From NCBI RefSeq assembly GCF_035918015.1, contig NZ_CP109132.1:2852001-2916000 (forward strand): DNA of 64,000 nt. Reading direction: 5' to 3'. Positions 1-64,000 of the stretch are shown one piece after another; the stretch's first letter is position 1; every line of letters starts with the position of its first letter. The position numbers and the translations under genes are program-made. This DNA is from Streptomyces sp. NBC_01754 (lineage in GTDB: Bacteria > Actinomycetota > Actinomycetes > Streptomycetales > Streptomycetaceae). The notes below the pieces were generated by a model, which saw only the letters and a program-made list of their open reading frames with translations, searched no databases and was not told where the DNA came from.

Positions 1-2910
1 GTACATGCCCGCGCCCATCTCGGTGTGCTGGGCGATCGTGGCCAGGCGCTCGTGCGCGGTCTCGGTGAGCGGCTTCTCCGGCGGGTACAGGAAGTAGGCG
101 TACCCCCGGTCCCGGCCACGGCCCACCCGGCCGCGCAGCTGGTGCAGCTGCGAGAGGCCGAAGTTGTCACCGCGCTCCACGATCAGCGTGTTGGCGTTGG
201 AGATGTCGATGCCCGACTCCACGATCGTCGTGGAGACCAGCACGTCGAACTTCTTCTCCCAGAAGTCCACGACGACCTGCTCCAGCGCGCCCTCGCCCAT
301 CTGGCCGTGCGCCGTCGCGATCCGCGCCTCCGGCACGATCTCCCGCAGCCGCGCCGCCGCCCGGTCGATCGACTCGACCCGGTTGTGGATGTAGAACACC
401 TGGCCCTCACGCAGGAGTTCGCGCCGCACCGCCGCACCGATCTGCTTCTCCTCGTACGGCCCGACGAACGTCAGGACCGGGTGCCGCTCCTCCGGGGGCG
501 TCGTGATCGTGGACATCTCGCGGATACCCGTGACCGCCATCTCCAGCGTGCGCGGGATCGGCGTCGCCGACATGGTCAGGACGTCCACGTTGGCCCGGAG
601 CTTCTTCAGCTGCTCCTTGTGCTCGACGCCGAAGCGCTGCTCCTCGTCCACGATGACCAGACCGAGGTCCTTGAACTTCGTCTCCGAGGAGAACAGCCGG
701 TGGGTACCGATGACCAGGTCCACGGAACCGTCCCGCAGCCCTTCCAGCGTCGCCTTCGACTCGGTGTCCGACTGGAAGCGGCTCAGCGCCCGTACGTTGA
801 CGGGGAACTGGGCGTACCGCTCGGTGAACGTGCCGTGGTGCTGCTGCACCAGCAGGGTCGTCGGCACCAGGACGGCGACCTGCTTGCCGTCCTGGACCGC
901 CTTGAAGGCGGCGCGCACCGCGATCTCCGTCTTGCCGTACCCCACGTCACCGCAGATCAGCCGGTCCATCGGGACGGACTTCTCCATGTCCTCCTTGACC
1001 TCGGCGATCGTGGACAACTGGTCGGGCGTCTCCGCGTACGGGAAGGCGTCCTCCAGCTCCCGCTGCCAGGGGGTGTCCGGGCCGAAGGTGTGCCCCGGGG
1101 CCGCCATCCGCGCCGAGTACAGCTTGATCAGGTCGGCGGCGATCTCCTTCACCGCCTTCTTGGCGCGCTGCTTCGTCTTCGTCCAGTCCGCGCCGCCCAG
1201 CCGGTGCAGGGTGGGCGCCTCGCCACCGACGTACTTGGTGACCTGCTCCAGCTGGTCGGTGGGGATGTACAGCCGGTCGCCGGGCTGGCCGCGCTTGGCG
1301 GGCGCGTACTCGACGAGGAGGTACTCGCGGGTCGCGCCCTGCACCGTGCGCTGCACCATCTCGATGTACCGGCCCACCCCGTGCTGCTCGTGCACGATGT
1401 AGTCGCCGGCCTGGAGGGTCAGCGGGTCGATCGACTTGCGGCGGCGGGCCGGCATCCGCCCCAGGTCCTTGCTGGCGGTGCGCTGGCCGGTCAGGTCCGT
1501 CTCGGTCAGCACGGCCAGCTTCAGGCCCGGGTCCACGAAGCCGTGGTCCACCGCCCCGCACGCCACGTGCACGAGCGACGGCCCGATCTCCGTCAGCTCC
1601 GTCTCGACCCGGGCGGCGATGCCCTCCCCGCCCAGCACCCCGGCGATCCGGGACGCCGTGCCGTGGCCCTCCGTGACGTACACCGTGCGCCAGCCGTCGG
1701 CCAGCCAGCCCTTGGTGTCCGCCAGGGCCCGGGCGGTGTCGCCCCGGTACGCCTCCGGGGCGCGCATCCCGAGCGTCAGGGTGTCCTCGTCCACCTCCTC
1801 GTCGGCGGTGAACGGCGACGTGGACCACCACATCATGCCCAGCTCACCGGCCCGGTCCCGGACGTCCGCGATGCCCCGGAGCGAGGCCGCGCCGACGTCG
1901 ATCGGGGCGTCGCCGCCGCCCGCCGTGGCCGCCCAGGACGCCTGGAGGAACTCCTGGCTGGTGGCGACCAGGTCGGCCGCCCGGGTCCGCACCCGCTCCG
2001 GGTCGCAGACCAGCGCCATCGAACCCTTCGGCAGGACGTCCAGGAGCAGCTCCATCTCGTCCACGAGGACCGGGGCCAGGGACTCCATGCCCTCCACCGC
2101 GATCCCCTCGGCGATCTTCCCCAGCAGTTCGCCCAGCTCCGGGTGGGCCACGGCGAGGGCCGCCGCCCGGTTCCGTACGTCCTCGGTGAGCAGCAGCTCA
2201 CGGCAGGGCGGCGCCCACAGCCCGTGGGCGGCGACCTCCAGCGACCGCTGGTCGGCGATCTTGAAGTAGCGGATCTCCTCGACGTCGTCGCCCCAGAACT
2301 CCACCCGAAGGGGATGCTCCTCGGTCGGCGGGAAGACGTCCAGGATGCCGCCGCGCACGGCGAACTCGCCGCGCTTCTCGACCAGCTCGACCCGGGTGTA
2401 GGCGGCCGCCGCGAGGGCGTCCACGACCTCGCCCAGATCAGCGGTCCGCCCACTGCTCAGCGCGACGGGTTCCAGGTCTCCGAGCCCCTTGACCTGCGGC
2501 TGGAGCACCGAACGGATCGGGGCGACGACCACACTGACCGGCCCGGTCTCCGGATCGTCCTCGCGGGGGTGCGCCAGCCGCCGCAGCACCGCCAGGCGAC
2601 GGCCCACGGTGTCCGAGCGGGGCGACAGCCGCTCGTGCGGCAGGGTCTCCCAGGACGGGAACTCCGCGACCGTGTCCGCGGGCAGCAGGGTGCGCAGCGC
2701 GGCCGCCAGGTCCTCCGCCTCACGCCCCGTGGCGGTGACCGCCAGGACCGTGCGCCCGGCCTCGCGGGCCAGGGCGGCCACGGCGAAGGGGCGGGCCGCC
2801 GGCGGACCGACCAGGTCTACGTGCGAGCGGTGACCGTCGGTGGCGGCCTTCACCGCTTCGGCGAGCGCCGGGTCGGTGACGACGACATCCAGCAGACCGT
2901 GCAGGCTCAT
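1..2910 (-). CDS. mfd: Transcription-repair coupling factor Mfd, 3' end outside window
   Basis: ATP-dependent translocase that displaces RNA polymerase stalled at DNA lesions and recruits UvrA. The visible 970 residues start MSLHGLLDVV. They contain the N-terminal UvrB-like module, an RNA-polymerase-interacting CarD-like domain near residues 490-560 (QAGDYIVHEQHGVGRY), and the RecG-like helicase core with Walker A GDVGYGKT near residue 653, the DEEQ box near 753 and SATPIPRTL after it. The family is about 1,170-1,190 residues long, so roughly 200 C-terminal residues (UvrA-binding regulatory domain) lie beyond position 1. The ATG at 2910 is preceded by a GGAAG ribosome-binding site. No other gene is visible in its transcription unit. 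Confidence 0.97.
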   Translation of the reverse strand, partial: MSLHGLLDVVVTDPALAEAVKAATDGHRSHVDLVGPPAARPFAVAALAREAGRTVLAVTATGREAEDLAAALRTLLPADTVAEFPSWETLPHERLSPRSDTVGRRLAVLRRLAHPREDDPETGPVSVVVAPIRSVLQPQVKGLGDLEPVALSSGRTADLGEVVDALAAAAYTRVELVEKRGEFAVRGGILDVFPPTEEHPLRVEFWGDDVEEIRYFKIADQRSLEVAAHGLWAPPCRELLLTEDVRNRAAALAVAHPELGELLGKIAEGIAVEGMESLAPVLVDEMELLLDVLPKGSMALVCDPERVRTRAADLVATSQEFLQASWAATAGGGDAPIDVGAASLRGIADVRDRAGELGMMWWSTSPFTADEEVDEDTLTLGMRAPEAYRGDTARALADTKGWLADGWRTVYVTEGHGTASRIAGVLGGEGIAARVETELTEIGPSLVHVACGAVDHGFVDPGLKLAVLTETDLTGQRTASKDLGRMPARRRKSIDPLTLQAGDYIVHEQHGVGRYIEMVQRTVQGATREYLLVEYAPAKRGQPGDRLYIPTDQLEQVTKYVGGEAPTLHRLGGADWTKTKQRAKKAVKEIAADLIKLYSARMAAPGHTFGPDTPWQRELEDAFPYAETPDQLSTIAEVKEDMEKSVPMDRLICGDVGYGKTEIAVRAAFKAVQDGKQVAVLVPTTLLVQQHHGTFTERYAQFPVNVRALSRFQSDTESKATLEGLRDGSVDLVIGTHRLFSSETKFKDLGLVIVDEEQRFGVEHKEQLKKLRANVDVLTMSATPIPRTLEMAVTGIREMSTITTPPEERHPVLTFVGPYEEKQIGAAVRRELLREGQVFYIHNRVESIDRAAARLREIVPEARIATAHGQMGEGALEQVVVDFWEKKFDVLVSTTIVESGIDISNANTLIVERGDNFGLSQLHQLRGRVGRGRDRGYAYFLYPPEKPLTETAHERLATIAQHTEMGAGMY

Positions 2911-3153
2911 CAAGGGCTTCCGTCCGGTAAGGCAAGGGCAAAAAGGGCAGGGACAGCAACGCGAAGGACCCGACACGTAGGACGGGCCGGGGTGTCCAGC
3001 GTACGACCTCGCCGTGTCACCCGCGCGAGGGAACACCATGGCCCGGCGGAGACGGCGGGACCACCGCCGGTCCACCGGTCGTGTACGCACCGGCGGAGGC
3101 GGCCCGTACGACGTCCCGGTCCTGGTCCCCTGACGGCAGTGCTCACGACGCGG

Positions 3154-3193
3154 TCCGGCCCCGGGGCGTTCGAAGGAACACCCCGGGGCCGGA
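3154..3193 (-). terminator. Strong hairpin terminator downstream of the ABC exporter operon
   Basis: Perfect inverted repeat: CCGGCCCCGGGG (3155-3166) pairs with its complement at 3181-3192, extended by a T-A pair, with a 14-nt loop. It lies about 50 bp past the stop of the permease gene. The rest of the 2911-3241 gap holds no gene. It carries the mfd upstream region and a short run of GGCGGTCAG repeats near 3196-3222. Confidence 0.7.
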
Positions 3194-3241
3194 TCGGTCA
3201 GGCGGTCAGGCGGTCAGGCGGCCGTCCTGCGACGCGCGCCC

Positions 3242-5824
3242 TCATCCGTCGGTGGCGATCGCGTTCAGGACGTTCATCCGGCCCGCCCGGAAGGCCGGGA
3301 CCAGTGCGGCGAACAGTCCGACGAAGGCCGAGGCGACGAACACCGTGAGGATCGTGGGCCACGGGATCTCCAGGACACCGAGGCCCTCCAGGGCCAGCAG
3401 CTTCTGGGCCGAGGCGCCCCAGCCCATGCCCAGGCCGAGGCCGAGCAGCGCGCCGAACAGGGCGATGACCACGGACTCCAGCCGGATCATCCGGCGCAGC
3501 TGGCGGCGGGAGAGGCCGATCGCCCGCATCAGGCCGATCTCGCGGGTCCGCTCGACCACCGACAGCGCCAGGGTGTTCACCACGCCCAGCACCGCGACGA
3601 TGATCGCCAGGGCGAGCAGTCCGTACACGATGTTCAGCAACTGGCCGATCTGGTCCTTCAGGTCCTGCTTGAAGTCGGCCTGGTTCTGCACCTTGTACAC
3701 CGGGTAGGGGGCGAGGGCGGTCTTGAGGTCGGCGTACGCCTCCTTCTCCATGCCGTCCTTCGCCGTGGCGAAGAGGATCATGTCCGCCGGCATCCGGTCC
3801 GCGGGGACGTACGTCTCGGCGGTCGCGATGCTGATGTACATCGCGCCCTGGTCGACGCTCGTGTCGTCGGAGGTGATCGCGGCGACCGTCAGCTTCGCCG
3901 ACCCGCCCGCCTTGAACGCGACGGCGATCTCGTCGCCGATCGCGATCTTGTGCTCGGTTGCGTAGTCCGAGCCGACCGAGATGGAGTTCCCGCCGTACGC
4001 CTTCGCCAGGTCACCGTCGACGACCTCGCGCCTCAGGTCCGTCGGGTACGTCGGGTCGGCGGCGGTGACGTGCTTGTCCCGCGTCGAACCGTCGGGGTTG
4101 GTGAGCTTCGCGCCGAGCACCTTGTAGTGCGTGACGTGTTCCAGGCCGGGCACCTTCTCGACGGCTTCGGCGGCCTGCGGCACCACCAGCTGGCCGGCGT
4201 CCGACTGGACGATGAAGTCCGTCCCGACCGACCTGTCCAGCTCGTCGTTGGCCGAGGCCACCATGGAGGAGCCGACGACGGAGAGGCACGCCACCAGGGC
4301 CAGGCCGATCATCAGCGCCGCACCGGTGGCACCCGTACGCCGGGGGTTGCGCAGCGCGTTGCGCTCCGCGAGCCGCCCGACCGGACCGAACAGCCTGAGG
4401 AGGACCACGCTCAGCCCCCGCACGACCACTCCGGCGAGCAGCGGGCCGATCACCACGAAGCCGATCAGGGTGAGGACCACTCCGAGGCCCAGGTAGAGGG
4501 AGCCCTCGCTCGCCTCGTCCACCCGGGTCGTCGCCCACAGCCCCGCGGCACCGGCACCGGTGAGGACCAGGCCGAGGCCCGCCCGCACCCAGCCCGACTT
4601 CGCGTCGGCCGGGGTCCCGGCGTCCCGCAGGGCCGCCATGGGGGACACCTTGCCCGCCCGGCGGGCCGGGATGTACGCGGCGAGGACGGTCACGACGATG
4701 CCGAGCACCAGCCCGGTCACCGGGGTCGTCCAGGCGATGGTGAGGTCCCTGGTGGACAGCTCCATGCCGATGGCGCCCATCAGCTTCATCAGGCCGACCG
4801 CCAGTCCGATCCCGGCCGCCACACCGAGGACCGATCCGACGATGCCGAGGAGCACCGCTTCCATCAGCACCGACCGGTTGACCTGCTTGCGGCTGGACCC
4901 GATGGCCCGCATCAGGCCGATCTCCCGGGTGCGCTGGGCGACCAGCATCGAGAACGTGTTGACGATCAGGAAGATGCCGACGAGGAAGGCGATCCCGGCG
5001 AAGCCGAGCATCGCGTACTTCATCACGTCGAGGAAGGAGCCCATGGAGTCCTTGTTGGCGTCCGCCGCCTCCTCCCGCGTCTGGAACCTGTACGCGCCGG
5101 AGTCGTCCAGGGCCGCGGCGACGTTCTTCTTCAGCTGGGTGTCCTCGACACCGGAGTGGGCCGTCACGTTGACGTGGGTGAAGACGTCGGGCGCGCCCAG
5201 CAGCTTCCGCTGCGCGGTGGCGGTGTCGAAGACGACGACCGCGGCGCCCGGGTTGGTCACGGTGAAGGAGGCGATACCGCTGATCTTCGCCTTGATGTCT
5301 CCGGTGACGGCGATCGTCCGCAGTTCGTCACCGATCTCCAGGTGGTGCTTCTCGGCGGTGTCGGCGTCGACCATGACCTCGGTCGGGCCGCGCGGGGCGT
5401 GACCGGAGGTGACCGCCATGGAACGCAGGTCGTTACGCGTCCAGTTGCTCGCGATCGTGGGGGCGCCGGTCTCGGACCCCATGTTCTTGTTGTCGCGGTC
5501 GACGACCGTGACGGACATGCTGAAGACGCCGCCTTCGGCGTCCTTGACCCCGTCCGCCTTCTCGACCTGGGCGATGACGGAGGCGGGGAGCGACTCGGGC
5601 CGGCCGTTCTCCGGCATCTCGTCGGCGCCCTGGGCGGACTTCGGGCTGACCGTGACATCCGCCGACGACGCCGCGAAGAGCTTGTCGAAGGTGGTGTTCA
5701 TCGTGTCGGTGAAGACGAGCGTGCCACACACGAACGCCACCGAGAGCAGGACGGCGACCGTGGAGAGCGCCATGCGTCCCTTGTGCGCGAGGAAGTTGCG
5801 CACCGAGGTCTTCCACACGGTCAT
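3242..5824 (-). CDS. FtsX/MacB-type ABC transporter permease with duplicated permease domain
   Basis: 860-residue membrane component of an ABC exporter. It has an N-terminal TM segment (about residues 15-36), a large extracytoplasmic MacB-like region, then an FtsX domain of three TMs around residues 270-395 that includes the RTREIGLMRAIG signature. A second MacB/FtsX unit follows, with the same RTREIGLMRAIG signature near residue 765 and two further TMs to the C-terminus. This double-FtsX form is common in actinobacteria and usually exports peptides, lipids or antimicrobials, or works in a stress-response pair. Its start codon overlaps the stop of the upstream ATPase gene (ATGA), so the two are translationally coupled. 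The substrate cannot be deduced. Confidence 0.93.
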   Translation of the reverse strand: MTVWKTSVRNFLAHKGRMALSTVAVLLSVAFVCGTLVFTDTMNTTFDKLFAASSADVTVSPKSAQGADEMPENGRPESLPASVIAQVEKADGVKDAEGGVFSMSVTVVDRDNKNMGSETGAPTIASNWTRNDLRSMAVTSGHAPRGPTEVMVDADTAEKHHLEIGDELRTIAVTGDIKAKISGIASFTVTNPGAAVVVFDTATAQRKLLGAPDVFTHVNVTAHSGVEDTQLKKNVAAALDDSGAYRFQTREEAADANKDSMGSFLDVMKYAMLGFAGIAFLVGIFLIVNTFSMLVAQRTREIGLMRAIGSSRKQVNRSVLMEAVLLGIVGSVLGVAAGIGLAVGLMKLMGAIGMELSTRDLTIAWTTPVTGLVLGIVVTVLAAYIPARRAGKVSPMAALRDAGTPADAKSGWVRAGLGLVLTGAGAAGLWATTRVDEASEGSLYLGLGVVLTLIGFVVIGPLLAGVVVRGLSVVLLRLFGPVGRLAERNALRNPRRTGATGAALMIGLALVACLSVVGSSMVASANDELDRSVGTDFIVQSDAGQLVVPQAAEAVEKVPGLEHVTHYKVLGAKLTNPDGSTRDKHVTAADPTYPTDLRREVVDGDLAKAYGGNSISVGSDYATEHKIAIGDEIAVAFKAGGSAKLTVAAITSDDTSVDQGAMYISIATAETYVPADRMPADMILFATAKDGMEKEAYADLKTALAPYPVYKVQNQADFKQDLKDQIGQLLNIVYGLLALAIIVAVLGVVNTLALSVVERTREIGLMRAIGLSRRQLRRMIRLESVVIALFGALLGLGLGMGWGASAQKLLALEGLGVLEIPWPTILTVFVASAFVGLFAALVPAFRAGRMNVLNAIATDG

Positions 5825-6609
5825 GACGTCCGCCCGCGCGCGTCGAAGTCCTTCATACGGTCGAGGACCTGGTCGGCCGTCGGGTCGCGCATCTCGTCGA
5901 CGATGGAACCGTCGGCGAGGTAGAGCACCCGGTCCGCGTAGGAGGCGGCGACCGGGTCGTGGGTGACCATGACGATGGTCTGGCCGAGTTCGTCGACCGA
6001 GCGGCGCAGGAACGACAGCACCTCGGCACCGGCCCGTGAGTCCAGGTTCCCGGTGGGCTCGTCACCGAAGATGATCTCGGGGCGGGCGGCGAGCGCCCGG
6101 GCCACCGCGACGCGCTGCTGCTGACCGCCGGAGAGCTGGGTGGGCCGGTGCTTCAGCCGCCCCGCGAGACCGACGGTCTCGACGACCTGTTCCAGCCAGC
6201 CCGCGTCCGGCTTGCGGCCCGCGATGTCCATCGGCAGCGTGATGTTCTCCAGCGCGTTGAGCGTCGGGAGCAGGTTGAACGCCTGGAAGATGAAACCGAT
6301 CCGGTCCCGGCGCAGCTGGGTGAGCCGCTTGTCCTTGAGACCGGTGATCTCGGTTTCGGCGAGGTGGATCTGACCGGAGGTCACGGTGTCCAGACCGGCC
6401 AGGCAGTGCATCAGCGTCGACTTGCCGGAGCCGGACGGACCCATGATCGCCGTGAACTGACCGCGGTCGATGTCCACGTCGACGTGGTCGAGAGCCAGGA
6501 CCCGGGTCTCCCCCGCGCCGTACGCCTTCACCACCTGGCGTGCTCGTGCAGCTACGGCCGTACGCCCTCCAGTGTCCCCGTGCCTGGGAATGGTTACAGC
6601 CGTTGTCAC
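5821..6609 (-). CDS. ABC transporter ATP-binding protein (LolD/MacB type)
   Basis: 262-residue ATPase that powers the permease encoded immediately downstream. All motifs are present: Walker A GPSGSGKST (about residues 57-65), Q-loop FIFQAFNLLPTL, signature LSGGQQQRVAVARA, Walker B IIFGDEPTGNLDS and the H-loop VTHD. The GTG start at 6609 is chosen because an AGGAG box precedes it by seven bases. The LNLLPT-like Q-loop and the NLDS D-loop are typical of the LolD/MacB family. The 3' end overlaps the permease start by four bases. Confidence 0.95.
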   Translation of the reverse strand: MTTAVTIPRHGDTGGRTAVAARARQVVKAYGAGETRVLALDHVDVDIDRGQFTAIMGPSGSGKSTLMHCLAGLDTVTSGQIHLAETEITGLKDKRLTQLRRDRIGFIFQAFNLLPTLNALENITLPMDIAGRKPDAGWLEQVVETVGLAGRLKHRPTQLSGGQQQRVAVARALAARPEIIFGDEPTGNLDSRAGAEVLSFLRRSVDELGQTIVMVTHDPVAASYADRVLYLADGSIVDEMRDPTADQVLDRMKDFDARGRTS

Positions 6610-6967
6610 GGTTTTTCTCCTATGTCGGTCGATGCCAGGACGTCTCTGTGTACGTTCCGAGTCTCGTGCGTGAGGGGGGTCCGGCGCGCTGGTGCCCGGC
6701 GGAGTCTTCCGGTGGGGTTTTCCCCACCCCGTCCTCTGCGGTCAGCCGCATCCGCGACGTAGGTACACGCTATGGAATCCCGCCTCCCCGGCACGTCCTC
6801 CGCCGGGAGGAACGCTCCCCAGACACGAGTACGGAGGCTCCCCTAGGGGTTTCGGGCCCTCGAAGCGGCCCGGGGTAGGGGTCCCTCCCCCGGCCCGGAC
6901 CTCCCCCACGACAGCCTCCGGTGGGACAGTGAGCCGGGAAACTGGATGCATGGGGAAAGGAAGTGCG
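6610..6967. promoter_or_regulatory. Divergent intergenic region between ABC exporter and MFS genes
   Basis: 358 bp that must hold the promoters of both divergent transporter operons. I see no convincing -35/-10 pair on either strand and no clear operator. In-frame codons upstream of the MFS start look non-coding. Confidence 0.35.
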
Positions 6968-8764
6968 GTGGGCAGCGCGAGCGGCACGGAGGACGCGGAG
7001 CCGGCGGGCTCCACGACGGGAGCCACGAGCCCACCGGGTGACGTGACGGTGCCGGGCCCCCGGGTCCGGCCGGAGGGGAGGGGCGCGGTGGGGGCCGGCA
7101 GCCCACCGGAGGCTGACGCGCCACGTCCTCGGAGCCCGTCGGAAGCCGGAGGTGCTCCAACGCCCGTGGACGCGCCGATACCTGGTGGTCCATCGGGCTC
7201 CAGCCCCGTCACCGGCACCGGGGGCACGTCCGCCGGGGAGCGGGCGCGTGCCGCCCGCGCCCGCCGGCCCGTCGCGGCGGCACTCATGCTCGGCATGGGC
7301 CTCGCGGCCGTCGACGGCACCATCGTCGCCACGGCCGTCCCGCAGATCGTCGGGGATCTCGGCGGATTCGCCGTGTTCTCCTGGCTGTTCTCCGGCTACC
7401 TCCTCGCCGTGACCGTCACCCTGCCCGTGTACGGGAGGCTGTCCGACACCTTCGGCCGCAAGCCGGTCCTGATCGCCGGCATCATCCTCTTCCTGGCCGG
7501 CTCCCTGCTCTGCGCCACGGCCTGGAACATGGCCGCCCTGATCGCCTTCCGGGTCGTCCAGGGGCTCGGCGGCGGTGCGCTCCAGGGCACCGTGCAGACC
7601 ATCGCCGCCGACCTGTACCCCCTGAAGGAACGCCCGAAGATCCAGGCCAAGCTGTCCACCGTCTGGGCGACCTCCGCCGTGGCGGGCCCGGCGCTCGGCG
7701 GGCTGCTCGCCGCGTACGCCCACTGGCGCTGGATCTTCCTGATCAACCTGCCCGTCGGGGCCGTCGCCCTGTGGCTGGTGGCCCGCCACCTCCACGAGCC
7801 GGCCCGCGCCCGCCCCGCCACCCGGCCCCGTACCGACTGGGCGGGCGCCCTCGCCGTCTTCGCCACCGGCGCCCTCCTGCTGACCGCGCTCGTCCAGGGC
7901 GGGGTCGCCTGGCCCTGGCTCTCCGCCCCCTCGCTGGCCCTGCTCGGGGCGAGCACGGCGCTGGCCGCCCTGACCGTCGTCATCGAACGGCGCGCCGCCG
8001 AACCCGTCATCCCCGGCTGGGTGTGGCGGCGCCGCACCATCTCCTCGGTCAACCTCGCCCTCGGAGCGATGGGCCTGCTGATGGTCGCGCCCACCGTCTT
8101 CCTGCCGACCTACGCCCAGTCGGTACTCGGACTCGGCCCGATCGCCGCAGGGTTCGTCCTGTCCGTCATGACGCTCAGCTGGCCCGTCGCGGCCGCGCTC
8201 TCCGACCGGGTCTACAACCGCATCGGGTTCCGGCGCACCGCGATCACCGGCATGAGCGGCGCCCTCCTCGTCCTGCTCGCCTTCCCGATGCTGCCCTTCC
8301 CCGGGGCCGCCTGGCAGCCCGCCCTGCTGATGCTGCTGCTCGGCGCGGCCCTCGGCCTCTTCCAACTGCCCCTGATCGTCGGTGTCCAGTCGACCGTCGG
8401 CTGGGCCGAGCGGGGCACGACGACGGCCTCCGTACTGTTCTGCCGGCAGGTCGGTCAGAGCCTCGGCGCGGCCCTCTTCGGAGCGATCGCCAACGCGACC
8501 CTCGCCTCGCGACTGGCCGACGCCCCGATGCCGGGCCTGCCCGGCGAACTCGACGGCGTCTCCCGCGCCCTGGAGGACCCCGCCGCCCTCCCGGCCGCCA
8601 CGGCCGACTACCTGCGCCGCGCCGTCGACGCCGCCACGGACCACGTGTTCACCGGGGCAGCGGCGGCGGCGGTCCTGGCCCTGCTGGTCCTGGTGTTCGT
8701 CGCCCCGCGCCGCTTCCCGGTGCTCGCCGAACACGAGGGCGCCCCGTCGGTGCGCGGGGACTGA
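6968..8764 (+). CDS. MFS multidrug exporter, DHA2 (14-TM) family
   Basis: 598-residue proton-driven major facilitator. After a low-complexity Gly/Pro/Ser-rich cytoplasmic N-terminus of about 90 residues, the core begins with VDGTIVATAVPQIVGDLGG in TM1. Motif A (GRLSDTFGRKPV) sits between TM2 and TM3 and a motif-C-like region (VAGPALGGLL) in TM5. The number of hydrophobic segments fits 14 TMs, as in the EmrB/QacA group. The GTG at 6968 is chosen because GGGGAAAGGAAG lies just upstream. An ATG at 6950 is in frame and cannot be excluded, and a shorter start near the core is also possible. No regulator is adjacent in the same direction. The substrate is unknown. Confidence 0.88.
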   Translation: MGSASGTEDAEPAGSTTGATSPPGDVTVPGPRVRPEGRGAVGAGSPPEADAPRPRSPSEAGGAPTPVDAPIPGGPSGSSPVTGTGGTSAGERARAARARRPVAAALMLGMGLAAVDGTIVATAVPQIVGDLGGFAVFSWLFSGYLLAVTVTLPVYGRLSDTFGRKPVLIAGIILFLAGSLLCATAWNMAALIAFRVVQGLGGGALQGTVQTIAADLYPLKERPKIQAKLSTVWATSAVAGPALGGLLAAYAHWRWIFLINLPVGAVALWLVARHLHEPARARPATRPRTDWAGALAVFATGALLLTALVQGGVAWPWLSAPSLALLGASTALAALTVVIERRAAEPVIPGWVWRRRTISSVNLALGAMGLLMVAPTVFLPTYAQSVLGLGPIAAGFVLSVMTLSWPVAAALSDRVYNRIGFRRTAITGMSGALLVLLAFPMLPFPGAAWQPALLMLLLGAALGLFQLPLIVGVQSTVGWAERGTTTASVLFCRQVGQSLGAALFGAIANATLASRLADAPMPGLPGELDGVSRALEDPAALPAATADYLRRAVDAATDHVFTGAAAAAVLALLVLVFVAPRRFPVLAEHEGAPSVRGD

Positions 8765-8792
8765 GCCGGCGCACCGGTTCCCGGGCGCCGGC
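8765..8792. terminator. Hairpin between convergent MFS and HTH genes
   Basis: GCCGGCGC at 8765-8772 pairs perfectly with 8785-8792 across a 12-nt loop, directly after the MFS stop. Placed between convergent genes, it could act on both strands. Confidence 0.5.
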
Positions 8793-8833
8793 CCGCTCCG
8801 GCGTACGCATCAGGGCCCCGCGGAGCCGGACGG

Positions 8834-9514
8834 TCAGCCGCTCTCCGGCAGCCGGGACCAGAAGTGGTGGACTATGTCGTCGAGGTAGCGCCGCCCGTCC
8901 TCGCCCGAGGCGGTGGCGCCGCCGGCTCTGCTAAGGGTGGCGGCCATGAGGGCCTGGTACTCGTGGTACATGGCCTCCAGGGGCTCGTGCAGATCGCGCC
9001 GGTCCATCGAGACGAGTCGCGCTATGGCACGGGCGTGCGCCTGCCAGCGGGTGGAGACGGCCTCTTCGAGGAGGCGGGCCAGTTCGTCCTCCAGCCCGGT
9101 GACGGCGACGAAGTCGCGCGGAGAGAGCCGGAGGATACTGCCGAGTTTCGCGGACTGCCGTTTGTCGCCGGTCCATTCACCCGTTTCCTCCATGCGGTGG
9201 TAGGCGTCGAGGCTCAGGCCGGTACCGCGCGCGACGTCCTCCGGTGGGACGCCACGCGCGATGCGATGCTCGCGCAAGGTGCCCGGACGGCCCATGAGAT
9301 CACTCGGGTCACACCACAAACAGCCTGCCAGCGCGGCGAGTTCACCCGCGCTCGGCAGAGCGGTGCCACGTTCCCACGCGGCGATGTGGCCGGGGGTGAC
9401 GTGAGCCATACCGAAGGACGCCTGCATGCCGTAAGCGACGTGACCATGAGCCATCCCGAGCTTTTCGCGCAGGGCGCGGGCGGCGCGCGCGTCGAAGGGG
9501 AGTGGTGAGTGCAC
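8834..9514 (-). CDS. XRE-type helix-turn-helix regulator
   Basis: 226-residue protein with an N-terminal Cro/C1-like HTH (about residues 11-70, including VTPGHIAAWERGTALPSAGE) and a second HTH-like stretch (GVPPEDVARGTGLSLDAYHRM, about 85-107). A helical C-terminal half of unknown role follows. The GTG start at 9514 has no ribosome-binding site. A TACTGT hexamer lies seven bases upstream of it, which would make the transcript leaderless. The gene diverges from the purine permease, so it is a candidate regulator of that gene; this is inference from position only. Confidence 0.8.
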   Translation of the reverse strand: MHSPLPFDARAARALREKLGMAHGHVAYGMQASFGMAHVTPGHIAAWERGTALPSAGELAALAGCLWCDPSDLMGRPGTLREHRIARGVPPEDVARGTGLSLDAYHRMEETGEWTGDKRQSAKLGSILRLSPRDFVAVTGLEDELARLLEEAVSTRWQAHARAIARLVSMDRRDLHEPLEAMYHEYQALMAATLSRAGGATASGEDGRRYLDDIVHHFWSRLPESG

Positions 9515-9655
9515 ACACAGACAGTAGGCGAGATATCACTGATGAGGGCGCGACCGGTGTCGCCTGCATCACACTTTGGAGGGAAAGGTCGCGGTCGATT
9601 CGTAGGAAGAGACAAGGCGAGAAGTCGCCGTCAACTCCCGTGCCTGCAAGGCCAA

Positions 9656-9683
9656 TTGAAAACTCCGAGCTGCCGCGTATGAT
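9656..9683 (+). promoter_or_regulatory. Vegetative-type promoter of the NCS2 permease gene
   Basis: TTGAAA (9656-9661) and TATGAT (9678-9683) are separated by 16 bp. This is close to the HrdB/sigma-70 consensus and unusually AT-rich for this chromosome. The predicted 5' leader is about 100 nt. It contains an inverted repeat (GCTGCC ... GGCAGC near 9718-9747), and I could not assign it to a known riboswitch class. Confidence 0.6.
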
Positions 9684-9790
9684 CCGCTCGCAGGGTCCGC
9701 ATGTGTGTTCGCACCACTGCTGCCCGTGACCGCTCGAGGTGGCAGCGGCCCTGTCTTCCACACTCGACCGCAGGCCCAGGAGAAGCAGTC

Positions 9791-11236
9791 ATGCACCCCA
9801 GTAAGACCGGTCCGGCCGACGCTCCCCCCACCAGATCGGACAGCGCCGTCGACCGGTTCTTCCGCATCAGCGAGCGCGGATCGACCTACGGCCGGGAGAT
9901 ACGCGGCGGATTCGCCACCTTCTTCACCATGGCCTACATCCTCGTGCTCAACCCGATCATCCTCGGCAGCACCAAGGACAAGTTCGGCGAGCAGCTGGAC
10001 ACCGTGCAGCTGGTCACCGCCACGGCTCTGGTGGCCGCGATGATGACCCTGATCATGGGTGTCGGCGGCAACCTGCCGCTCGCCCTGGCCGCGGGTCTGG
10101 GTATCAACGCCGTCGTCGCCTTCCAGGTCGCCCCGCTGATGAGCTGGGAAGACGCGATGGGCCTGATCGTCCTCGAAGGGCTCCTGATCTGCGTACTGGT
10201 GATGACGGGCCTACGCGAGGCCATCATGTACGCCATTCCCCAAGCCCTCAAGCAGGCGATCAGTGTCGGTATCGGCCTGTTCATCGCGTTCATCGGCTTC
10301 GTCGACGCCGGGTTCGTCACCCGCATCCCGGACGCCGCGAACTCCACCGTGCCCGTTCAGCTCGGTACCGGTACGCTCACCGGCTGGCCCATGCTCGTGT
10401 TCTGCCTCGGTGTGCTCGTGACGGTCGTCCTGCTCGCCCGCAAGGTCAAGGGCGCCATCCTCATCAGCATCGTCCTGATGACCCTGGCCTCCATCGCCAT
10501 CAACGAGTTCGCCGACGTGGAGTCCTGGGGCCTGACCGCTCCGGCCCTGCCCGACCAGCCCGTCGCGGCCCCCGACTTCGGCCTGCTGGGCAAGTTCGAC
10601 CTCTTCGGCTCGTTCGGGCAGATCAGCGTCCTGACCGTCGTTCTGCTGATCTTCACCCTCATCCTTTCGGACTTCTTCGACACCATGGGCACCGTCGTGG
10701 GTGTCACCGCCGAAGCCGGGCTCCTCGACGAACGCGGTCAGGTCCCCGGCCTGGGACGCGTCCTGCTCATCGACGGCGCGGCCGCCGTCGCCGGCGGCGC
10801 CGCCTCCTCCTCGTCCGCCACCACCTACATCGAGTCCGCCGCCGGTGTCGGCGAGGGCGCCCGTACCGGCTTCGCCAACCTCGTCACCGGTGGCCTCTTC
10901 GCCCTCGCCCTCTTCTTCACCCCCGTCCTGACCATCGTGCCCATGCAGGCCGCGTCCCCCGCGCTCGTCGTGGTCGGATTCCTGATGATGACGCAGGTCA
11001 AGCACATCGACTGGGACCGCTACGACCTCGCCGTCCCCTCCTTCCTCACCATCGTCGTCATGCCGTTCACCTACTCCATCACCAACGGCATCGGCGCCGG
11101 CTTCATCTCCTACGTCGTCATCAAGACGTTCCTGGGCAAGGCCCGCGAAGTGCACTGGCTCCTCTGGACCACCGCCACGCTCTTCCTCGTCTACTTCGCC
11201 ATCGACCCGCTGGAGCAGATCCTCGGGCTCAAGTAG
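9791..11236 (+). CDS. NCS2-family purine (guanine/hypoxanthine-type) permease
   Basis: 481-residue membrane transporter. The N-terminal segment TYGREIRGGFATFFTMAYIL and the motif SDFFDTMGTVVGV (about residue 297) are typical of the AzgA-like branch of NCS2 permeases, which take up adenine, guanine or hypoxanthine by proton symport. Twelve or more hydrophobic segments are evident. The ATG at 9791 follows GGAGAAG. It has its own promoter and a terminator hairpin right after the stop, so it looks monocistronic. Substrate choice within purines cannot be read from the sequence. Confidence 0.9.
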   Translation: MHPSKTGPADAPPTRSDSAVDRFFRISERGSTYGREIRGGFATFFTMAYILVLNPIILGSTKDKFGEQLDTVQLVTATALVAAMMTLIMGVGGNLPLALAAGLGINAVVAFQVAPLMSWEDAMGLIVLEGLLICVLVMTGLREAIMYAIPQALKQAISVGIGLFIAFIGFVDAGFVTRIPDAANSTVPVQLGTGTLTGWPMLVFCLGVLVTVVLLARKVKGAILISIVLMTLASIAINEFADVESWGLTAPALPDQPVAAPDFGLLGKFDLFGSFGQISVLTVVLLIFTLILSDFFDTMGTVVGVTAEAGLLDERGQVPGLGRVLLIDGAAAVAGGAASSSSATTYIESAAGVGEGARTGFANLVTGGLFALALFFTPVLTIVPMQAASPALVVVGFLMMTQVKHIDWDRYDLAVPSFLTIVVMPFTYSITNGIGAGFISYVVIKTFLGKAREVHWLLWTTATLFLVYFAIDPLEQILGLK

Positions 11237-11261
11237 GCCCCCGCCGCCGGGAGGCCTCCGC

Positions 11262-11287
11262 CGCCGGGAGGCGGGCCTCCCGGCGGA
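11262..11287 (+). terminator. Terminator hairpin after the purine permease
   Basis: An 11-bp perfect stem (CCGCCGGGAGG at 11262-11272 with 11277-11287) closes a 4-nt loop. It begins 25 bp after the stop codon. Confidence 0.7.
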
Positions 11288-11355
11288 GTCACGACCCGGC
11301 GCAGCCACGGCCCGGGCGGAGTCACCACCCGGGCGGAGCCACGACCCGGCGGCCT
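11283..11355. repeat. Four degenerate tandem copies of a ~17-bp GC-rich unit
   Basis: Imperfect repeats of GCGGAGYCACGACCCGG fill the gap between the permease terminator and the convergent coiled-coil gene. No function is apparent. Confidence 0.55.
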
Positions 11356-11364
11356 ACGCCCCGC

Positions 11365-12270
11365 TCAGTCCCCCGCCGGTTCCCGGCCCACCAGCGCGCG
11401 TCCCGTGAGCGCCGCCAGGGCCGTCCGCACGTGCGCCATGTGCGCGCGCACCTCCTCGCCGGCCTCCTCGTGCTCCCGCAGCACCCGGTCGGTCTCCCGG
11501 CCCACCCGCTCCTCGGCCACCCGCGCCTCGGACAGCAGACCCGCCGCCCGCGCCTCCGCGTCCTCCTGACCGTGCCGGGCGGCCTCCTCCGCCTCCGAGA
11601 GTTCCCGCCGCGCCCGCGCGAGCAGTTCCTCGCCCCGGCCCGCCAGCTCCGCCTCCCGCGCCGCCACCACGGCCTCGGCCGCCGCGAACTCCTCGTCGGC
11701 GGCCTTGCCCCGTTCCGTGTGCTCCTGCTCCTGGTGCGCCAGCACATCCGCCGTACGACGACGGGTCTCCGCCATCTCCGACTCCGCCTCCTCGCGGACC
11801 CGTCCGGCGTCCTCCAGGGCCTCCCGCACCAGCGTCCCGGCCGTCTCCCGTGCCGCGCCCAGCAGCGCCTCGGCCGCCTCGTCGGCGGCCACCCGCTCCG
11901 AACGGGCCCCCGCGCGCGCCGCCTCCTCAGCCTCCCGGCCCGCAGCGTCCGCCGCGTCCCACAGCGCCTGCGCCTCCTCCGCCGCCGCGCCCCGGGCCGC
12001 CTCGGCCTCCGCCGTCGCCAGCGCGAGGATCCGCTGGGCGCGCTCCCCCAGCGAGGCGTACGTCTGCGGTGCCAGCGACGCCACCACCTCACGCAGCCGC
12101 GCCGACTCCGCCGCCAGCTCCTCGGCCAGGACCGTCAGCCGGGCCAGCCGCTCCAGCGCCTCGTCCCGCTCACCCGACAGCCCGGCGACGACGCGGTCCA
12201 CCTGCTCCGGACGGTAACCACGCCCCCGCACACCGACGAAGTCGTACGCGGACACAGGTCCACCACTCAT
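11365..12270 (-). CDS. DivIVA-like coiled-coil protein
   Basis: 301-residue Ala/Glu/Arg-rich protein. After a short N-terminal DivIVA-like motif (YDFVGVRGRGYRPEQVDRVV, about residues 10-29) almost the whole chain is predicted coiled coil, ending near residue 290. Such proteins are often annotated as cellulose-binding in Streptomyces and resemble the filament-forming or polarity proteins of hyphal tips (Scy/FilP/DivIVA group). Which of these it resembles most cannot be decided here. The start is the ATG at 12270, preceded by GAAAGAGG; an upstream in-frame ATG at 12315 lacks a good site. The gene is separated by a terminator from the SUKH cluster that lies upstream of it. Confidence 0.75.
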   Translation of the reverse strand: MSGGPVSAYDFVGVRGRGYRPEQVDRVVAGLSGERDEALERLARLTVLAEELAAESARLREVVASLAPQTYASLGERAQRILALATAEAEAARGAAAEEAQALWDAADAAGREAEEAARAGARSERVAADEAAEALLGAARETAGTLVREALEDAGRVREEAESEMAETRRRTADVLAHQEQEHTERGKAADEEFAAAEAVVAAREAELAGRGEELLARARRELSEAEEAARHGQEDAEARAAGLLSEARVAEERVGRETDRVLREHEEAGEEVRAHMAHVRTALAALTGRALVGREPAGD

Positions 12271-12411
12271 CCTGAAGCCTCTTTCCCGCTCTCCGACGCC
12301 CCGACCACGAAGCAATACGTCAAGGATGCGGCAATTGGTGCCGGAAGTCGGAATCGATCAACCCTATTCAAGCCGTGAGCGACCCGGATCACCGACCGCG
12401 CATGCAGGAAA

Positions 12412-12437
12412 CGCCCGGACCCCACCGGGTCCGGGCG
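12412..12437 (-). terminator. Terminator of the SUKH-4 operon
   Basis: A perfect 11-bp stem (CGCCCGGACCC at 12412-12422 with 12427-12437) and a 4-nt loop. It lies 22 bp beyond the stop of the SUKH-4 gene and upstream of the coiled-coil gene. Confidence 0.75.
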
Positions 12438-12458
12438 CCACTCCCGCAACGGGTCAGA

Positions 12459-14786
12459 TCACAACAGCCCGTCCCACATCTGCTCCAGCAGCACCGACCA
12501 CCAGCTCTCCGGCGACGCCAGCGCCGCCGGATCCAGCGCCGCCAACTGCGCCTGGAAATCGACGGTCCAACGGCCCGCCTGCTCCGGATTCAGCCCGTAC
12601 CGCAGCCGCCACATCCGGCCCAGCAACGCCATCGAGCGCACGAACTCCGGCAGCCCGCTGTTCACGAACTGGGGCGGCACCGACTGTCCACCGGGACCCG
12701 CCTCGACCGGCACCGCCACGATGTCCGCCGTGCCGTACTGCACACAGATCGCCCGGCCGAAGTCGGACCCCATCACGAGATACGAACCCGCGTCGGGCGC
12801 CGGCCGCACCTGGCGCTGCGCGGCCAGCTCACCCAGGGTCGGCACCACCGGCTGCCCCGGCTGCGCCCAGAAGAACGGCCCGAAATCGGCAGGCAGCCCC
12901 GCCCACACCAGAGTCCGCGCCACCGTCTCCGGCACACCCTGACGGGAGACCGCCCGCTGGTCGAAGCGGAGCACACCCTGCGGGCCGAACGCCGCCAGCG
13001 TCTCCTCCGCCAGGGCCTCCGGCGGCAACGGCGGCGCGGGCGGGACCTGGGGCAGCGGCGCCCGCACCGGCGCCGGCCGCGCCGGACCGTCGGCCACCTG
13101 ATGCAGCTCACCCTGATGCGTCAGCAGCGCCCGCATGCCCTGCTGCCGGCTCGCGTGGTCGGTGCCGTACGGAGCGACGCTCGTGATCCGGACCTGCGGC
13201 CACATCTCCCGGATCATCCGCGCGCAGTAGGCGCCCGGCAGCTCACACGACTCCAGCTCCGTGTGCAGCTCGATTACCTGCTGCGGCGGCACGTTCATCG
13301 CCCGCAGCTCGTGCAGCATCTGCCACTCCGGGTGCGGGGTGCCCGGCGCGGAGCGGCGGATCAGCTGCTGCTCGCTGCCGTCGGGCGCCCGGAACCTCAG
13401 CACCGCCTGGTAGCCGGGGCCGACCGTCGGCTGCCCGGCCGGCTGCTGCGGATAGCCGTACGCCGGAGGCGGCGGGGTGTGCGGACCGCCCGGTGCCCCG
13501 GGAGGCCCCGGGGGACCCGGGGGCTGCGGCACCCCCGGGCCCGGCCGCCCCGGGGTCGCCAGCATCGTCTCGGCGTGGTGCACCCCGCCACCGGGGGGCG
13601 GCGTGGCCCCGGGAGGCGGCGGAGGCCCGGGGGGCGGCGTCGATCCGGGCGGTACCGGCGGGCCTGGCGGCGGCGTCGATCCGGGCGCTGCCGGAGGACC
13701 GGGCGGCGTGGGCGCGCCGGGAGCCCCGGACGGCCCCTGCTGCGGGACCAGTTGAGTCGGTACGTAGCTCCCCGCCGGGGTCCCCGGCGCACCCGGGGGC
13801 GGCACAGCGGCTCCCGGCACTCCGGGGGGCGGCGGAGCCGAGGGGCCCGCGCCCCGCGGACCACGCGGCGGCACGGCCGCCTTGCTGGTGGCCGCGTCAG
13901 CGATGTCACCGGCCACGGAACCCGGAGCCGCGGGTGGCCCGGGGGGCGCCGGAGCACCCGGGACGGCGGGCACCCCGGGAGCCGGAGTGCCCGGGCCGGC
14001 CTGGGGGTCGAGCCCCGGGACGACCGCCGTCCTGGGCAGCTGGCTCCCGCCCGACATCAGCGCGGTGGCCGCCTCCGCCGGCACGCTGGGAGGCGGCGTC
14101 CCGTCGTCGTCCGACCCGGACAGCGGCGGCGCGAACACCGTCTCCGGCAGCGCCACCTCGCCCTCGCCCGACCCCGCGTCCGTATTCGTGTCCGTACCCG
14201 CCCAGGGGGTCCCCCCCGTCGACACGCCGCCGGCCGCCGGCCGCTCCGACGCGTCCGCACCGGCGGGCCGCGCGTCGGCGGGCTCGGCACCGGCATCGGC
14301 GGACTCCGGACCGGAACCCTGAGCCGGAACCGCTGCAACGGCAGCGGCAGCAGCCGACGGCCCGGCGGGAGCCGGCACGTCCGACTCCGGCCCCGCCTCC
14401 GCACGCCGGTCCGGGATCCCCAGCTTGTCCGCCGCCTCCTGGAGCCACTCCGGCGGGCTCAGCAGGAACGACGTCTGGTTCAGATCGATACGCTGCGGCG
14501 GCTCCGGAGCGGCCGGAACCGCGTCGGAGCCCCCGTACTCCTCCTCGTACCGCCGGATCACCTCGCCCACGGGCAGCCCCGGCCACAACGTGGCCTCACC
14601 GCTGTCCCGGGCGATCACCAACCGCTGGCGGCCACCGTCCGACACCGGGCCGTCCGCCCGGTCCTCGGCCCACACCACGAAACCCAGTTCGAACTCACGG
14701 ACCCGCACCTCACGGTGCTGGTAGGCCGGCACGTCACCGTTGACCCACTCGTCCGCCCGCTCCTGCGCCTGCGCGAACGTCACCAT
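12459..14786 (-). CDS. Multidomain SUKH-4 protein with Imm35-like N-terminus and degenerate deaminase-like domain
   Basis: 775-residue cytoplasmic protein without signal peptide. Residues 1-100 resemble the YrhB/Imm35 fold (FAQAQERADEWVNG, VREFELGFVVW). Residues about 150-450 are an extreme Pro/Gly/Ala linker. Residues about 460-560 look like a nucleic-acid-deaminase fold, with HPEWQMLHELRAM followed by TELESCELPGAYC (E..C......C pattern). The last ~190 residues are a SUKH-4 domain (VARTLVWAGLPADFGPFFW, VMGSDFGRAICVQYG). SUKH and Imm35 domains are known immunity modules of polymorphic toxin systems. The fusion is likely regulatory or self-neutralising, but its role is not established. ATG at 14786, seven bases after the preceding stop. 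Confidence 0.75.
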   Translation of the reverse strand: MVTFAQAQERADEWVNGDVPAYQHREVRVREFELGFVVWAEDRADGPVSDGGRQRLVIARDSGEATLWPGLPVGEVIRRYEEEYGGSDAVPAAPEPPQRIDLNQTSFLLSPPEWLQEAADKLGIPDRRAEAGPESDVPAPAGPSAAAAAVAAVPAQGSGPESADAGAEPADARPAGADASERPAAGGVSTGGTPWAGTDTNTDAGSGEGEVALPETVFAPPLSGSDDDGTPPPSVPAEAATALMSGGSQLPRTAVVPGLDPQAGPGTPAPGVPAVPGAPAPPGPPAAPGSVAGDIADAATSKAAVPPRGPRGAGPSAPPPPGVPGAAVPPPGAPGTPAGSYVPTQLVPQQGPSGAPGAPTPPGPPAAPGSTPPPGPPVPPGSTPPPGPPPPPGATPPPGGGVHHAETMLATPGRPGPGVPQPPGPPGPPGAPGGPHTPPPPAYGYPQQPAGQPTVGPGYQAVLRFRAPDGSEQQLIRRSAPGTPHPEWQMLHELRAMNVPPQQVIELHTELESCELPGAYCARMIREMWPQVRITSVAPYGTDHASRQQGMRALLTHQGELHQVADGPARPAPVRAPLPQVPPAPPLPPEALAEETLAAFGPQGVLRFDQRAVSRQGVPETVARTLVWAGLPADFGPFFWAQPGQPVVPTLGELAAQRQVRPAPDAGSYLVMGSDFGRAICVQYGTADIVAVPVEAGPGGQSVPPQFVNSGLPEFVRSMALLGRMWRLRYGLNPEQAGRWTVDFQAQLAALDPAALASPESWWSVLLEQMWDGLL

Positions 14787-14793
14787 CCCGCGC

Positions 14794-15771
14794 TCACCCC
14801 TCCACCGGGACGGCCCGCGCGAAGCCACCGTCCACCATCAGGTTCGCCACCGTCTCCAGCTCCGGCGGACTGCCCGCCAGCCGCTGGAGGAAGGCGTCGA
14901 AGTCCGCACCGCACGGCAGCAGGAGCCGCTCGACCCGCTCCTGCACGTTCCAGCCGTCCTGGTCCCGGGCGTCGTCGTACGCGCAGAACCACACCGAGCC
15001 CACGTCACCGCCCCGCACCTTCACGGCGATGATCCCGCCCTGGACGAAACCGACGCCCAGATAGTCCTTGGTGAAGTGGTCACGCAGACACTTGTTGACG
15101 TACACCAGGTCGTTCACGGCGGCCTCCTCGCGCACCGTGAAGAACGGCTGGTCGACCAGCACGCCCAGCTCCGCGTCCAGCGCCACCCCCACCGGGGCAC
15201 AGCCACCGGCCGCCTTCAGGAACGAACGGTAGGCACCCGGAAGCCGGTAGCCCAGATCCTCCTCGACCCCGAGGATCTGCTGCTCACCCACGGCGACAGC
15301 GCCCTTCGGCAGCCCGAAGTGAGCCGGTCTGGTCTCCTGGAGCGGACGCGTACCCCGCCGGCCCTGGTCCACCGACGCCGTCGCCAGACCACCGTGATGG
15401 CGCAGCAGCGCCTTCACCTCGACGGGGATCAGCTCCATCCGGCGGCTGCCCGGCACGTGGTGCCACGTCCAGCCGTGCGGAGTCGCCACCGCCGCGACGG
15501 TGTCCCACAGCTCGTGGCCGCTCGCCGCCATCGCCGCGTTCGCCGAGACCATGTCCGTCAGCCGCAGTTCGTCGATGCCGAACCCCGGGGGCGGCTCCGC
15601 GATCTCCGCGACCGCGCGCGCGTACGGAGAGAAGTCCGGACGGCCGTCCTCGTCCACGCGCACACCTCTGGGGTGACGCGACGCCCGGACCGGGTCCGGA
15701 AAGTGCACGACCTGCCCGGCGTAGGCCGCGTTCGGTGGCGCGGCTTGCTGCCCGAGCCGACCTGTCGTCAT
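14794..15771 (-). CDS. SMI1/KNR4 (SUKH-1) family protein
   Basis: 325-residue protein, first gene of a two-gene operon with the SUKH-4 fusion (7-bp spacing). The SUKH fold is visible from about residue 170: VEEDLGYRLPGAYRSFLKAAGG, the acidic strand ELGVLVDQPFF and a C-terminal segment ending in LMVDGGF. The N-terminal 100 residues are a separate helical region (VDEDGRPDFSPYARAVAEIA). Family members bind and neutralise nuclease or deaminase toxins or act as scaffolds. The start is the ATG at 15771 with a modest GGGG box. It is divergent from the YwqJ-like deaminase gene, so both could share a 225-bp regulatory region. Confidence 0.8.
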   Translation of the reverse strand: MTTGRLGQQAAPPNAAYAGQVVHFPDPVRASRHPRGVRVDEDGRPDFSPYARAVAEIAEPPPGFGIDELRLTDMVSANAAMAASGHELWDTVAAVATPHGWTWHHVPGSRRMELIPVEVKALLRHHGGLATASVDQGRRGTRPLQETRPAHFGLPKGAVAVGEQQILGVEEDLGYRLPGAYRSFLKAAGGCAPVGVALDAELGVLVDQPFFTVREEAAVNDLVYVNKCLRDHFTKDYLGVGFVQGGIIAVKVRGGDVGSVWFCAYDDARDQDGWNVQERVERLLLPCGADFDAFLQRLAGSPPELETVANLMVDGGFARAVPVEG

Positions 15772-15996
15772 GGCGGTTGCCCCCTGCTGCGTCCGGTGTT
15801 CCGCACAGCCTATGCGGTGACACGGCGACCGCTCCCGCCCCCGAATGATCCTCACGCAACGTCACCATCGCGTGACGAGACGGCCACCGATCCGCGACAC
15901 GCGGACACATTTGCCCGCCCCAGCTTTCCCCGCACCCTGCACATTTGGCAGGCTGTCCCCCGCAACTCGGGGGATTGCGGGAGGGAAGTCCACAAC
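15772..15996. promoter_or_regulatory. Divergent promoter region of the SUKH/deaminase cluster
   Basis: 225 bp between oppositely oriented SUKH genes. It must contain both promoters, but I cannot point to a convincing consensus pair. Confidence 0.35.
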
Positions 15997-16512
15997 ATGC
16001 ATCCTGCACAAACAGTCACACCCGGAGATCCGAGACTGAGCTGGAACGAGCCCAGCCGCACACCCCAGCTCCACCACCGACGCGACGGCATCCTGCCCGC
16101 CGTGGCCGCAGCCCTGTCCGTACGCGGCGAGACACTCACCTGCACCGCGGGCAAGGGCGACCGGCCACCGGCCCTGCACCCCCTCGTCCAGGACTTCCTC
16201 GACACCCTCACCAGCAACCAGCGTGAACGCTTCACCGGGCGCTGCCCCGAAGCCATACTGCTCTCCCGCCAGCTCACCGCCGCCGACAGCGGCCGCTCCA
16301 AGCGGGCCCGGCGCAAGCCCCTCACCAACGGCGAGGCCCGCCGCGCCCTCAAACACGCCCGGATCACCGCCCGCCACATCCGCGAGGACGGCGACCCGCT
16401 CCACGGCGGCTACGCGGCCCCCTGCCGCTCCTGCACCGTGATGCTCGCCCACTTCGGGGTACGCCCCGTCGACCTCACCACCGGCGCGGCGACCACGACC
16501 GAGAAGGGCTGA
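15997..16512 (+). CDS. YwqJ-like nucleic-acid/nucleotide deaminase
   Basis: 171-residue protein with the zinc-dependent deaminase signature of the YwqJ family: GRCPEAILLSR (about residues 82-92), supplying the catalytic Glu, and PCRSCTVMLAHFGV (about 145-158) as the PCxxC metal site. No signal peptide or delivery domain (PAAR, LXG, RHS) is attached, so it would act inside the cell or be only the toxin module. The ATG at 15997 has GGGAGGGAAG upstream. It is followed after 11 bp by the SUKH-3 gene, the classical toxin-immunity arrangement. Confidence 0.8.
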   Translation: MHPAQTVTPGDPRLSWNEPSRTPQLHHRRDGILPAVAAALSVRGETLTCTAGKGDRPPALHPLVQDFLDTLTSNQRERFTGRCPEAILLSRQLTAADSGRSKRARRKPLTNGEARRALKHARITARHIREDGDPLHGGYAAPCRSCTVMLAHFGVRPVDLTTGAATTTEKG

Positions 16513-16523
16513 AGACGTCACCC

Positions 16524-17045
16524 ATGCGCGAACGCACCGGCCTCCCCGCCCAGCAGGACCACGCCCCCTCCGCCCGCTTCCCCGGCCCCGTCGAGGCGGC
16601 CCTGCGTGAGGCCGACTGGCAACCAGGACGCTGGGACATCCGGCAGGCCGAGGAATGGGCCGACGCCCTGCGCTCCCACACCTCACCCGCCGGACACCGG
16701 CACGCCGTCTTCCCGGCCGCCGTCGAAGCCTGGGCCGAATTCGGCGGACTGCGCGTCGCCGCCTCCGCGCCCGGCCGGCAGATCGCCCCCTCCACCCTCC
16801 TCGTCGACCCCCTGCGGGGACTCCACCTCGCCCGTACGCTCGGCGACCTCGGCCGCGCCCTGGAGACCGAGGTGGCGCCGCTCGGTGAGGAGGGGGACGG
16901 CCAGGCCGTACTCGCCATCGACAGCGAAGGACGGGTCTACTCCATCGACCACACCGGCGACTGGTACCTCGGCTCCGACATCGACCGGGCCCTGACCACC
17001 CTCGTCTCCGGGATCCAGCCCACCCGGCTCAGCCAGACCACCTGA
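16524..17045 (+). CDS. SUKH-3 immunity-like protein
   Basis: 173-residue protein of the SUKH-3 family. It has the N-terminal helix EAALREADWQPGRWD, the strand VFPAAVEAWAEFGGLRV and the C-terminal IDSEGRVYSIDHTGDWYLG (about residues 133-151). SUKH-3 genes typically sit next to YwqJ deaminases as cognate immunity proteins, as seen here. It is probably translated from the same mRNA as the upstream deaminase. Confidence 0.82.
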   Translation: MRERTGLPAQQDHAPSARFPGPVEAALREADWQPGRWDIRQAEEWADALRSHTSPAGHRHAVFPAAVEAWAEFGGLRVAASAPGRQIAPSTLLVDPLRGLHLARTLGDLGRALETEVAPLGEEGDGQAVLAIDSEGRVYSIDHTGDWYLGSDIDRALTTLVSGIQPTRLSQTT

Positions 17046-17252
17046 CACCCGGGAAGGGCTCCCCCGTTCAGGGACACACCTGACCACTCCCTGAGGGCCA
17101 CGACAGGACCACGGCAGGACCCGGGAGCCGCTCCCCGGTCCGGCGGAAAGCGGCCCGTCCAGGGGTCCCGGGCACCCCCGAACAGCCGCAAAAAGCCCGC
17201 GCGGGCACCGCATTGCACCGATTCACCCCCGCACGGCCCTTACGCTCCGCGC

Positions 17253-17978
17253 ATGATCAGCTACGCACTGCCCCTGGCGGCGTCAGGTCTCAAGATCGAC
17301 TGGACCAAGATGCCCACGTACAACACCATCATGTCCCTGGCGGCCGGAGCCGGGCTCATGCTCGTGGTCGCCCTCGGCTACCGGCTCCTGCGACCGGCCG
17401 GCACCGTCAACCTCGACGGCTGGGTACTCGCCTTCGGCGCACTCGGCTTCATCCTCGTCACCACCGGCCTCCACATGACCCTCACCTGGCCACTCGCCGG
17501 ACAGGGCTTCCCCTTCGACAACATCATCTTCGGCGAGCCCGCACTCGGCTTCGGCACGCTCCTGGCCTTCGCCGCGTTCTACCTCTGGAAACGCGGTGAC
17601 ACCCTCCTCGCCGCCCCCGACCGCACCCACCGCATCGCGCACATCGCCTCGCCCATCTCCGTCCTGGTCTTCGGACTCGGGCTCGCCTGCTTCGGCATCG
17701 CGGCCGCCGGCTGGAAGTACACCCTCTTCGCCGCCCCGCCCGAAGAACCCATCTCCGGCGAATTCGCGGACATGCCGATGCTCGAAGCCAGCTTCATGTC
17801 CGGCCTCTACGTACTCGTCGGCATCGGAGCGCTGCTCTTCCCGTTCGCGCTCCACCGGCCCCGGAGCTTCCTGACCACCGTCGTCGGCGCCGTCTGGGCC
17901 CTGGCCGGAGTGATCTTCCTCGTCTTCGGCGGGCTCAACTACTTCACCCACATCGGCCTCATCATCAACACCATGTGA
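17253..17978 (+). CDS. DUF981 integral membrane protein
   Basis: 241-residue protein with about six or seven TM segments (for example 24-46, 57-79, 95-110, 133-152, 187-205, 211-228) and the family stretch FGALGFILVTTGLHMTLTWP. The fold is found widely in Streptomyces but has no assigned function. The ATG at 17253 is chosen as the first in-frame start. Its 3' end converges on the sensor kinase gene 36 bp away. Confidence 0.8.
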   Translation: MISYALPLAASGLKIDWTKMPTYNTIMSLAAGAGLMLVVALGYRLLRPAGTVNLDGWVLAFGALGFILVTTGLHMTLTWPLAGQGFPFDNIIFGEPALGFGTLLAFAAFYLWKRGDTLLAAPDRTHRIAHIASPISVLVFGLGLACFGIAAAGWKYTLFAAPPEEPISGEFADMPMLEASFMSGLYVLVGIGALLFPFALHRPRSFLTTVVGAVWALAGVIFLVFGGLNYFTHIGLIINTM

Positions 17979-18014
17979 CGCGGGGCCCGCACCCGCCGCG
18001 AGACCACCCGGGCC

Positions 18015-19343
18015 TCACACCGCGGTCCCGCCCCCCGGCAGCACCGCGGAAACCCGGAATCCGCCCGCGTCGGTCGGCCCCGACACGAACACACCCCCCA
18101 GGGCCAGCACCCGCTCCCGCATCCCCACCAGCCCGTTGCCCCCGCTCGGCAGACCCGCGTCCGCGGTGGCACCGTCCGTCGGGCCGTTCTCCACCTGCAT
18201 CGCCACCTCGGCCCCCCGGTGCGCCAGCCGGACCCACGTCTTCGCACCCGCCGCGTGCTTGTGCGCGTTCGTCAGGGCCTCCTGCACCACCCGGTACGCC
18301 GTCTGCTCCACCTCCGGCGCGTACGCGCGCAGCTCACCGTCCACCGACAGCTCCACCGCCATCCCCGCGTCCCGGGACTGCGCCACCAGGGCCTCCACCT
18401 CGTGCAGCCGGGGCCCCTCCTCCACCACCTCGACGACGGCCTCGGCCGCCGACCGCGCCACCGAAGCCAACGGCAGCCGGCCACCCGACGGCGGAGCCAC
18501 GAGCGTGTCCCCGCTCCGCAGGACGCCCAGCATCTCCCGCAGCTCCGTCAGCGCCTGCCTGCCCATGTCACCGACCAGCGCCGCGTTCCGCACCGCCTTC
18601 GCCGGGTCCTTCGGCGCCACCGCCTGCAACGCCGCCGCGTGCACCACCATCAGGCTCACCCGGTGCGCCACCACGTCGTGCATCTCCCGGGCGATCCGCG
18701 TCCGCTCCTCCGTACGCGCCCACTCCGCCCGCTCCTCGGCGCGGTCCGCCAGCAGCGACAACTCGCGCTCCAGCGAGTCCGCCCGCTCCCGCAGGCTCTC
18801 CATCAGCCGCCGCCTCGCCCCGGTGTAGAGCCCGAACAGCACCGCCGGAGCCGTCAGCCCCAGCGCCATGAACAGCGACACCAGCGGGATGTACCAGCCA
18901 CCGGGGCCGAAATCCATGTCCGCGTGCGCACTGACGCTCTGCCGCAGGCGCACGTATCCCACGATGAACGAGCCGACGAACGTCATCCCCGCCAGCACGA
19001 CGGTGATCCTGCGCGGCACGTCCGAGGCGGCCAGCGTGTACAGGCCGACGAGCCCCATCATGAAGCCCATCTCGGCCGGGGTCGTGGCGATCGACACCAG
19101 GACCACCGCGATCGGCCACCGGCGGCGCACCACCAGCACCGACCCCGCCAGCAGCCCGAAGAGCACCCCCAGCGGCACCGGCAGCCCGGTGTCCTCGGCG
19201 AACCCCACCCCCTCCAGCGCACACTCCAGGGCCGAAACCACCGCCAGCCCCACGTCCAGGGCGACACCACGCCGCCGCTCCCACCACCAGTAGCCGCGGG
19301 TGGTCGCGCCCGCCGCTTCCTGGTCTGCCCCCGTTGCGGTCAT
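18015..19343 (-). CDS. Orphan NarL-type sensor histidine kinase
   Basis: 442-residue membrane kinase. Five or six TM segments in residues 25-185 are followed by a coiled linker. The HisKA_3 dimerisation helix carries the phosphorylated His in REMHDVVAHRVSLMV (about residue 236), and the HATPase domain shows VVQEALTNAHKHA (N-box) and GNGLVGMRERV (G-box). Kinases of this group normally phosphorylate a LuxR-type response regulator encoded next door. None is adjacent, so the partner must be elsewhere, possibly one of the two LuxR-type regulators 10-15 kb to the right. The ATG at 19343 is the start closest to the first TM; the ribosome-binding site is weak. Confidence 0.88.
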   Translation of the reverse strand: MTATGADQEAAGATTRGYWWWERRRGVALDVGLAVVSALECALEGVGFAEDTGLPVPLGVLFGLLAGSVLVVRRRWPIAVVLVSIATTPAEMGFMMGLVGLYTLAASDVPRRITVVLAGMTFVGSFIVGYVRLRQSVSAHADMDFGPGGWYIPLVSLFMALGLTAPAVLFGLYTGARRRLMESLRERADSLERELSLLADRAEERAEWARTEERTRIAREMHDVVAHRVSLMVVHAAALQAVAPKDPAKAVRNAALVGDMGRQALTELREMLGVLRSGDTLVAPPSGGRLPLASVARSAAEAVVEVVEEGPRLHEVEALVAQSRDAGMAVELSVDGELRAYAPEVEQTAYRVVQEALTNAHKHAAGAKTWVRLAHRGAEVAMQVENGPTDGATADAGLPSGGNGLVGMRERVLALGGVFVSGPTDAGGFRVSAVLPGGGTAV

Positions 19344-19683
19344 GGCATCCAGCGTACGGGCGGCCGCATCCGATTTACGGGGGACTCCGCAAGCACACGA
19401 GGTCACGCGCCGTGCCGCGATGGTGCGTAGATCGCACGATCCGGTGGACTGCGCGCCCCCGCACACCGGACGTCCGCGTTCCGGCGGAGGACGCGTCCTC
19501 ACTGAAGAGGCATCAGCCCACGGGAGCAGTCGGCAGGAACGTCGGCGAGGGCCACCGAGGTTGTCCCGTGATCCACGTACCGCGGAGTCCCGAGCCGTAC
19601 CGTCGCGTCGAGGGCCGGTGGTACGGCATAGTAGGTGCTGCACTTCTGCCCGAGACGCGATTTCGGGCATAGTGCGCATACGA
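19344..19683. other. Intergenic region upstream of tRNA-Gln
   Basis: 340 bp carrying the promoter regions of the sensor kinase (leftward) and of the tRNA (rightward). I see no gene in it. Confidence 0.4.
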
Positions 19684-19754
19684 TCCCGGGTCGTCTAATG
19701 GCAGGACAAATGGTTTTGGTCCATTGAATGAGGGTTCGATTCCTTCCCCGGGAG
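19684..19754 (+). tRNA. tRNA-Gln (anticodon TTG)
   Basis: A 71-nt cloverleaf folds cleanly. The acceptor TCCCGGG pairs with CCCGGGA (19747-19753), the D stem is GTC/GAC, and the anticodon stem AATGG/CCATT has a TTTTGGT loop that reads TTG. The T stem GAGGG/CCTTC has the loop TTCGATT. The discriminator base is G, as expected for Gln, and CCA is not encoded. No mobile element is attached to it. Confidence 0.95.
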
Positions 19755-19763
19755 CCCCCAGCA

Positions 19764-19796
19764 CGCGGGCCCCGACCCAACCGGTCGGGGCCCGCG
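19764..19796 (+). terminator. Terminator of the tRNA-Gln transcript
   Basis: A 14-bp perfect stem (19764-19777 with 19783-19796) and a 5-nt loop start ten bases after the tRNA. Confidence 0.8.
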
Positions 19797-19864
19797 CTCG
19801 TTTCGGGCCGAAACACCCCCGGTATCCTGCGGATGTCCGTCACCCGAAGCCGAAGGGCACATCC

Positions 19865-21313
19865 GTGAGCACCACAAGCCCGGCAGCCGTCGTCGTCCTC
19901 GCAGCGGGTGAGGGCACCCGCATGAAGTCGAAGACTCCCAAGGTCCTGCACGAGATCTCCGGGCGCTCGCTCGTCGGTCATGTCGTCGCCGCCGCGCGCG
20001 AACTCGGACCGGAGCACCTCGTCGTGGTCGTGGGCCACGCGAGCGAGCAGGTCAGCGCGCATCTGTCCGCCGGGGAGGCCCCCGTACGCACCGCCTACCA
20101 GGCCGAGCGCAAAGGCACCGGCAACGCCGTCCGGATGGGGCTCGACGAGCTGGGAGGGACCGTCGAGGGCACCGTGATCGTCCTCTGCGGCGACACCCCG
20201 CTGCTCTCCGGCGAGACCCTCCTGGCCCTCGCCTCCACCCACGCCGCCGACGGGAACGCCGTCACCGTGCTGACCGCCGAGGTCCCGGACTCCACCGGCT
20301 ACGGCCGGATCGTCCGCGACGCGGCGACCGGCGCGGTCACCGAGATCGTCGAGCACAAGGACGCCACCGCCGCACAGCGCGCGATCCGGGAGATCAACTC
20401 CGGGGTCTTCGCGTTCGACGGCCGGCTGCTGGGCGAGGCGCTCGGCAAGGTGCGTACGGACAACAGCCAGGGCGAGGAGTACCTCACCGACGTGCTGTCG
20501 ATCCTGCGTGCGGACGGTCACCGGGTCGGCGCCTCGGTCTCGGGCGACCACCGGGAGATCCTGGGCATCAACAACCGGCTCCAGCTCGCGGAGGCCCGAC
20601 GGCTGCTCAACGAGCGGCTGCTGGAGCGCGCGATGCTGGCCGGGGTCACGGTCGTGGACCCGGCGTCCACACTGATCGACGCGACGGTGACGTACGAGTC
20701 CGATGTGACCGTGCACCCCGGCACGCAGCTGCTGGGCACGACACACCTGGCCGAGGACGCCGAGGTCGGCCCGAACTCGCGGATCAAGGACACCGTGGTC
20801 GGAGCCGGCGCGCGGCTGGACAACACGGTGGCGGACGGGGCGGAGATCGGCCCGGGGGCGACGGCCGGCCCGTACGCCTACCTGCGCCCGGGGACGCGAC
20901 TGGGCGCGAAGGCCAAGGCCGGGACGTACGTGGAGCTGAAGAACGCCGCGATCGGCGAGGGCACCAAGGTCCCGCACCTGAGCTACGTCGGCGACGCGAC
21001 CATCGGCGACCACACCAACATCGGCGCCGCGAGCGTCTTCGTGAACTACGACGGCGTGGCCAAGCACCACACGACGATCGGATCCCACTGCCGGACCGGG
21101 GCGGACAATATGTTTGTGGCACCCGTCACGGTCGGGGACGGCGTCTACACCGCCGCCGGCTCGGTCATCACCAAGGACGTGCCGGCCGGTTCACTGGCCG
21201 TCGCCCGGGGCCAGCAGCGGAATATCGAGGGCTGGGTGACCCGGAAGCGTCCCGGCAGCGCCGCGGCGCAGGCGGCTCAGACGGCCGGTCAGGAGTCCGA
21301 CGGCGAAAGCTGA
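19865..21313 (+). CDS. glmU: Bifunctional GlmU: GlcN-1-P acetyltransferase / GlcNAc-1-P uridyltransferase
   Basis: 482-residue enzyme that makes UDP-GlcNAc, the precursor of peptidoglycan and of cell-surface glycans. The N-terminal pyrophosphorylase has the LAAGEGTRMKS loop (about residues 14-24) and the QAERKGTGNA segment. From about residue 250 the left-handed beta-helix of hexapeptide repeats runs to the acetyl-CoA site (NYDGVAKHHTTIG, about 396-408). The GTG at 19865 follows GAAGGG and gives the family length. It heads the run glmU-prs-rplY-pth, all in one direction. Confidence 0.96.
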   Translation: MSTTSPAAVVVLAAGEGTRMKSKTPKVLHEISGRSLVGHVVAAARELGPEHLVVVVGHASEQVSAHLSAGEAPVRTAYQAERKGTGNAVRMGLDELGGTVEGTVIVLCGDTPLLSGETLLALASTHAADGNAVTVLTAEVPDSTGYGRIVRDAATGAVTEIVEHKDATAAQRAIREINSGVFAFDGRLLGEALGKVRTDNSQGEEYLTDVLSILRADGHRVGASVSGDHREILGINNRLQLAEARRLLNERLLERAMLAGVTVVDPASTLIDATVTYESDVTVHPGTQLLGTTHLAEDAEVGPNSRIKDTVVGAGARLDNTVADGAEIGPGATAGPYAYLRPGTRLGAKAKAGTYVELKNAAIGEGTKVPHLSYVGDATIGDHTNIGAASVFVNYDGVAKHHTTIGSHCRTGADNMFVAPVTVGDGVYTAAGSVITKDVPAGSLAVARGQQRNIEGWVTRKRPGSAAAQAAQTAGQESDGES

Positions 21314-21432
21314 CCGGAAACAGGTGCGCCGCAGGCGGCGTACCGTGATAGCTGCTCACCCATTTCGGCTGGCTCGTCGCACATCGGGACACATGCGCGC
21401 GGTGCCAGATACACGTCTGAGGAGACTGTGCT

Positions 21433-22413
21433 GTGACCGGGATCAAGACGACCGGCGAGAAGAAACTGATGTTCTTCTCCGGCCGCGCCCACCCCGAGCT
21501 CGCCGAGGAGGTCGCGCACCAGCTGGGTGTGGGCCTCGTGCCGACCAAGGCCTTCGATTTCGCCAACGGTGAGATCTACGTGCGGTTCCAGGAGTCCGCA
21601 CGTGGCGCCGACTGCTTCCTGATCCAGAGCCACACGGCTCCGATCAACAAGTGGATCATGGAACAGCTGATCATGCTGGACGCGCTGAAGCGCGCGTCCG
21701 CCCGGTCGATCACGGTGATCGTGCCGTTCTACGGCTACGCCCGCCAGGACAAGAAGCACCGCGGCCGCGAGCCGATCTCCGCGCGGATGATCGCGGACCT
21801 GATGAAGACGGCGGGCGCGGACCGCATCCTCACGGTGGACCTGCACACGGACCAGATCCAGGGCTTCTTCGACGGTCCCGTGGACCACCTGTTCGCGCTG
21901 CCGATCCTCGCGGACTACGTGGGCGCGAAGGTCGACCGGTCGAAGCTGACGGTCGTCTCGCCGGACGCGGGCCGGGTGCGGGTCGCCGACCGCTGGTGCG
22001 ACCGGCTGCACGCCCCGCTGGCGATCGTGCACAAGCGCCGTGACAAGGACGTGCCGAACAAGGTCAGCGTCCACGAGGTCGTGGGCAACGTCGACGGCCG
22101 GGTGTGCGTGCTGGTCGACGACATGATCGACACGGGTGGCACGATCTGCGCGGCCGCGGACGCCCTGTTCGCGCACGGCGCCGAGGACGTCATAGTGACG
22201 GCGACGCACGGGGTGCTGTCGGGCCCCGCGGCGGACCGTCTCAAGAACTCGAAGGTCAGCGAGTTCGTGTTCACGGACACGCTGCCGACACCGGGCGAGC
22301 TGGAGCTCGACAAGATCACGGTGCTCTCGATCGCGCCGACGATCGCGCGGGCGGTGCGTGAGGTGTTCGAGGACGGTTCGGTGACGAGCCTCTTCGAGGA
22401 GCAGGAGGGCTGA
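21433..22413 (+). CDS. prs: Ribose-phosphate diphosphokinase (PRPP synthetase)
   Basis: 326-residue cytosolic enzyme making 5-phosphoribosyl-1-diphosphate from ribose-5-phosphate and ATP for nucleotide, His and Trp synthesis. The ATP-binding segment RQDKKHRGREPISARM (about residues 103-118) and the PRPP-binding loop LVDDMIDTGGTI (about 227-238) are intact. The GTG start at 21433 follows GGAGA. The 119-bp gap after glmU could hold a secondary promoter, but I see no clear one. Confidence 0.96.
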   Translation: MTGIKTTGEKKLMFFSGRAHPELAEEVAHQLGVGLVPTKAFDFANGEIYVRFQESARGADCFLIQSHTAPINKWIMEQLIMLDALKRASARSITVIVPFYGYARQDKKHRGREPISARMIADLMKTAGADRILTVDLHTDQIQGFFDGPVDHLFALPILADYVGAKVDRSKLTVVSPDAGRVRVADRWCDRLHAPLAIVHKRRDKDVPNKVSVHEVVGNVDGRVCVLVDDMIDTGGTICAAADALFAHGAEDVIVTATHGVLSGPAADRLKNSKVSEFVFTDTLPTPGELELDKITVLSIAPTIARAVREVFEDGSVTSLFEEQEG

Positions 22414-22433
22414 TCACCCTGAGTTGATCCACT

Positions 22434-22602
22434 TTGGGATGCGGCCTCCCCTCCGGGTAGACTCAAGGAGTTGCTCGGCGAGGGAGGCCGTTCTCATGGG
22501 AGACCGTGAGGGCCGGCTGTCCGTTATCGACGCGCTCTTCGTAGCAGGCCTGTCGTGGGCCGGGTGACCGTCAGATTTTCGTCACCTCACGAGGAGTGCA
22601 TC
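22434..22602 (+). promoter_or_regulatory. Promoter-like sequence and structured leader of rplY
   Basis: TTGGGA (22434-22439) and TAGACT (22458-22463) with an 18-bp spacer suggest a promoter. The ~130-nt stretch that follows contains several complementary GC-rich segments and may be a structured 5' leader controlling the ribosomal protein. I could not match it to a named leader family. Confidence 0.4.
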
Positions 22603-23184
22603 ATGGCCGAGATCAAGCTCGCCACCGAGGTCCGTACCGAGTTCGGCAAGGGTGCCGCCCGCCGTATCCGCCGTGCCAACCAGGTCCCCGGTGTGGTCTA
22701 CGGCCACGGCGCCGACCCCGTCCACGTCACGCTGCCGGGCCACGCCCTGCTGCTGGCGCTGCGTACCCCGAACGTCCTGATCGGTCTTCAGGTCGACGGC
22801 AAGGACGCGCTGGTCATCCCGAAGGCCGTGCAGCGCGACCCGCTCCGGGGCGACATCGAGCACGTGGACCTGCTCACCGTGAAGCGCGGCGAGAAGGTCG
22901 ACGTCGAGGTCGCCGTCGAGGTCGAGGGCGACCTGGCCCCGGGTGCGAACCTGCTCGAGTACGTGATGAACACGCTGCGCATCCAGGCCGAGGCGACCAA
23001 CATCCCCGAGTCCGTGACGGTTTCCGTCCAGGGCATGGAGGCCGGCCGGTCGATCTTCGCCAAGGACATCCCGCTGCCCACCGGCGCGGTGCTGGTCGAC
23101 GACCCGGAGGCGGTCGTGCTGTCGGTCGTCACCGCGCAGGCCGAGCCGGCGAGCGACGAGGCCGCCGAGGGCGAAGAGGCCTGA
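22603..23184 (+). CDS. rplY: 50S ribosomal protein L25, CTC/TL5 type
   Basis: 193-residue 5S rRNA-binding protein with an N-terminal L25 beta-barrel (about residues 1-92) and the C-terminal TL5/CTC domain ([15 protein letters not shown], then the ESVTVSV strand). It ends in an acidic tail (DEAAEGEEA). The ATG at 22603 is set by a GAGGAG box eight bases upstream. Next to prs and pth this is a conserved actinobacterial arrangement. Confidence 0.95.
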
Positions 23185-23206
23185 GCCTCCCCGCACCTGC
23201 TTCACT

Positions 23207-23248
23207 GACGGGGTGGCGTTTCCCTCACGGGGGATGCGCCGCCCCGTC
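23207..23248 (+). terminator. Hairpin between rplY and pth
   Basis: A 12-bp stem (23207-23218 with 23237-23248, one G-T pair) is followed by TCTTT. It would terminate or attenuate transcription between rplY and pth. Confidence 0.65.
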
Positions 23249-23318
23249 TTTCGCTGTCCGTACCGCCCGTACCGCCGTCCGTACCGCCCGTTCCCACCCG
23301 CGAGGAGACCGAACCCTG

Positions 23319-23912
23319 ATGTCCGACGCCACCGACCCCTGGCTGATCGTGGGCCTCGGCAACCCCGGCCCCGAGTACGCGGCGAACCGGCACAACGTCG
23401 GGTTCATGGTCGCCGACCTGCTGGCCACGCGGATCGGCGGGAAGTTCAAGCGGGCGCAGAAGGCCCAGGCCCAGGTGGTGGAGGGGCGGATGGGTCCGCC
23501 GGGGCCGCTGAGCCGCCGGGTGGTGCTGATGAAGCCGATGTCCTACATGAACCTGTCGGGCGGGCCGGTGACGGCGCTGCGGGACTTCTACAAGGTGCCG
23601 ACGGACCATGTGGTGGCGGTGCACGACGAGTTGGACATCGACTACGGGACACTGCGGCTGAAGCTGGGCGGCGGCGACAACGGGCACAACGGGCTGAAGT
23701 CGATGACGAAGGCGATGGGCCCGGACTACCACCGGGTGCGGTTCGGGATCGGCCGGCCGCCGGGGCGGATGCAGGTCGCGGACTTCGTGCTGAAGGATTT
23801 CTCGTCCACCGAGCGCAAGGAGCTGGCGTATCTGGTGGACCGGGCGGCGGACGCGGTGGAGGCGTTGGTGGCCCAGGGGCTGGAGCGGGCGCAGTCGGCG
23901 TACAACTCCTGA
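23319..23912 (+). CDS. pth: Peptidyl-tRNA hydrolase
   Basis: 197-residue esterase that releases peptides from dropped-off peptidyl-tRNA. It shows the family N-terminus [20 protein letters not shown] with the catalytic His, then [19 protein letters not shown] (catalytic Asp) and [12 protein letters not shown]. The ATG at 23319 follows GAGGAGACC. Length is normal. Confidence 0.96.
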
Positions 23913-23987
23913 CATTCCCGCTGCTTCCCGGGTGATTTCCGGCCACGAGTTGACCGGGGGTCCGGCTGTGTCCAAAGATCTGCCCCC

Positions 23988-24458
23988 ATGAAGCGGAGCA
24001 CGTCCCACCGGCTGGTGGACCATGGCCGTGTGTTCGCGGCCGGCTGTGTCGTCCTGTTGCTGCTCGTCGCGGGGGTGTGGGCGTCGTGGGACACCGCGCA
24101 TCACGTGGTGCTGGCCAAGGGCCGTGAGCACGGGACGATGTCGGTGACGGGGTGCGGCGAGGACATGTGCACGGGGTCCTTCTCGCCGGAGGCCGGGGCG
24201 CAGCGGCGCGCCGGGGTGGCGATCGAGCGGTCGGTGGCGGTGCGCAAGGGCGACCGCTTCCCGGTGGTGGTGAAACCGGGGACCGGGGAGGTCGTACGGA
24301 CCGGGGTGCCGGGGTTTCTGCACGCGTGGGTGCCGTTGGGCGGTGCGCTGGTGCTGTCCGCGCTGCTGATCGCCGGTGGTCTGCGGATGTCGCGGACCGC
24401 CTGGGCCACGGGTTCGGCGGGTGCGGTTCTGCTGGCGGCGACGTTCTTCGCGCTGTGA
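23988..24458 (+). CDS. Small membrane protein of unknown function
   Basis: 156-residue protein. One N-terminal TM (about residues 17-36) is followed by an extracytoplasmic loop with two Cys (CGEDMC, about 56-61), then two closely spaced TMs (about 113-133 and 138-156). The topology resembles DUF3592-type proteins, but I could not confirm a family. It converges on ppc, with an inverted repeat (CCGCACC at 24464-24470 with 24484-24490) between the two stops. Confidence 0.7.
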   Translation: MKRSTSHRLVDHGRVFAAGCVVLLLLVAGVWASWDTAHHVVLAKGREHGTMSVTGCGEDMCTGSFSPEAGAQRRAGVAIERSVAVRKGDRFPVVVKPGTGEVVRTGVPGFLHAWVPLGGALVLSALLIAGGLRMSRTAWATGSAGAVLLAATFFAL

Positions 24459-24491
24459 CAGAACCGCACCCGCGGGTGTTCCCGGTGCGGG

Positions 24492-27221
<2,730 letters not shown>

Positions 27222-27515
27222 AGTGTGCGGCTCCTTGCGGTGGTGGGAAGAGGTGCGTCGCCCGCGCCTTGCTGAAGGTGGCGGCGGAAGACGGGTGAGC
27301 ACCTCTGTCACAGGGTTCCGGGGTCGTCGCGGTACTCACGCCACCCCGGGTGAACGCAGAGTGCGGACCGCGCTGTCCGACCGTCCCAGGATAGGCGTCC
27401 GGGGTGTGGACGTGCCCGCAGCCCTGCGGAGTGGTTCCTCCCGGGGAGGGCGCGGGTGGCACTCGGGTGGTCGTGGCGCCGGTCTCGTGTCCCGGAGGGT
27501 TTCGGCTGCCATACT

Positions 27516-27542
27516 TACGTTGCCGTAGGTTACGGAAGCGTA
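27516..27542. promoter_or_regulatory. Palindromic operator upstream of the desaturase/TetR operon
   Basis: A 27-bp imperfect palindrome has half sites TACGTTGCCGTA and TACGGAAGCGTA. It lies 47 bp before the desaturase start. Its position and symmetry fit binding by the TetR protein encoded by the second gene of the operon. Confidence 0.6.
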
Positions 27543-27588
27543 GCCCGGTCATACCGTCGTATTTCCTCACCTTCCGGGGGACTCCCCT

Positions 27589-28572
27589 ATGACCACCAGC
27601 CCCGATGTACTCGACGAGGGCCCGCCGCCCGCCGGCCCGGATTCCACCCCCTCCGCCACGCTCGGCGGGGACAACAAGCGTTCGATCGAGCAGATCGCGC
27701 TGCTGCTGTTCATCGTGGTGCCCTTCGCCGCCCTGGTCGCGGCGGTGCCGCTGGCCTGGGGGCGCGGCATCAGCTGGCTGGACGTGGCCCTGCTGGTCGT
27801 CATGTACTACATCGGCTGCCACGGGGTGACGATCGGCTTCCACCGCTACTTCACCCACGGTTCCTTCAAGGCGAACCGGCCGCTGCGCATCGCCCTGGCC
27901 GTGGCGGGTTCCATGGCCGTGGAGGGACCGCTGGTCCGCTGGGTGGCCGACCACCGCAAGCACCACCGCTTCTCCGACGCCGAGGGCGATCCGCATTCGC
28001 CGTGGCGGTTCGGCGAGAGCCTCCCGGCCCTCGTCAAGGGCATGTGGTGGGCGCACATCGGCTGGATGTTCAACGAGGAGCAGACCCCGCAGCAGAAGTA
28101 CGCGCCCGACCTGGTCAAGGACCCCGCGATCCGGGGGATCTCCCGTCACTTCGCGAGCTTCACGGTGCTCTCGCTGGGGATCCCGCCGCTGGTCGGCGGG
28201 CTGGTGACGATGTCGTGGTGGGGCGCGTTCACCGCGTTCTTCTGGGGGTCGCTGGTCCGGGTCGCGCTGCTGCACCACGTGACCTGGTCGATCAACTCCA
28301 TCTGCCACGCGGTCGGCAAGCGGCCGTTCAGGTCCCGTGACCGCTCGGGGAACGTGTGGTGGCTCGCGGTCCTCTCGTGCGGCGAGTCCTGGCACAACCT
28401 GCACCACGCGGACCCGACGTGCGCCCGGCACGGAGTGCTGCGGGGGCAGATCGACTCCAGTGCCCGGCTGATCCGCTGGTTCGAGCAGCTGGGCTGGGCG
28501 CGCGACGTGCGCTGGCCCGATGCCTCGCGTATCGCCTCCCGGCGCAAGCCCGCGGGCGCCGACCGGGCATGA
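27589..28572 (+). CDS. Membrane fatty-acyl-CoA desaturase
   Basis: 327-residue integral membrane di-iron enzyme that introduces a double bond in acyl chains, most likely at delta-9, to adjust membrane fluidity. The three His boxes are clear: HRYFTH (about residues 85-90), HRKHH (about 122-126) and HNLHH (about 265-269). They are separated by TM pairs at about 43-80 and 185-225. The stop overlaps the TetR start (ATGA), so enzyme and regulator are co-expressed. Confidence 0.93.
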   Translation: MTTSPDVLDEGPPPAGPDSTPSATLGGDNKRSIEQIALLLFIVVPFAALVAAVPLAWGRGISWLDVALLVVMYYIGCHGVTIGFHRYFTHGSFKANRPLRIALAVAGSMAVEGPLVRWVADHRKHHRFSDAEGDPHSPWRFGESLPALVKGMWWAHIGWMFNEEQTPQQKYAPDLVKDPAIRGISRHFASFTVLSLGIPPLVGGLVTMSWWGAFTAFFWGSLVRVALLHHVTWSINSICHAVGKRPFRSRDRSGNVWWLAVLSCGESWHNLHHADPTCARHGVLRGQIDSSARLIRWFEQLGWARDVRWPDASRIASRRKPAGADRA

Positions 28573-29255
28573 TTGAGGACGTGGCCACCGACTCGAGCAG
28601 CAGCGGCGATAAGAGCAGGACCTCCCCCACACGTCGGGCCCGGAGGGTCCGGATGACCGGCAAGGAGCGCCGCGAGCAGTTGCTGGACATCGGCCGCACC
28701 CTGTTCGCGGACCGGGGTTTCGAGGGCACGTCGGTCGAGGAGATCGCGGCCCGGGCCGGTGTGTCCAAGCCGGTGGTGTACGAGCACTTCGGCGGCAAGG
28801 AGGGCCTGTACGCCGTCGTGGTCGACCGGGAGATGCGCCAGTTGCTGGACCTGGTGACGGGGGCGCTGACCGCGGGTCATCCGCGGGAACTGCTGGAGCA
28901 GGCGGCGTTCGCGCTGCTGGACTACATCGAGACGTACACGGACGGCTTCCGGATCCTGGTCCGCGACTCCCCCGTCGCCCAGTCCACGGGGACGTTCGCC
29001 TCGCTGATCAGCGACATCGCCACACAGGTGGAGGACATCCTGGGTCTGGAGTTCAAGGCCCGCGGCTTCGATCCGAAGCTGGCGCCGCTGTACGCGCAGG
29101 CGCTGGTCGGGATGGTGGCGCTGACCGGTCAGTGGTGGCTGGACGTCCGCAAGCCGAAGAAGGCGGAGGTCGCGGCCCATCTGGTGAACCTCGCCTGGCA
29201 CGGCCTGGAGAACCTGGAGTCGAAGCCGCGGCTGATCGGCCACCGCAAGAGCTGA
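28569..29255 (+). CDS. TetR-family regulator, probably of the desaturase operon
   Basis: 228-residue repressor-type protein. Its HTH lies at about residues 32-78 (LFADRGFEGTSVEEIAARAG, then SKPVVYEHFGGKEGLY), and a ligand-binding C-terminal domain follows. The ATG at 28569 overlaps the desaturase stop; a GTG at 28581 is an alternative. By analogy with other desaturase-linked TetR proteins it probably senses acyl-CoA, which is inference. Confidence 0.88.
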   Translation: MIEDVATDSSSSGDKSRTSPTRRARRVRMTGKERREQLLDIGRTLFADRGFEGTSVEEIAARAGVSKPVVYEHFGGKEGLYAVVVDREMRQLLDLVTGALTAGHPRELLEQAAFALLDYIETYTDGFRILVRDSPVAQSTGTFASLISDIATQVEDILGLEFKARGFDPKLAPLYAQALVGMVALTGQWWLDVRKPKKAEVAAHLVNLAWHGLENLESKPRLIGHRKS

Positions 29256-29388
29256 CGGCCGGTGGCGGCCGGCCGCTGTGCCGGACCCCTCGCGCACCCG
29301 CCGCCCCGTGGCCGGTGAGGGCGGGGGCGACGCCCCGCACCCGGCCTCACTCCGAAGATCGGTCCGGGGTGGTCACCACCCAGTTGGT

Positions 29389-29398
29389 TTGACATCAA
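29389..29398. promoter_or_regulatory. MarR-type operator / -35 element upstream of marR gene
   Basis: TTGACATCAA is a perfect 10-bp palindrome that includes a consensus -35 TTGACA. A TACACT hexamer ends eight bases before the MarR ATG, so the transcript may be leaderless; no ribosome-binding site is visible. Confidence 0.4.
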
Positions 29399-29450
29399 GA
29401 TACTTTCATTCAAGAGACTTCATGTCGAGGGACCCCCTACACTGATCGGC

Positions 29451-29948
29451 ATGGAGGACGAGGTCGACCGACTGGTCGCTGCATGGCGCCGTGAGCGCCC
29501 CGACCTCGACGTGGAACCACTCGAGGTCCTGAGCCGCGTCTCCCGCCTGGCCCGCCACCTCGACCGGGCCCGCCGGATCGCCTTCGCCGAGCACCACCTG
29601 GAGCCCTGGGAGTTCGACGTACTGACGTCGCTGCGCCGCGCGGGCTCCCCGTACCAGCTCTCCCCCGGCCAGCTCCTCACCCAGACACTGGTCACCTCGG
29701 GCACGATGACCAACCGTATCGACCGGCTGACCAAGAAGAACCTGGTCGAACGGCTGCCCGATCCGAGCGACCGGCGCGGGGTGCTCGTCCGGCTCACCGC
29801 CGAGGGCCGGGACAAGGCCGACCAGTCGCTGGCGGGCCTGCTCGCCCAGGAGCGGGCCATCCTGGTCGAGCTCTCCGGCCGGCAGCGCGCCGAACTGGCC
29901 GGTCTGCTACGCCAGTTGACCGCCCCGTTCGACAACATCCCCGGTTGA
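29451..29948 (+). CDS. MarR-family transcriptional regulator
   Basis: 165-residue winged-helix protein. The DNA-binding region is at about residues 60-105 (LSPGQLLTQTLVTSGTMTNRIDRL), with the wing DPSDRRGVLVRLT just after. Such proteins respond to phenolic ligands or oxidants. Its 3' end overlaps the converging response-regulator gene by 42 bp, so the two mRNAs are complementary at their ends. Target genes are unknown; autoregulation is likely from the palindrome upstream. Confidence 0.9.
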   Translation: MEDEVDRLVAAWRRERPDLDVEPLEVLSRVSRLARHLDRARRIAFAEHHLEPWEFDVLTSLRRAGSPYQLSPGQLLTQTLVTSGTMTNRIDRLTKKNLVERLPDPSDRRGVLVRLTAEGRDKADQSLAGLLAQERAILVELSGRQRAELAGLLRQLTAPFDNIPG

Positions 29949-30674
29949 CACCGCCGGTCCGACCCCCGCCCGGCGGGCCAGGGCCACGGCGGCCAGAGTC
30001 GAGTGCACACCCAGCTTGCCCAGGACGTTCTGCATATGGGTGCGGACCGTGTGCGGGGAGAGGAAGAGCCGCTCCGCGACCGCCTTGCGGCCGAGGCCCG
30101 CGACCATGCAGCGCAGCACCTCGCGCTCGCGCGGGGTCAGTGACTCCACCAGCTGCTCGCTCTCGGTGCGGTGCCGGCGCGCGGTGGTCAGCTCCCGCAG
30201 GACGCCGGTGAGCAGCACCGCCGGCAGGTGCGTCTCGTCGCGCAGCACACCCCGGACGACCACCAGCAGACGTTGCAGGGAGCAGTCCTTGGCGACCCAG
30301 CCCGACGCACCGGCCTGGAGCGCGAGCGCGGCTCGCGCCGGATCGTCCTTCTCGGCGAGCACCACCGTACGGACCGAGGGCCTGCCCGTCCGCACCCCGG
30401 CCACCAGCGAGATACCGTCCACCGGGGCGTTCCCGCCCGGTGCGCCGGCGGCGCGGGTGCCGGCCGCGACACCCAGGTCGGCGTCGACCAGCATCACGTC
30501 GTAGGGCCGGTTCTCGGCGGCCGCGCGCTCCAGACACCGCAGGGCGGCGGGGCCGCTGCCCGCCGCGGCCACGTCGACGTCCGGTTCGGCCGCCAGGGCC
30601 GCCGCGAGCGATTCGGCGAAGATGCGGTGGTCGTCCACCACGAGAACCCGGATTCGAGCCACAGGCACCCCCAT
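29907..30674 (-). CDS. LuxR/NarL-type response regulator
   Basis: 255-residue regulator. The receiver domain (residues 8-145) has the acidic pair in VVDDH, the phosphorylatable Asp in MLVDADLG and the Lys in LAEKDD. An unusual insert, rich in Gly/Ala/Pro, follows the Asp. The C-terminal LuxR HTH (about 180-240) has LTPREREVLRCMVAG and SPHTVRTHMQNVL. No kinase is adjacent. The ATG at 30674 has no strong site; a GTG at 30662, preceded by GGGGG, may be the true start. Confidence 0.88.
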   Translation of the reverse strand: MGVPVARIRVLVVDDHRIFAESLAAALAAEPDVDVAAAGSGPAALRCLERAAAENRPYDVMLVDADLGVAAGTRAAGAPGGNAPVDGISLVAGVRTGRPSVRTVVLAEKDDPARAALALQAGASGWVAKDCSLQRLLVVVRGVLRDETHLPAVLLTGVLRELTTARRHRTESEQLVESLTPREREVLRCMVAGLGRKAVAERLFLSPHTVRTHMQNVLGKLGVHSTLAAVALARRAGVGPAVSTGDVVERGGQLA

Positions 30675-30939
30675 GCTGCGTTTGCTCCCTGGGGCGCCCT
30701 GCCCGGTCGGCCCCGACGGGGAGCGACCACCGCGGATACGACGCCCGGCCGTTCGAGGTCAGCGTCCCGCACGGCCGCCGCCGCGCCGGCCGGTGCCCTC
30801 CCGGGCGTCGTATCCGACTGTCTCGTCCCCTGAATCTGCACCGGCCCCCACCGGTGCTGTGCATCAGCCTACGGCGGGTAGGGGACGACGGAGAGCAATT
30901 CGCAGAAGTGACTGGTCCCACGTGTTTAGGGTGTGCTGC

Positions 30940-31458
30940 ATGTTCCGTCTTGAGACAGAAGTGGACAAGGAGCGTCGTATTCTGCTGGGCCGTCGGCTGC
31001 ACGACGACAACTGGGACGGATCAGCCGGTCTGCGGGCCCTGCGTGCCACCTCCGCCGAGCACGAACACCCGCTGGAGGTGTGGCTCCTGGGCGAGGACGG
31101 GGCCCTGGCGGGCGGACTGTCCGGGCGCACCTGGGCGTACTGGCTCCATGTGGACCTGCTCTGGGTCGACGCCCGCCATCGCGGGGCGGGGCACGGTGCC
31201 CGGCTGCTCGCCGAGGCGGAACGCGTCGCCCGCGAGGACCGGGCCTGTACCCGCTCCCGGCTGGAGACCTGGGACTTCCAGGCCCCCGCCTTCTACCGGA
31301 AGCACGGGTACGAGGTGGCCGGTGAGGTCGAGGACTACCCGCCGGGCGTCCACGAGTTCACCCTGGTCAAGCGGCTGGACCGGCCGGAGTCAGACGCCGG
31401 GCACCGGCCGAGGGGACTGCGGGGAAGATTCCCGGGGCGGCGTGGCCGGCCGAGGTGA
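30940..31458 (+). CDS. GNAT-family N-acetyltransferase
   Basis: 172-residue acetyl-CoA-dependent acyltransferase. The core strand and acetyl-CoA loop are seen in VDLLWVDARHRGAGHGARLL (about residues 67-86), followed by ETWDFQAPAFYRKHGYEV. The last ~30 residues are Arg/Gly-rich and lie antisense to the galK 3' end (92-bp tail-to-tail overlap). They may be a late extension of the gene. The substrate is unknown. Confidence 0.82.
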   Translation: MFRLETEVDKERRILLGRRLHDDNWDGSAGLRALRATSAEHEHPLEVWLLGEDGALAGGLSGRTWAYWLHVDLLWVDARHRGAGHGARLLAEAERVAREDRACTRSRLETWDFQAPAFYRKHGYEVAGEVEDYPPGVHEFTLVKRLDRPESDAGHRPRGLRGRFPGRRGRPR

Positions 31459-32551
31459 ACGCCTCCGTCACGGCCTCGGCGACGGTGTCCGCCGCCGCGT
31501 CCTCCACCAGCACGATCGCGGAGCCGCCGAAACCGCCCCCGGTCATCCGGGCGCCTAGCGCCCCCGCCTCCCCCGCCACCGAGACCACCAGGTCCAGCTC
31601 GGGGCAGGAGACCCGCAGATCGTCGCGGAGCGAGCGGTGCCCGTCGTCGAGGACCGGGCCCGCCGCCCGTACGTCGCCCGCGTCGAGCAGCTCGATGACC
31701 TGCCGCACCCGGTGGTTGTCGCTCACCACATGACGGACGTAGCGCACGACGGACTCGTCCGCGCCGGCCGCCTCCAGTGTGGCGAGCGCGTCGTCCAGGC
31801 CCTCGTACGGGAGGTCGCGCAGGGTGGGGATGCCCAGCGCCCGGGCACCCGCCTCGCAGCCGGCCCGCCGCTCCGCGTACGCCCCGTCGCCCAGGGCGTG
31901 CTTGACGCGGGTGTCCACGACCAGCAGCTGGAGGCCCTGTGCGGCCAGGTCGAAGGGCACCTGGCGCCGGCTGAGGTCACGGGTGTCGAGGTACAGCGCG
32001 TGGCCCTCGGTGCAGCAGGCCGAGGCCATCTGGTCCATGACCCCGCACGGCACTCCCACGAAGGCGTTCTCGGCACGCCGGCCGAGGACGGCCAGCTCCG
32101 GGGCGCTCAGGCCCAGCTCGAACAGGTCGTTCAGGGCGAGCGCGGTGACGACCTCCAGGGCGGCGGAGGAGGAGAGCCCGGCGCCGACCGGGACGGTCGA
32201 GGTCAGCTCGATGTCCGCACCGGTCACCGGGTGGCCGGCCTCACGCAGCGCCCAGACGACCCCGGCCGGGTAGGCGGCCCAGCCGTGTCCGGCGTGCGGG
32301 GCCAGCTCCTCGACGCGCAGCGAGACCACCCCGCCCGGTACGTCGGTGGAGTGCAGCCGCAGTTCGCCGTCGGTGCGGCGGGCCACGGCCGCGCGCGCGG
32401 CGTGCGGCAGGGCCAGCGGCATGACGAAGCCGTCGTTGAAGTCGGTGTACTCACCGATCAGGTTCACTCGTCCGGGTGCTGCCCAGATCCCCTCGGGCGC
32501 TCGCCCGTACCGCTCGGTGAAGGAGGCGGTCAGCTCGGCGTTGTCGGTCAT
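31367..32551 (-). CDS. galK: Galactokinase
   Basis: 394-residue GHMP kinase phosphorylating galactose at C1 in the Leloir pathway. It has the galactokinase signature [20 protein letters not shown] (about residues 28-47), the ATP loop [14 protein letters not shown] (about 120-133) and [12 protein letters not shown] near residue 338. Its start overlaps the galE stop (ATGA). It is the last gene of the operon galT-galE-galK, the order known from Streptomyces. Confidence 0.96.
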
Positions 32552-33528
32552 GGCGCGGTGGCTCCCTCTCGGCGGGCGAACGTCCAGGCGTCGGAGACGA
32601 TGGCGGCCAGGTCGGCGCGGGACGGCTGCCAGCCGAGCCGCTCCCTGGCGACGGCGGCGGAGGCGACCAGCACGGCGGGGTCGCCTTCGCGGCGCGGGGC
32701 GGCGGTCTCCGGGACCGGGTGGCCGGTGACCCGGCGGACCGTCTCGATGACCTCGCGTACGGAGAAGCCGTTGCCGTTGCCGAGGTTGCAGATCAGGTGC
32801 TCACCGGCGGCGGCCGCGTCCAGCGCCCGCAGATGGGCGTCGGCGAGGTCGGCGACGTGGATGTAGTCGCGTACGCAGGTGCCGTCGGGGGTCGGGTAGT
32901 CGTCCCCGTACACGGAGATCGACGCGCGGCGGCCGAGGGCGACCTGGAGGACCAGCGGGATGAGGTGGGACTCGGGGTCGTGGCGTTCGCCGCAGTCGCC
33001 GTAGGCCCCGGCGACGTTGAAGTAGCGCAGGGAGACGGCGGCCAGGCCGTGGGCGCGGGCCTCGCCGGTGATCATGTGGTCGACGGCGAGTTTCGAGGCG
33101 CCGTAGGGGCTGGTCGGCGCGGTCGGGTCGGTCTCCGTGACGAGGCTGGAGACAGGTTCGCCGTAGGTCGCGGCGGTGGACGAGAAGACCAGGGTGCGCA
33201 CCCCGGCGTCGCGCATCGCGGCCAGCAGCGCGGTGGTCCCGCCGACGTTGTTCACCCAGTACTTCTCGGGGTCGGCCACCGACTCGCCGACCTGGGAGAA
33301 GGCGGCGAAGTGCAGCACCCCGTCGTAGGAGGCGTCCAGCCACTCGGCGGCGTCCTGGACCCGGCCCTCGACGAACTCGGCCCCGGCGGGGACGCCTTCG
33401 CGGAAGCCGGTCGAGAGGTCGTCCAGGACGGTCACGGTGTGACCGGCTTCCAGCAGGTGGGCGGCGACGACGCCGCCGACGTATCCCGCGCCGCCCGTCA
33501 CCAGGTACTTCTTCCCCGGGTTGCTCAC
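32548..33528 (-). CDS. galE: UDP-glucose 4-epimerase
   Basis: 326-residue short-chain dehydrogenase-type epimerase interconverting UDP-galactose and UDP-glucose. The NAD-binding motif TGGAGYVGG is near the N-terminus (about residues 11-19) and the catalytic Y..K in [11 protein letters not shown] (about 149-153). It overlaps both neighbours by four bases, so the operon is translationally coupled. Confidence 0.96.
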
Positions 33529-34568
33529 TTGCTCGCTACCTCTCGCAGTCGCTGGGCCGCGGCCTCCGGCGGCACGTCGTTGATGAACACGTCCATGCCG
33601 GACTCGGAGCCCGCGAGGAACTTCAGCTTGCCGGAGGTGCGCCGGATGGTGAAAAGCTCCAGGTGGAGCCCGAACTCCTCCCGGCCGGGCGCCCTGAAGG
33701 GGGCCTGGTGCCAGGCGGAGATGTACGGGGTCGGCGGCTCCTGGGGGCCGAAGATCCGGTCGAAACGCCGCAGGAGTTCCAGATAGAGCCGGGGGAACTC
33801 CGCGCGGGCGTCGCCGTCGAGCTCCCGCAGGTCGGGGACGCGGCGGCGCGGGTGGAGGTGGACCTCGTAGGGCCAGTGCGCGGCGTACGGCACGAAGGCG
33901 ACCCAGTGCTCGCCCTCCAGGACGATCCGGTCGCCGTCGGCCAGCTCGCGGGCGACGACGTCGTCGAAGAGGTTGCGGCCGGTGGTGGCGCGATGGGCCT
34001 CCGACGAGCGCAGCATCAGGGCGGTGCGGGGGGTGACGAAGGGGTAACCGTAGATCTGCCCGTGCGGGTGGCCGAGGGTGACGCCGATCTCGGCGCCCCG
34101 GTTCTCGAAGCAGAAGACCTGGGCGACCTGCGGGAGTCCGGCGAGGTCGGCGGTCCGGTCGGTCCAGGCCGCGAGGACGAGGGCGGCCTGTTCCTCGGTG
34201 AGCCCGGCGAAGGACACGTCGTGGTCGGAGGTGAAGCAGACGACCTCGCAGCGGCCGGAGTCACCGGCGAGGGAGGGGAAGCGGTTCTCGAAGACGGCGA
34301 CGTCGTAGTCGTCGTCGGGGATCTCGCTGAGCCTGCCCTCCCGCGACGGGCAGAGCGGGCACTCGTCGGCCGGCGGGTGGTAGGTGCGCGCCTGCCGGTG
34401 CGAGGCGATGGCCACGCCGTCGCCCAGCAGCGGGTCGAGGCGGATCTCGGAGGACGTCGCGACGGCGTCCAGCGGCCGCGTGTCGACCGCGTCGCGGACG
34501 GTGTCGTCCGCGCGGTCGTAGTAGATCAGCTCACGGCCGTCGGCGAGGGTCGTCACCGTCTTCTTCAC
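33525..34568 (-). CDS. galT: Galactose-1-phosphate uridylyltransferase
   Basis: 347-residue enzyme exchanging UMP between UDP-glucose and galactose-1-phosphate. The active site [12 protein letters not shown] (about residues 181-192) carries the HPH nucleophile, and [10 protein letters not shown] precedes it. The GTG at 34568 is chosen because GGAGG stands upstream; a frame-open ATG at 34622 would fall in the promoter. First gene of the galTEK operon. Confidence 0.95.
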
Positions 34569-34597
34569 CAGGGTCCTCCAGACAACCGCACACGCCG

Positions 34598-34624
34598 AAC
34601 ATAACCAAACACAATTAATCACAA
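34598..34624 (-). promoter_or_regulatory. galT promoter/operator region
   Basis: On the minus strand an AT-rich island contains TTGTGATTAATTGTG, with a TGTGAT hexamer followed by a TGTG half copy, and a TATGTT -10-like hexamer 15 bp after TTGTGA. TGTGAT-type hexamers are known operator units of the Streptomyces galP1 promoter, so galactose control at this site is plausible. Confidence 0.5.
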
Positions 34625-34849
34625 CTCAACATGTGCGTCAACGAGGCGGCCCCGCACCGACTCGGGTGCGGTCATCGGGAGTCCCGCCCCTGAAGGAGTC
34701 CCGCCCCTGAGGGGAGACGGGTGTCCCACCTGGGACGATCACGACCAGACAGAGAACACCGTCCGGCGTCATGGCGGCCGCCGACGCGCGTGCGGCCGGA
34801 GAGCCCGCCGGTCAGGCGAGGGCCCGTCAGGACGGCCGGTCCGCCCCCG

Positions 34850-35542
34850 TCACGCCAGGCGGTCCGGCCCTGTCGGCGTTCCGGCGGCCCGGTCCAACAG
34901 CCCCGTGCGGGCGGCGAGCGCCGCCGCCTCCAGCCGGGAGCCGACGCCCAGCTTCATCAGGACCCGCTGCACATGCGTACGCGCGGTGCTCGGCGCGATC
35001 CCCATCCCGGCCGCGATCAGCCGGGTGCCCTCGCCCTCGGCGACCCGCACCAGCACCTCGACCTCGCGCGGGGTGAGGATCCTCAGCAGCCGCTGACCCT
35101 CGTCGTCCGGCCGGGCCGGCGGATGCAGCAGTTCGGAGAAGGCGCCCCGCAATAACCGGGGGGCGATCGCGGCCTCCCCCGCACGGGCCTTGACCATGGC
35201 CCTCTCGACGCCCTCGATCCGCTCGTCGTGGCGGACGTAGCCGGCGGCCCCCGCGGCGAAGGCGGCGGCTATGCCACGCGGGCTCGGCACCGGGCCGAGC
35301 ACCACCACGGCCACCTGGGGGCGCTCCCGCCCGATCCGCGTGATCGGGTCGAAGACGCCCGGTTCGGCGGGTGCCGCCGTCCCGAAGAGACAGACCTCAG
35401 GTGCACGGCTGACCACCAGTTCGGCGGCCCCGGCGGTCGGCGCGGCCGCCGCGAGCACCCGGTGCCCCCGCAGTTTGAGTGCCGAGGCGAGTGCCTCGGC
35501 GAGCAGACGGTGGTCATCGACCACCATGAGCCGCACACCCAT
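34850..35542 (-). CDS. LuxR-type regulator with degenerate receiver domain
   Basis: 230-residue protein. The receiver keeps the N-terminal acidic pair (MVVDDHR), but the strand that should carry the phospho-acceptor reads EVCLFGTAAP, with Gly where the Asp is expected. It therefore probably cannot be phosphorylated in the normal way, like other atypical Streptomyces regulators. The LuxR HTH (about residues 155-215) is intact: LTPREVEVLVRVAEG and APSTARTHVQRVL. ATG at 35542. The 281-bp gap to galT holds no gene. Confidence 0.87.
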   Translation of the reverse strand: MGVRLMVVDDHRLLAEALASALKLRGHRVLAAAAPTAGAAELVVSRAPEVCLFGTAAPAEPGVFDPITRIGRERPQVAVVVLGPVPSPRGIAAAFAAGAAGYVRHDERIEGVERAMVKARAGEAAIAPRLLRGAFSELLHPPARPDDEGQRLLRILTPREVEVLVRVAEGEGTRLIAAGMGIAPSTARTHVQRVLMKLGVGSRLEAAALAARTGLLDRAAGTPTGPDRLA

Positions 35543-35768
35543 TCGAGCAACCCCCCATGTACCGCTGTACGCCCGGGAACGGGCCCCCCGGCCCACCCTT
35601 GGACCCGGCAAGTTACACGCTTGTTCGACACGGTGCGCCCGCTACCCGGCAGGAGTCCCACAGAATGCCGAATTCTGGTGCTTCCAGGGCGACTTGGGGG
35701 CTGGAAAACGATCGGCCCCGCCGGTCGTCGATCGACCGGCGGGGCCGCTGCTCACCCGGGCGGCCGGG

Positions 35769-37757
35769 TCAGCCGGTGGTGAAGGAGACGACGAGGTACT
35801 CCTTGTCCTCCGTCGAGCTGGGCCTCGGCTTGCTCACCATCTTCTTGGCGATGAACAGCCTGCCCTTCTCGTAGACGAACTCGGCGTAGTCGGGAGAGAA
35901 GCTGGTCTCCGCGGCACGGATCACCTTGTCGGCCGGGTTCTCCATGAGCACGGTCTCCTTGAAGGACGAACCGTTGATGGAGACGATCTGGCCGCCCTTG
36001 TCGTACGGGGGTTCCTTGTACGCGATGACATCGGTGCCGTCCATGCGCAGCGGCCGCATCGTGTAGCGGTCGCCGGCGTCGGCCTTGCCGCCGACGAGCT
36101 TGCCGGTGGTCAGGTCGAAGGCGACGATCTCGTTGGTGTTGCCGTACTCCCCGCCCCCGTCGTGCCTCTCGGTCGGCAGGTACAGCTTGTTGTTGCCGAC
36201 GACGGCGGACTGGCAGGTCTCGACCTCGGTGGAACCGCAGCGGGCGGCGTACTTGTCCGCGTCGGCCGAGATCCGGACGGTCAGTTCGCCGGTGGCCGCG
36301 TCGATGGAGAAGAAGTCCGAGATCCCGCTGCCGTCGCCCGCGGTGTCACCGACGTCGGCGGCGACGACGAGGGGCTTGGTCGAGACGACGGCCGCGTACT
36401 CGACGCCGGCCGGCATGGCGTACGAGGACAGCGGCGCGCCCGTGGTCGGGTTCAGCGGCTGGATGGTGAGGTTCCGCTCGTCGGAGGAGCCGCACTTGCG
36501 GACCGCCACGAGGGCCTCTCCGCCGCCGTACCCCATGTCGTAGCAGTTGTTCGTGTCGGTCTTCGGCCTCCACAGCTCCGCGCCGTCGTCGAGGTTGAAG
36601 GCGGCCCCGCCGCCGGTACCACCCGCGGCGACGGTGGTACCGCTGAGCGTGACCTCGTCGAACCGGACGGGGGTGTCACCGCCGGAGCTGGAGGTGACGG
36701 ACTTGCTCCACACCAGCTTCCCGGTGGCGAGGTCGACCACGCCGACCTTGTTGCAGGAGGGGTACTTCCTCTCCTTGGTCGGCTTGCCCTCCTGGAAGAC
36801 GATGGCCGTCTTGTCGTCCTCGCTCTTGTGCCGGGACGCGGCACAGAGCTGACCCGCCAGGGGCACCGACCAGAGCTTGGTGCCCTTGGCCGGGTCGTAG
36901 CCGACGATCTCGTACGCGCCGGTCTTCACGTACGCCTTGTCGGTGAGCCAGGAGCCTCGGACGTTGGTGGTGTCGGTGACCTCGGGCAGGGGCAGTTGGA
37001 AGCCGACCTCGGACATGACGTCGGCCGGTGCCTTCTCGTCGCCTCCGGGGGCGTCGACCTCGCCGCCCTCGCCACCCTTGCCCTCGGTGCCGGCGGCGGA
37101 CGCCTCGTTCTTCGTGCCGTCCCCGTCGTCACCCCCGGCGGCGTAGATGACCCCGCCGCCGATGATCAGCACCACGGCGACCGCCGCGGCGACGATGATC
37201 TTCATCTGGGTGCCGAACTTCTTGCCGCCACCCGGCTGCGGGCCCGCGTACTGCTGCTGCATCGGTGCGGTCGGATAGCCGTACCCCTGCTGCGGGGGCA
37301 TACCGGGCTGCCCGGGCGCCGGTCCTTGCGGGTAGGCGTAGCCGGGCTGTCCCTGGGGCGGTGTCTGCGGATAGCCGTAGCCCGGCTGTCCGGGAGGCGG
37401 TGTCTGCGGATAGCCGTAGCCCGGCTGCCCCGGCGGCGGTGTCTGCGGGGGCCCGTATCCGGGGTGCTGGGGCGGGGGAGGCGTCTGCGGGGCTCCGTGA
37501 CCGCCGGGCGCCGGCTCCTGCGGAGCCCCGAATCCGCCCGTGCCGGCGGGCGGCGTGGGCGGACCCTGTGGGGCGGGCGGCTGGGCGCCGGGGGGCGGCG
37601 GGGCCGCCGGGGGCCCGCCCGCGGGAGGCTGCGGCGGCTGCTTGCTGAGCGCGTCGGTGGGCGGCGGCGGGGTCGGCGGCGCGCCGAAACCTCCGGGCGG
37701 AGGGTCCTGGGGGGCGCCGAAGCCGCCCTGGGACGGTTCGTCGTTCGGCTGGGTCAT
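35769..37757 (-). CDS. PQQ-type beta-propeller membrane protein, paralogue 1
   Basis: 662-residue protein. The N-terminal ~170 residues are Pro/Gly/Gln-rich, with repeats of GQPGYGYPQTPPP. A single TM (about residues 185-207, IIVAAAVAVVLIIGGGVIYA) and a charged Gly/Glu linker follow. The extracytoplasmic C-terminal ~390 residues are built of WD/PQQ-like blades (for example LTTGKLVGGK, ATGKLVWSKS). This tail-TM-propeller design resembles the sensor part of AfsK-like systems, but no kinase domain is present. Role unknown; perhaps envelope scaffold or ligand sensor. First in transcription is the paralogue at 41819; the present one is last. Confidence 0.82.
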   Translation of the reverse strand: MTQPNDEPSQGGFGAPQDPPPGGFGAPPTPPPPTDALSKQPPQPPAGGPPAAPPPPGAQPPAPQGPPTPPAGTGGFGAPQEPAPGGHGAPQTPPPPQHPGYGPPQTPPPGQPGYGYPQTPPPGQPGYGYPQTPPQGQPGYAYPQGPAPGQPGMPPQQGYGYPTAPMQQQYAGPQPGGGKKFGTQMKIIVAAAVAVVLIIGGGVIYAAGGDDGDGTKNEASAAGTEGKGGEGGEVDAPGGDEKAPADVMSEVGFQLPLPEVTDTTNVRGSWLTDKAYVKTGAYEIVGYDPAKGTKLWSVPLAGQLCAASRHKSEDDKTAIVFQEGKPTKERKYPSCNKVGVVDLATGKLVWSKSVTSSSGGDTPVRFDEVTLSGTTVAAGGTGGGAAFNLDDGAELWRPKTDTNNCYDMGYGGGEALVAVRKCGSSDERNLTIQPLNPTTGAPLSSYAMPAGVEYAAVVSTKPLVVAADVGDTAGDGSGISDFFSIDAATGELTVRISADADKYAARCGSTEVETCQSAVVGNNKLYLPTERHDGGGEYGNTNEIVAFDLTTGKLVGGKADAGDRYTMRPLRMDGTDVIAYKEPPYDKGGQIVSINGSSFKETVLMENPADKVIRAAETSFSPDYAEFVYEKGRLFIAKKMVSKPRPSSTEDKEYLVVSFTTG

Positions 37758-37815
37758 GGCGTGCGTACCTCTGGGGAATCCGTGGGGAAGGGGCTGGGCG
37801 TGCCGTCGTGGTCCG

Positions 37816-39714
37816 TCATTTGCCGAAGGCCAGCATGGTCGTCTGCTCCAGCTCCGCCTCGTCGCTGCTGGCGCTGACGCGTCCGCTGACGATGTAGGAG
37901 CGGCCGTCCGCGTAGACGGTCCTGAACCTGTAGAAGCCGCTCTCGACCCGGTTCGTGGAGTCCGGGTGCTGGAGCAGCACGGTCGGCGTGCCGCCGGTGG
38001 GCGGAAGGGTGGAGATCGCCCCGCCCTTGTCGTACGAGGGCTCCATGTAGAGCAGCACCTTGCCGTCCTCCATGCCGATCGGCTTCAGGACGCGCTCCGC
38101 GGGCGCCGCGGCCTTCCACTTGGGCTTGCCCGTGTCGAGGTCGAACGCGACGATCTTGTTGGTGCGGGCGCCGTCGGTGCCCTCCCTCTCGGCCTTGGTC
38201 GCCATGTAGAAGGTGTCGGCGTCCGCCGCGACACCGGTGCAGCCCTCGAGCTCCTGGCCGAAGACCGAGAAGGCGTTGCCGCAGTCGACCGCGAACCCGT
38301 CCCCCTTGTCACTGACCAGCCCGGAGCGGCTCGTGCCGTCGTCCTTGAGGGCGAGGACGGACCACTCCTTGTCCTTGGTGAGCGAGACGACCAACGGGCT
38401 CACCGAGTAGACCTTGTCGATCTCCCAGCCGCGCTTGGGCCGGTACGTCCACCGGGCCTTCCCGGTGGCCGGGTCGACCTCCTGGATCTGGTGCTGCGGG
38501 TTCTCCACGTCGTCGGTGCGGCAGCTGGACGCGGCGATCAGCTTGGGGCCGCCGGCGAACGCGAACGGCTGGCAGTTGCCCGAGGCGTTGCCGAACAGTT
38601 CCTTGCCGTCGCTGACGCGGTAGCCGTTGGAGTTGCTGGTCCGGCCGACGGTCACGGTGTCGCCGCTGATCGCCATGTCGATGTCGGACAGCATGTCCCA
38701 GACGCCGTTCTTCTTGACCGACTTCTTCCAGCCTGCCTTGCCGGTGGTGAGATCGATCATCTGGAGGTCGGAGCAGTTCGCCCGCTCGGTCGTGCCGTTC
38801 TTCACGCCGATGACGATCTTGCCGTCGGGGGTCGGGTTGTTCGGCGCCGAACACACGTCGGCAGGGAGCGGCACGCTCCACTTCTCCTTGCCGTCGATCG
38901 CCGAATAGCCGTTCACCGAGCGGTACATGCCCTTGACGAGGGTGTCGCCGACGAGCCACGGGCCGTACACGTCGGCGCCGTTGCGGGGTACGTCGATGTC
39001 GTTCTTCGTCAGCCAGAGGACCTTCGCCTCGCCCGGCTTGCGGCCGGCGTTGAGGTCGTCGTCCGCCTCGCGGCCGCCGCCCTTGCCGTCGCCGGGGTCG
39101 ACGGAGGGAGAGGGGTCGGCGCTCGGCTCGTCGGTGTCGGTGCTCGCCTGGGCGACGGGCTTCTCCGGGTCACCGCCGGAGTCCCTCGTGACGAAGAAGA
39201 CGCCACCGCCGACGACGAGCAGCGCGGCGAGCGACGCGCCGATGACGACGGCGGGCTTCCTCTTGAAGAAGCCGCCGCCGGAACCACCGCCCGGTGCGGG
39301 CGGCCCGGGGTACTGCTGCTGCGGGTACCCGTGACCGGGCTGCCCCGGCTGCCCGTACGGACCGGGCTGCTGGGGGTAGGGACCGGGCTGCTGCGCGTAC
39401 GGACCGGGCTGCTGGGCGTAGGGGCCGGGCTGCTGCGCGTACGGGCCCGGGGCCTGCGGGTAGCCGTAACCGGGCTGTCCGGCCGGTGGCTGCGGATACC
39501 CGTAACCGGGCTGCGGGGGCGCCGTCGGCTGGTCCGCCGGGGGTCCCTGCGGAGCGGACGGGGGCACCGGCGGAGCGGACGGGGGCATCTGCGGCGGTAC
39601 GGCGGGGGGCGGCGTCCCGGGCGGCTGAGGCGGCGGCTGAGGAGTTCCCGGCGGCGGGTCCTGCGGAGCCCCGAAGCCCCCCTGCGGCGGTTGCTGGCTG
39701 GGCGGCTGCGTCAT
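37816..39714 (-). CDS. PQQ-type beta-propeller membrane protein, paralogue 2
   Basis: 632 residues, same architecture as its two neighbours: a MTQPP start, a Pro/Gln/Tyr-rich tail with AQQPGPY repeats, a TM at about residues 155-175 (VVIGASLAALLVVGGGVFFV), an acidic linker and a beta-propeller with blades such as LTTGKAGWKKSV and DLDTGKPKWKAA. The ATG at 39714 is chosen to match the paralogues; a GTG two codons upstream is possible. It is 58 bp from paralogue 1, likely co-transcribed with it. Confidence 0.82.
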   Translation of the reverse strand: MTQPPSQQPPQGGFGAPQDPPPGTPQPPPQPPGTPPPAVPPQMPPSAPPVPPSAPQGPPADQPTAPPQPGYGYPQPPAGQPGYGYPQAPGPYAQQPGPYAQQPGPYAQQPGPYPQQPGPYGQPGQPGHGYPQQQYPGPPAPGGGSGGGFFKRKPAVVIGASLAALLVVGGGVFFVTRDSGGDPEKPVAQASTDTDEPSADPSPSVDPGDGKGGGREADDDLNAGRKPGEAKVLWLTKNDIDVPRNGADVYGPWLVGDTLVKGMYRSVNGYSAIDGKEKWSVPLPADVCSAPNNPTPDGKIVIGVKNGTTERANCSDLQMIDLTTGKAGWKKSVKKNGVWDMLSDIDMAISGDTVTVGRTSNSNGYRVSDGKELFGNASGNCQPFAFAGGPKLIAASSCRTDDVENPQHQIQEVDPATGKARWTYRPKRGWEIDKVYSVSPLVVSLTKDKEWSVLALKDDGTSRSGLVSDKGDGFAVDCGNAFSVFGQELEGCTGVAADADTFYMATKAEREGTDGARTNKIVAFDLDTGKPKWKAAAPAERVLKPIGMEDGKVLLYMEPSYDKGGAISTLPPTGGTPTVLLQHPDSTNRVESGFYRFRTVYADGRSYIVSGRVSASSDEAELEQTTMLAFGK

Positions 39715-40070
39715 CAGCACGTCCCCCTTCGTGCGGTCCGGTGCCCGGTTCAGTCTCCCCCGCGATTCCGCTGGGCTGAATTCCCCCCGGAAAGGAGTGA
39801 ACCGGACATGGCTTCCGCAGTGTTACGACAGTCGGGCGGGGCTTCTTTGTACCACCCGGTCCCCCCGGGCACCGGATCGGTCCATCCCCTGTTCCCAAGG
39901 GAGAACCGGCCCGTGATACCGCCGTTACTGAGCTGCGGCCGAGTCCGCGCGGCCCCATTTCATGATGGGGCGTCAATTCACGGATTCAGGCTCCCACTTC
40001 TCCCCGACCGCCCGTCCGCCGCCGCCGGCCCCGCACCGGTGCGGGATATCGGCGGGGATCCGCCGCCCGT
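39715..40070. other. Intergenic region between propeller paralogues 2 and 3
   Basis: 356 bp without a gene. It contains the leader of paralogue 2 and, at 40030-40045, the perfect palindrome CCCGCACCGGTGCGGG, a probable terminator for paralogue 3. Confidence 0.45.
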
Positions 40071-41819
40071 TCATTCACCGAAGGCGAGCATCGTCTTCAT
40101 GCTCAATTCCTCCTCGTCGTTGTCGGCCGTGCCGACCAGCGGCAGGGTGAGGAGGGAACGGCCCTCCGTGTAGCTGGGCCTGGCCGCGGTCATGCCCGCC
40201 TCGATCGCGGCCGTGGACTCCGGGTGGCTCAGCACCGTCTGCGGCTCTCCGCCGGTGGGCGCGAGCGTGGCGATCGCCCCTCCCCGCGTCTCGGTGGCGG
40301 CCACGTAGACGAGCAGCTTCCCGTCCTCCACGCGCATCGGTTCCATCCTCCGCCCCGTCGGGGCGTCGGCCGTCCACTTCTGCCCGCCGGTGTCCAGGTC
40401 GAAGGCGACGATCTTGTTGTCGACGTCGAATTCGACGTGCTTCCGCTTGGTCGAGACGTAGAAGGTGTCCTGGTCCGCGGCCACCCCCACGCAGTCGTCC
40501 CTGTTCCGGCTGACCACCAGGTATCCGCCGCACCTCACCTCGTAGTCGGCGAAACCGAGGTAGGCGTCCTGGGTGCCCAGTTCGATGTGCGAACGGAGGG
40601 TGCCGTCGTCCTTGAGGGCGACGACCCGCCACACGTCGTCCTTCAGCGTCGAGACCACCAGCGGGCTGACCGAGTAGACCTGGTCGACGGACCAGCCCTC
40701 GTCCAACGCGTACGTCCACTTCTGCTTCCCGGTGCGGGGGTCGAACTCCTGGACCTGGTGGCCTCCCGGGCAGTTGGCGAGCGCGACCCTCCGGGGCCCG
40801 CTGAGGAAGGCGTAGGACTCGCAGTCGTACGCCTGCCCCGCGAACAGCTCCTCCCCGTCCCTCACCCGGTAGGTGTGGACCTGGCCGGGACGCGCGTACG
40901 TCATCGTGTCGCCGTTGACCGCCATGACGCCCCGCTGCTGGGTGCCGAGGACTCTCTCCATCGTCTTCTTCCAGCCCAGCTCACCCGTCCGCAGGTCGAT
41001 CATCTGGAGGACGGAGCAGTCCTGACCGACCTCGGTGTCCTCACCCAGGATCCCGATCACGATCTTGCCGTCCGTGGTCGGCCGGGTGGGCGCGGCGCAG
41101 ACGTCCTTGGGAACCCGCACACTCCACTTCCGCGTGCCGTCGGCCACCGAGTAGCCCGACACCGTGCGGTACACGGCCTTGGCGACGATGCCGCCGTCCT
41201 CCCAGGGCCCGTACACGCTCATGGCCCGGCCGGGCAGGTCGACCCCCAGGCTCTGGATCCACCGGACCTTGGCCTCACCCGGCTCGCGCAGCGCGTCGAG
41301 CTTCTTCGTCAGCTCCGCGTCGCTCTCGGCCTTCCCGTCGCTCTCGGCCTTCCCGTCGCCCTGGCCCACGGGACTCTTCGGCGCACCGCTCTCCCCGGCG
41401 ACGGGCTTGTTCCCACCGTCACCGCCCGTGGCGAACCAGACGCCCCCACCGGCGATCAGGAGCACGGCAAGCACGGCGGCGACGAGCAGCACGGGCCTGC
41501 CCCGGAACCGGCGCCCGCCGACGGCACCCGGCGCCCCACCGTCACCCGCGGACCGCGGGGCCGGGGGACCACCGGGTCCGAACTGCGCCGGCTGACCGTG
41601 CGGGCCGGGCTGCTGGGCGTACGGCCCCGGCTGCCCCGGGGGAGGACCCTGCGGCGGCGCGTACGGGCCCGGAGCCGTCCCCGCTCCCGGGCCGGGCGGG
41701 TAGCCGTACCCGTATCCCGGTACGGGGGACGGCTGCGGCGGCACCGAGGGGGAGCCGGGCGGCGGGTCGTACGGGGCCCCGAAGCCCTCCTGCGGTTCCT
41801 GGCCGGAAGGCTGAGTCAT
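40071..41819 (-). CDS. PQQ-type beta-propeller membrane protein, paralogue 3
   Basis: 582 residues; third tandem copy. It has a Pro-rich tail (about residues 1-100), a TM at about 104-126 (RPVLLVAAVLAVLLIAGGGVWF) and a short linker containing a duplicated GKAESD unit. The beta-propeller follows, with blades such as LRTGELGWKKTM and DLDTGGQKWTA. ATG at 41819. It diverges in sequence from paralogues 1 and 2 but shares their C-terminal ending type (MLAFGE/MLAFGK with paralogue 2), which suggests stepwise duplication. Confidence 0.82.
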   Translation of the reverse strand: MTQPSGQEPQEGFGAPYDPPPGSPSVPPQPSPVPGYGYGYPPGPGAGTAPGPYAPPQGPPPGQPGPYAQQPGPHGQPAQFGPGGPPAPRSAGDGGAPGAVGGRRFRGRPVLLVAAVLAVLLIAGGGVWFATGGDGGNKPVAGESGAPKSPVGQGDGKAESDGKAESDAELTKKLDALREPGEAKVRWIQSLGVDLPGRAMSVYGPWEDGGIVAKAVYRTVSGYSVADGTRKWSVRVPKDVCAAPTRPTTDGKIVIGILGEDTEVGQDCSVLQMIDLRTGELGWKKTMERVLGTQQRGVMAVNGDTMTYARPGQVHTYRVRDGEELFAGQAYDCESYAFLSGPRRVALANCPGGHQVQEFDPRTGKQKWTYALDEGWSVDQVYSVSPLVVSTLKDDVWRVVALKDDGTLRSHIELGTQDAYLGFADYEVRCGGYLVVSRNRDDCVGVAADQDTFYVSTKRKHVEFDVDNKIVAFDLDTGGQKWTADAPTGRRMEPMRVEDGKLLVYVAATETRGGAIATLAPTGGEPQTVLSHPESTAAIEAGMTAARPSYTEGRSLLTLPLVGTADNDEEELSMKTMLAFGE

Positions 41820-41950
41820 CGGTGGTTCCCCCTCGTACGGGCACGGCTCGCAGACACACGCGGCCGAGCGGCCTTCTTTCTACCACCCGTACCGGACCGG
41901 CCTTCAGGCCACGCCCGCCGCATCGCCCGCCGGCGCGGCCCTGGAGGCCG

Positions 41951-43768
41951 TCAGGCGTCCTCGGCCAGCTCCAGCCAGCGCATCTCCAACGTGTCGCGCT
42001 CGGCGACCAGTTCGCGCAGTTCGGCGTCGAGCTGAGCCACCTTCTCGAAGTCGGTGGCGTGTGCGGCGATCTGCGCGTGCAGCTCCGTCTCCCGCGTCGA
42101 CATCTTGTCGAGCTGCCGCTCCACCTTCTGGAGCTCCTTCTTGGCCGCCCGCGCCGCCTGCGGCGACACCGCGCTCGCCGGTGCGGCCTTCGGCGCGGCG
42201 GAAGCGGCGGCGGAGGCGGAAGCGCCCTCCTCCTCCATGCGTTTCCTGCGCTCCAGGTACTCGTCCACCCCGCGCGGCAGCATCCGCAGCGACCGGTCGC
42301 CGAGCAGCGCCATCACCCGGTCCGTGGTGCGCTCGATGAAGAACCGGTCGTGGGAGATGACGATCATCGACCCGGGCCAGCCGTCGAGGAGGTCCTCCAG
42401 CTGGGTCAGGGTCTCGATGTCCAGGTCGTTGGTGGGCTCGTCGAGGAACAGGACGTTGGGCTCGTCCATCAGCAGCCTCAGGATCTGCAACCGCCGCCGC
42501 TCGCCACCGGACAGGTCCCCGACCGGCGTCCACTGCTTCTCCTTGGAGAAGCCGAACTGCTCGCAGAGCTGACCGGCGGTCATCTCACGGCCCTTGCCGA
42601 GGTCGACCCGGTCGCGCACCTGCTGGACGGCTTGCAGGACGCGCAGATTCGGGTCGAGCTCCACCACCTCCTGCGAGAGGTAGGCCAGCTTGACGGTCTT
42701 GCCGACGACGATCTTCCCGGCGGCGGGCTGTACGTCTCCCTGGCTGCGGGCCGCCTCGGCGAGTGCCCGCAGCAGCGAGGTCTTGCCCGCGCCGTTGACC
42801 CCGACCAGGCCGATGCGGTCGCCGGGGCCGAGCTGCCAGGTGAGGTGCGTGAGCAGGGTCTTGGGACCGGCCTGGACGGTCACGTCCTCCAGGTCGAAGA
42901 CGGTCTTGCCGAGCCGGGCGTTGGCGAACTTCATCAGCTCGCTGGTGTCGCGCGGGGGCGGCACGTCGGCGATCAGCTCGTTGGCCGCCTCGATGCGGTA
43001 GCGCGGCTTGGACGTGCGGGCCGGGGCACCGCGCCGCAGCCAGGCCAGCTCCTTGCGCATCAGGTTCTGCCGCTTGGACTCCTCGGTCGCGGCGATCCGC
43101 TCCCGCTCCGCCCGGGCGAACACGTAGTCGCTGTACCCGCCCTCGTACTCGTGGACCGCACCCCGCTGGACGTCCCACATGCGGGTGCAGACCTGGTCGA
43201 GGAACCAGCGGTCGTGGGTCACGCAGACGAGCGCGGACCTGCGGGCCCGCAGGTGCCCGGCCAGCCAGGAGATCCCCTCGACGTCGAGGTGGTTGGTCGG
43301 CTCGTCGAGGACGATCAGGTCCTGCTCCGCGATGAGGAGCTTCGCCAGGGCGATCCGGCGCCGCTCGCCGCCGGAGAGCGGGGCGATGACGGTGTCCAGA
43401 CCGTGCTCGAAGCCCGGCAGGGCCAGGCCGCCGAACAGGCCGGTGAGCACGTCGCGGATCTTGGCGCTGCCCGCCCACTCGTGGTCGGCGAGGTCACCGA
43501 TGACCTCGTGCCGGACGGTGGCTTCGGGGTCCAGCGAATCGTGCTGGGTGAGGACGCCCAGGCGCAGGCCGCCGTTGTGCGTGACGCGCCCGGTGTCGGC
43601 CTCCTCCAGCTTGGCGAGCATCCGGATGAGCGTCGTCTTGCCGTCGCCGTTACGGCCGACGACGCCGATCCGGTCGCCCTCGGACACCCCGAGGGATACG
43701 CCGTCGAGCAGGGCACGGGTGCCGTACACCTTGCTGACCTGCTCGACATTGACCAGATTGACGGCCAT
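41951..43768 (-). CDS. ABC-F family ATPase
   Basis: 605-residue soluble protein with two ABC cassettes and no TM. Cassette 1: Walker A GRNGDGKTT, signature LSGGERRRIALAKLL, Walker B DLIVLDEPTNHLD. Cassette 2: Walker A GVNGAGKTS, signature LSGGERRRLQILRLL, Walker B NVLFLDEPTNDLD. They are joined by a ~80-residue linker, and a C-terminal coiled coil lies at about residues 530-600. ABC-F proteins act on the ribosome in translation or antibiotic protection; the C-terminal coiled coil points to the Uup-like subgroup. No resistance gene context is seen. Confidence 0.92.
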   Translation of the reverse strand: MAVNLVNVEQVSKVYGTRALLDGVSLGVSEGDRIGVVGRNGDGKTTLIRMLAKLEEADTGRVTHNGGLRLGVLTQHDSLDPEATVRHEVIGDLADHEWAGSAKIRDVLTGLFGGLALPGFEHGLDTVIAPLSGGERRRIALAKLLIAEQDLIVLDEPTNHLDVEGISWLAGHLRARRSALVCVTHDRWFLDQVCTRMWDVQRGAVHEYEGGYSDYVFARAERERIAATEESKRQNLMRKELAWLRRGAPARTSKPRYRIEAANELIADVPPPRDTSELMKFANARLGKTVFDLEDVTVQAGPKTLLTHLTWQLGPGDRIGLVGVNGAGKTSLLRALAEAARSQGDVQPAAGKIVVGKTVKLAYLSQEVVELDPNLRVLQAVQQVRDRVDLGKGREMTAGQLCEQFGFSKEKQWTPVGDLSGGERRRLQILRLLMDEPNVLFLDEPTNDLDIETLTQLEDLLDGWPGSMIVISHDRFFIERTTDRVMALLGDRSLRMLPRGVDEYLERRKRMEEEGASASAAASAAPKAAPASAVSPQAARAAKKELQKVERQLDKMSTRETELHAQIAAHATDFEKVAQLDAELRELVAERDTLEMRWLELAEDA

Positions 43769-43915
43769 TTCACTCCTGCCTCGGGGGTCCCTGGGGCGAG
43801 GACCGCTCGACGTCCCAGCGTAGTCGCCGCGCGGGGTGCGATAGCGTGCGGCGATCGATCACGGGCCGGGGCCCCGGTCGCACGGGCGCCGGGACATCTT
43901 CGGGGTGGGGTCTTC

Positions 43916-44563
43916 ATGAGGCGTGGTACGGGTCGTGCCCTGGCCGGGGCGGTGCTGGCGGCGGTGGCGCTGGCCGGCTGCTCGTCGTCGGCCGAGGGCG
44001 ACGCCGGAGCGTGGACGTCCTCGGACGGCACGGGGAAGAACGGCGACCGGGGCATCGGCCGGCCGGCCGCGAAGGGCGTCGAACTGGGCGGCCCCGGCTC
44101 GGCCTGCCCGCTGCCGGTGACCTTCGATCTGGCGAAGGACTGGAAGCCGCAGGCCGTCGAGGTGGAACCGGGATCCGGGGCGGCGGAGCTGGCCGAGCAG
44201 GGCACGGTGACGCTGGTCTGCGAGATCGACGCGAAACCGGCCGGGAACATCGGCTACCTCCGGGTATGGGCCGGCACGGAGTCCGGCGGCGACCCCCGCG
44301 CCACGCTGGAGGCCTTCGTGGCGGACGAGCCGAACACGGTGGAGGCGGCGTACGAGCGGACCCGGGCGGGTTCGGCGGCCGCCGTGGAGGTCACGTACAC
44401 GGTGCGCGACGAGCTGCTGGACGGTTCGAAGACGGAGCGCGCCTTCGCGGTCAGCACGCCCGAGGGCCCGGTCGTGGTGCACCTGGGTGGGCTGGACCCG
44501 GAGGAGCACCGGCAGATGCTGCCCGCGTACGAGCTGGCGAAGAAGAGCCTCGCCCTGGGCTGA
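43916..44563 (+). CDS. Putative lipoprotein
   Basis: 215 residues. A type II signal peptide ends in LAGCSS, with lipidated Cys at residue 22. A Ser/Gly/Asp linker and a ~150-residue globular domain with two further Cys (ACPLPV and LVCEID) follow. I do not recognise the domain. It is divergent from the ABC-F gene and convergent with ispE. Confidence 0.75.
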   Translation: MRRGTGRALAGAVLAAVALAGCSSSAEGDAGAWTSSDGTGKNGDRGIGRPAAKGVELGGPGSACPLPVTFDLAKDWKPQAVEVEPGSGAAELAEQGTVTLVCEIDAKPAGNIGYLRVWAGTESGGDPRATLEAFVADEPNTVEAAYERTRAGSAAAVEVTYTVRDELLDGSKTERAFAVSTPEGPVVVHLGGLDPEEHRQMLPAYELAKKSLALG

Positions 44564-44606
44564 CGCGTTCCGCCGCCGCCCCACCCACCCCACCCCACCC
44601 CACCGC

Positions 44607-44654
44607 GGCTACGGCTACGGCTACGGCTACGGCTACGGCTACGGCTACGGCTAC
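44607..44654. repeat. Eight perfect tandem copies of a hexamer, overlapping the ispE stop
   Basis: GGCTAC is repeated eight times without variation, then once as GGCTCC. Read on the minus strand it gives CCGTAG units, so the ispE TAG stop is the first of several in-frame TAG codons spaced every six bases. Confidence 0.9.
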
Positions 44655-45550
44655 GGCTCCAGAACCGTCGCCCCCAGTGCCGGGGACACGGCCACCCGTG
44701 TGCTTCGGCAGGTGCCCGAGGCGGACAGCGCTTCGGCGATCTCCCGGGCCGCCTCCGCGTCGGCGGCCAGGAACGCCGTGGTCGGCCCCGACCCCGAGAC
44801 CAGCGCGGCCAGGGCACCCGCGGCGGTGCCCGCGGCGAGGGTGTCCCCGAGCGAGGGGCGCAGGGAGAGCGCGGCGGCCTGGAGGTCGTTGCCGAGGGCG
44901 TCCGCGAGCGCGGCGGTGTCGCCCTTGCGCAGGGCGGCCAGGAGCGCGGGCGGCGCGACGGGTTCGGGCACCCGGGTACCCGAGGTGAGCCGGTCGAACT
45001 CGCCGTACACCGCGGGGGTGGAGAGCCCGCCGTCGGCGACGGCGAAGACCCAGTGGAAGGTGCCGCCGACCTCGACGGGGGTGAGCCGTTCGCCGCGCCC
45101 GACGCCCAGCGCGGCCCCGCCGATCAGACTGAACGGCACATCGCTGCCCAACTCGGCGCAGACGGCCAGCAGTTCGTCCCGGGAGGCGCCGGTGGACCAC
45201 AGGGCGTCGCAGGCCACCAGGGCGGCGGCGCCGTCGGCGCTGCCGCCCGCCATGCCACCGGCGACGGGGATGTCCTTCGCGATGTGGATGTGCACGTCGG
45301 GGCTGACGCCGTGGCGCTCGGCCAGCGCGGTCGCGGCCCGGGCCGCCAGGTTGGTGGCGTCCAGCGGCACCTGCGCGGCGTCCGGCCCGGAGCAGGTGAC
45401 GCGCAGGGTGTCGGCGGGGGCGACGGTGACCTCGTCGTAGAGGCCGACGGCGAGGAAGACGTTGGCGAGGTCGTGGAAGCCGTCGGGGCGCGCGGCGCCG
45501 ACGGCGAGCCGCACGTTGACCTTGGCGGGGACACGGACGGTGACGCTCAT
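44651..45550 (-). CDS. ispE: 4-diphosphocytidyl-2-C-methyl-D-erythritol kinase
   Basis: 299-residue GHMP kinase of the non-mevalonate isoprenoid pathway. It shows the N-terminal motif [11 protein letters not shown] (about residues 8-18), the ATP loop [17 protein letters not shown] (about 101-117) and a C-terminal [10 protein letters not shown] glycine loop. Its ATG overlaps the rsmA stop, the common actinobacterial coupling. The stop codon lies in a hexanucleotide repeat. Confidence 0.95.
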
Positions 45551-46437
45551 GAGCTGCTCCCGGGCGCCTCGTCCACGACGGGCTTGTTCTCGGCGACGGC
45601 GGCGAACTCCTCGACGGTCAGCATCTCGCCCCGCGCCTGCGGTGAGACGCCCGCCCCGACGAGGGCGGCCTCGGCGGCGGCGGCGGAGCCCGCCCAGCCC
45701 GCCAGCGCGGCGCGCAGTGTCTTGCGGCGCTGGGCGAAGGCCGCGTCGACGACGGCGAAGACCTCGGCCCGGCTCGCCGTGGTGGCGATCGGTTCGGTGC
45801 GCCGGACCAGGGAGACCAGCCCGGAGTCGACGTTCGGCGCGGGCCAGAACACCGTGCGCCCGATCGACCCGGCGCGTTTGACGTCCGCGTACCAGGCGGC
45901 CTTCACGGAGGGCACGCCGTAGACCTTGCCGCCGGGCCTGGCGGCCAGCCGGTCGGCGACCTCGGCCTGCACCATCACGAGCGTCCGCTCGATGGACGGG
46001 AAGCGCTCCAGCATGGTGAGCAGCACCGGCACGGCCACGTTGTACGGGAGGTTGGCGACCAGCGCCGTGGGCGCCGGGCCGGGCAGTTCGGTCACCGACA
46101 TCGCGTCGCGGTGCACCAGGGCGAAGCGGTCGGCACGCTCCGGGAGCCGGGCCGCCACGGTGGCCGGCAGCGCGCCCGCGAGTACGTCGTCGATCTCGAC
46201 GGCGACGACCCGGCCGGCCGCCTCCAGCAGGGCCAGGGTCAGCGAACCCAGTCCGGGACCGACCTCGACCACCACGTCCTCGGGCCGCACCTCGGCGGTC
46301 CGGACGATGCGGCGGACCGTGTTGGCGTCGATGACGAAGTTCTGCCCGCGCTGCTTGGTGGGGCGTACGCCCAGCGCTGCGGCCAGCTCGCGGATGTCTG
46401 CGGGGCCCAGGAGGGCGTCGGGCTCTGTGGTGCTCAC
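45547..46437 (-). CDS. rsmA: 16S rRNA dimethyladenosine transferase
   Basis: 296-residue KsgA methyltransferase that dimethylates A1518/A1519 of 16S rRNA. The N-terminal QRGQNFVID, the SAM loop [11 protein letters not shown] (about residues 58-68) and the catalytic NLPYNVAVP (about 128-136) are all present. It overlaps ispE by four bases. Loss in other bacteria gives kasugamycin resistance. Confidence 0.96.
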
Positions 46438-46477
46438 CCGGTAAGCCTACGGCCGCCGCGGAACCCGGTGGCCCGCC

Positions 46478-46543
46478 GCCCGGCACGGACGGATCCCGTC
46501 CCTGCGTGCCGCCCGGCACGGACGGATCCCGTCCCTGCGTGCC
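46478..46543. repeat. Tandem 33-bp duplication, each copy a potential hairpin
   Basis: Two perfect adjacent copies (46478-46510, 46511-46543). Inside each, GGCACG pairs with CGTGCC and GACGG with CCGTC, so each folds to a stem. The position just after tatD fits a doubled terminator for leftward transcription. Confidence 0.75.
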
Positions 46544-46595
46544 GGGCGCCACGGCACGGAACCCGCCCTACCGCCCGGGCCCCGTCCCGTACGGG

Positions 46596-47462
46596 TCAGA
46601 AATCGAACGCGCGAGCCGTGTTGTCGTAGACCGCGGCGGCCAGGGAGTCCTCGTCGGTACCCCGCACCTCGGCCATCGCGCGCAGCGTCACCGGGACGAG
46701 GTAGGGCGCGTTGGGCCGGCCGCGGTAGGGGGCGGGGGTGAGGAACGGCGCGTCGGTCTCCACCAGCACCAGTTCCGCGGGCGCCACCGCCAGCGCGTCC
46801 CTCAGCGGCTGGGCGTTCTTGAAGGTGACGTTGCCGGCGAAGGACATGAAGTATCCGGCCGCCGCGCAGACGCGGGCCATCTCGGCGTCCCCGGAGTAGC
46901 AGTGGAAGACGGTCCGTTCCGGCGCGCCCTCCTCGGCGAGGACGCGCAGCACGTCGGCGTGGGCCTCCCGGTCGTGGATGACCAGCGCCTTGCCGTGCCG
47001 CTTGGCGATCTCGATATGGGCCCGGAAGGACTCCTCCTGGGCGGCGATGCCCTCGGGGCCCGTACGGAAGTGGTCGAGGCCGGTCTCGCCGACGCCCCGT
47101 ACGTGGTCCAGGGCGGCCAGCGCGTCGATCTCGGCGAGCGCCTCGTCCAGGGCCGCCGCGCCGCCCGGCTCCCGTGCCCCCTGGCGGGACCAGCCGTCCG
47201 GGTCCCCGTGCACGATGCGGGGCGCCTCGTTGGGGTGCAGGGCGACGGCCGCGTGCACGCGGGGGTGGGCGGCGGCGGTCTCGGCGGCCCACCGCGAGCC
47301 CTTCACGTCGCAGCCCACCTGGACGACGGTGGTCACGTTGACCGCCGCGGCGCGGGCCAGGGCCTCCTCGACGGTGGCGTCCTGCATGTCCAGGTGGGTG
47401 TGCGAATCGGCGACCGGGACACGCAGGGGTTCGGGCAGCGGCGGGGCTTCGGTACGGCTCAT
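46596..47462 (-). CDS. TatD-family metal-dependent hydrolase
   Basis: 288-residue TIM-barrel nuclease/hydrolase. The metal ligands are seen in ADSHTHLDM (about residues 18-26), a conserved Glu in VGETGLDHFR (about 101-110), a His in VIHDREAH, FHCYSGD, and the Asp in VETDAPFL near residue 235. Family members are 3'-5' DNA exonucleases or have quality-control roles. It lies upstream of rsmA/ispE in the same direction. Confidence 0.92.
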   Translation of the reverse strand: MSRTEAPPLPEPLRVPVADSHTHLDMQDATVEEALARAAAVNVTTVVQVGCDVKGSRWAAETAAAHPRVHAAVALHPNEAPRIVHGDPDGWSRQGAREPGGAAALDEALAEIDALAALDHVRGVGETGLDHFRTGPEGIAAQEESFRAHIEIAKRHGKALVIHDREAHADVLRVLAEEGAPERTVFHCYSGDAEMARVCAAAGYFMSFAGNVTFKNAQPLRDALAVAPAELVLVETDAPFLTPAPYRGRPNAPYLVPVTLRAMAEVRGTDEDSLAAAVYDNTARAFDF

Positions 47463-47503
47463 GCCCCGACTCTACGAAAGGACCCCGCCCCGGCCGGACC
47501 GGG

Positions 47504-47884
47504 TCACCTGCGGTGGAAGGGGCGCAGCAGCGAGGACAGCTGCCAGTGGTGTGCCACGGCCGCCGGTGCCGGACCGGCCCCCGGCACGGCGCCGTCCTCC
47601 ACCGCCTCCTCCGTCCGCGCCGCCTTCGGGGACCCGAGCATCCGCTGCACGGTGGAGACCCGGCCGGACCGCATGATCCGGACCACGTGCCCCCCGCAGT
47701 TCGCGCAGGTGGGCGTGGACAGCGGCGAGGGCACCCGCTGACCGTCCACCGTGTAGACCACGTGGGGGTGCCCCGACGCGTCGACGTGGTGGTGGATCTC
47801 GTAGGCCTGTTCCCAGCCGTATCCGCATCGCATGCAGGCGAACGCGTACGCCTCGTGGACGGTGTCGGCCGCTGTCTCACTCAT
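47504..47884 (-). CDS. Small zinc-ribbon protein
   Basis: 126 residues. CMRCG (about residues 17-21) and CANCGG (about 60-65) form a four-Cys zinc site separated by a His-rich strand (YEIHHHV). The C-terminal half is Ala/Pro-rich and ends in HRR. No enzymatic domain is visible; nucleic-acid or protein binding is likely. Conserved next to tatD in Streptomyces as far as I recall, but that needs checking. Confidence 0.75.
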   Translation of the reverse strand: MSETAADTVHEAYAFACMRCGYGWEQAYEIHHHVDASGHPHVVYTVDGQRVPSPLSTPTCANCGGHVVRIMRSGRVSTVQRMLGSPKAARTEEAVEDGAVPGAGPAPAAVAHHWQLSSLLRPFHRR

Positions 47885-48103
47885 GCCTGCTCCTCTTGTC
47901 CGTGGACAAGCACTCCGGCGAGCGCCCCGGACGAGAGCTCCGGAGTGGAGCCCCGGACGGAAGCCCCGGACATGCGTTCCACTCTCCAGTGGACGCCTTC
48001 ACGGGGCGCGGCGCATCAGGTCTGCCGAGTGTTGGAACGCTCTTGGCCCTTTGGTGGCCCGGGAGGCGGGACGAGGCCCCGTACGCGGTCCGGTCTTTAC
48101 GAT

Positions 48104-48991
48104 TCAGACCGGTTCTTTGCCTTCGGCCGGTCCCTTCCCCGCCGCGTTCTTCGCCGCGACCACCGCGTCGAAGACCTCGCGTTTGGGCAGGCCGGTCTCG
48201 GCGGCGACCGCCGCGATGGCCTCCTTGCGCCGCTCGCCCGCCTCCTCGCGCACCCGTACCCTGCGCACCAGCTCGGCGGCGTCCGGCTTCTCACCGCCGG
48301 TGTCCGCGGCGCCCTCGACGACGACGGTGATCTCGCCCCGTACCCCTTCGGCGGCCCAGACGGCCAGCTCGCCCAGCGGCCCGCGCCGCACTTCCTCGTA
48401 CGTCTTGGTCAACTCCCGGCACACGGCGGCCCGGCGGTCCTCACCGAACACCTCGGCCATCGCGGCCAGGGTGTCGTCCAGCCGGTGCGGTGCCTCGAAG
48501 AAGACCATCGTGCGCCGCTCGCCGGCGACCTCGCGCAGCTTCCCGAGCCGCTCGCCCGTCTTGCGCGGCAGGAAGCCCTCGAAGCAGAAGCGGTCCACGG
48601 GCAGGCCGGACAGGGCCAGCGCGGTCAGCACGGCCGACGGGCCCGGCACGGCGGTGACCTTGATGTCCCGCTCGACGGCCGCCGCGACGAGCCGGTAGCC
48701 CGGGTCGGAGACGGACGGCATCCCCGCGTCCGTGACCAGCAGGACCCGCGCCCCGCCGGCCAGCGCCTCGACGAGTTCGGGCGTACGCGCCGACTCGTTG
48801 CCCTCGAAGTAGGAGACGACACGCCCCGTCGTGTGGATGCCCAGGGCCTGGGTGAGCCGGCGCAGCCGCCGGGTGTCCTCTGCGGCCACCACGTCGGCCG
48901 TCTCCAGTTCGGCGGCGAGCCTCGGCGGGGCGTCCGCCACGTCACCGATGGGGGTCCCTGCCAGTACGAGCGTTCCAGTCGTTCCAGTCAC
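48104..48991 (-). CDS. rsmI: 16S rRNA (cytidine-1402-2'-O)-methyltransferase
   Basis: 295-residue SAM-dependent enzyme of the tetrapyrrole-methylase fold. Motifs: LVLAGTPIGD at the N-terminus, AEDTRRLRRL, TDAGMPSVSDPG (about residues 89-100), PGPSAVLTALALSG, and FLPRK. The C-terminal helix KREVFDAVVAAKN completes the family. It is divergent from pmt with a 61-bp gap. Confidence 0.95.
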   Translation of the reverse strand: MTGTTGTLVLAGTPIGDVADAPPRLAAELETADVVAAEDTRRLRRLTQALGIHTTGRVVSYFEGNESARTPELVEALAGGARVLLVTDAGMPSVSDPGYRLVAAAVERDIKVTAVPGPSAVLTALALSGLPVDRFCFEGFLPRKTGERLGKLREVAGERRTMVFFEAPHRLDDTLAAMAEVFGEDRRAAVCRELTKTYEEVRRGPLGELAVWAAEGVRGEITVVVEGAADTGGEKPDAAELVRRVRVREEAGERRKEAIAAVAAETGLPKREVFDAVVAAKNAAGKGPAEGKEPV

Positions 48992-49052
48992 ATCACCATC
49001 CTCCCAGCACGGGCGGTCCCCCTCCTACTGGCACGTTCCCTACGATGGCGCG

Positions 49053-50798
49053 GTGACGAGTACTGCGCCCGAGGCCCGGCAGGGTGACGACGCCGGGAAC
49101 CCCGCCTGCGACCAGCCGCCCTCCTGGCAGCGGCGGCTGCGCCGCTTCGGCCATTCCGCACGTCCGGAGACGGGGCTGCGCGAGCGCCTGGTGCCGCCGT
49201 ACACCCGGCCCGGACGCCAGTTCTGGGACGTCCTCGCCGTGCCGCCGGCCTGGGCGGACCGCCTGGTGCGCTGGTCCGCCTGGGGCGGGCCGCTCCTGGT
49301 GACGCTGGTCGCCGGGGTGCTGCGGTTCTGGAACCTGGGCAGCCCGAAGGCGGTGATATTCGATGAGACGTACTACGCCAAGGACGCCTGGGCGCTGATC
49401 AACCAGGGGTACGAGGGCGCCTGGCCCAAGGACGTCGACAAGCAGATCCTCAGCGACCCGTCGTCGGTGGCCGTCCCGGTGGAGCCCGGCTACGTCGTAC
49501 ATCCCCCGGTCGGCAAGTGGATCATCGGCTTCGGTGAGCAGCTCTTCGGGTTCACGCCGTTCGGCTGGCGCTTCATGGTGGCACTGCTGGGCACCGTCTC
49601 GGTCCTGATGCTGTGCCGGATCGGCCGGCGGCTGTTCCGCTCCACGTTCCTGGGCTGTCTGGCGGGCACACTGCTGGCGGTGGACGGCCTGCACTTCGTG
49701 ATGAGCCGGACCGCCCTGCTCGACCTCATCGTGATGTTCTTCGTACTCGCCGCTTTCGGCTGCCTGCTCGCCGACCGGGACTGGGCGCGCCGCCGGCTGG
49801 CCGCCGCGCTGCCGGTCGACGAGGACGGGGTGCTGCGCCCGGACGCGGACGTCGCGGCGAGGCTGCGGCTGGGGTGGCGGCCCTGGCGCATCGCCGCGGG
49901 CCTGATGCTCGGGCTGGCCTTCGCCACGAAGTGGAACGGGCTGTACGTCCTGGCCGCGTTCGGTGTGATGGCGGTGCTCTGGGACGTGGGCGCGCGCCGC
50001 ACGGCCGGGGCGGCGCGGCCGTACCGCACGGTGGTGCTGCGGGACCTGCTGCCGGCCTTCGTCTCCACGGTGCCGGTGGCGATCGCCACGTACCTGGTCT
50101 CGTGGACCGGCTGGATCGTCACGGACAAGGGCTACTACCGCGACTGGGCGGCCAACGAGGGCAAGGGCGGCTTCTGGTCCTCGCTGCTGCCGGACTGGCT
50201 GCGCAGCCTGTGGCACTACGAGAACCAGGTGTACGACTTCCACATCGGCCTGACCTCCGGCCACACCTACCAGTCCGACGCGTGGAGCTGGATCGTGCTG
50301 GGCCGCCCGGTCTCCTACTTCTACGAGGACGAGCCGGGCTGTGCCGCCTCGGCGACCGGCAAATGCGCCCGCGAGGTCCTGGCCATCGGCACCCCGCTGC
50401 TGTGGTGGGCGGCCTGCGTGGCGCTGCTGTACGTGCTGTGGCGCTGGTTCTTCCGGCGTGACTGGCGGGCCGGCGCGATCGCCTGCGGGGTGGCGGCGGG
50501 CTGGGTGCCCTGGCTCTTCTACGAACGGACGATCTTCCTGTTCTACGCGGTCGTGTTCGTGCCGTTCCTCTGCCTGGCGGTGACGATGATGGTCGGCGCC
50601 CTGCTGGGACCGGCGGTCCGGACCGCTCCGGAGGGCGATCCGGCCGGTGAGCGCAGACGGATGCTGGGGGCGATCGCGGCGGGTGTGCTGGTGCTGCTGA
50701 TCCTGTGGAACTTCATCTATTTCTGGCCGCTGTACACGGGCACGTCGATCCCGGAGAACTCCTGGCGGGACCGTATGTGGCTGGACAGCTGGGTCTAG
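49053..50798 (+). CDS. pmt: Protein O-mannosyltransferase (GT39), 3' end rewritten by element integration
   Basis: 581-residue polytopic membrane enzyme that transfers mannose from polyprenyl-phosphate-mannose to secreted proteins. The catalytic acidic pair is in FDETYYAKDAW (about residues 103-113, first outer loop), followed by PPVGKWIIGFGE. About ten or eleven TMs follow, and the C-terminus has FIYFWPLYTG. GTG at 49053, weak site. The last 28 codons are duplicated at 58134-58217. Here the gene ends GTC-TAG, while the downstream copy ends GTG-TGA. The protein is unchanged, so the element restored the reading frame. Confidence 0.94.
   Translation: MTSTAPEARQGDDAGNPACDQPPSWQRRLRRFGHSARPETGLRERLVPPYTRPGRQFWDVLAVPPAWADRLVRWSAWGGPLLVTLVAGVLRFWNLGSPKAVIFDETYYAKDAWALINQGYEGAWPKDVDKQILSDPSSVAVPVEPGYVVHPPVGKWIIGFGEQLFGFTPFGWRFMVALLGTVSVLMLCRIGRRLFRSTFLGCLAGTLLAVDGLHFVMSRTALLDLIVMFFVLAAFGCLLADRDWARRRLAAALPVDEDGVLRPDADVAARLRLGWRPWRIAAGLMLGLAFATKWNGLYVLAAFGVMAVLWDVGARRTAGAARPYRTVVLRDLLPAFVSTVPVAIATYLVSWTGWIVTDKGYYRDWAANEGKGGFWSSLLPDWLRSLWHYENQVYDFHIGLTSGHTYQSDAWSWIVLGRPVSYFYEDEPGCAASATGKCAREVLAIGTPLLWWAACVALLYVLWRWFFRRDWRAGAIACGVAAGWVPWLFYERTIFLFYAVVFVPFLCLAVTMMVGALLGPAVRTAPEGDPAGERRRMLGAIAAGVLVLLILWNFIYFWPLYTGTSIPENSWRDRMWLDSWV
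50711..50794. repeat. attL: 84-bp direct repeat inside the pmt 3' end
   Basis: 84 bp identical to 58134-58217 except one base (G at 50732, C at 58155); the last 62 bp are perfect. This is the recombined attachment site of the tyrosine-recombinase element. Confidence 0.93.
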
Positions 50799-50811
50799 CT
50801 GGGCAGTAGGG

Positions 50812-50846
50812 CCAAGAGGGCGCAGCCAGTGGCTGCGCCCTCTTGG
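50812..50846. terminator. Bidirectional terminator just inside attL
   Basis: A perfect 17-bp inverted repeat (50812-50828 with 50830-50846) surrounds a single central base. It is supplied by the element and would end pmt transcription and block entry into the element. Confidence 0.8.
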
Positions 50847-50996
50847 TGGTTCCTGGCCCTCATTGGTGGTTGTTGGCGAGCCCCGGACGGCCCACAGGCG
50901 GCCCGGCCAGACGACAAGGCAAGCAACAAGGGGAGCCGAGGGGAGGGCTGTGAGGCCTGGTCCTGGCAAAGCCAGCATCTCGCCCCTCCCCTCTTC
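50847..50996. other. Element sequence between terminator and inverted repeat
   Basis: 150 bp. I see no gene; it contains a short hairpin (CTGGCAAAGCCAG). Confidence 0.4.
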
Positions 50997-51463
50997 CTGA
51001 GAGTCCGCAACATCCGCCACGCCGCCACACCGCAGGTCAGAGGCTTGGATCTGTGGCGGATACCGAATCTGTGGCGGATAGCTCCCGCCACACGAAGAGC
51101 GCGGGCCAGGGCGAACAGCAACGGGGACGCCTTCGGCGACGACCTTCGGCGCACCACTGCCGGATACAGCCGGGGCCGGTTCGGCGATGACGGGGTTGGT
51201 GGCTAGTGCAGACGGCTCTTAGATGGGGGGGCCGGCCGACTGTAGTGGCGAGAGAGTCCCCCCTTAAGAGCCTCCATCGCAGGCGCACCAGGCCCGGCCG
51301 GGGATCCGTTGCCCGGCGTCCTCGGGTGGAGCCCCGCTCGCAGGAGGCTTTTCAGGGGGGCACCCTTCCTCCAGGTCCGCTACCTCCGCTACCTCCGCTA
51401 CCGCGCAGGTCAGAGCGGGTGCCAGAGGTAGCGGCAAAGGTAGCGGTAGCGGACAGAACCGCC
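50997..51463. repeat. Left arm of a ~467-bp inverted repeat
   Basis: The reverse complement of 51864-52332. The arms differ only by a G/C-run change near 51225-51231 (net two bases) and one substitution near the outer edge. It contains two core copies (51031-51040 and 51404-51413, both CGCAGGTCAG on this strand), with CCGCCAC-type and CCGCTACC-type short repeats around them. Confidence 0.93.
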
Positions 51464-51863
51464 CCGGGCCTGTCGGGCATGGATCTCGGGGAGGTGAAGG
51501 CCGCGCCTGACCCGTGCTGCTGGCGCCGACTCGGCGCACCTGTCCGAGGGCTGGATCTCTGCGTCACCGCGTCATCTGCGTCACCCGTGGGGTCTGACCT
51601 GGGGTTTTGTGGTGACGCAGAGGCGTCGGAGTGCGTCATTGGTGACGCAGACGTCCGTCATCGATGACGCACTGGGTGATGCACGATGACGCAGACGAAG
51701 CCGCTCTGCGTCACCCTCATAGTCGCAGGTCAGGGGACGTTTTCCGTCTTCTGGTGACGTGGTGACGCTGTACTGCGGCACGCCTCGCAGCGTGAAAAAC
51801 GTCCCCTTGTGCGGCCTTGAGGAGCAAGAGGAGCACGCCGCGCGCCGGTGCTCTTCTTGCTCT
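51464..51863. repeat. 400-bp centre of the inverted repeat with GTGACGCAG iterons
   Basis: Two further core copies (51594-51603, CTGACCTGGG; 51724-51733, minus strand) are flanked by CTGCGTCA on one side and GTGACGCAG on the other. About ten copies of the TGACGCA octamer or its complement lie between 51558 and 51770. No credible gene. Confidence 0.85.
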
Positions 51864-52332
51864 GGCGGTTCTGTCCGCTACCGCTACCTTTGCCGCTACC
51901 TCTGGCACCCGCTCTGACCTGCGCGGTAGCGGAGGTAGCGGAGGTAGCGGACCTGGAGGAAGGGTGCCCCCCTGAAAAGCCTCCTGCGAGCGGGGCTCCA
52001 CCCGAGGACGCCGGGCAACGGATCCCCGGCCGGGCCTGGTGCGCCTGCGATGGAGGCTCTTAAGGGGGGACTCTCTCGCCACTACAGTCGGCCGGCCCCC
52101 TCCCATCTAAGAGCCGTCTGCACTAGCCACCAACCCCGTCATCGCCGAACCGGCCCCGGCTGTATCCGGCAGTGGTGCGCCGAAGGTCGTCGCCGAAGGC
52201 GTCCCCGTTGCTGTTCGCCCTGGCCCGCGCTCTTCGTGTGGCGGGAGCTATCCGCCACAGATTCGGTATCCGCCACAGATCCAAGCCTCTGACCTGCGGT
52301 GTGGCGGCGTGGCGGACGTTGCGGACTCTCAG
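51864..52332. repeat. Right arm of the ~467-bp inverted repeat
   Basis: Mirror of 50997-51463. Core copies are at 51914-51923 (flanked by CCGCTACC to the left and GGTAGCGG x3 to the right) and at 52289-52298 (flanked by CCGCCACAGAT x2 to the left and GTGGCGG to the right). Confidence 0.93.
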
Positions 52333-52470
52333 AAGGGAGGGGGCGGGTAGCGGGACTCGTCCGCTACCCGCTACCCCATCCGCTACCTGGATCATGCCTC
52401 TGACCTGCACGGTAGCGGAGGTAGCGGAGGTAGCGGACCTGGAGGGAAGGGGGGGCAGAGCGGATCTGTC
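52333..52470. repeat. Third copy of the GGTAGCGG repeat module
   Basis: CCGCTACC x3 (52350-52387), core CTGACCTGCA (52400-52409), then GGTAGCGG x3 (52410-52440). It repeats the module inside the arms, outside the inverted repeat, just past the GNAT stop. Confidence 0.85.
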
Positions 52471-53001
52471 TTACGCAGGTGAGACGAGAGCCACCGCGTC
52501 CACACCCTCCCCGTCTTCGAGGTGGTGCACGATGCGGCCGATCTCTTCCCATCCGAGCCGCCGATAGAGACGAACGGCGGACCGGTCCTTGACCATCACG
52601 TCGAGCACCAGCCTCAAGCCGTGACGGTCTGCATAGGCTTGGGCCGCCTGAACCAGGCGTTCGCCCACAGATTGCTTTCGCGCCTCAGGGAGAACGAACA
52701 GCCGGGCGAGTACGCCTACCTCCGATTCGTCCGCGCCAGCGCGCTGATTCCATAGACCCACGGCGCCTTCACCGGCCGGTCGATTCACGGAAACGTGACC
52801 AACCACGTCTCCGTCTGCGACAGCCACCCATGCTTGGAGGGCCTCAGCGGCTGTCAGCCACTCTTGGGGCTGGCTGACTCCCTCTACGGGGTATCCGTCC
52901 ACCGCGTGCACCGCGACCAGCGCAGATGCCGCCTGAGGAATGTCCGCGCTGGTTCGCGGCCTAACGACTACCTCGGACAATGGCGCCTTCTCCCTGGGCA
53001 C
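52471..53001 (-). CDS. GNAT-family acetyltransferase on the element
   Basis: 176 residues. N-terminal strand VVRPRTSADIPQAASAL; acetyl-CoA loop in VLARLFVLPEARKQSVGERL (about residues 95-114), then SAVRLYRRLGWEEIG near the C-terminus. The loop is less Gly-rich (KQSVGE) than usual. The GTG start overlaps the gntR stop by one base, so the two are co-expressed. The substrate is unknown; it may be cargo or act on an element or host protein. Base composition is lower in GC than in flanking chromosomal genes. Confidence 0.82.
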   Translation of the reverse strand: MPREKAPLSEVVVRPRTSADIPQAASALVAVHAVDGYPVEGVSQPQEWLTAAEALQAWVAVADGDVVGHVSVNRPAGEGAVGLWNQRAGADESEVGVLARLFVLPEARKQSVGERLVQAAQAYADRHGLRLVLDVMVKDRSAVRLYRRLGWEEIGRIVHHLEDGEGVDAVALVSPA

Positions 53002-53777
53002 TACTGAACGGCCAGTTCGTACTTCAGACCAGTGAGGTCAGACCGGTGAACGTACCGGGACACCTCGAAGGCCGCACCCTCCTGATCGAAGCTGGTGTGC
53101 AAGACCTCCAGTACGGGCACGCCGGCCGAGAGCCCGAGGACAGCGGCTTCGTGGGGCGTGGGCATCCGCGCAATGATCTCGTCCCGAATCGTCGTCATTG
53201 CGTGACCGAGTTCTTCGAGACGGCCGTAGATGCCGTTGGGTCCGCTTCTCGCCTCCATGAGCAGCGTGCCTTCCGCTTCGGCCCACTTGAGATAGGTCGA
53301 GACGATCTGAACGGGCTCGTCATCCGCGAAGTAGTGGTTCTCTCGATGCACGACGCTCCGCTCTTCCGGAGAGACACCCAACCGCTCCGCGATGTCGGAG
53401 GGCGGCACCTCTCGGGCGATCGAAGGAACGTCAATCCGGGCGGTCTTCCCTTGACGCTTGGCCTCCAGGCGGAAGGGGGTCAGGCCCGACTCGCGGTTCT
53501 TGAGCGAGTACCGATCGCTTCCGAACCGGAAGAGGCGGCGGGGCTCTCGCACGAAGACGCCGCGCCCATGTTCGGCAACGACAAGGCCCTGTTCAGCGAG
53601 TAGCCGGATCGCCTCACGGGCGGTGTTGCGCGCGGCTCCGTACTGCTCTGCGAGCACTCGTTCCGACGGGACCTTGTCCCCCGGTCGAAGCTCGCCGGAC
53701 TCGATGGCAGATCGGAGCGCCTGAGCAATGAGCCTGCTGGCGGGGGGCTGGCTTTCGGCGTTTCCAGACGGGGTCAT
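53001..53777 (-). CDS. GntR/HutC-family repressor of the element
   Basis: 258 residues. N-terminal winged HTH (about residues 10-75: GDKVPSERVLAEQYGAARNT, VAEHGRGVFV) and a C-terminal UTRA ligand-binding domain (EERSVVHRENHYFADDEP, ISAGVPVLEV-like end). GntR proteins of this type (KorSA-like) silence transfer and excision genes in Streptomyces integrative elements. The ATG at 53777 is chosen; a TTG at 53792 would overlap the promoter. It is divergent from the gene at 53935 across three palindromic operators. Confidence 0.87.
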   Translation of the reverse strand: MTPSGNAESQPPASRLIAQALRSAIESGELRPGDKVPSERVLAEQYGAARNTAREAIRLLAEQGLVVAEHGRGVFVREPRRLFRFGSDRYSLKNRESGLTPFRLEAKRQGKTARIDVPSIAREVPPSDIAERLGVSPEERSVVHRENHYFADDEPVQIVSTYLKWAEAEGTLLMEARSGPNGIYGRLEELGHAMTTIRDEIIARMPTPHEAAVLGLSAGVPVLEVLHTSFDQEGAAFEVSRYVHRSDLTGLKYELAVQ

Positions 53778-53783
53778 ACCGCC

Positions 53784-53870
53784 ATTATACAACTGGCTTG
53801 AGCCAGTAGCTTGACGCCCGATGAGCTGTCATGTTCAACTGGCTCAAGCCAGTAAGTGGCTCAAGCCAGT
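53784..53870. promoter_or_regulatory. gntR promoter with three palindromic operators
   Basis: A perfect TATAAT -10 lies on the minus strand (53784-53789). Three 16-bp copies of ACTGGCTYRAGCCAGT or a close variant are at 53792-53807, 53838-53853 and 53855-53870. The first sits in the spacer of the gntR promoter. Together they fit autoregulation and control of the divergent genes. Confidence 0.78.
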
Positions 53871-53934
53871 GGGAGCGACGCCCCTCCGCCACAGAAGTTC
53901 GTCGCTCCCCTTTGACCCTCGAAGGGGTAAGACC

Positions 53935-54456
53935 ATGATGCCTGGAACCTTAGCGACGCCGCTTCCCCGTGTGCCGGGTCAGTCCGGTTGTGCGGTGCGG
54001 GTGCAGGACCTGACCGGCGCTGAGCGGGCGGTTGCCCTGTACGCGTCGGACATGCCGAACCGGTACCGCACCACGGACGACGCCCAGATCACCGAGTGGG
54101 TCATGCAGGGCATCGACCGTGTGGGCCTGGACGAGGTCCGCAGCCGGGCCGCGTATGCCGAGGGCTATCGGCGCCTGACTCGTGTCCGGATGGCCACGCC
54201 CCAGCTCGCGGCGCGCCACGAACAGAACTTCCCCAAGGCCAACCGCCTGCTGGTCGCGGCCCGCCACACCGCGAATCTGAACCTGTACGCCCCCATGTCC
54301 ACCGCAGCCCGTACGCGCAACCTCACGGCTGACGTCGATGGCGTATGCCCCTGCAAGGGCACCCGCACGATTCCGCTGTGGCAGGACGAGGACGCGGCCG
54401 TCGGTCTGGCCTGCCCCGTCCACGCGGCCACCAGGCGCCCGGCGGTGCAGGCGTGA
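53935..54456 (+). CDS. Element protein of unknown function with Cys-rich C-terminus
   Basis: 173 residues; I do not recognise a family. The body is helical (QDLTGAERAVALYASDMPNR, YAEGYRRLTRVRMATPQLAA). The C-terminus has VCPCKGTRTI and LACPVHAAT, a possible three-Cys/one-His metal site. The ATG at 53935 follows GAAGGGG; an ATG one codon later is equally possible. It is the first gene after the GntR operators and overlaps the next gene by four bases (GTGA). Confidence 0.72.
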   Translation: MMPGTLATPLPRVPGQSGCAVRVQDLTGAERAVALYASDMPNRYRTTDDAQITEWVMQGIDRVGLDEVRSRAAYAEGYRRLTRVRMATPQLAARHEQNFPKANRLLVAARHTANLNLYAPMSTAARTRNLTADVDGVCPCKGTRTIPLWQDEDAAVGLACPVHAATRRPAVQA

Positions 54457-55220
54457 GCGCCGCCACCACACACACGGCGGCCCTGTTCGCGCAGGCGCCC
54501 GCCCGCCCGCACGGAGCCCTTGTGGCCCGTGCGGGCGACACGGGGCCCCTGTCGGTTCCTGTCGGGGGCATTTGGGACGTGACCTGCGAGGAAGCGGCTG
54601 CCGCGCTGTTCGAGGTCTACAGCGACGAACACGCTGTGCCGGGCATCACCACGGACACTCTGTACGCCTTGCTCGGCACGGCCGTGAGTGAGCTGGGACC
54701 GGTCGGGCTTGTCGAGACGACCGATGTGTTCTCGGGACTGGACTCGGTGGAGTTCCCGGAAGTCGGGGCGTGTCGCTGGTACGCCTATCGGCTGGCCCTG
54801 TCGTTCTGGTACAAGGGCGCGCGGTCGCGGCCGATGGCGGCCGGTGAGGCCGCCGCCGCACTGGCCTTGTCCGGGTACACCCTTACGTCTGGTGCCGGCC
54901 GACTCGATCCCGGCACTCTCGCGCGTCAGGTCCGTGAAGGCGCGGCCCGGGTCCCCACGGCTGCCCTGCTCCAGCTTGGCCGTGCGGTAAGTGCCGACCT
55001 GGCCCGCATTCCCGACCCGGGCGGCAGTGGGACGTGGCTGTACCGCCGTCTGCTGCCCGACTGGCAGCGCGCTCGGCACTGCCTTGGCCTCATCCGCGGC
55101 AGCGTCTCCGTGCCGCTGCCGCTGGTCGTCCGGACCGACGACGACACCTACCGGATCGGCGCCACACCGCCGCCGGGCCCCGGCATCCGATGGGCCCGCC
55201 CACTGCGCGCGCAGTGGTGA
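54453..55220 (+). CDS. Element protein of unknown function
   Basis: 255 residues, GTG start inside the upstream stop. Mixed helical protein with the conserved-looking stretches LGPVGLVETTDVFSGLDSVE and YAYRLALSFWYKGARSRPM. A C-terminal part (LPDWQRARHCLGLIRGSV) is followed by a short Pro/Arg end. No TM, Walker or catalytic motif is visible. Coupled translation with 53935 suggests one function or complex. Confidence 0.7.
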   Translation: MSAATTHTAALFAQAPARPHGALVARAGDTGPLSVPVGGIWDVTCEEAAAALFEVYSDEHAVPGITTDTLYALLGTAVSELGPVGLVETTDVFSGLDSVEFPEVGACRWYAYRLALSFWYKGARSRPMAAGEAAAALALSGYTLTSGAGRLDPGTLARQVREGAARVPTAALLQLGRAVSADLARIPDPGGSGTWLYRRLLPDWQRARHCLGLIRGSVSVPLPLVVRTDDDTYRIGATPPPGPGIRWARPLRAQW

Positions 55221-55231
55221 CCAGCCGCCCC

Positions 55232-55275
55232 CTGACCTGCGTGACGACCCGCGTCACACCCACCGTCACGCCTGG
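55232..55275 (+). repeat. Core with GTGACG repeats
   Basis: Core CTGACCTGCG (55232-55241) is immediately followed by alternating GTGACG/CGTCAC units. It lies in the 64-bp gap before the HNH gene. Confidence 0.7.
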
Positions 55276-55284
55276 AGCTCTCCT

Positions 55285-56040
55285 GTGAGCACTCGTCACT
55301 TAACCGCGTCTCTTCGGCGCCAACGCAAGGAACAGCTTGCCCGGCGCCACGGCGCCCGGTGCACGTACTGCCACCGGCCTTTCGCCTCACTGCGGGAAGC
55401 CACGCTCGACCATATTGCGCCACGCTCGCTCTTCTCGACCTGGTCCGTGGTCCACCTGACACTCGCGTGCCAGCCCTGCAACCACACCAAGGCCGACCGA
55501 CTCCCGCTGTCGCTCGCCCTCCTCATCCTCTGGACCCTGGCCCCCGACCGACTGGCGGACCACCCCGTGAACGTTGGTGTTCACGGTTCGGTTACCGCGC
55601 TGGTCGGCCAGGCACCTGACGCACGTACCGAAGCACAGAACCCGCAGGTTGAAGCCCGTCGAACGCGGATGAACAGTGCCCAGTCGCCCACCGCGTTCAC
55701 CCCGATCGACTGGCGTCTCCTGGCCCGCCTCGCACACGCCCACCAATCGACCACAGCTACCCGTGAACAGACCCGTGAACACCGTGAACAGACCCGTGAA
55801 CACCGTGAACAGACCCGTGAACACCGGCCCGCCATCAGCCATCGCACCGGTCGGCCGACTCAACCGACCGCCACCCCGCCGCTCCCAAGCGCCGAGCACC
55901 GGACACGAGGAGTCTCCAGCACCCATGACCATGAAGCCGATCGAGACCCTGCGGGCCGGACTTCCCGACCGCTACCTCACGACCGAAGACCTCGCCGCCA
56001 CCCTCGCCGTGCCGATCGAGACCGTCTACCACTGGCGTAA
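55285..56040 (+). CDS. HNH endonuclease-like protein with internal repeat
   Basis: 251 residues. The HNH domain at about residues 10-75 shows CTYCHRPF, the catalytic DHIAPRS and a second CQPCNHTK, a Zn-bound four-Cys HNH. After about residue 150 a seven-residue unit REQTREH is repeated about three times (DNA 55757-55825, CCGTGAACA-type repeat). The last 39 codons run in a different frame through the downstream HTH gene and look like read-through. The C-terminus may therefore be degenerate. It may nick DNA for the element; unproven. Confidence 0.72.
   Translation: MSTRHLTASLRRQRKEQLARRHGARCTYCHRPFASLREATLDHIAPRSLFSTWSVVHLTLACQPCNHTKADRLPLSLALLILWTLAPDRLADHPVNVGVHGSVTALVGQAPDARTEAQNPQVEARRTRMNSAQSPTAFTPIDWRLLARLAHAHQSTTATREQTREHREQTREHREQTREHRPAISHRTGRPTQPTATPPLPSAEHRTRGVSSTHDHEADRDPAGRTSRPLPHDRRPRRHPRRADRDRLPLA
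55564..55825 (+). repeat. GTGAACA repeats inside the HNH gene
   Basis: A hairpin CCGTGAAC-N6-GTTCACGG (55564-55586), then seven copies of CGTGAACA in tandem 21-bp units at 55760-55825. The sequence differs from the other repeat families of the element. Confidence 0.7.
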
Positions 56041-56146
56041 GCGCCGCATCGGCCCGCCCGGCTTCCGCGTCGGTCGCCACGTCCGCTACGACCCCGCCGC
56101 CGTCCGCGACTGGATTACGCAGCAGACCGACCGCGACACCGCCTGA
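55925..56146 (+). CDS. Excisionase-like helix-turn-helix protein
   Basis: 73 residues. A MerR/AlpA-type winged HTH covers nearly the whole chain (YLTTEDLAATLAVPIETVYH, then WRKRRIGPPGFRVGRHVRY). Such small proteins upstream of int act as recombination directionality factors. The start is an ATG with GAGGAG upstream; a second ATG is two codons on. It overlaps the HNH frame by 116 bp. Confidence 0.82.
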   Translation: MTMKPIETLRAGLPDRYLTTEDLAATLAVPIETVYHWRKRRIGPPGFRVGRHVRYDPAAVRDWITQQTDRDTA

Positions 56147-56807
56147 CCCGCTGGGGTAAAGCCCTCCCCCTCTACCCGGGAGCTCCCGGCGCCCCGCCCA
56201 CCGAGGGGTAGTCGGGGCCTATACCTCCCCCTCACCAGTAGAGGGGCCCCTTTACCCCGGTAGAGGGGGAGGTAGGGCCCTTCGACCTGCGAGGTAACGG
56301 GGGTAGAGGGGGTGGGGCGCCCCCGCCGTGGCACTGCCGCCGAAGCCCACCACGGTGCATCCGAAGCCGACAGGCGCGCATCCGAAGCCCATCGGGTCAC
56401 GACCGAAGCAGACCAGACCGCGTCCGAAGCCGAGCCCGAGGCGGGGAGGGAGTTGGGGAGTCGCGCACATCCTGGGGAGTTCTCCCCAACCGCCTCCCCA
56501 ACCCACCCCACCCACGCTGATCAGCGACAACACCCCAGTTGGGGAGCGTGGGGAGGCTGGGGAGGCACCACCGGAGCCCCCAGAAAACCCCCGGAACCGG
56601 GGTCCTGGACACCCTCCCCCGCCTCCCTCCCCAAGGCTCTGCGCGCCCCCTGCACCTGCCACCCCCGTGCCAGGGAGGCAGTCCCTCCGGCGCAGGGAGG
56701 TAGGGAGGCACCCCCGGACCCACCCGGAAACCCCCGGAAAACGCGGTTCCCGACACCCCCTGCCTCCCTCCCTGAACCACCACCACACCGAGAGGAGTCA
56801 GCCCCCC
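56147..56807. repeat. Repeat-rich region upstream of int
   Basis: 661 bp with several distinct repeat sets and no convincing gene. At 56150-56325 GGTAGAGGGG/CCCCTCTACC units surround the core variant TCGACCTGCG (56282-56291). At 56338-56440 there are CCGAAGCC units about 18 bp apart. At 56448-56575 TTGGGGAG and TCCCCAA units form inverted sets. At 56615-56780 GGGAGGTAGGGAGG/CCTCCCTCCC units surround CTGCACCTGCC. A long reading frame through it (from GTG 56328) is repeat translation. Confidence 0.8.
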
Positions 56808-58067
56808 ATGGCTGGCCACATCCAAGACCGCTGGTACAAGACCGAACCCGACACCACCGGCAAGCCCGTACGCCTCAAGACCGACCGCCACGGCACCGGG
56901 ATGCGCTACCGCGCCCGCTACATCGGCCCCGACGGAACCGAGAAGTCCAAGAGCTTTCCGGACAGGCAGAAGCGACTTGCCGAGCAGTGGCTGACCAAGA
57001 CGGCCGCTGACATGGCGGGCGGGCAGTACATCGACCCCCGTGCCGGCCGCATCACCTTCCAGCAGTTCGCCGAGAAGTGGGTGGCCACGCACACCACCGA
57101 GGTGAACAGCCGCGAGGCTGCCGAAAGGCGGCTACGGTTGCACGCGTACCCGTACATCGGTACGCGGCCTCTCCCGTCGTTCCAGCCAGGGCACATCCGT
57201 ACCTGGTTGGGTGAGCTGGAGGCCAACGTCCCCGCCGCCTCGCACCGACGGATCATCTTCGGAACGGTTTCGGCCGCCTTCAGTGCCGCCCTGGATGACG
57301 GCCTGGTGAACAAGAACCCCTGCAAGGCCAAGTCCATTCAGATCCCGAAGGGGAACCCCGCAAGGGTGTCTCCCTGGACGGCCGCCCAGGTCTTCGGCGT
57401 GCGGGAGGCACTGCCGGAGCGTCTGCGGGCGACGGTGGACCTTGCCGGCGGATGCGGGTTGCGTCAGGGAGAAGTGTTCGGGCTCTCGGAAGACGAGTTG
57501 GACTACGGGGGCGGCTGGCTATCCGTCCAACATCAGCTCAAGCGGATTCGCGGGAAGTTCGTCTTCGCGCTACCGAAGGGCGCCAAGACTCGCGATGTCC
57601 CCCTTCCCTCGGCCGTAGCGGAGGCCCTGAAGGCCCACACGGAGAAGCACCCGCCTGTCCGGGTCACGTTGCCGTGGCGGACTCCCGACGGGCCTCCCGT
57701 CACCAAGTCACTGATCTTCACGGGAGCGAGCAACGATCACGTCCGGGTCAGCCACTTCAATGACTGCATGTGGAAGCCCGCTCTTGCTGCCGTGGGTGTC
57801 ATCCCCGAGCCCGAAGAAGGCGAGCGGTACGCGGCGGCGCCGCACGATGGGATGCACGCACTCCGGCACTTCTACGCGTCGGTTCTTCTGGACGCGGGCG
57901 AGAACATCCGTGCTCTGAGCAACTACCTCGGCCACTCGGACCCCGGATTCACTCTGCGTATCTACACACACCTGATGCCGAGCAGCGAGGGGCGAACGCG
58001 ACGCGCCGTAGACAGCCTCTTCCGATCGCCTCCAGACCATGATCACGGCCCAGAGGCGGCCCCATAG
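56808..58067 (+). CDS. int: Tyrosine recombinase (integrase) of the element
   Basis: 419 residues. SAM-like arm and core-binding region to about residue 175; catalytic domain with the first Arg in GGCGLRQGEVFGL, the HALRHFYAS (His/Arg) box, the LGHSD box and the Tyr nucleophile in TLRIYTHLM near residue 385. The ATG at 56808 follows GAGAGGAG. It is the last gene before attR, the standard place, and is followed by a strong terminator. It belongs to the branch that uses 3' ends of genes as attB. Confidence 0.93.
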   Translation: MAGHIQDRWYKTEPDTTGKPVRLKTDRHGTGMRYRARYIGPDGTEKSKSFPDRQKRLAEQWLTKTAADMAGGQYIDPRAGRITFQQFAEKWVATHTTEVNSREAAERRLRLHAYPYIGTRPLPSFQPGHIRTWLGELEANVPAASHRRIIFGTVSAAFSAALDDGLVNKNPCKAKSIQIPKGNPARVSPWTAAQVFGVREALPERLRATVDLAGGCGLRQGEVFGLSEDELDYGGGWLSVQHQLKRIRGKFVFALPKGAKTRDVPLPSAVAEALKAHTEKHPPVRVTLPWRTPDGPPVTKSLIFTGASNDHVRVSHFNDCMWKPALAAVGVIPEPEEGERYAAAPHDGMHALRHFYASVLLDAGENIRALSNYLGHSDPGFTLRIYTHLMPSSEGRTRRAVDSLFRSPPDHDHGPEAAP

Positions 58068-58074
58068 GCAACTG

Positions 58075-58113
58075 GCGGCCCCTCCTGCTAGAGAAACAGC
58101 AGGTAGGGGCCGC
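58075..58113 (+). terminator. Terminator of int
   Basis: GCGGCCCCT (58075-58083) and CCTGCT pair with AGCAGG and AGGGGCCGC (58098-58113), with one bulged T. Confidence 0.8.
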
Positions 58114-58133
58114 TCTGGTCTTATCTAGCGAGG

Positions 58134-58217
58134 CTTCATCTATTTCTGGCCGCTCTACACGGGCACGTCGATCCCGGAGAACTCCTGGCGGGACCGTATG
58201 TGGCTGGACAGCTGGGT
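58134..58217. repeat. attR: second copy of the pmt 3' end
   Basis: 84-bp partner of 50711-50794. It retains the likely original chromosomal end TGG-GTG-TGA of pmt, right beside the native downstream gene. Confidence 0.93.
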
Positions 58218-58378
58218 GTGAGACCGGCGCGCGGAACGGCCGGAAAGCGCTCTCTCGGCGTGCGTCGCGGTCCGGTAACAAGCCCATCGGATGTCACTGC
58301 CGTCCCGTAGAGTCCCCGGGAAACCCCCTGATTTCTGAACACGTTCAAGGGGGCTCTCCGGGGAGGGGGACTGCACCG

Positions 58379-60010
58379 ATGCGCAGTGGAGCGAAGGTCG
58401 CCGTGGTCGGCGGAGTGTTCGTGCTGGTGGCCGGGGGGATCGGCTACGGCGCGTACAGCGTGCTCGGAGGTGACACGGGTGACGCGACGAGCACGGTGGC
58501 CGAGTCCACCGAGGTCAGGACCGGACCTCCGAGTGAGAAGGAGATAGCGGAGACCTCGAAGGGCTTCCTCCAGGCGTGGGCGTCGGGTGACGCGGCGACC
58601 GCCGCACACCTCACCGACAACGAGACGGCGGCCGAACCCCTGCTGACCGGGTACGCCAAGGACGCGCACGTCACCGAGGCGGTGATCACCCCGGGACCGG
58701 CCGTCGGAGCCAAGGTGCCGTACACGGTGAAGGCGACGGTGTCCTTCGGGGGGAAGACCAAGCCCTGGTCCTACGCCTCCGAGCTGACCGTGGTGCGCGG
58801 CCGGACCACCGGTAAGGCGCTCGTCGACTGGAAGCCCGAGGTGATCCACCCGCAGCTGACCGAGGGCGCGGCGCTGAAGACCGGCGAGTCGTCCACGGCC
58901 GCGATCGAGGCCGTCGACCACGACGGCACGGTGCTGGACAAGGAGACCTACCCGTCACTGGGGGCGATCCTGGACAGCCTGCGCGAGAAGTACGGCTCCA
59001 CCACCGGTGGTTCGCCCGGCATCGAGACCTGGATCGAGCCCACCGACGAACAGCAGCCGAACACCACGCTGCTGACCCTCGCCAAGGGGAAGCCCGGCAC
59101 ACTGCGCACCACACTGGACGCGAAGGCCCAGGCGGCGGCGGAGAAGGCGGTCAAGCAGTTCAGCGCGGCGTCGGTGGTCGCCGTGAAGCCGTCCACGGGC
59201 GCGATACGCGCGGTCGCCAACAACCCGGCGACCGGATTCAACACCGCGTTCCAGGGTGGGCAGGCGCCCGGCTCCACGATGAAGATCGTGACGGCCGCGA
59301 TGCTGATGGAGAAGGGCCTCGTCTCGGCGAACAGCCCGGTGGAGTGCCCGAAGGAGGCGACCTGGCAGGGCCGCACCTTCCACAACCTCGACTACTTCGA
59401 ACTCCCGCCCACCGACACGTTCACCACCAGTTTCGCCCGCTCCTGCAACACGGCCTTCATCAAGCTGATCGACGACACCAGGGACGACGCCGCACTCGCC
59501 AAGGAGGCCCGCGACGTCTTCGGGATCGGGCTGGACTGGAAGACCGGCGTCGTCTCGGTCGACGGCAAGGTGCCCGAGGAGGTCGGTGGTGAGGCGGCCG
59601 CCCAGTACATCGGCCAGGGCACCATTCAGATGAACGCGCTCAACATGGCGTCCGTCACCGCCACCGCCCGCACCGGAACGTTCCACCAGCCGGTCATCGT
59701 GCCGCGCGAACTGGACGGCCGGCAGATCGCCACCGCCTCCCGCTCACTGCCGCAGAACGTCACCGGTCAGCTGAACGACATGATGCGGGCCACCGCCACC
59801 TGGGGCACCGGCACCGCGGCCATGGCCTCGGTCGGCGGGGACAAGGGCGCCAAGACCGGCTCCGCCGAGGTCGACGGCCAGGGCACGTCCAACAGCTGGT
59901 TCACCGGATTCAGCGACGACCTCGCGGCCGCGGCGGTCGTCCAGTCCGGCGGCCACGGCGGCGACGCGGCCGGCCCGGTGGTCGCTGCGGTGCTGATCGC
60001 CGGTTCCTGA
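58379..60010 (+). CDS. Penicillin-binding protein (transpeptidase) with NTF2-like N-terminus
   Basis: 543 residues. N-terminal membrane anchor (about 7-29), an NTF2/MecA-N-like domain (about 55-160) and a dimerisation region. The transpeptidase domain has active Ser in GSTMKI (about residue 300), SCN in FARSCNTAF (about 350) and KTG in GAKTGSAEV (about 490). It is a monofunctional class B type enzyme cross-linking peptidoglycan, of the actinobacterial PbpA-like group. ATG at 58379, at the end of a GGGGAGGGGGAC stretch. It is the native neighbour of pmt. Confidence 0.92.
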   Translation: MRSGAKVAVVGGVFVLVAGGIGYGAYSVLGGDTGDATSTVAESTEVRTGPPSEKEIAETSKGFLQAWASGDAATAAHLTDNETAAEPLLTGYAKDAHVTEAVITPGPAVGAKVPYTVKATVSFGGKTKPWSYASELTVVRGRTTGKALVDWKPEVIHPQLTEGAALKTGESSTAAIEAVDHDGTVLDKETYPSLGAILDSLREKYGSTTGGSPGIETWIEPTDEQQPNTTLLTLAKGKPGTLRTTLDAKAQAAAEKAVKQFSAASVVAVKPSTGAIRAVANNPATGFNTAFQGGQAPGSTMKIVTAAMLMEKGLVSANSPVECPKEATWQGRTFHNLDYFELPPTDTFTTSFARSCNTAFIKLIDDTRDDAALAKEARDVFGIGLDWKTGVVSVDGKVPEEVGGEAAAQYIGQGTIQMNALNMASVTATARTGTFHQPVIVPRELDGRQIATASRSLPQNVTGQLNDMMRATATWGTGTAAMASVGGDKGAKTGSAEVDGQGTSNSWFTGFSDDLAAAAVVQSGGHGGDAAGPVVAAVLIAGS

Positions 60011-60183
60011 GCCGCCGCGTACCGGGGCGCCGGACACGCGCCCCGGTACGCCCCGCGGGCGAACTCCGGTGATGTGCCTGGTGTGTCGGCCGTCCGGTTC
60101 GATTCACGATCCGGGCACACGTCTCGCCTCCCGGGCGGCCTACAGAGCCGTACAGCCGCCATGACCGGGGTGCGGTGTTCGGT

Positions 60184-60975
60184 TCAGCGTAGTGCGCTCG
60201 ACACCCTGCGGCTCAGTTCCCGCGACGCGAGGGCGTTCACCCGCAGCCACGCAGCGTCCGTGACCTCCTCGGTCTGGAGCGCGCTGATGTCGGCGGTCTC
60301 CGTGCGGAAGAGGAAGCGGAAGTCGATGTGCTGGTGCTCCGGCTCCCCCTTGGCCTCGTTGGCCGGAATGGGGTGCACGTCGATGTCGACCGGGATGGGA
60401 CTCGCCAGGGTCACCGACGCCGAGGGGATCCCGGTCTCCTCAGACAGCTCGCGAAGCCCGGCCGCCCACAGGGTGTCGTCCTCCGGTTCCAGGTGCCCGC
60501 CGGGGAGAAGCCACTTGCCGAGCACCAGGTGGCGGATGTGGAGGACGCGGTTGCCCGGGCCGACGAGGACCGCGCCGGCGGTGGCATGGGCGCGGAACTC
60601 CTTGCGGGAGCTCTGGTCCACGTCCGTATCGAGGAGGGCGAGCACCGGGGCCAGGCCGGTCTTGTCCTCAGGGTGGGCGTCGAGGTAGCGGTTCAGGGTC
60701 GCAGATGCCCGAGGTCCTCTCTGTGGAGAGAGACCGCGCGAGAGGGTGTCGACGCTGACGGACCGCTCGACGTCACGCCGGGCAGCGGCGTTGATCGACT
60801 TGGGCTTGGGCAACACGGCGCGTACATCGCTCAGGGACGCCACTGCCCGTACGAAGCTGGGCCGTTCGGCCAGGAGGTGCGTGATCAGTAAGGAGGCGGC
60901 GCGTTCCGGAGGCAGGAAGCGGGCAGCGATCTTCGTGAAGTAGGCGTCCAACCGGGCGCGCTCGAATGACTCCAA
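60184..60975 (-). CDS. NUDIX hydrolase with helical N-terminal domain
   Basis: 263 residues. The last ~140 residues form a NUDIX fold with the box GGHLEPEDDTLWAAGLRELS followed by EETGI (about residues 161-185), all catalytic Glu present. The N-terminal ~120 residues are helical and of unknown role. The start is TTG at 60975, supported by AGGAGAAG seven bases upstream. NUDIX enzymes cleave nucleoside diphosphate-X compounds; substrate not known. Confidence 0.85.
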   Translation of the reverse strand: MESFERARLDAYFTKIAARFLPPERAASLLITHLLAERPSFVRAVASLSDVRAVLPKPKSINAAARRDVERSVSVDTLSRGLSPQRGPRASATLNRYLDAHPEDKTGLAPVLALLDTDVDQSSRKEFRAHATAGAVLVGPGNRVLHIRHLVLGKWLLPGGHLEPEDDTLWAAGLRELSEETGIPSASVTLASPIPVDIDVHPIPANEAKGEPEHQHIDFRFLFRTETADISALQTEEVTDAAWLRVNALASRELSRRVSSALR

Positions 60976-61012
60976 GGTACTTCTCCTTTCTCCTTCTCAA
61001 GCGATTCCGAGG

Positions 61013-61432
61013 TCAGGCGGGTCGAGAAGTCGGCGCCGCCTTGAAGCGGGACCACACGACCTTTCCGTACGAGGAACGCTCGTCGACGCCCCAGACGTCG
61101 GCGAGCATGTCGACCATGCTCAACCCCCGCCCGGCGATGTCCGTGTCAGTGGCTTCCCTCATGCACAGACGCCGATCGGGCGAGACATCACGGCTGTCGT
61201 GGACCTCCAGACGCACGAAGTCCTCGTCGGCGCGGAGGCGCACCAGAAAGCCGTGGCCGCGGCGCGTGCCGTGGGCCAGGGCATTGGAGGCCAGTTCCGA
61301 AACGCAGAGCCGGATGTCCTCGGCCGGCTCGCCGGTGATCCCCCACCCCTCCAGCAAGGTGACCGCGAACTCACGGGCCAGGCCGACCGCACGTCGCTCG
61401 GCGTCGAAGTACTTGTGCGACTCGTCAGCCAT
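61013..61432 (-). CDS. Anti-sigma-factor-like HATPase protein (RsbW type)
   Basis: 139-residue GHKL ATPase of the RsbW/SpoIIAB class so common in Streptomyces. N-box LCVSELASNALAHG (about residues 47-60) and G-box GRGLSMVDMLAD (about 107-118). It may bind a sigma factor or an anti-anti-sigma partner; none is adjacent. The ATG at 61432 has GTGAGG upstream. It is transcribed leftward, just upstream of the NUDIX gene (37-bp gap), probably in one operon with it. Confidence 0.85.
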   Translation of the reverse strand: MADESHKYFDAERRAVGLAREFAVTLLEGWGITGEPAEDIRLCVSELASNALAHGTRRGHGFLVRLRADEDFVRLEVHDSRDVSPDRRLCMREATDTDIAGRGLSMVDMLADVWGVDERSSYGKVVWSRFKAAPTSRPA

Positions 61433-61663
61433 GGCACACCTCACTCCTGCGGGCCGGGGATCGGCGTCCGGCAGTTCGAGAACATCGGGCAGGCCCGTGA
61501 ATTCCGGAGTCGCGCTCCCCGAGTCGAGAAACTCCTTTCCTCGACCGAGCCGAGACAGGACACCCAGGCCATCCTCGACACCGCACTCGCCCGCGCGGAC
61601 GCGGCTGCCCACCTCCGCTTCGAGACCAACCTCTCCGAGGCCGGAAGGCCCGGTGCCGACTCC

Positions 61664-62488
61664 ATGCGGCGGGTCACCATCAGCGGACCCCGTGCGTGGG
61701 AGTACGAGACGTGGGCCGACGACCTGGAACGGGCCGCCGTCTGCCTGAGCCGCCAGGACTTCGGCTTCGCCGGCGCCCTCCTCGACCGGTGGCTGCGGCG
61801 CGTCCCTCCCTGCGAACTGGACGAGAAGGGGAGGTACCTCTACGCGCGGTCGCTGACACTGAAAGGGGACATGCGGCGCCTGGAGGGCGCCGTACACGAC
61901 CTCCTCACCGCTACATCGTTGTACGGCGATGCACACAGCATGTTCATCGAACTCGGCATTCCGCGCCGGGCCGCGCAGATCCAGCTGTCGCTCGCCGTGG
62001 TCACGGAGATGTCAGGACGGCTCTCATCCGCCGTCTCCCGGTACGAGGCACTCACCGACGACGAACGGCTGAGCGCCCGTGACCGCACACGGGCCCGGTT
62101 CTGGATCGGTACCGCGCTGGCCAAACAGGGCCACAACGGCTCCGCCATCGCGCTCATGCGCTCGGCCGCAGATGACTTTCACGACCTCGCGGAGCCCGAG
62201 GAGTGGGCGGTGTCCCAGCAGAAGCTGGCCCTGGCCCACCGAGGCGCGGGCGACCTCAGCGGCGCTCTGCGCTTCATGGACACGGCACGTTCGGTCGGCA
62301 GTCCCCACTCGCCCTTGGAACATGTGCAGATCGGCACCGCGCAGGCGCACATCCTGCTCTCCGACCCCGCCACCGCCGACGAGGGGTGGGCGGCCCTCGG
62401 GCGAGCCGCCGGCATGGCCGAGAGGCACGGACTCAAACACCAATTGCGTAGCATCGAGACCCTCCGCGACACCGAGGAGCACGCATGA
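61664..62488 (+). CDS. Helical-repeat (TPR-like) regulatory protein lacking its HTH
   Basis: 274 residues. The segment starting RRVTISGPRAWEYETWADDL and the helical repeats after it match the C-terminal half of Streptomyces XRE-TPR regulators. The first available start in this frame is the ATG at 61664, although codons back to about 61450 also look coding. No HTH is encoded upstream, so the gene is either HTH-less by nature or 5'-truncated. Its stop overlaps the YdcF-like start (ATGA). Confidence 0.65.
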   Translation: MRRVTISGPRAWEYETWADDLERAAVCLSRQDFGFAGALLDRWLRRVPPCELDEKGRYLYARSLTLKGDMRRLEGAVHDLLTATSLYGDAHSMFIELGIPRRAAQIQLSLAVVTEMSGRLSSAVSRYEALTDDERLSARDRTRARFWIGTALAKQGHNGSAIALMRSAADDFHDLAEPEEWAVSQQKLALAHRGAGDLSGALRFMDTARSVGSPHSPLEHVQIGTAQAHILLSDPATADEGWAALGRAAGMAERHGLKHQLRSIETLRDTEEHA

Positions 62489-63140
62489 ACCCGATCAACG
62501 GCGCCGACCGGGACGATGCCCGCGTACTGTGGGACTTCAACATCCTGAACCAGCACGCGCGTCCCGTCTCGGCCGCCGTCGCCCTGGGCGGCTGCGACAT
62601 CGGGTCGTCACCGCCGTGGCCGGGCTCTATCGCGCGCGCCTCTTCCCCACGGTGGTCTTCACGGGTGCCGTCACGGAGGCGACCCGGGAACGCTTCCCCC
62701 GGGGCGAGGCTGTCCACTTCCGTGAGGCGGCTCTCACTCTCGGCGTACCGGACAAGGCGATCCTGTCGGAGCCCCGCGCTACCAACACCGGACAGAACAT
62801 CGCCTTTGCCCGCACGGTACTGGAGGACGCCGGGAAGCACGTGGACTCGGTGTTGCTGGTCTGCATGCCCTACATGCAACGGCGGGCGTACGCCACGTGC
62901 CGCAGACAGTGGCCCGAGGTGGAAGTCCTCTGCGCATCCCAGACAGTGTCCTTCGACGAGTACGCCGACGCTCAGGACGACGAAGCGGAGTTCGTCGCCA
63001 TGATGGTGGGCGACACGCAACGCGTCATGGAGTACCCGCGCCGTGGGTTCGCCATCGAACAGGAGGTAACTGAGCGCGTCCTCGACGCCTTCGAGCGACT
63101 GTCCAGGCGCGGCTACGACGCCTGGCTCCTCCGCGACTGA
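62485..63140 (+). pseudogene. YdcF/SanA/ElyC-type protein gene, split by a one-base deletion
   Basis: Frame 1 (from ATG 62485) reads a good N-terminus (VLWDFNILNQHARPVSAAVA, then LGGCDIG) and then turns to nonsense. From about 62604 the next frame continues the family (VVTAVAGLYRARLFPTVVFT; ATNTGQNIAF; LLVCMPYMQRRAYA) to the stop at 63140. One base is missing at 62602-62604 in the GGG run. The restored product would be ~218 residues of the DUF218 fold. A sequencing error cannot be excluded. Confidence 0.75.
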
Positions 63141-63257
63141 CCCATCGCACCCGCCGCGCAGGGGAATACCCTCTGCGCAATCCGCCTCTCCGGCTCCGAC
63201 CTCGGCTCGACACCATCGCCGGTGAGACGAGTGGCGGTGGATGACGTTGCTGACGCA
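63141..63257. other. Short non-coding gap after the broken gene
   Basis: 117 bp, no feature recognised. Confidence 0.4.
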
Positions 63258-63482
63258 GTGAGCCCTTCCGTATGTCCCGATTCCCGCCGGTCTACGGTGC
63301 ATCTGCCCCGATTGACGACCGTGCGCGACCAGGCGCCTTCCGCCCTGTGCTTGCCCAAGCGCAAGCGTGAAGCGCTGCCCAGGCTGCAAATCATCGCCCT
63401 GAACGACTACGCCACGGAACTCGACGAACTGATCCAGAGCATTCAGCCGAACGCCGGCGAACAGAGCGGGAGGCCGGCATGA
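63258..63482 (+). CDS. Small hypothetical protein
   Basis: 74 residues from GTG 63258 (GTG 63222 also possible). The C-terminal half (LQIIALNDYATELDELIQSI) looks helical and protein-like; the N-terminal half does not. The stop overlaps the next start (ATGA), which supports it being translated. Possibly the remnant of a longer protein. Confidence 0.45.
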   Translation: MSPSVCPDSRRSTVHLPRLTTVRDQAPSALCLPKRKREALPRLQIIALNDYATELDELIQSIQPNAGEQSGRPA

Positions 63483-64000
63483 ACGACGAGACACAGCTCC
63501 GCATCCGGCAGACCTTCGCGCGGCTCTCAGCGGAGAGCGAAGGACTCTCCGCCGTCGACCGCACGCTGAGGAAGGCGTTCGAACGGCTGATGTACGGGCT
63601 CCCCTGGATCACCGACGGCAAGGTCACGATCGTCAACCTGTGTGCCGAGGCCGGAGTGTCCCGCGCCTCCTACTACCGATCACCTGTGTCCCGTGCGGTG
63701 AAGGAGATCCTGGATGCCCCGCTGACCCGCCGCCCGGAACCGGAGGAGCTACGGGCGGAGGTCGCCCGCCTGAAGAGGACGGAACGCGAGTTGCGGAGGG
63801 CACTCGCGGCGGAGGTGCGTGAGCTGAGAGACACCACAGCCACGTATGCCAGCCAGATCCAGGTCCTGGCCTTGCGCAACACCGAGCTGGCGGAGGAGAA
63901 CTCCCTGCTGATCGAGCGGCTCCGGCGAGCAGGTGGAAACATCGCGCTCCTACCTGCCCGCCGTCCGAGCCCTCACGTGGCCGCGCCTACGAGTGAACGG
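63479..64000 (+). CDS. HTH/coiled-coil protein, 3' end outside window
   Basis: 174 residues visible. An N-terminal TetR-like HTH is seen in VTIVNLCAEAGVSRASYYRS (about residues 49-68), followed by a long Glu/Arg-rich coiled coil (about 85-150). This layout resembles small accessory proteins encoded with tyrosine recombinases on mobile elements, but no recombinase is visible before the edge. Function unknown. Confidence 0.65.
   Translation, partial: MNDETQLRIRQTFARLSAESEGLSAVDRTLRKAFERLMYGLPWITDGKVTIVNLCAEAGVSRASYYRSPVSRAVKEILDAPLTRRPEPEELRAEVARLKRTERELRRALAAEVRELRDTTATYASQIQVLALRNTELAEENSLLIERLRRAGGNIALLPARRPSPHVAAPTSER

Follow-up and report, generated by a model that had tools for sequence, protein, structure and literature searches.

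An integrated element of 7.4 kb, located at about 50.8–58.2 kb of the window (the whole stretch of 64,000 nucleotides from Streptomyces sp. NBC_01754 analysed here), houses nine sites of a short core motif. Homologues of its sites, alike in sequence, spacing, and orientation, lie next to Rep and TraB genes in other elements. Judging from the sequence, the element is probably a satellite, or mobilizable relative, of actinomycete integrative and conjugative elements (AICEs), carrying origins for multiple helpers. This suggests that it rides on whichever helper mobile element is present. The first-pass annotation had suggested multiple origins or transfer sites, each fitting a different helper, a reading supported by the positions of related modules after RepAM, RepPP-like, and TraB genes.

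The element is bounded by 84-bp direct repeats on the + strand (50711..50794 and 58134..58217, 99% identical over 84 nt), which correspond to the 3' end of the PMT (protein-O-mannosyltransferase) gene at 48831-50798. The circular AICE record L048 (NZ_CP107792.1) contains this att sequence at 89% identity across 75 bp and an int gene that is 81% identical to that of the element. Together with these att repeats, the tyrosine integrase gene (56808..58067, +; PF00589, E 9e-14) forms a site-specific integration module as in AICEs. The element further encodes an Xis-like helix-turn-helix protein (55925..56146, +; PF12728, E 2e-10), an HNH endonuclease-like protein (55285..55929, +; PF01844), a GNAT acetyltransferase (52471..53001, −; PF00583, E 4e-16), and a GntR/UTRA regulator (53001..53792, −; PF00392, PF07702). 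ORF173 (53935..54456, +), which has relatives in L057, L086, L218, and L222, has no match in Pfam or NCBIfam and no assigned family. ORF255 (54453..55220, +; 255 aa, AlphaFold pLDDT 88) is an uncharacterised marker gene of the element family; it has at least 85 related protein clusters, and every named host is a Streptomyces. A replication initiator gene of the RepSA, RepAM, or Prim-Pol/RepPP type was not found among the ORFs of the element with Pfam, and the RepAM, RepPP, and PrimPol HMMs built for this analysis were all negative. Likewise, Pfam and a TraB HMM, which detected 20 of 22 control loci, gave no FtsK/SpoIIIE-type TraB gene in the element. Both types of search thus bear out the earlier statement that it lacks Rep and Tra genes. 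RepSA had no match in the host genome. The element therefore combines an integration module without tra genes of its own, as in satellite or mobilizable elements, with cis sites that match helper Rep or Tra by DNA homology and position.

All nine core positions reported previously were confirmed, with 0–2 mismatches. The core is exact at 51031 (−), 51404 (−), 51724 (−), 51914 (+), 52289 (+), and 55232 (+), has one mismatch at 51594 (+) and 52400 (+), and is diverged at 56282, where it reads TCGACCTGCG with two mismatches. With up to one mismatch, the core occurs 26 times in the window, compared with 9.8 expected occurrences and a maximum of 20 in 100 shuffles. A detector scoring core plus repeats found six modules in the element at a threshold of 16, none in the remaining 56.6 kb, and none in 200 dinucleotide shuffles; at a threshold of 14, it recovered seven of the nine listed sites. 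The nine sites are not independent, as four are copies arising from a 483-bp inverted repeat. Its left arm (50983..51463) is 98% complementary to the right arm (51864..52342) in a 483-column alignment. At most seven sites are independent, because 51031/52289 and 51404/51914 represent one pair of sites that was copied. The description of most sites as bracketed by repeats holds for the seven recovered, while 55232 fails as a repeat module and is probably none. At 56282, GTAGAGGGG occurs mostly as direct repeats, and two additional arrays (56442-56592 and 56672-56735) had been overlooked.

Three Rep-linked types of site have homologues in the element, arranged concentrically with the RepPP type in the centre and two RepAM types around it. 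In this cassette, DNA identity to helper sites is 71–92% over about 90–240 bp among the best 45 of 341 matches, which also underlie the identity values that follow. The outermost module contains GTGGCGG repeats and is of RepAM type R2/R3. Its left copy (50990..51104, −; core 51031) shows 83–87% identity to the region after the RepAM genes of L108, L114, L164, and L165, and its right copy (52225..52340, +; core 52289) 83–88% identity to L108, L111, L114, L165, and L166. The middle module is of RepAM type R1, and its left copy (51375..51454, −; core 51404) has three GTAGCGG repeats on each side; the right copy lies at 51873..51952 (+; core 51914). In the centre, a convergent pair of TGACGCAG modules of RepPP type (51541..51768; cores 51594+ and 51724−) aligns at 71–80% identity across about 230 bp with sequence that follows RepPP-like genes, for instance in L233, L240, and L244. 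The two cores are spaced by about 130 bp, and 14 of 17 listed helper pairs have a spacing of 128–129 bp. An additional R1 module (52340..52452, +; core 52400) matches RepAM-linked sites at 85–92% identity across about 113 bp, with L049 from the same genome at 85%. Adjacent to the outermost module is a fragment of helper DNA (51101..51187, −; second copy at 52142-52228), which is 93% identical to L163, where it lies upstream of RepAM, and 89% identical to L114, where it sits between Prim-Pol and RepAM. The RepAM gene is absent between this fragment and the module. Thus, the element has the core with inverted and direct repeats of RepAM class, but these adjoin no repAM gene within it.

Independent helper loci were identified by protein rather than by motif. 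The TGACCTGC core was located within 500 bp downstream of RepAM/DUF3631 in 82 of 90 loci, and less often upstream (10/90), 700–1200 bp downstream (3/90), or in the gene body (12/90). Among the matches listed, it also lies within 500 bp downstream of RepPP-like helicase genes (28/30) and of one TraB family (22/30). In a motif-blind count, TGACCTGC was the commonest 8-mer after RepAM, both in close (36/40) and distant loci (46/50). Full modules were present in 40/40 close and 28/50 distant RepAM loci, whereas 98 permuted cores gave on average 1.4 (at most 20) and 0.4 (at most 11), respectively. Most of the 22 distant loci without a module nonetheless contain the TGACCTGC 8-mer. Modules stand directly after the RepAM gene in all 52 full-length rows (65–100% identity) and, among the matches listed, directly after 26 of 30 RepPP-like genes and 27 of 30 genes of the one TraB family; the 285 kb of background sequence examined contain a single module. 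RepAM sampling covered 102 of 128 rows (90 + 12), the other 26 being partial or of 41–46% identity; the RepPP, TraB, and RepSA tests comprised 30 loci each among the matches listed. Modules were detected at a threshold of 16 in the RepAM loci and of 14 in the RepPP and TraB loci. The association anticipated in the first-pass annotation, i.e. modules next to Rep or TraB genes with matching repeats, was thereby found. The module signature was also present in 7 of 15 RepAM-like loci outside Streptomyces.

The repeats vary by family and track the RepAM tree of 102 proteins, with 11 changes compared with 57.2 in shuffled data (0 of 200 shuffles as low). In agreement with the suggestion that changeable repeats match different helpers, the GTAGCGG, GTGGCGG, and TGACGCAG modules have counterparts beside Rep genes in pattern searches whose repeat words were drawn from the window. 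In these searches, GTGGCGG modules occurred in 8 of 150 genomes, namely in the window element and seven RepAM elements. The geometry is likewise shared: in helpers, RepAM sites are often arranged as divergent pairs and RepPP sites as convergent ones, as in the element. Doubled GGTGACGCAG was observed in four loci outside the window. Two of them (L115 and L117) carry RepPP-like genes, L116 carries a different helicase of about 32% identity, and in L118 nothing was recognisable.

Such sites could also serve as iteron decoys, with which the element or its host titrates or handcuffs incoming initiators and blocks competing AICEs instead of replicating. Extra iterons are known to interfere with iteron plasmids, and many repeat copies of several specificities would make an efficient sink. 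However, direct repeats alone would suffice for a decoy, whereas the copies retain the full module, from the core and its two flanking arrays to the orientation and spacing of the pairs, and int, Xis, and att sites are retained as well. This explanation is therefore considered unlikely, albeit the strongest of the alternatives.

ORF255-type proteins mark 17 unique loci, reduced from 19 as L224 and L226 duplicate L084 and L082, respectively. Two or more Rep classes are found in 8 of these 17 loci, compared with 0 of 26 helper elements; this count recognises only the supplied repeat words and omits the TraB-type sites of the window, the core of which is diverged. All helper loci except L049 were first found by motif, so that selection accounts for the presence of a first class in them but not for the absence of a second. 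The class assignment of R2 in L222 is weak. No Rep-type class was counted in three loci: L083 has no module at all, and L217 and L220 have the TraB type only, their class counts being limited by sequence that ends shortly before the marker gene. HMM searches of selected stretches around each element detected TraB in 0/17 and RepAM in 0/17 loci, a result that is less certain for L217, L220, L221, and L223, because contig ends shorten these loci. Six of the 17 loci encode a RepPP-like helicase of their own, and the family is therefore not uniformly Rep-less. L081 and L223, which belong to the eight loci with multiple classes, have the GCGGACGCT class after this helicase, and it may be their own. 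L085 contains four nested repeat types in the layout of the window element, and nested, mirrored layouts recur in the distantly related L085, L084, L221, L057, and L219. Inverted arms of more than 100 bp are present in six of eight unique elements checked, with 94–100% identity between arms.

These layouts bear on a further possibility, that the modules are inactive debris of several AICEs which integrated successively at one site and then decayed. AICE decay is described as common in Streptomyces (PMC9513070, in the part drawn upon here), a module persists in L055, a RepAM element that has decayed, and the intergenic Prim-Pol/RepAM fragment survives in the window element without its genes. 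Concentric pairs are not expected from random decay, though, and neither the recurrence of nested, mirrored layouts with near-identical arms in distant relatives nor the mixing of classes in eight family members, against one class in each of 26 helper elements, fits well with debris. Decay into remnants is thus quite improbable.

Towards the integrase gene, the sites are of a different type. The site at 56238..56311 (+) with the diverged core 56282 has GTAGAGGGG repeats, for which no helper was found among 246 genomes; the sole other copy of the pattern in these genomes adjoins the ORF255 element of G023. The GGGGAGG site at 56442..56592 (+), a TraB-type (clt-like) site, has a core reading CTGATCAGC (56517). 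From 56474 onwards, it is 75–83% identical to sites directly after the TraB genes of L271, L274, L275, L280, and L283, and over its full stretch 81–85% identical to the ORF255 elements L081 and L217. In a second TraB-type array with AGGGAGG repeats (56672..56735, +), positions 56693-56735 are 81–86% identical to post-TraB sites in L261, L262, L267, L272, L276, and L277. The presence of the core at TraB sites is not explained by a purely replicative role of the core. The least probable alternative is that every module serves conjugation, as a clt/TRS site for one of several TraB proteins. The sites directly downstream of the one TraB family and the AGGGAGG-type sites beside TraB in both RepAM and RepPP elements could be cited for it, but the GTAGCGG, GTGGCGG, and TGACGCAG classes adjoin Rep genes, and GTAGCGG is common to RepAM elements whose TraB relatives differ.

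Returning to the satellite with multi-helper origins, we infer from homology and position that the sites are origins and transfer sites on which helper initiators would act in trans, and that the element may excise and transfer. It would have kept its integration genes, while replication and transfer genes were lost or never present. Three or more replication classes of helpers would be represented by origin copies in a concentric stack, in which the TGACGCAG pair, as RepPP/Prim-Pol origin, is innermost, the RepAM origin (GGTAGCGG) surrounds it, and the GTGGCGG RepAM-type origin is outermost. The element would further carry a spare GGTAGCGG module and, near int, TraB-type transfer sites. When a matching helper is active, its initiator would bind the matching repeats and start replication of the excised circle, which the helper TraB could then move. 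The constant core would presumably be read by a shared component, e.g., Prim-Pol or a host factor. One candidate helper resides in the same genome: L049, about 1 Mb from the window element, has int, Prim-Pol, TraB, the R1-type RepAM of the host, and a matching GGTAGCGG module. Of the three Rep classes, one is thus matched by a helper in the host genome; the genome has no RepPP-like match at E 1e-60 and no GTGGCGG module outside the element, and its remaining two RepAM genes have ACGGCA/ACGGAT repeats.

More generally, the chances are slightly better than even that Streptomyces satellites evolve by collecting cis-sites of helpers, yielding a nested, mirrored, universal origin socket with a universal core, swappable iterons, and alternative TraB sites. 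With such a socket, in which origins of unrelated initiators are nested, helpers of three or four types could each fire the same replicon. The core would be read by a component that Prim-Pol-type origins have in common, with the iterons conferring specificity, and origin modules could therefore be gained like cassettes. The modular origin suggested here would have separable constant and specificity elements. The helper range of satellite and mobilizable elements is poorly understood, and here the DNA would reveal it: every module points to a class of initiator or TraB, allowing helpers and satellites to be paired by sequence. Furthermore, TGACCTGC with class-specific iterons directly downstream of an initiator gene constitutes a signature that predicts RepAM/RepPP Prim-Pol origins.

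Geminivirus satellites offer a parallel, as they lack a rep gene and are replicated by several helper Reps via iterons. They differ in being satellites of plant single-stranded DNA viruses with rolling-circle replication and unrelated proteins. SGI1-type mobilizable islands, to our knowledge, depend on a single helper family and have no helper-specific origin stack. SGI1 is described as an integrated island whose transfer relies on a helper element (PMC7433901, in the part consulted), as is proposed for the element. AICEs with RepAM (DUF3631) or RepPP plus Prim-Pol, as presented in the portions of Ghinet et al. 2011 (PMC3218068) used here, resemble the element in tyrosine integrase-mediated site-specific integration, the Xis-like gene, the GntR regulator, and homologous origin-region DNA. 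Unlike these AICEs, the element has several origin classes instead of one, and no Rep, Prim-Pol, or TraB was found in it. Defective AICEs are likewise integrated, without tra and/or rep, and possibly helped in trans, but they are identified by having traB, and the descriptions drawn upon here include neither a multi-specificity origin cassette nor a marker family. A counterpart of the helper loci is the plasmid pWTY27, in which, according to the sections of PMC3583192 considered, RepA, whose partner RepB is a predicted primase/polymerase, binds an iteron adjacent to its gene, and clt is bound by TraA. As in the helper loci, the initiator gene adjoins inverted and direct repeats, in this case ones bound by its product, a Prim-Pol partner is predicted, and clt lies beside tra; unlike the element, pWTY27 is an autonomous plasmid with one such locus (PMC3583192). 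The likeness is one of gene and repeat layout, with the CTGACCTGCG core outside the comparison. From this analogy and the position of the modules, we infer that RepAM initiators would bind to them.

The nine core sites listed by the first-pass annotation are present in the window, eight of them with at most one mismatch and the ninth with two. They are not all independent, as an inverted repeat of 483 bp (98% identity) accounts for four sites, which represent two originals and their duplicates. A detector requiring the core plus repeats found six modules, all of them within the element; the other 56.6 kb of the window and 200 shuffles gave none. This is far above chance expectation. The element lies in a Streptomyces-type chromosome (window G000:C1:2852001-2916000). 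A PMT gene ends at 50798, and 84 bp from its 3' end recur at 58134-58217 with 99% identity. Between these repeats, genes for a tyrosine integrase, an Xis-like HTH protein, an HNH protein, a GntR/UTRA regulator and a GNAT acetyltransferase are found, together with two unknown ORFs, ORF173 and ORF255. Pfam and HMM searches of its ORFs revealed no Rep, Prim-Pol or FtsK/TraB gene, in agreement with the earlier description of an element without Rep or Tra. The int gene is 81% identical to that of L048, a circular AICE record (NZ_CP107792.1), and the att sequence is shared. A palindrome (TGGCTTGAGCCA or TGGCTCAAGCCA) occurs three times at 53790-53871, ahead of the GntR gene, and is a probable operator. 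Within the HNH ORF, three perfect tandem repeats, spaced by 21 bp, occupy 55761-55826 in its C-terminal part.

It had been proposed that such modules would adjoin Rep or TraB genes with matching repeats and would not be scattered away from mobile elements. Both expectations held: modules were found 3' of RepAM genes, RepPP-like genes and one TraB family, and a class-based detector yielded a single module in 285 kb of other Streptomyces sequence. The GTAGCGG pattern matched in 23 of 150 genomes of the genus, directly 3' of a RepAM (DUF3631) gene except in two ORF255 elements (the window's and L057); in L055 the module follows a RepAM remnant. Prim-Pol, TraB-like and integrase genes are usually also present in the RepAM-bearing elements. 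GTGGCGG modules occur in eight of the 150 genomes, comprising the window's element and seven RepAM elements, and form a divergent pair in every one. Modules with TGACGCAG lie 3' of RepPP-like helicase genes that have a Prim-Pol gene as neighbour; this arrangement occurs in L117 and in the plasmids L044 and L046. A doubled GGTGACGCAG accompanies a RepPP-like fragment at a contig end (L115), a different helicase (L116) and no recognisable gene (L118).

The association is also apparent when starting from the proteins. A protein search for RepAM returned 128 rows in 77 of 150 genomes, and 90 loci were examined. TGACCTGC was found within 500 bp downstream in 82 of these, compared with 10 upstream, 3 at 700-1200 bp downstream and 12 in the gene body. 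In a motif-blind count it is the commonest downstream 8-mer, at 36/40 close and 46/50 distant loci. Modules follow RepAM at 40/40 close and 28/50 distant loci, while 98 permuted cores gave means of 1.4 and 0.4 (maxima 20 and 11), respectively; 12 additional close rows all carry a core module. On a quick tree of 102 RepAM proteins, in which near-copies favour clustering, the repeat class changes 11 times, compared with 57.2 after shuffling (0/200 shuffles as low). RepPP-like genes have a module at 26 of 30 loci, with TGACGC in 25 of these, and the 8-mer core at 28. Among 15 RepAM-like loci outside Streptomyces, the core (at most one mismatch) occurs with other repeats at seven and not at the other eight. 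No module was detected at 30 loci of RepSA, a rolling-circle class according to the literature. The host chromosome encodes two more RepAM proteins, L202 (about 4.23 Mb) and L178 (about 4.97 Mb), with repeats ACGGCA and ACGGAT; the window's element carries neither.

In one TraB family, whose identity was confirmed by PF01580, an AGGGAGG or GGGGAGG module lies within about 130 bp at 27 of 30 loci, and the 8-mer core at 22. AGGGAGG accompanies this TraB in RepAM elements (L063, L064, L120) and also where a RepPP-like gene is a few kb away (e.g., G013, G018, G040); thus, the repeat tracks TraB and not Rep. The core CTGACCTGC at TraB-linked sites (L063:6735, L064:5065, L257-L286) is identical to that of Rep-linked sites, and often two convergent cores flank the repeats. 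Near int, at 56442-56735, the element has two arrays that the first-pass annotation did not contain, GGGGAGG/TGGGGAG and AGGGAGG, with 75-86% identity over 43-121 bp to sites 3' of helper TraB genes.

In helpers, RepAM sites frequently form divergent pairs with a spacing of about 115-185 bp; RepPP sites are convergent pairs, spaced by 128-129 bp in 14 of the 17 listed. In the window, a divergent GGTAGCGG pair (51404-/51914+) encloses a convergent RepPP-type pair (51594+/51724-, about 130 bp apart), and GTGGCGG modules (51031-/52289+) form a further divergent pair outermost. With spacings of about 510 and 1260 bp, both divergent pairs are wider than in helpers. Judged by sequence, these concentric pairs are putative nested origins. 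Among the matches listed, 51541-51768 is 71-80% identical to RepPP sites over about 230 bp, 52340-52452 is 85-92% identical over about 113 bp to R1 RepAM sites (GTAGCGG type), including that of L049, an AICE of the same genome, and the outer modules are 83-88% identical to R2/R3 sites (GTGGCGG types). Such identities of 71-92% indicate DNA homology beyond mere motif resemblance. Both inverted-repeat arms carry an 87-bp piece (51101-51187 and 52142-52228) with up to 93% identity to helper DNA, possibly another cis element. In L114 it sits between Prim-Pol and RepAM; in the window, no RepAM separates it from the module, and the arms resemble a helper replication locus trimmed to its cis-sites.

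ORF255 has at least 85 related protein clusters among the matches listed, all from Streptomyces where an organism is named. It occurs in 9 of 392 genus genomes; with 10 loci from GTDB contigs, 17 unique loci were obtained. At least one Rep-type class is present at 14/17 and at least two at 8/17; 26 helper loci used for comparison have exactly one apiece. At least one TraB-type class occurs at 11/17, the window's own diverged TraB-type sites not being counted. HMM searches found TraB and RepAM at 0/17 each, a Prim-Pol fragment at one (L057) and a RepPP-like helicase at six. In L085, TGACGC, GTGGCGG, GGTAGCG and TGTAGCGG are nested about a single centre, and inverted arms above 100 bp occur in six of eight elements checked. 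The helicase of L080, L081, L086, L218, L220 and L223 is divergent (about 33% identity), with a GCGGACGCT module 3' of it in four; these six lack Prim-Pol and are possibly half-autonomous relatives. L116 resembles them without having ORF255. In L085, L217, L219, L220 and L221, a second ORF255-like gene (about 30% identical) lies immediately upstream, in the place of ORF173 in other elements. Streptomyces misionensis strain 66 harbours two related but different ORF255 elements (L219, L221) on two contigs.

The sites are read as putative origins because of their position, the co-variation of repeats with RepAM and the analogy to pWTY27, in which RepA binds a neighbouring iteron (PMC3583192). In the probable mode of action, the excised circle would offer origins that several initiators can read; an AICE, whether resident or incoming, would supply an initiator that binds its own repeats and replicates the satellite, and the TraB-type sites would permit transfer. 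The repeats would be the specificity part, and a shared partner, either Prim-Pol or a host factor, probably recognises the core, which occurs at RepAM, RepPP and TraB sites alike.

Listings from an open-access collection, searched with terms other than the core sequence itself, contained no account of a multi-helper origin cassette or of this core, and an earlier one may exist in subscription papers, which were mostly outside this survey; the sections consulted of PMC11389934, which reviews helper-dependent elements, include neither. Ghinet 2011 (PMC3218068) equates RepAM with DUF3631 and names Prim-Pol modules; elements lacking tra or rep are mentioned there as either remnants or mobilizable. 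For pSAM2, no clt is described according to Choufa 2022 (PMC9513070), which also considers help for defective AICEs possible.
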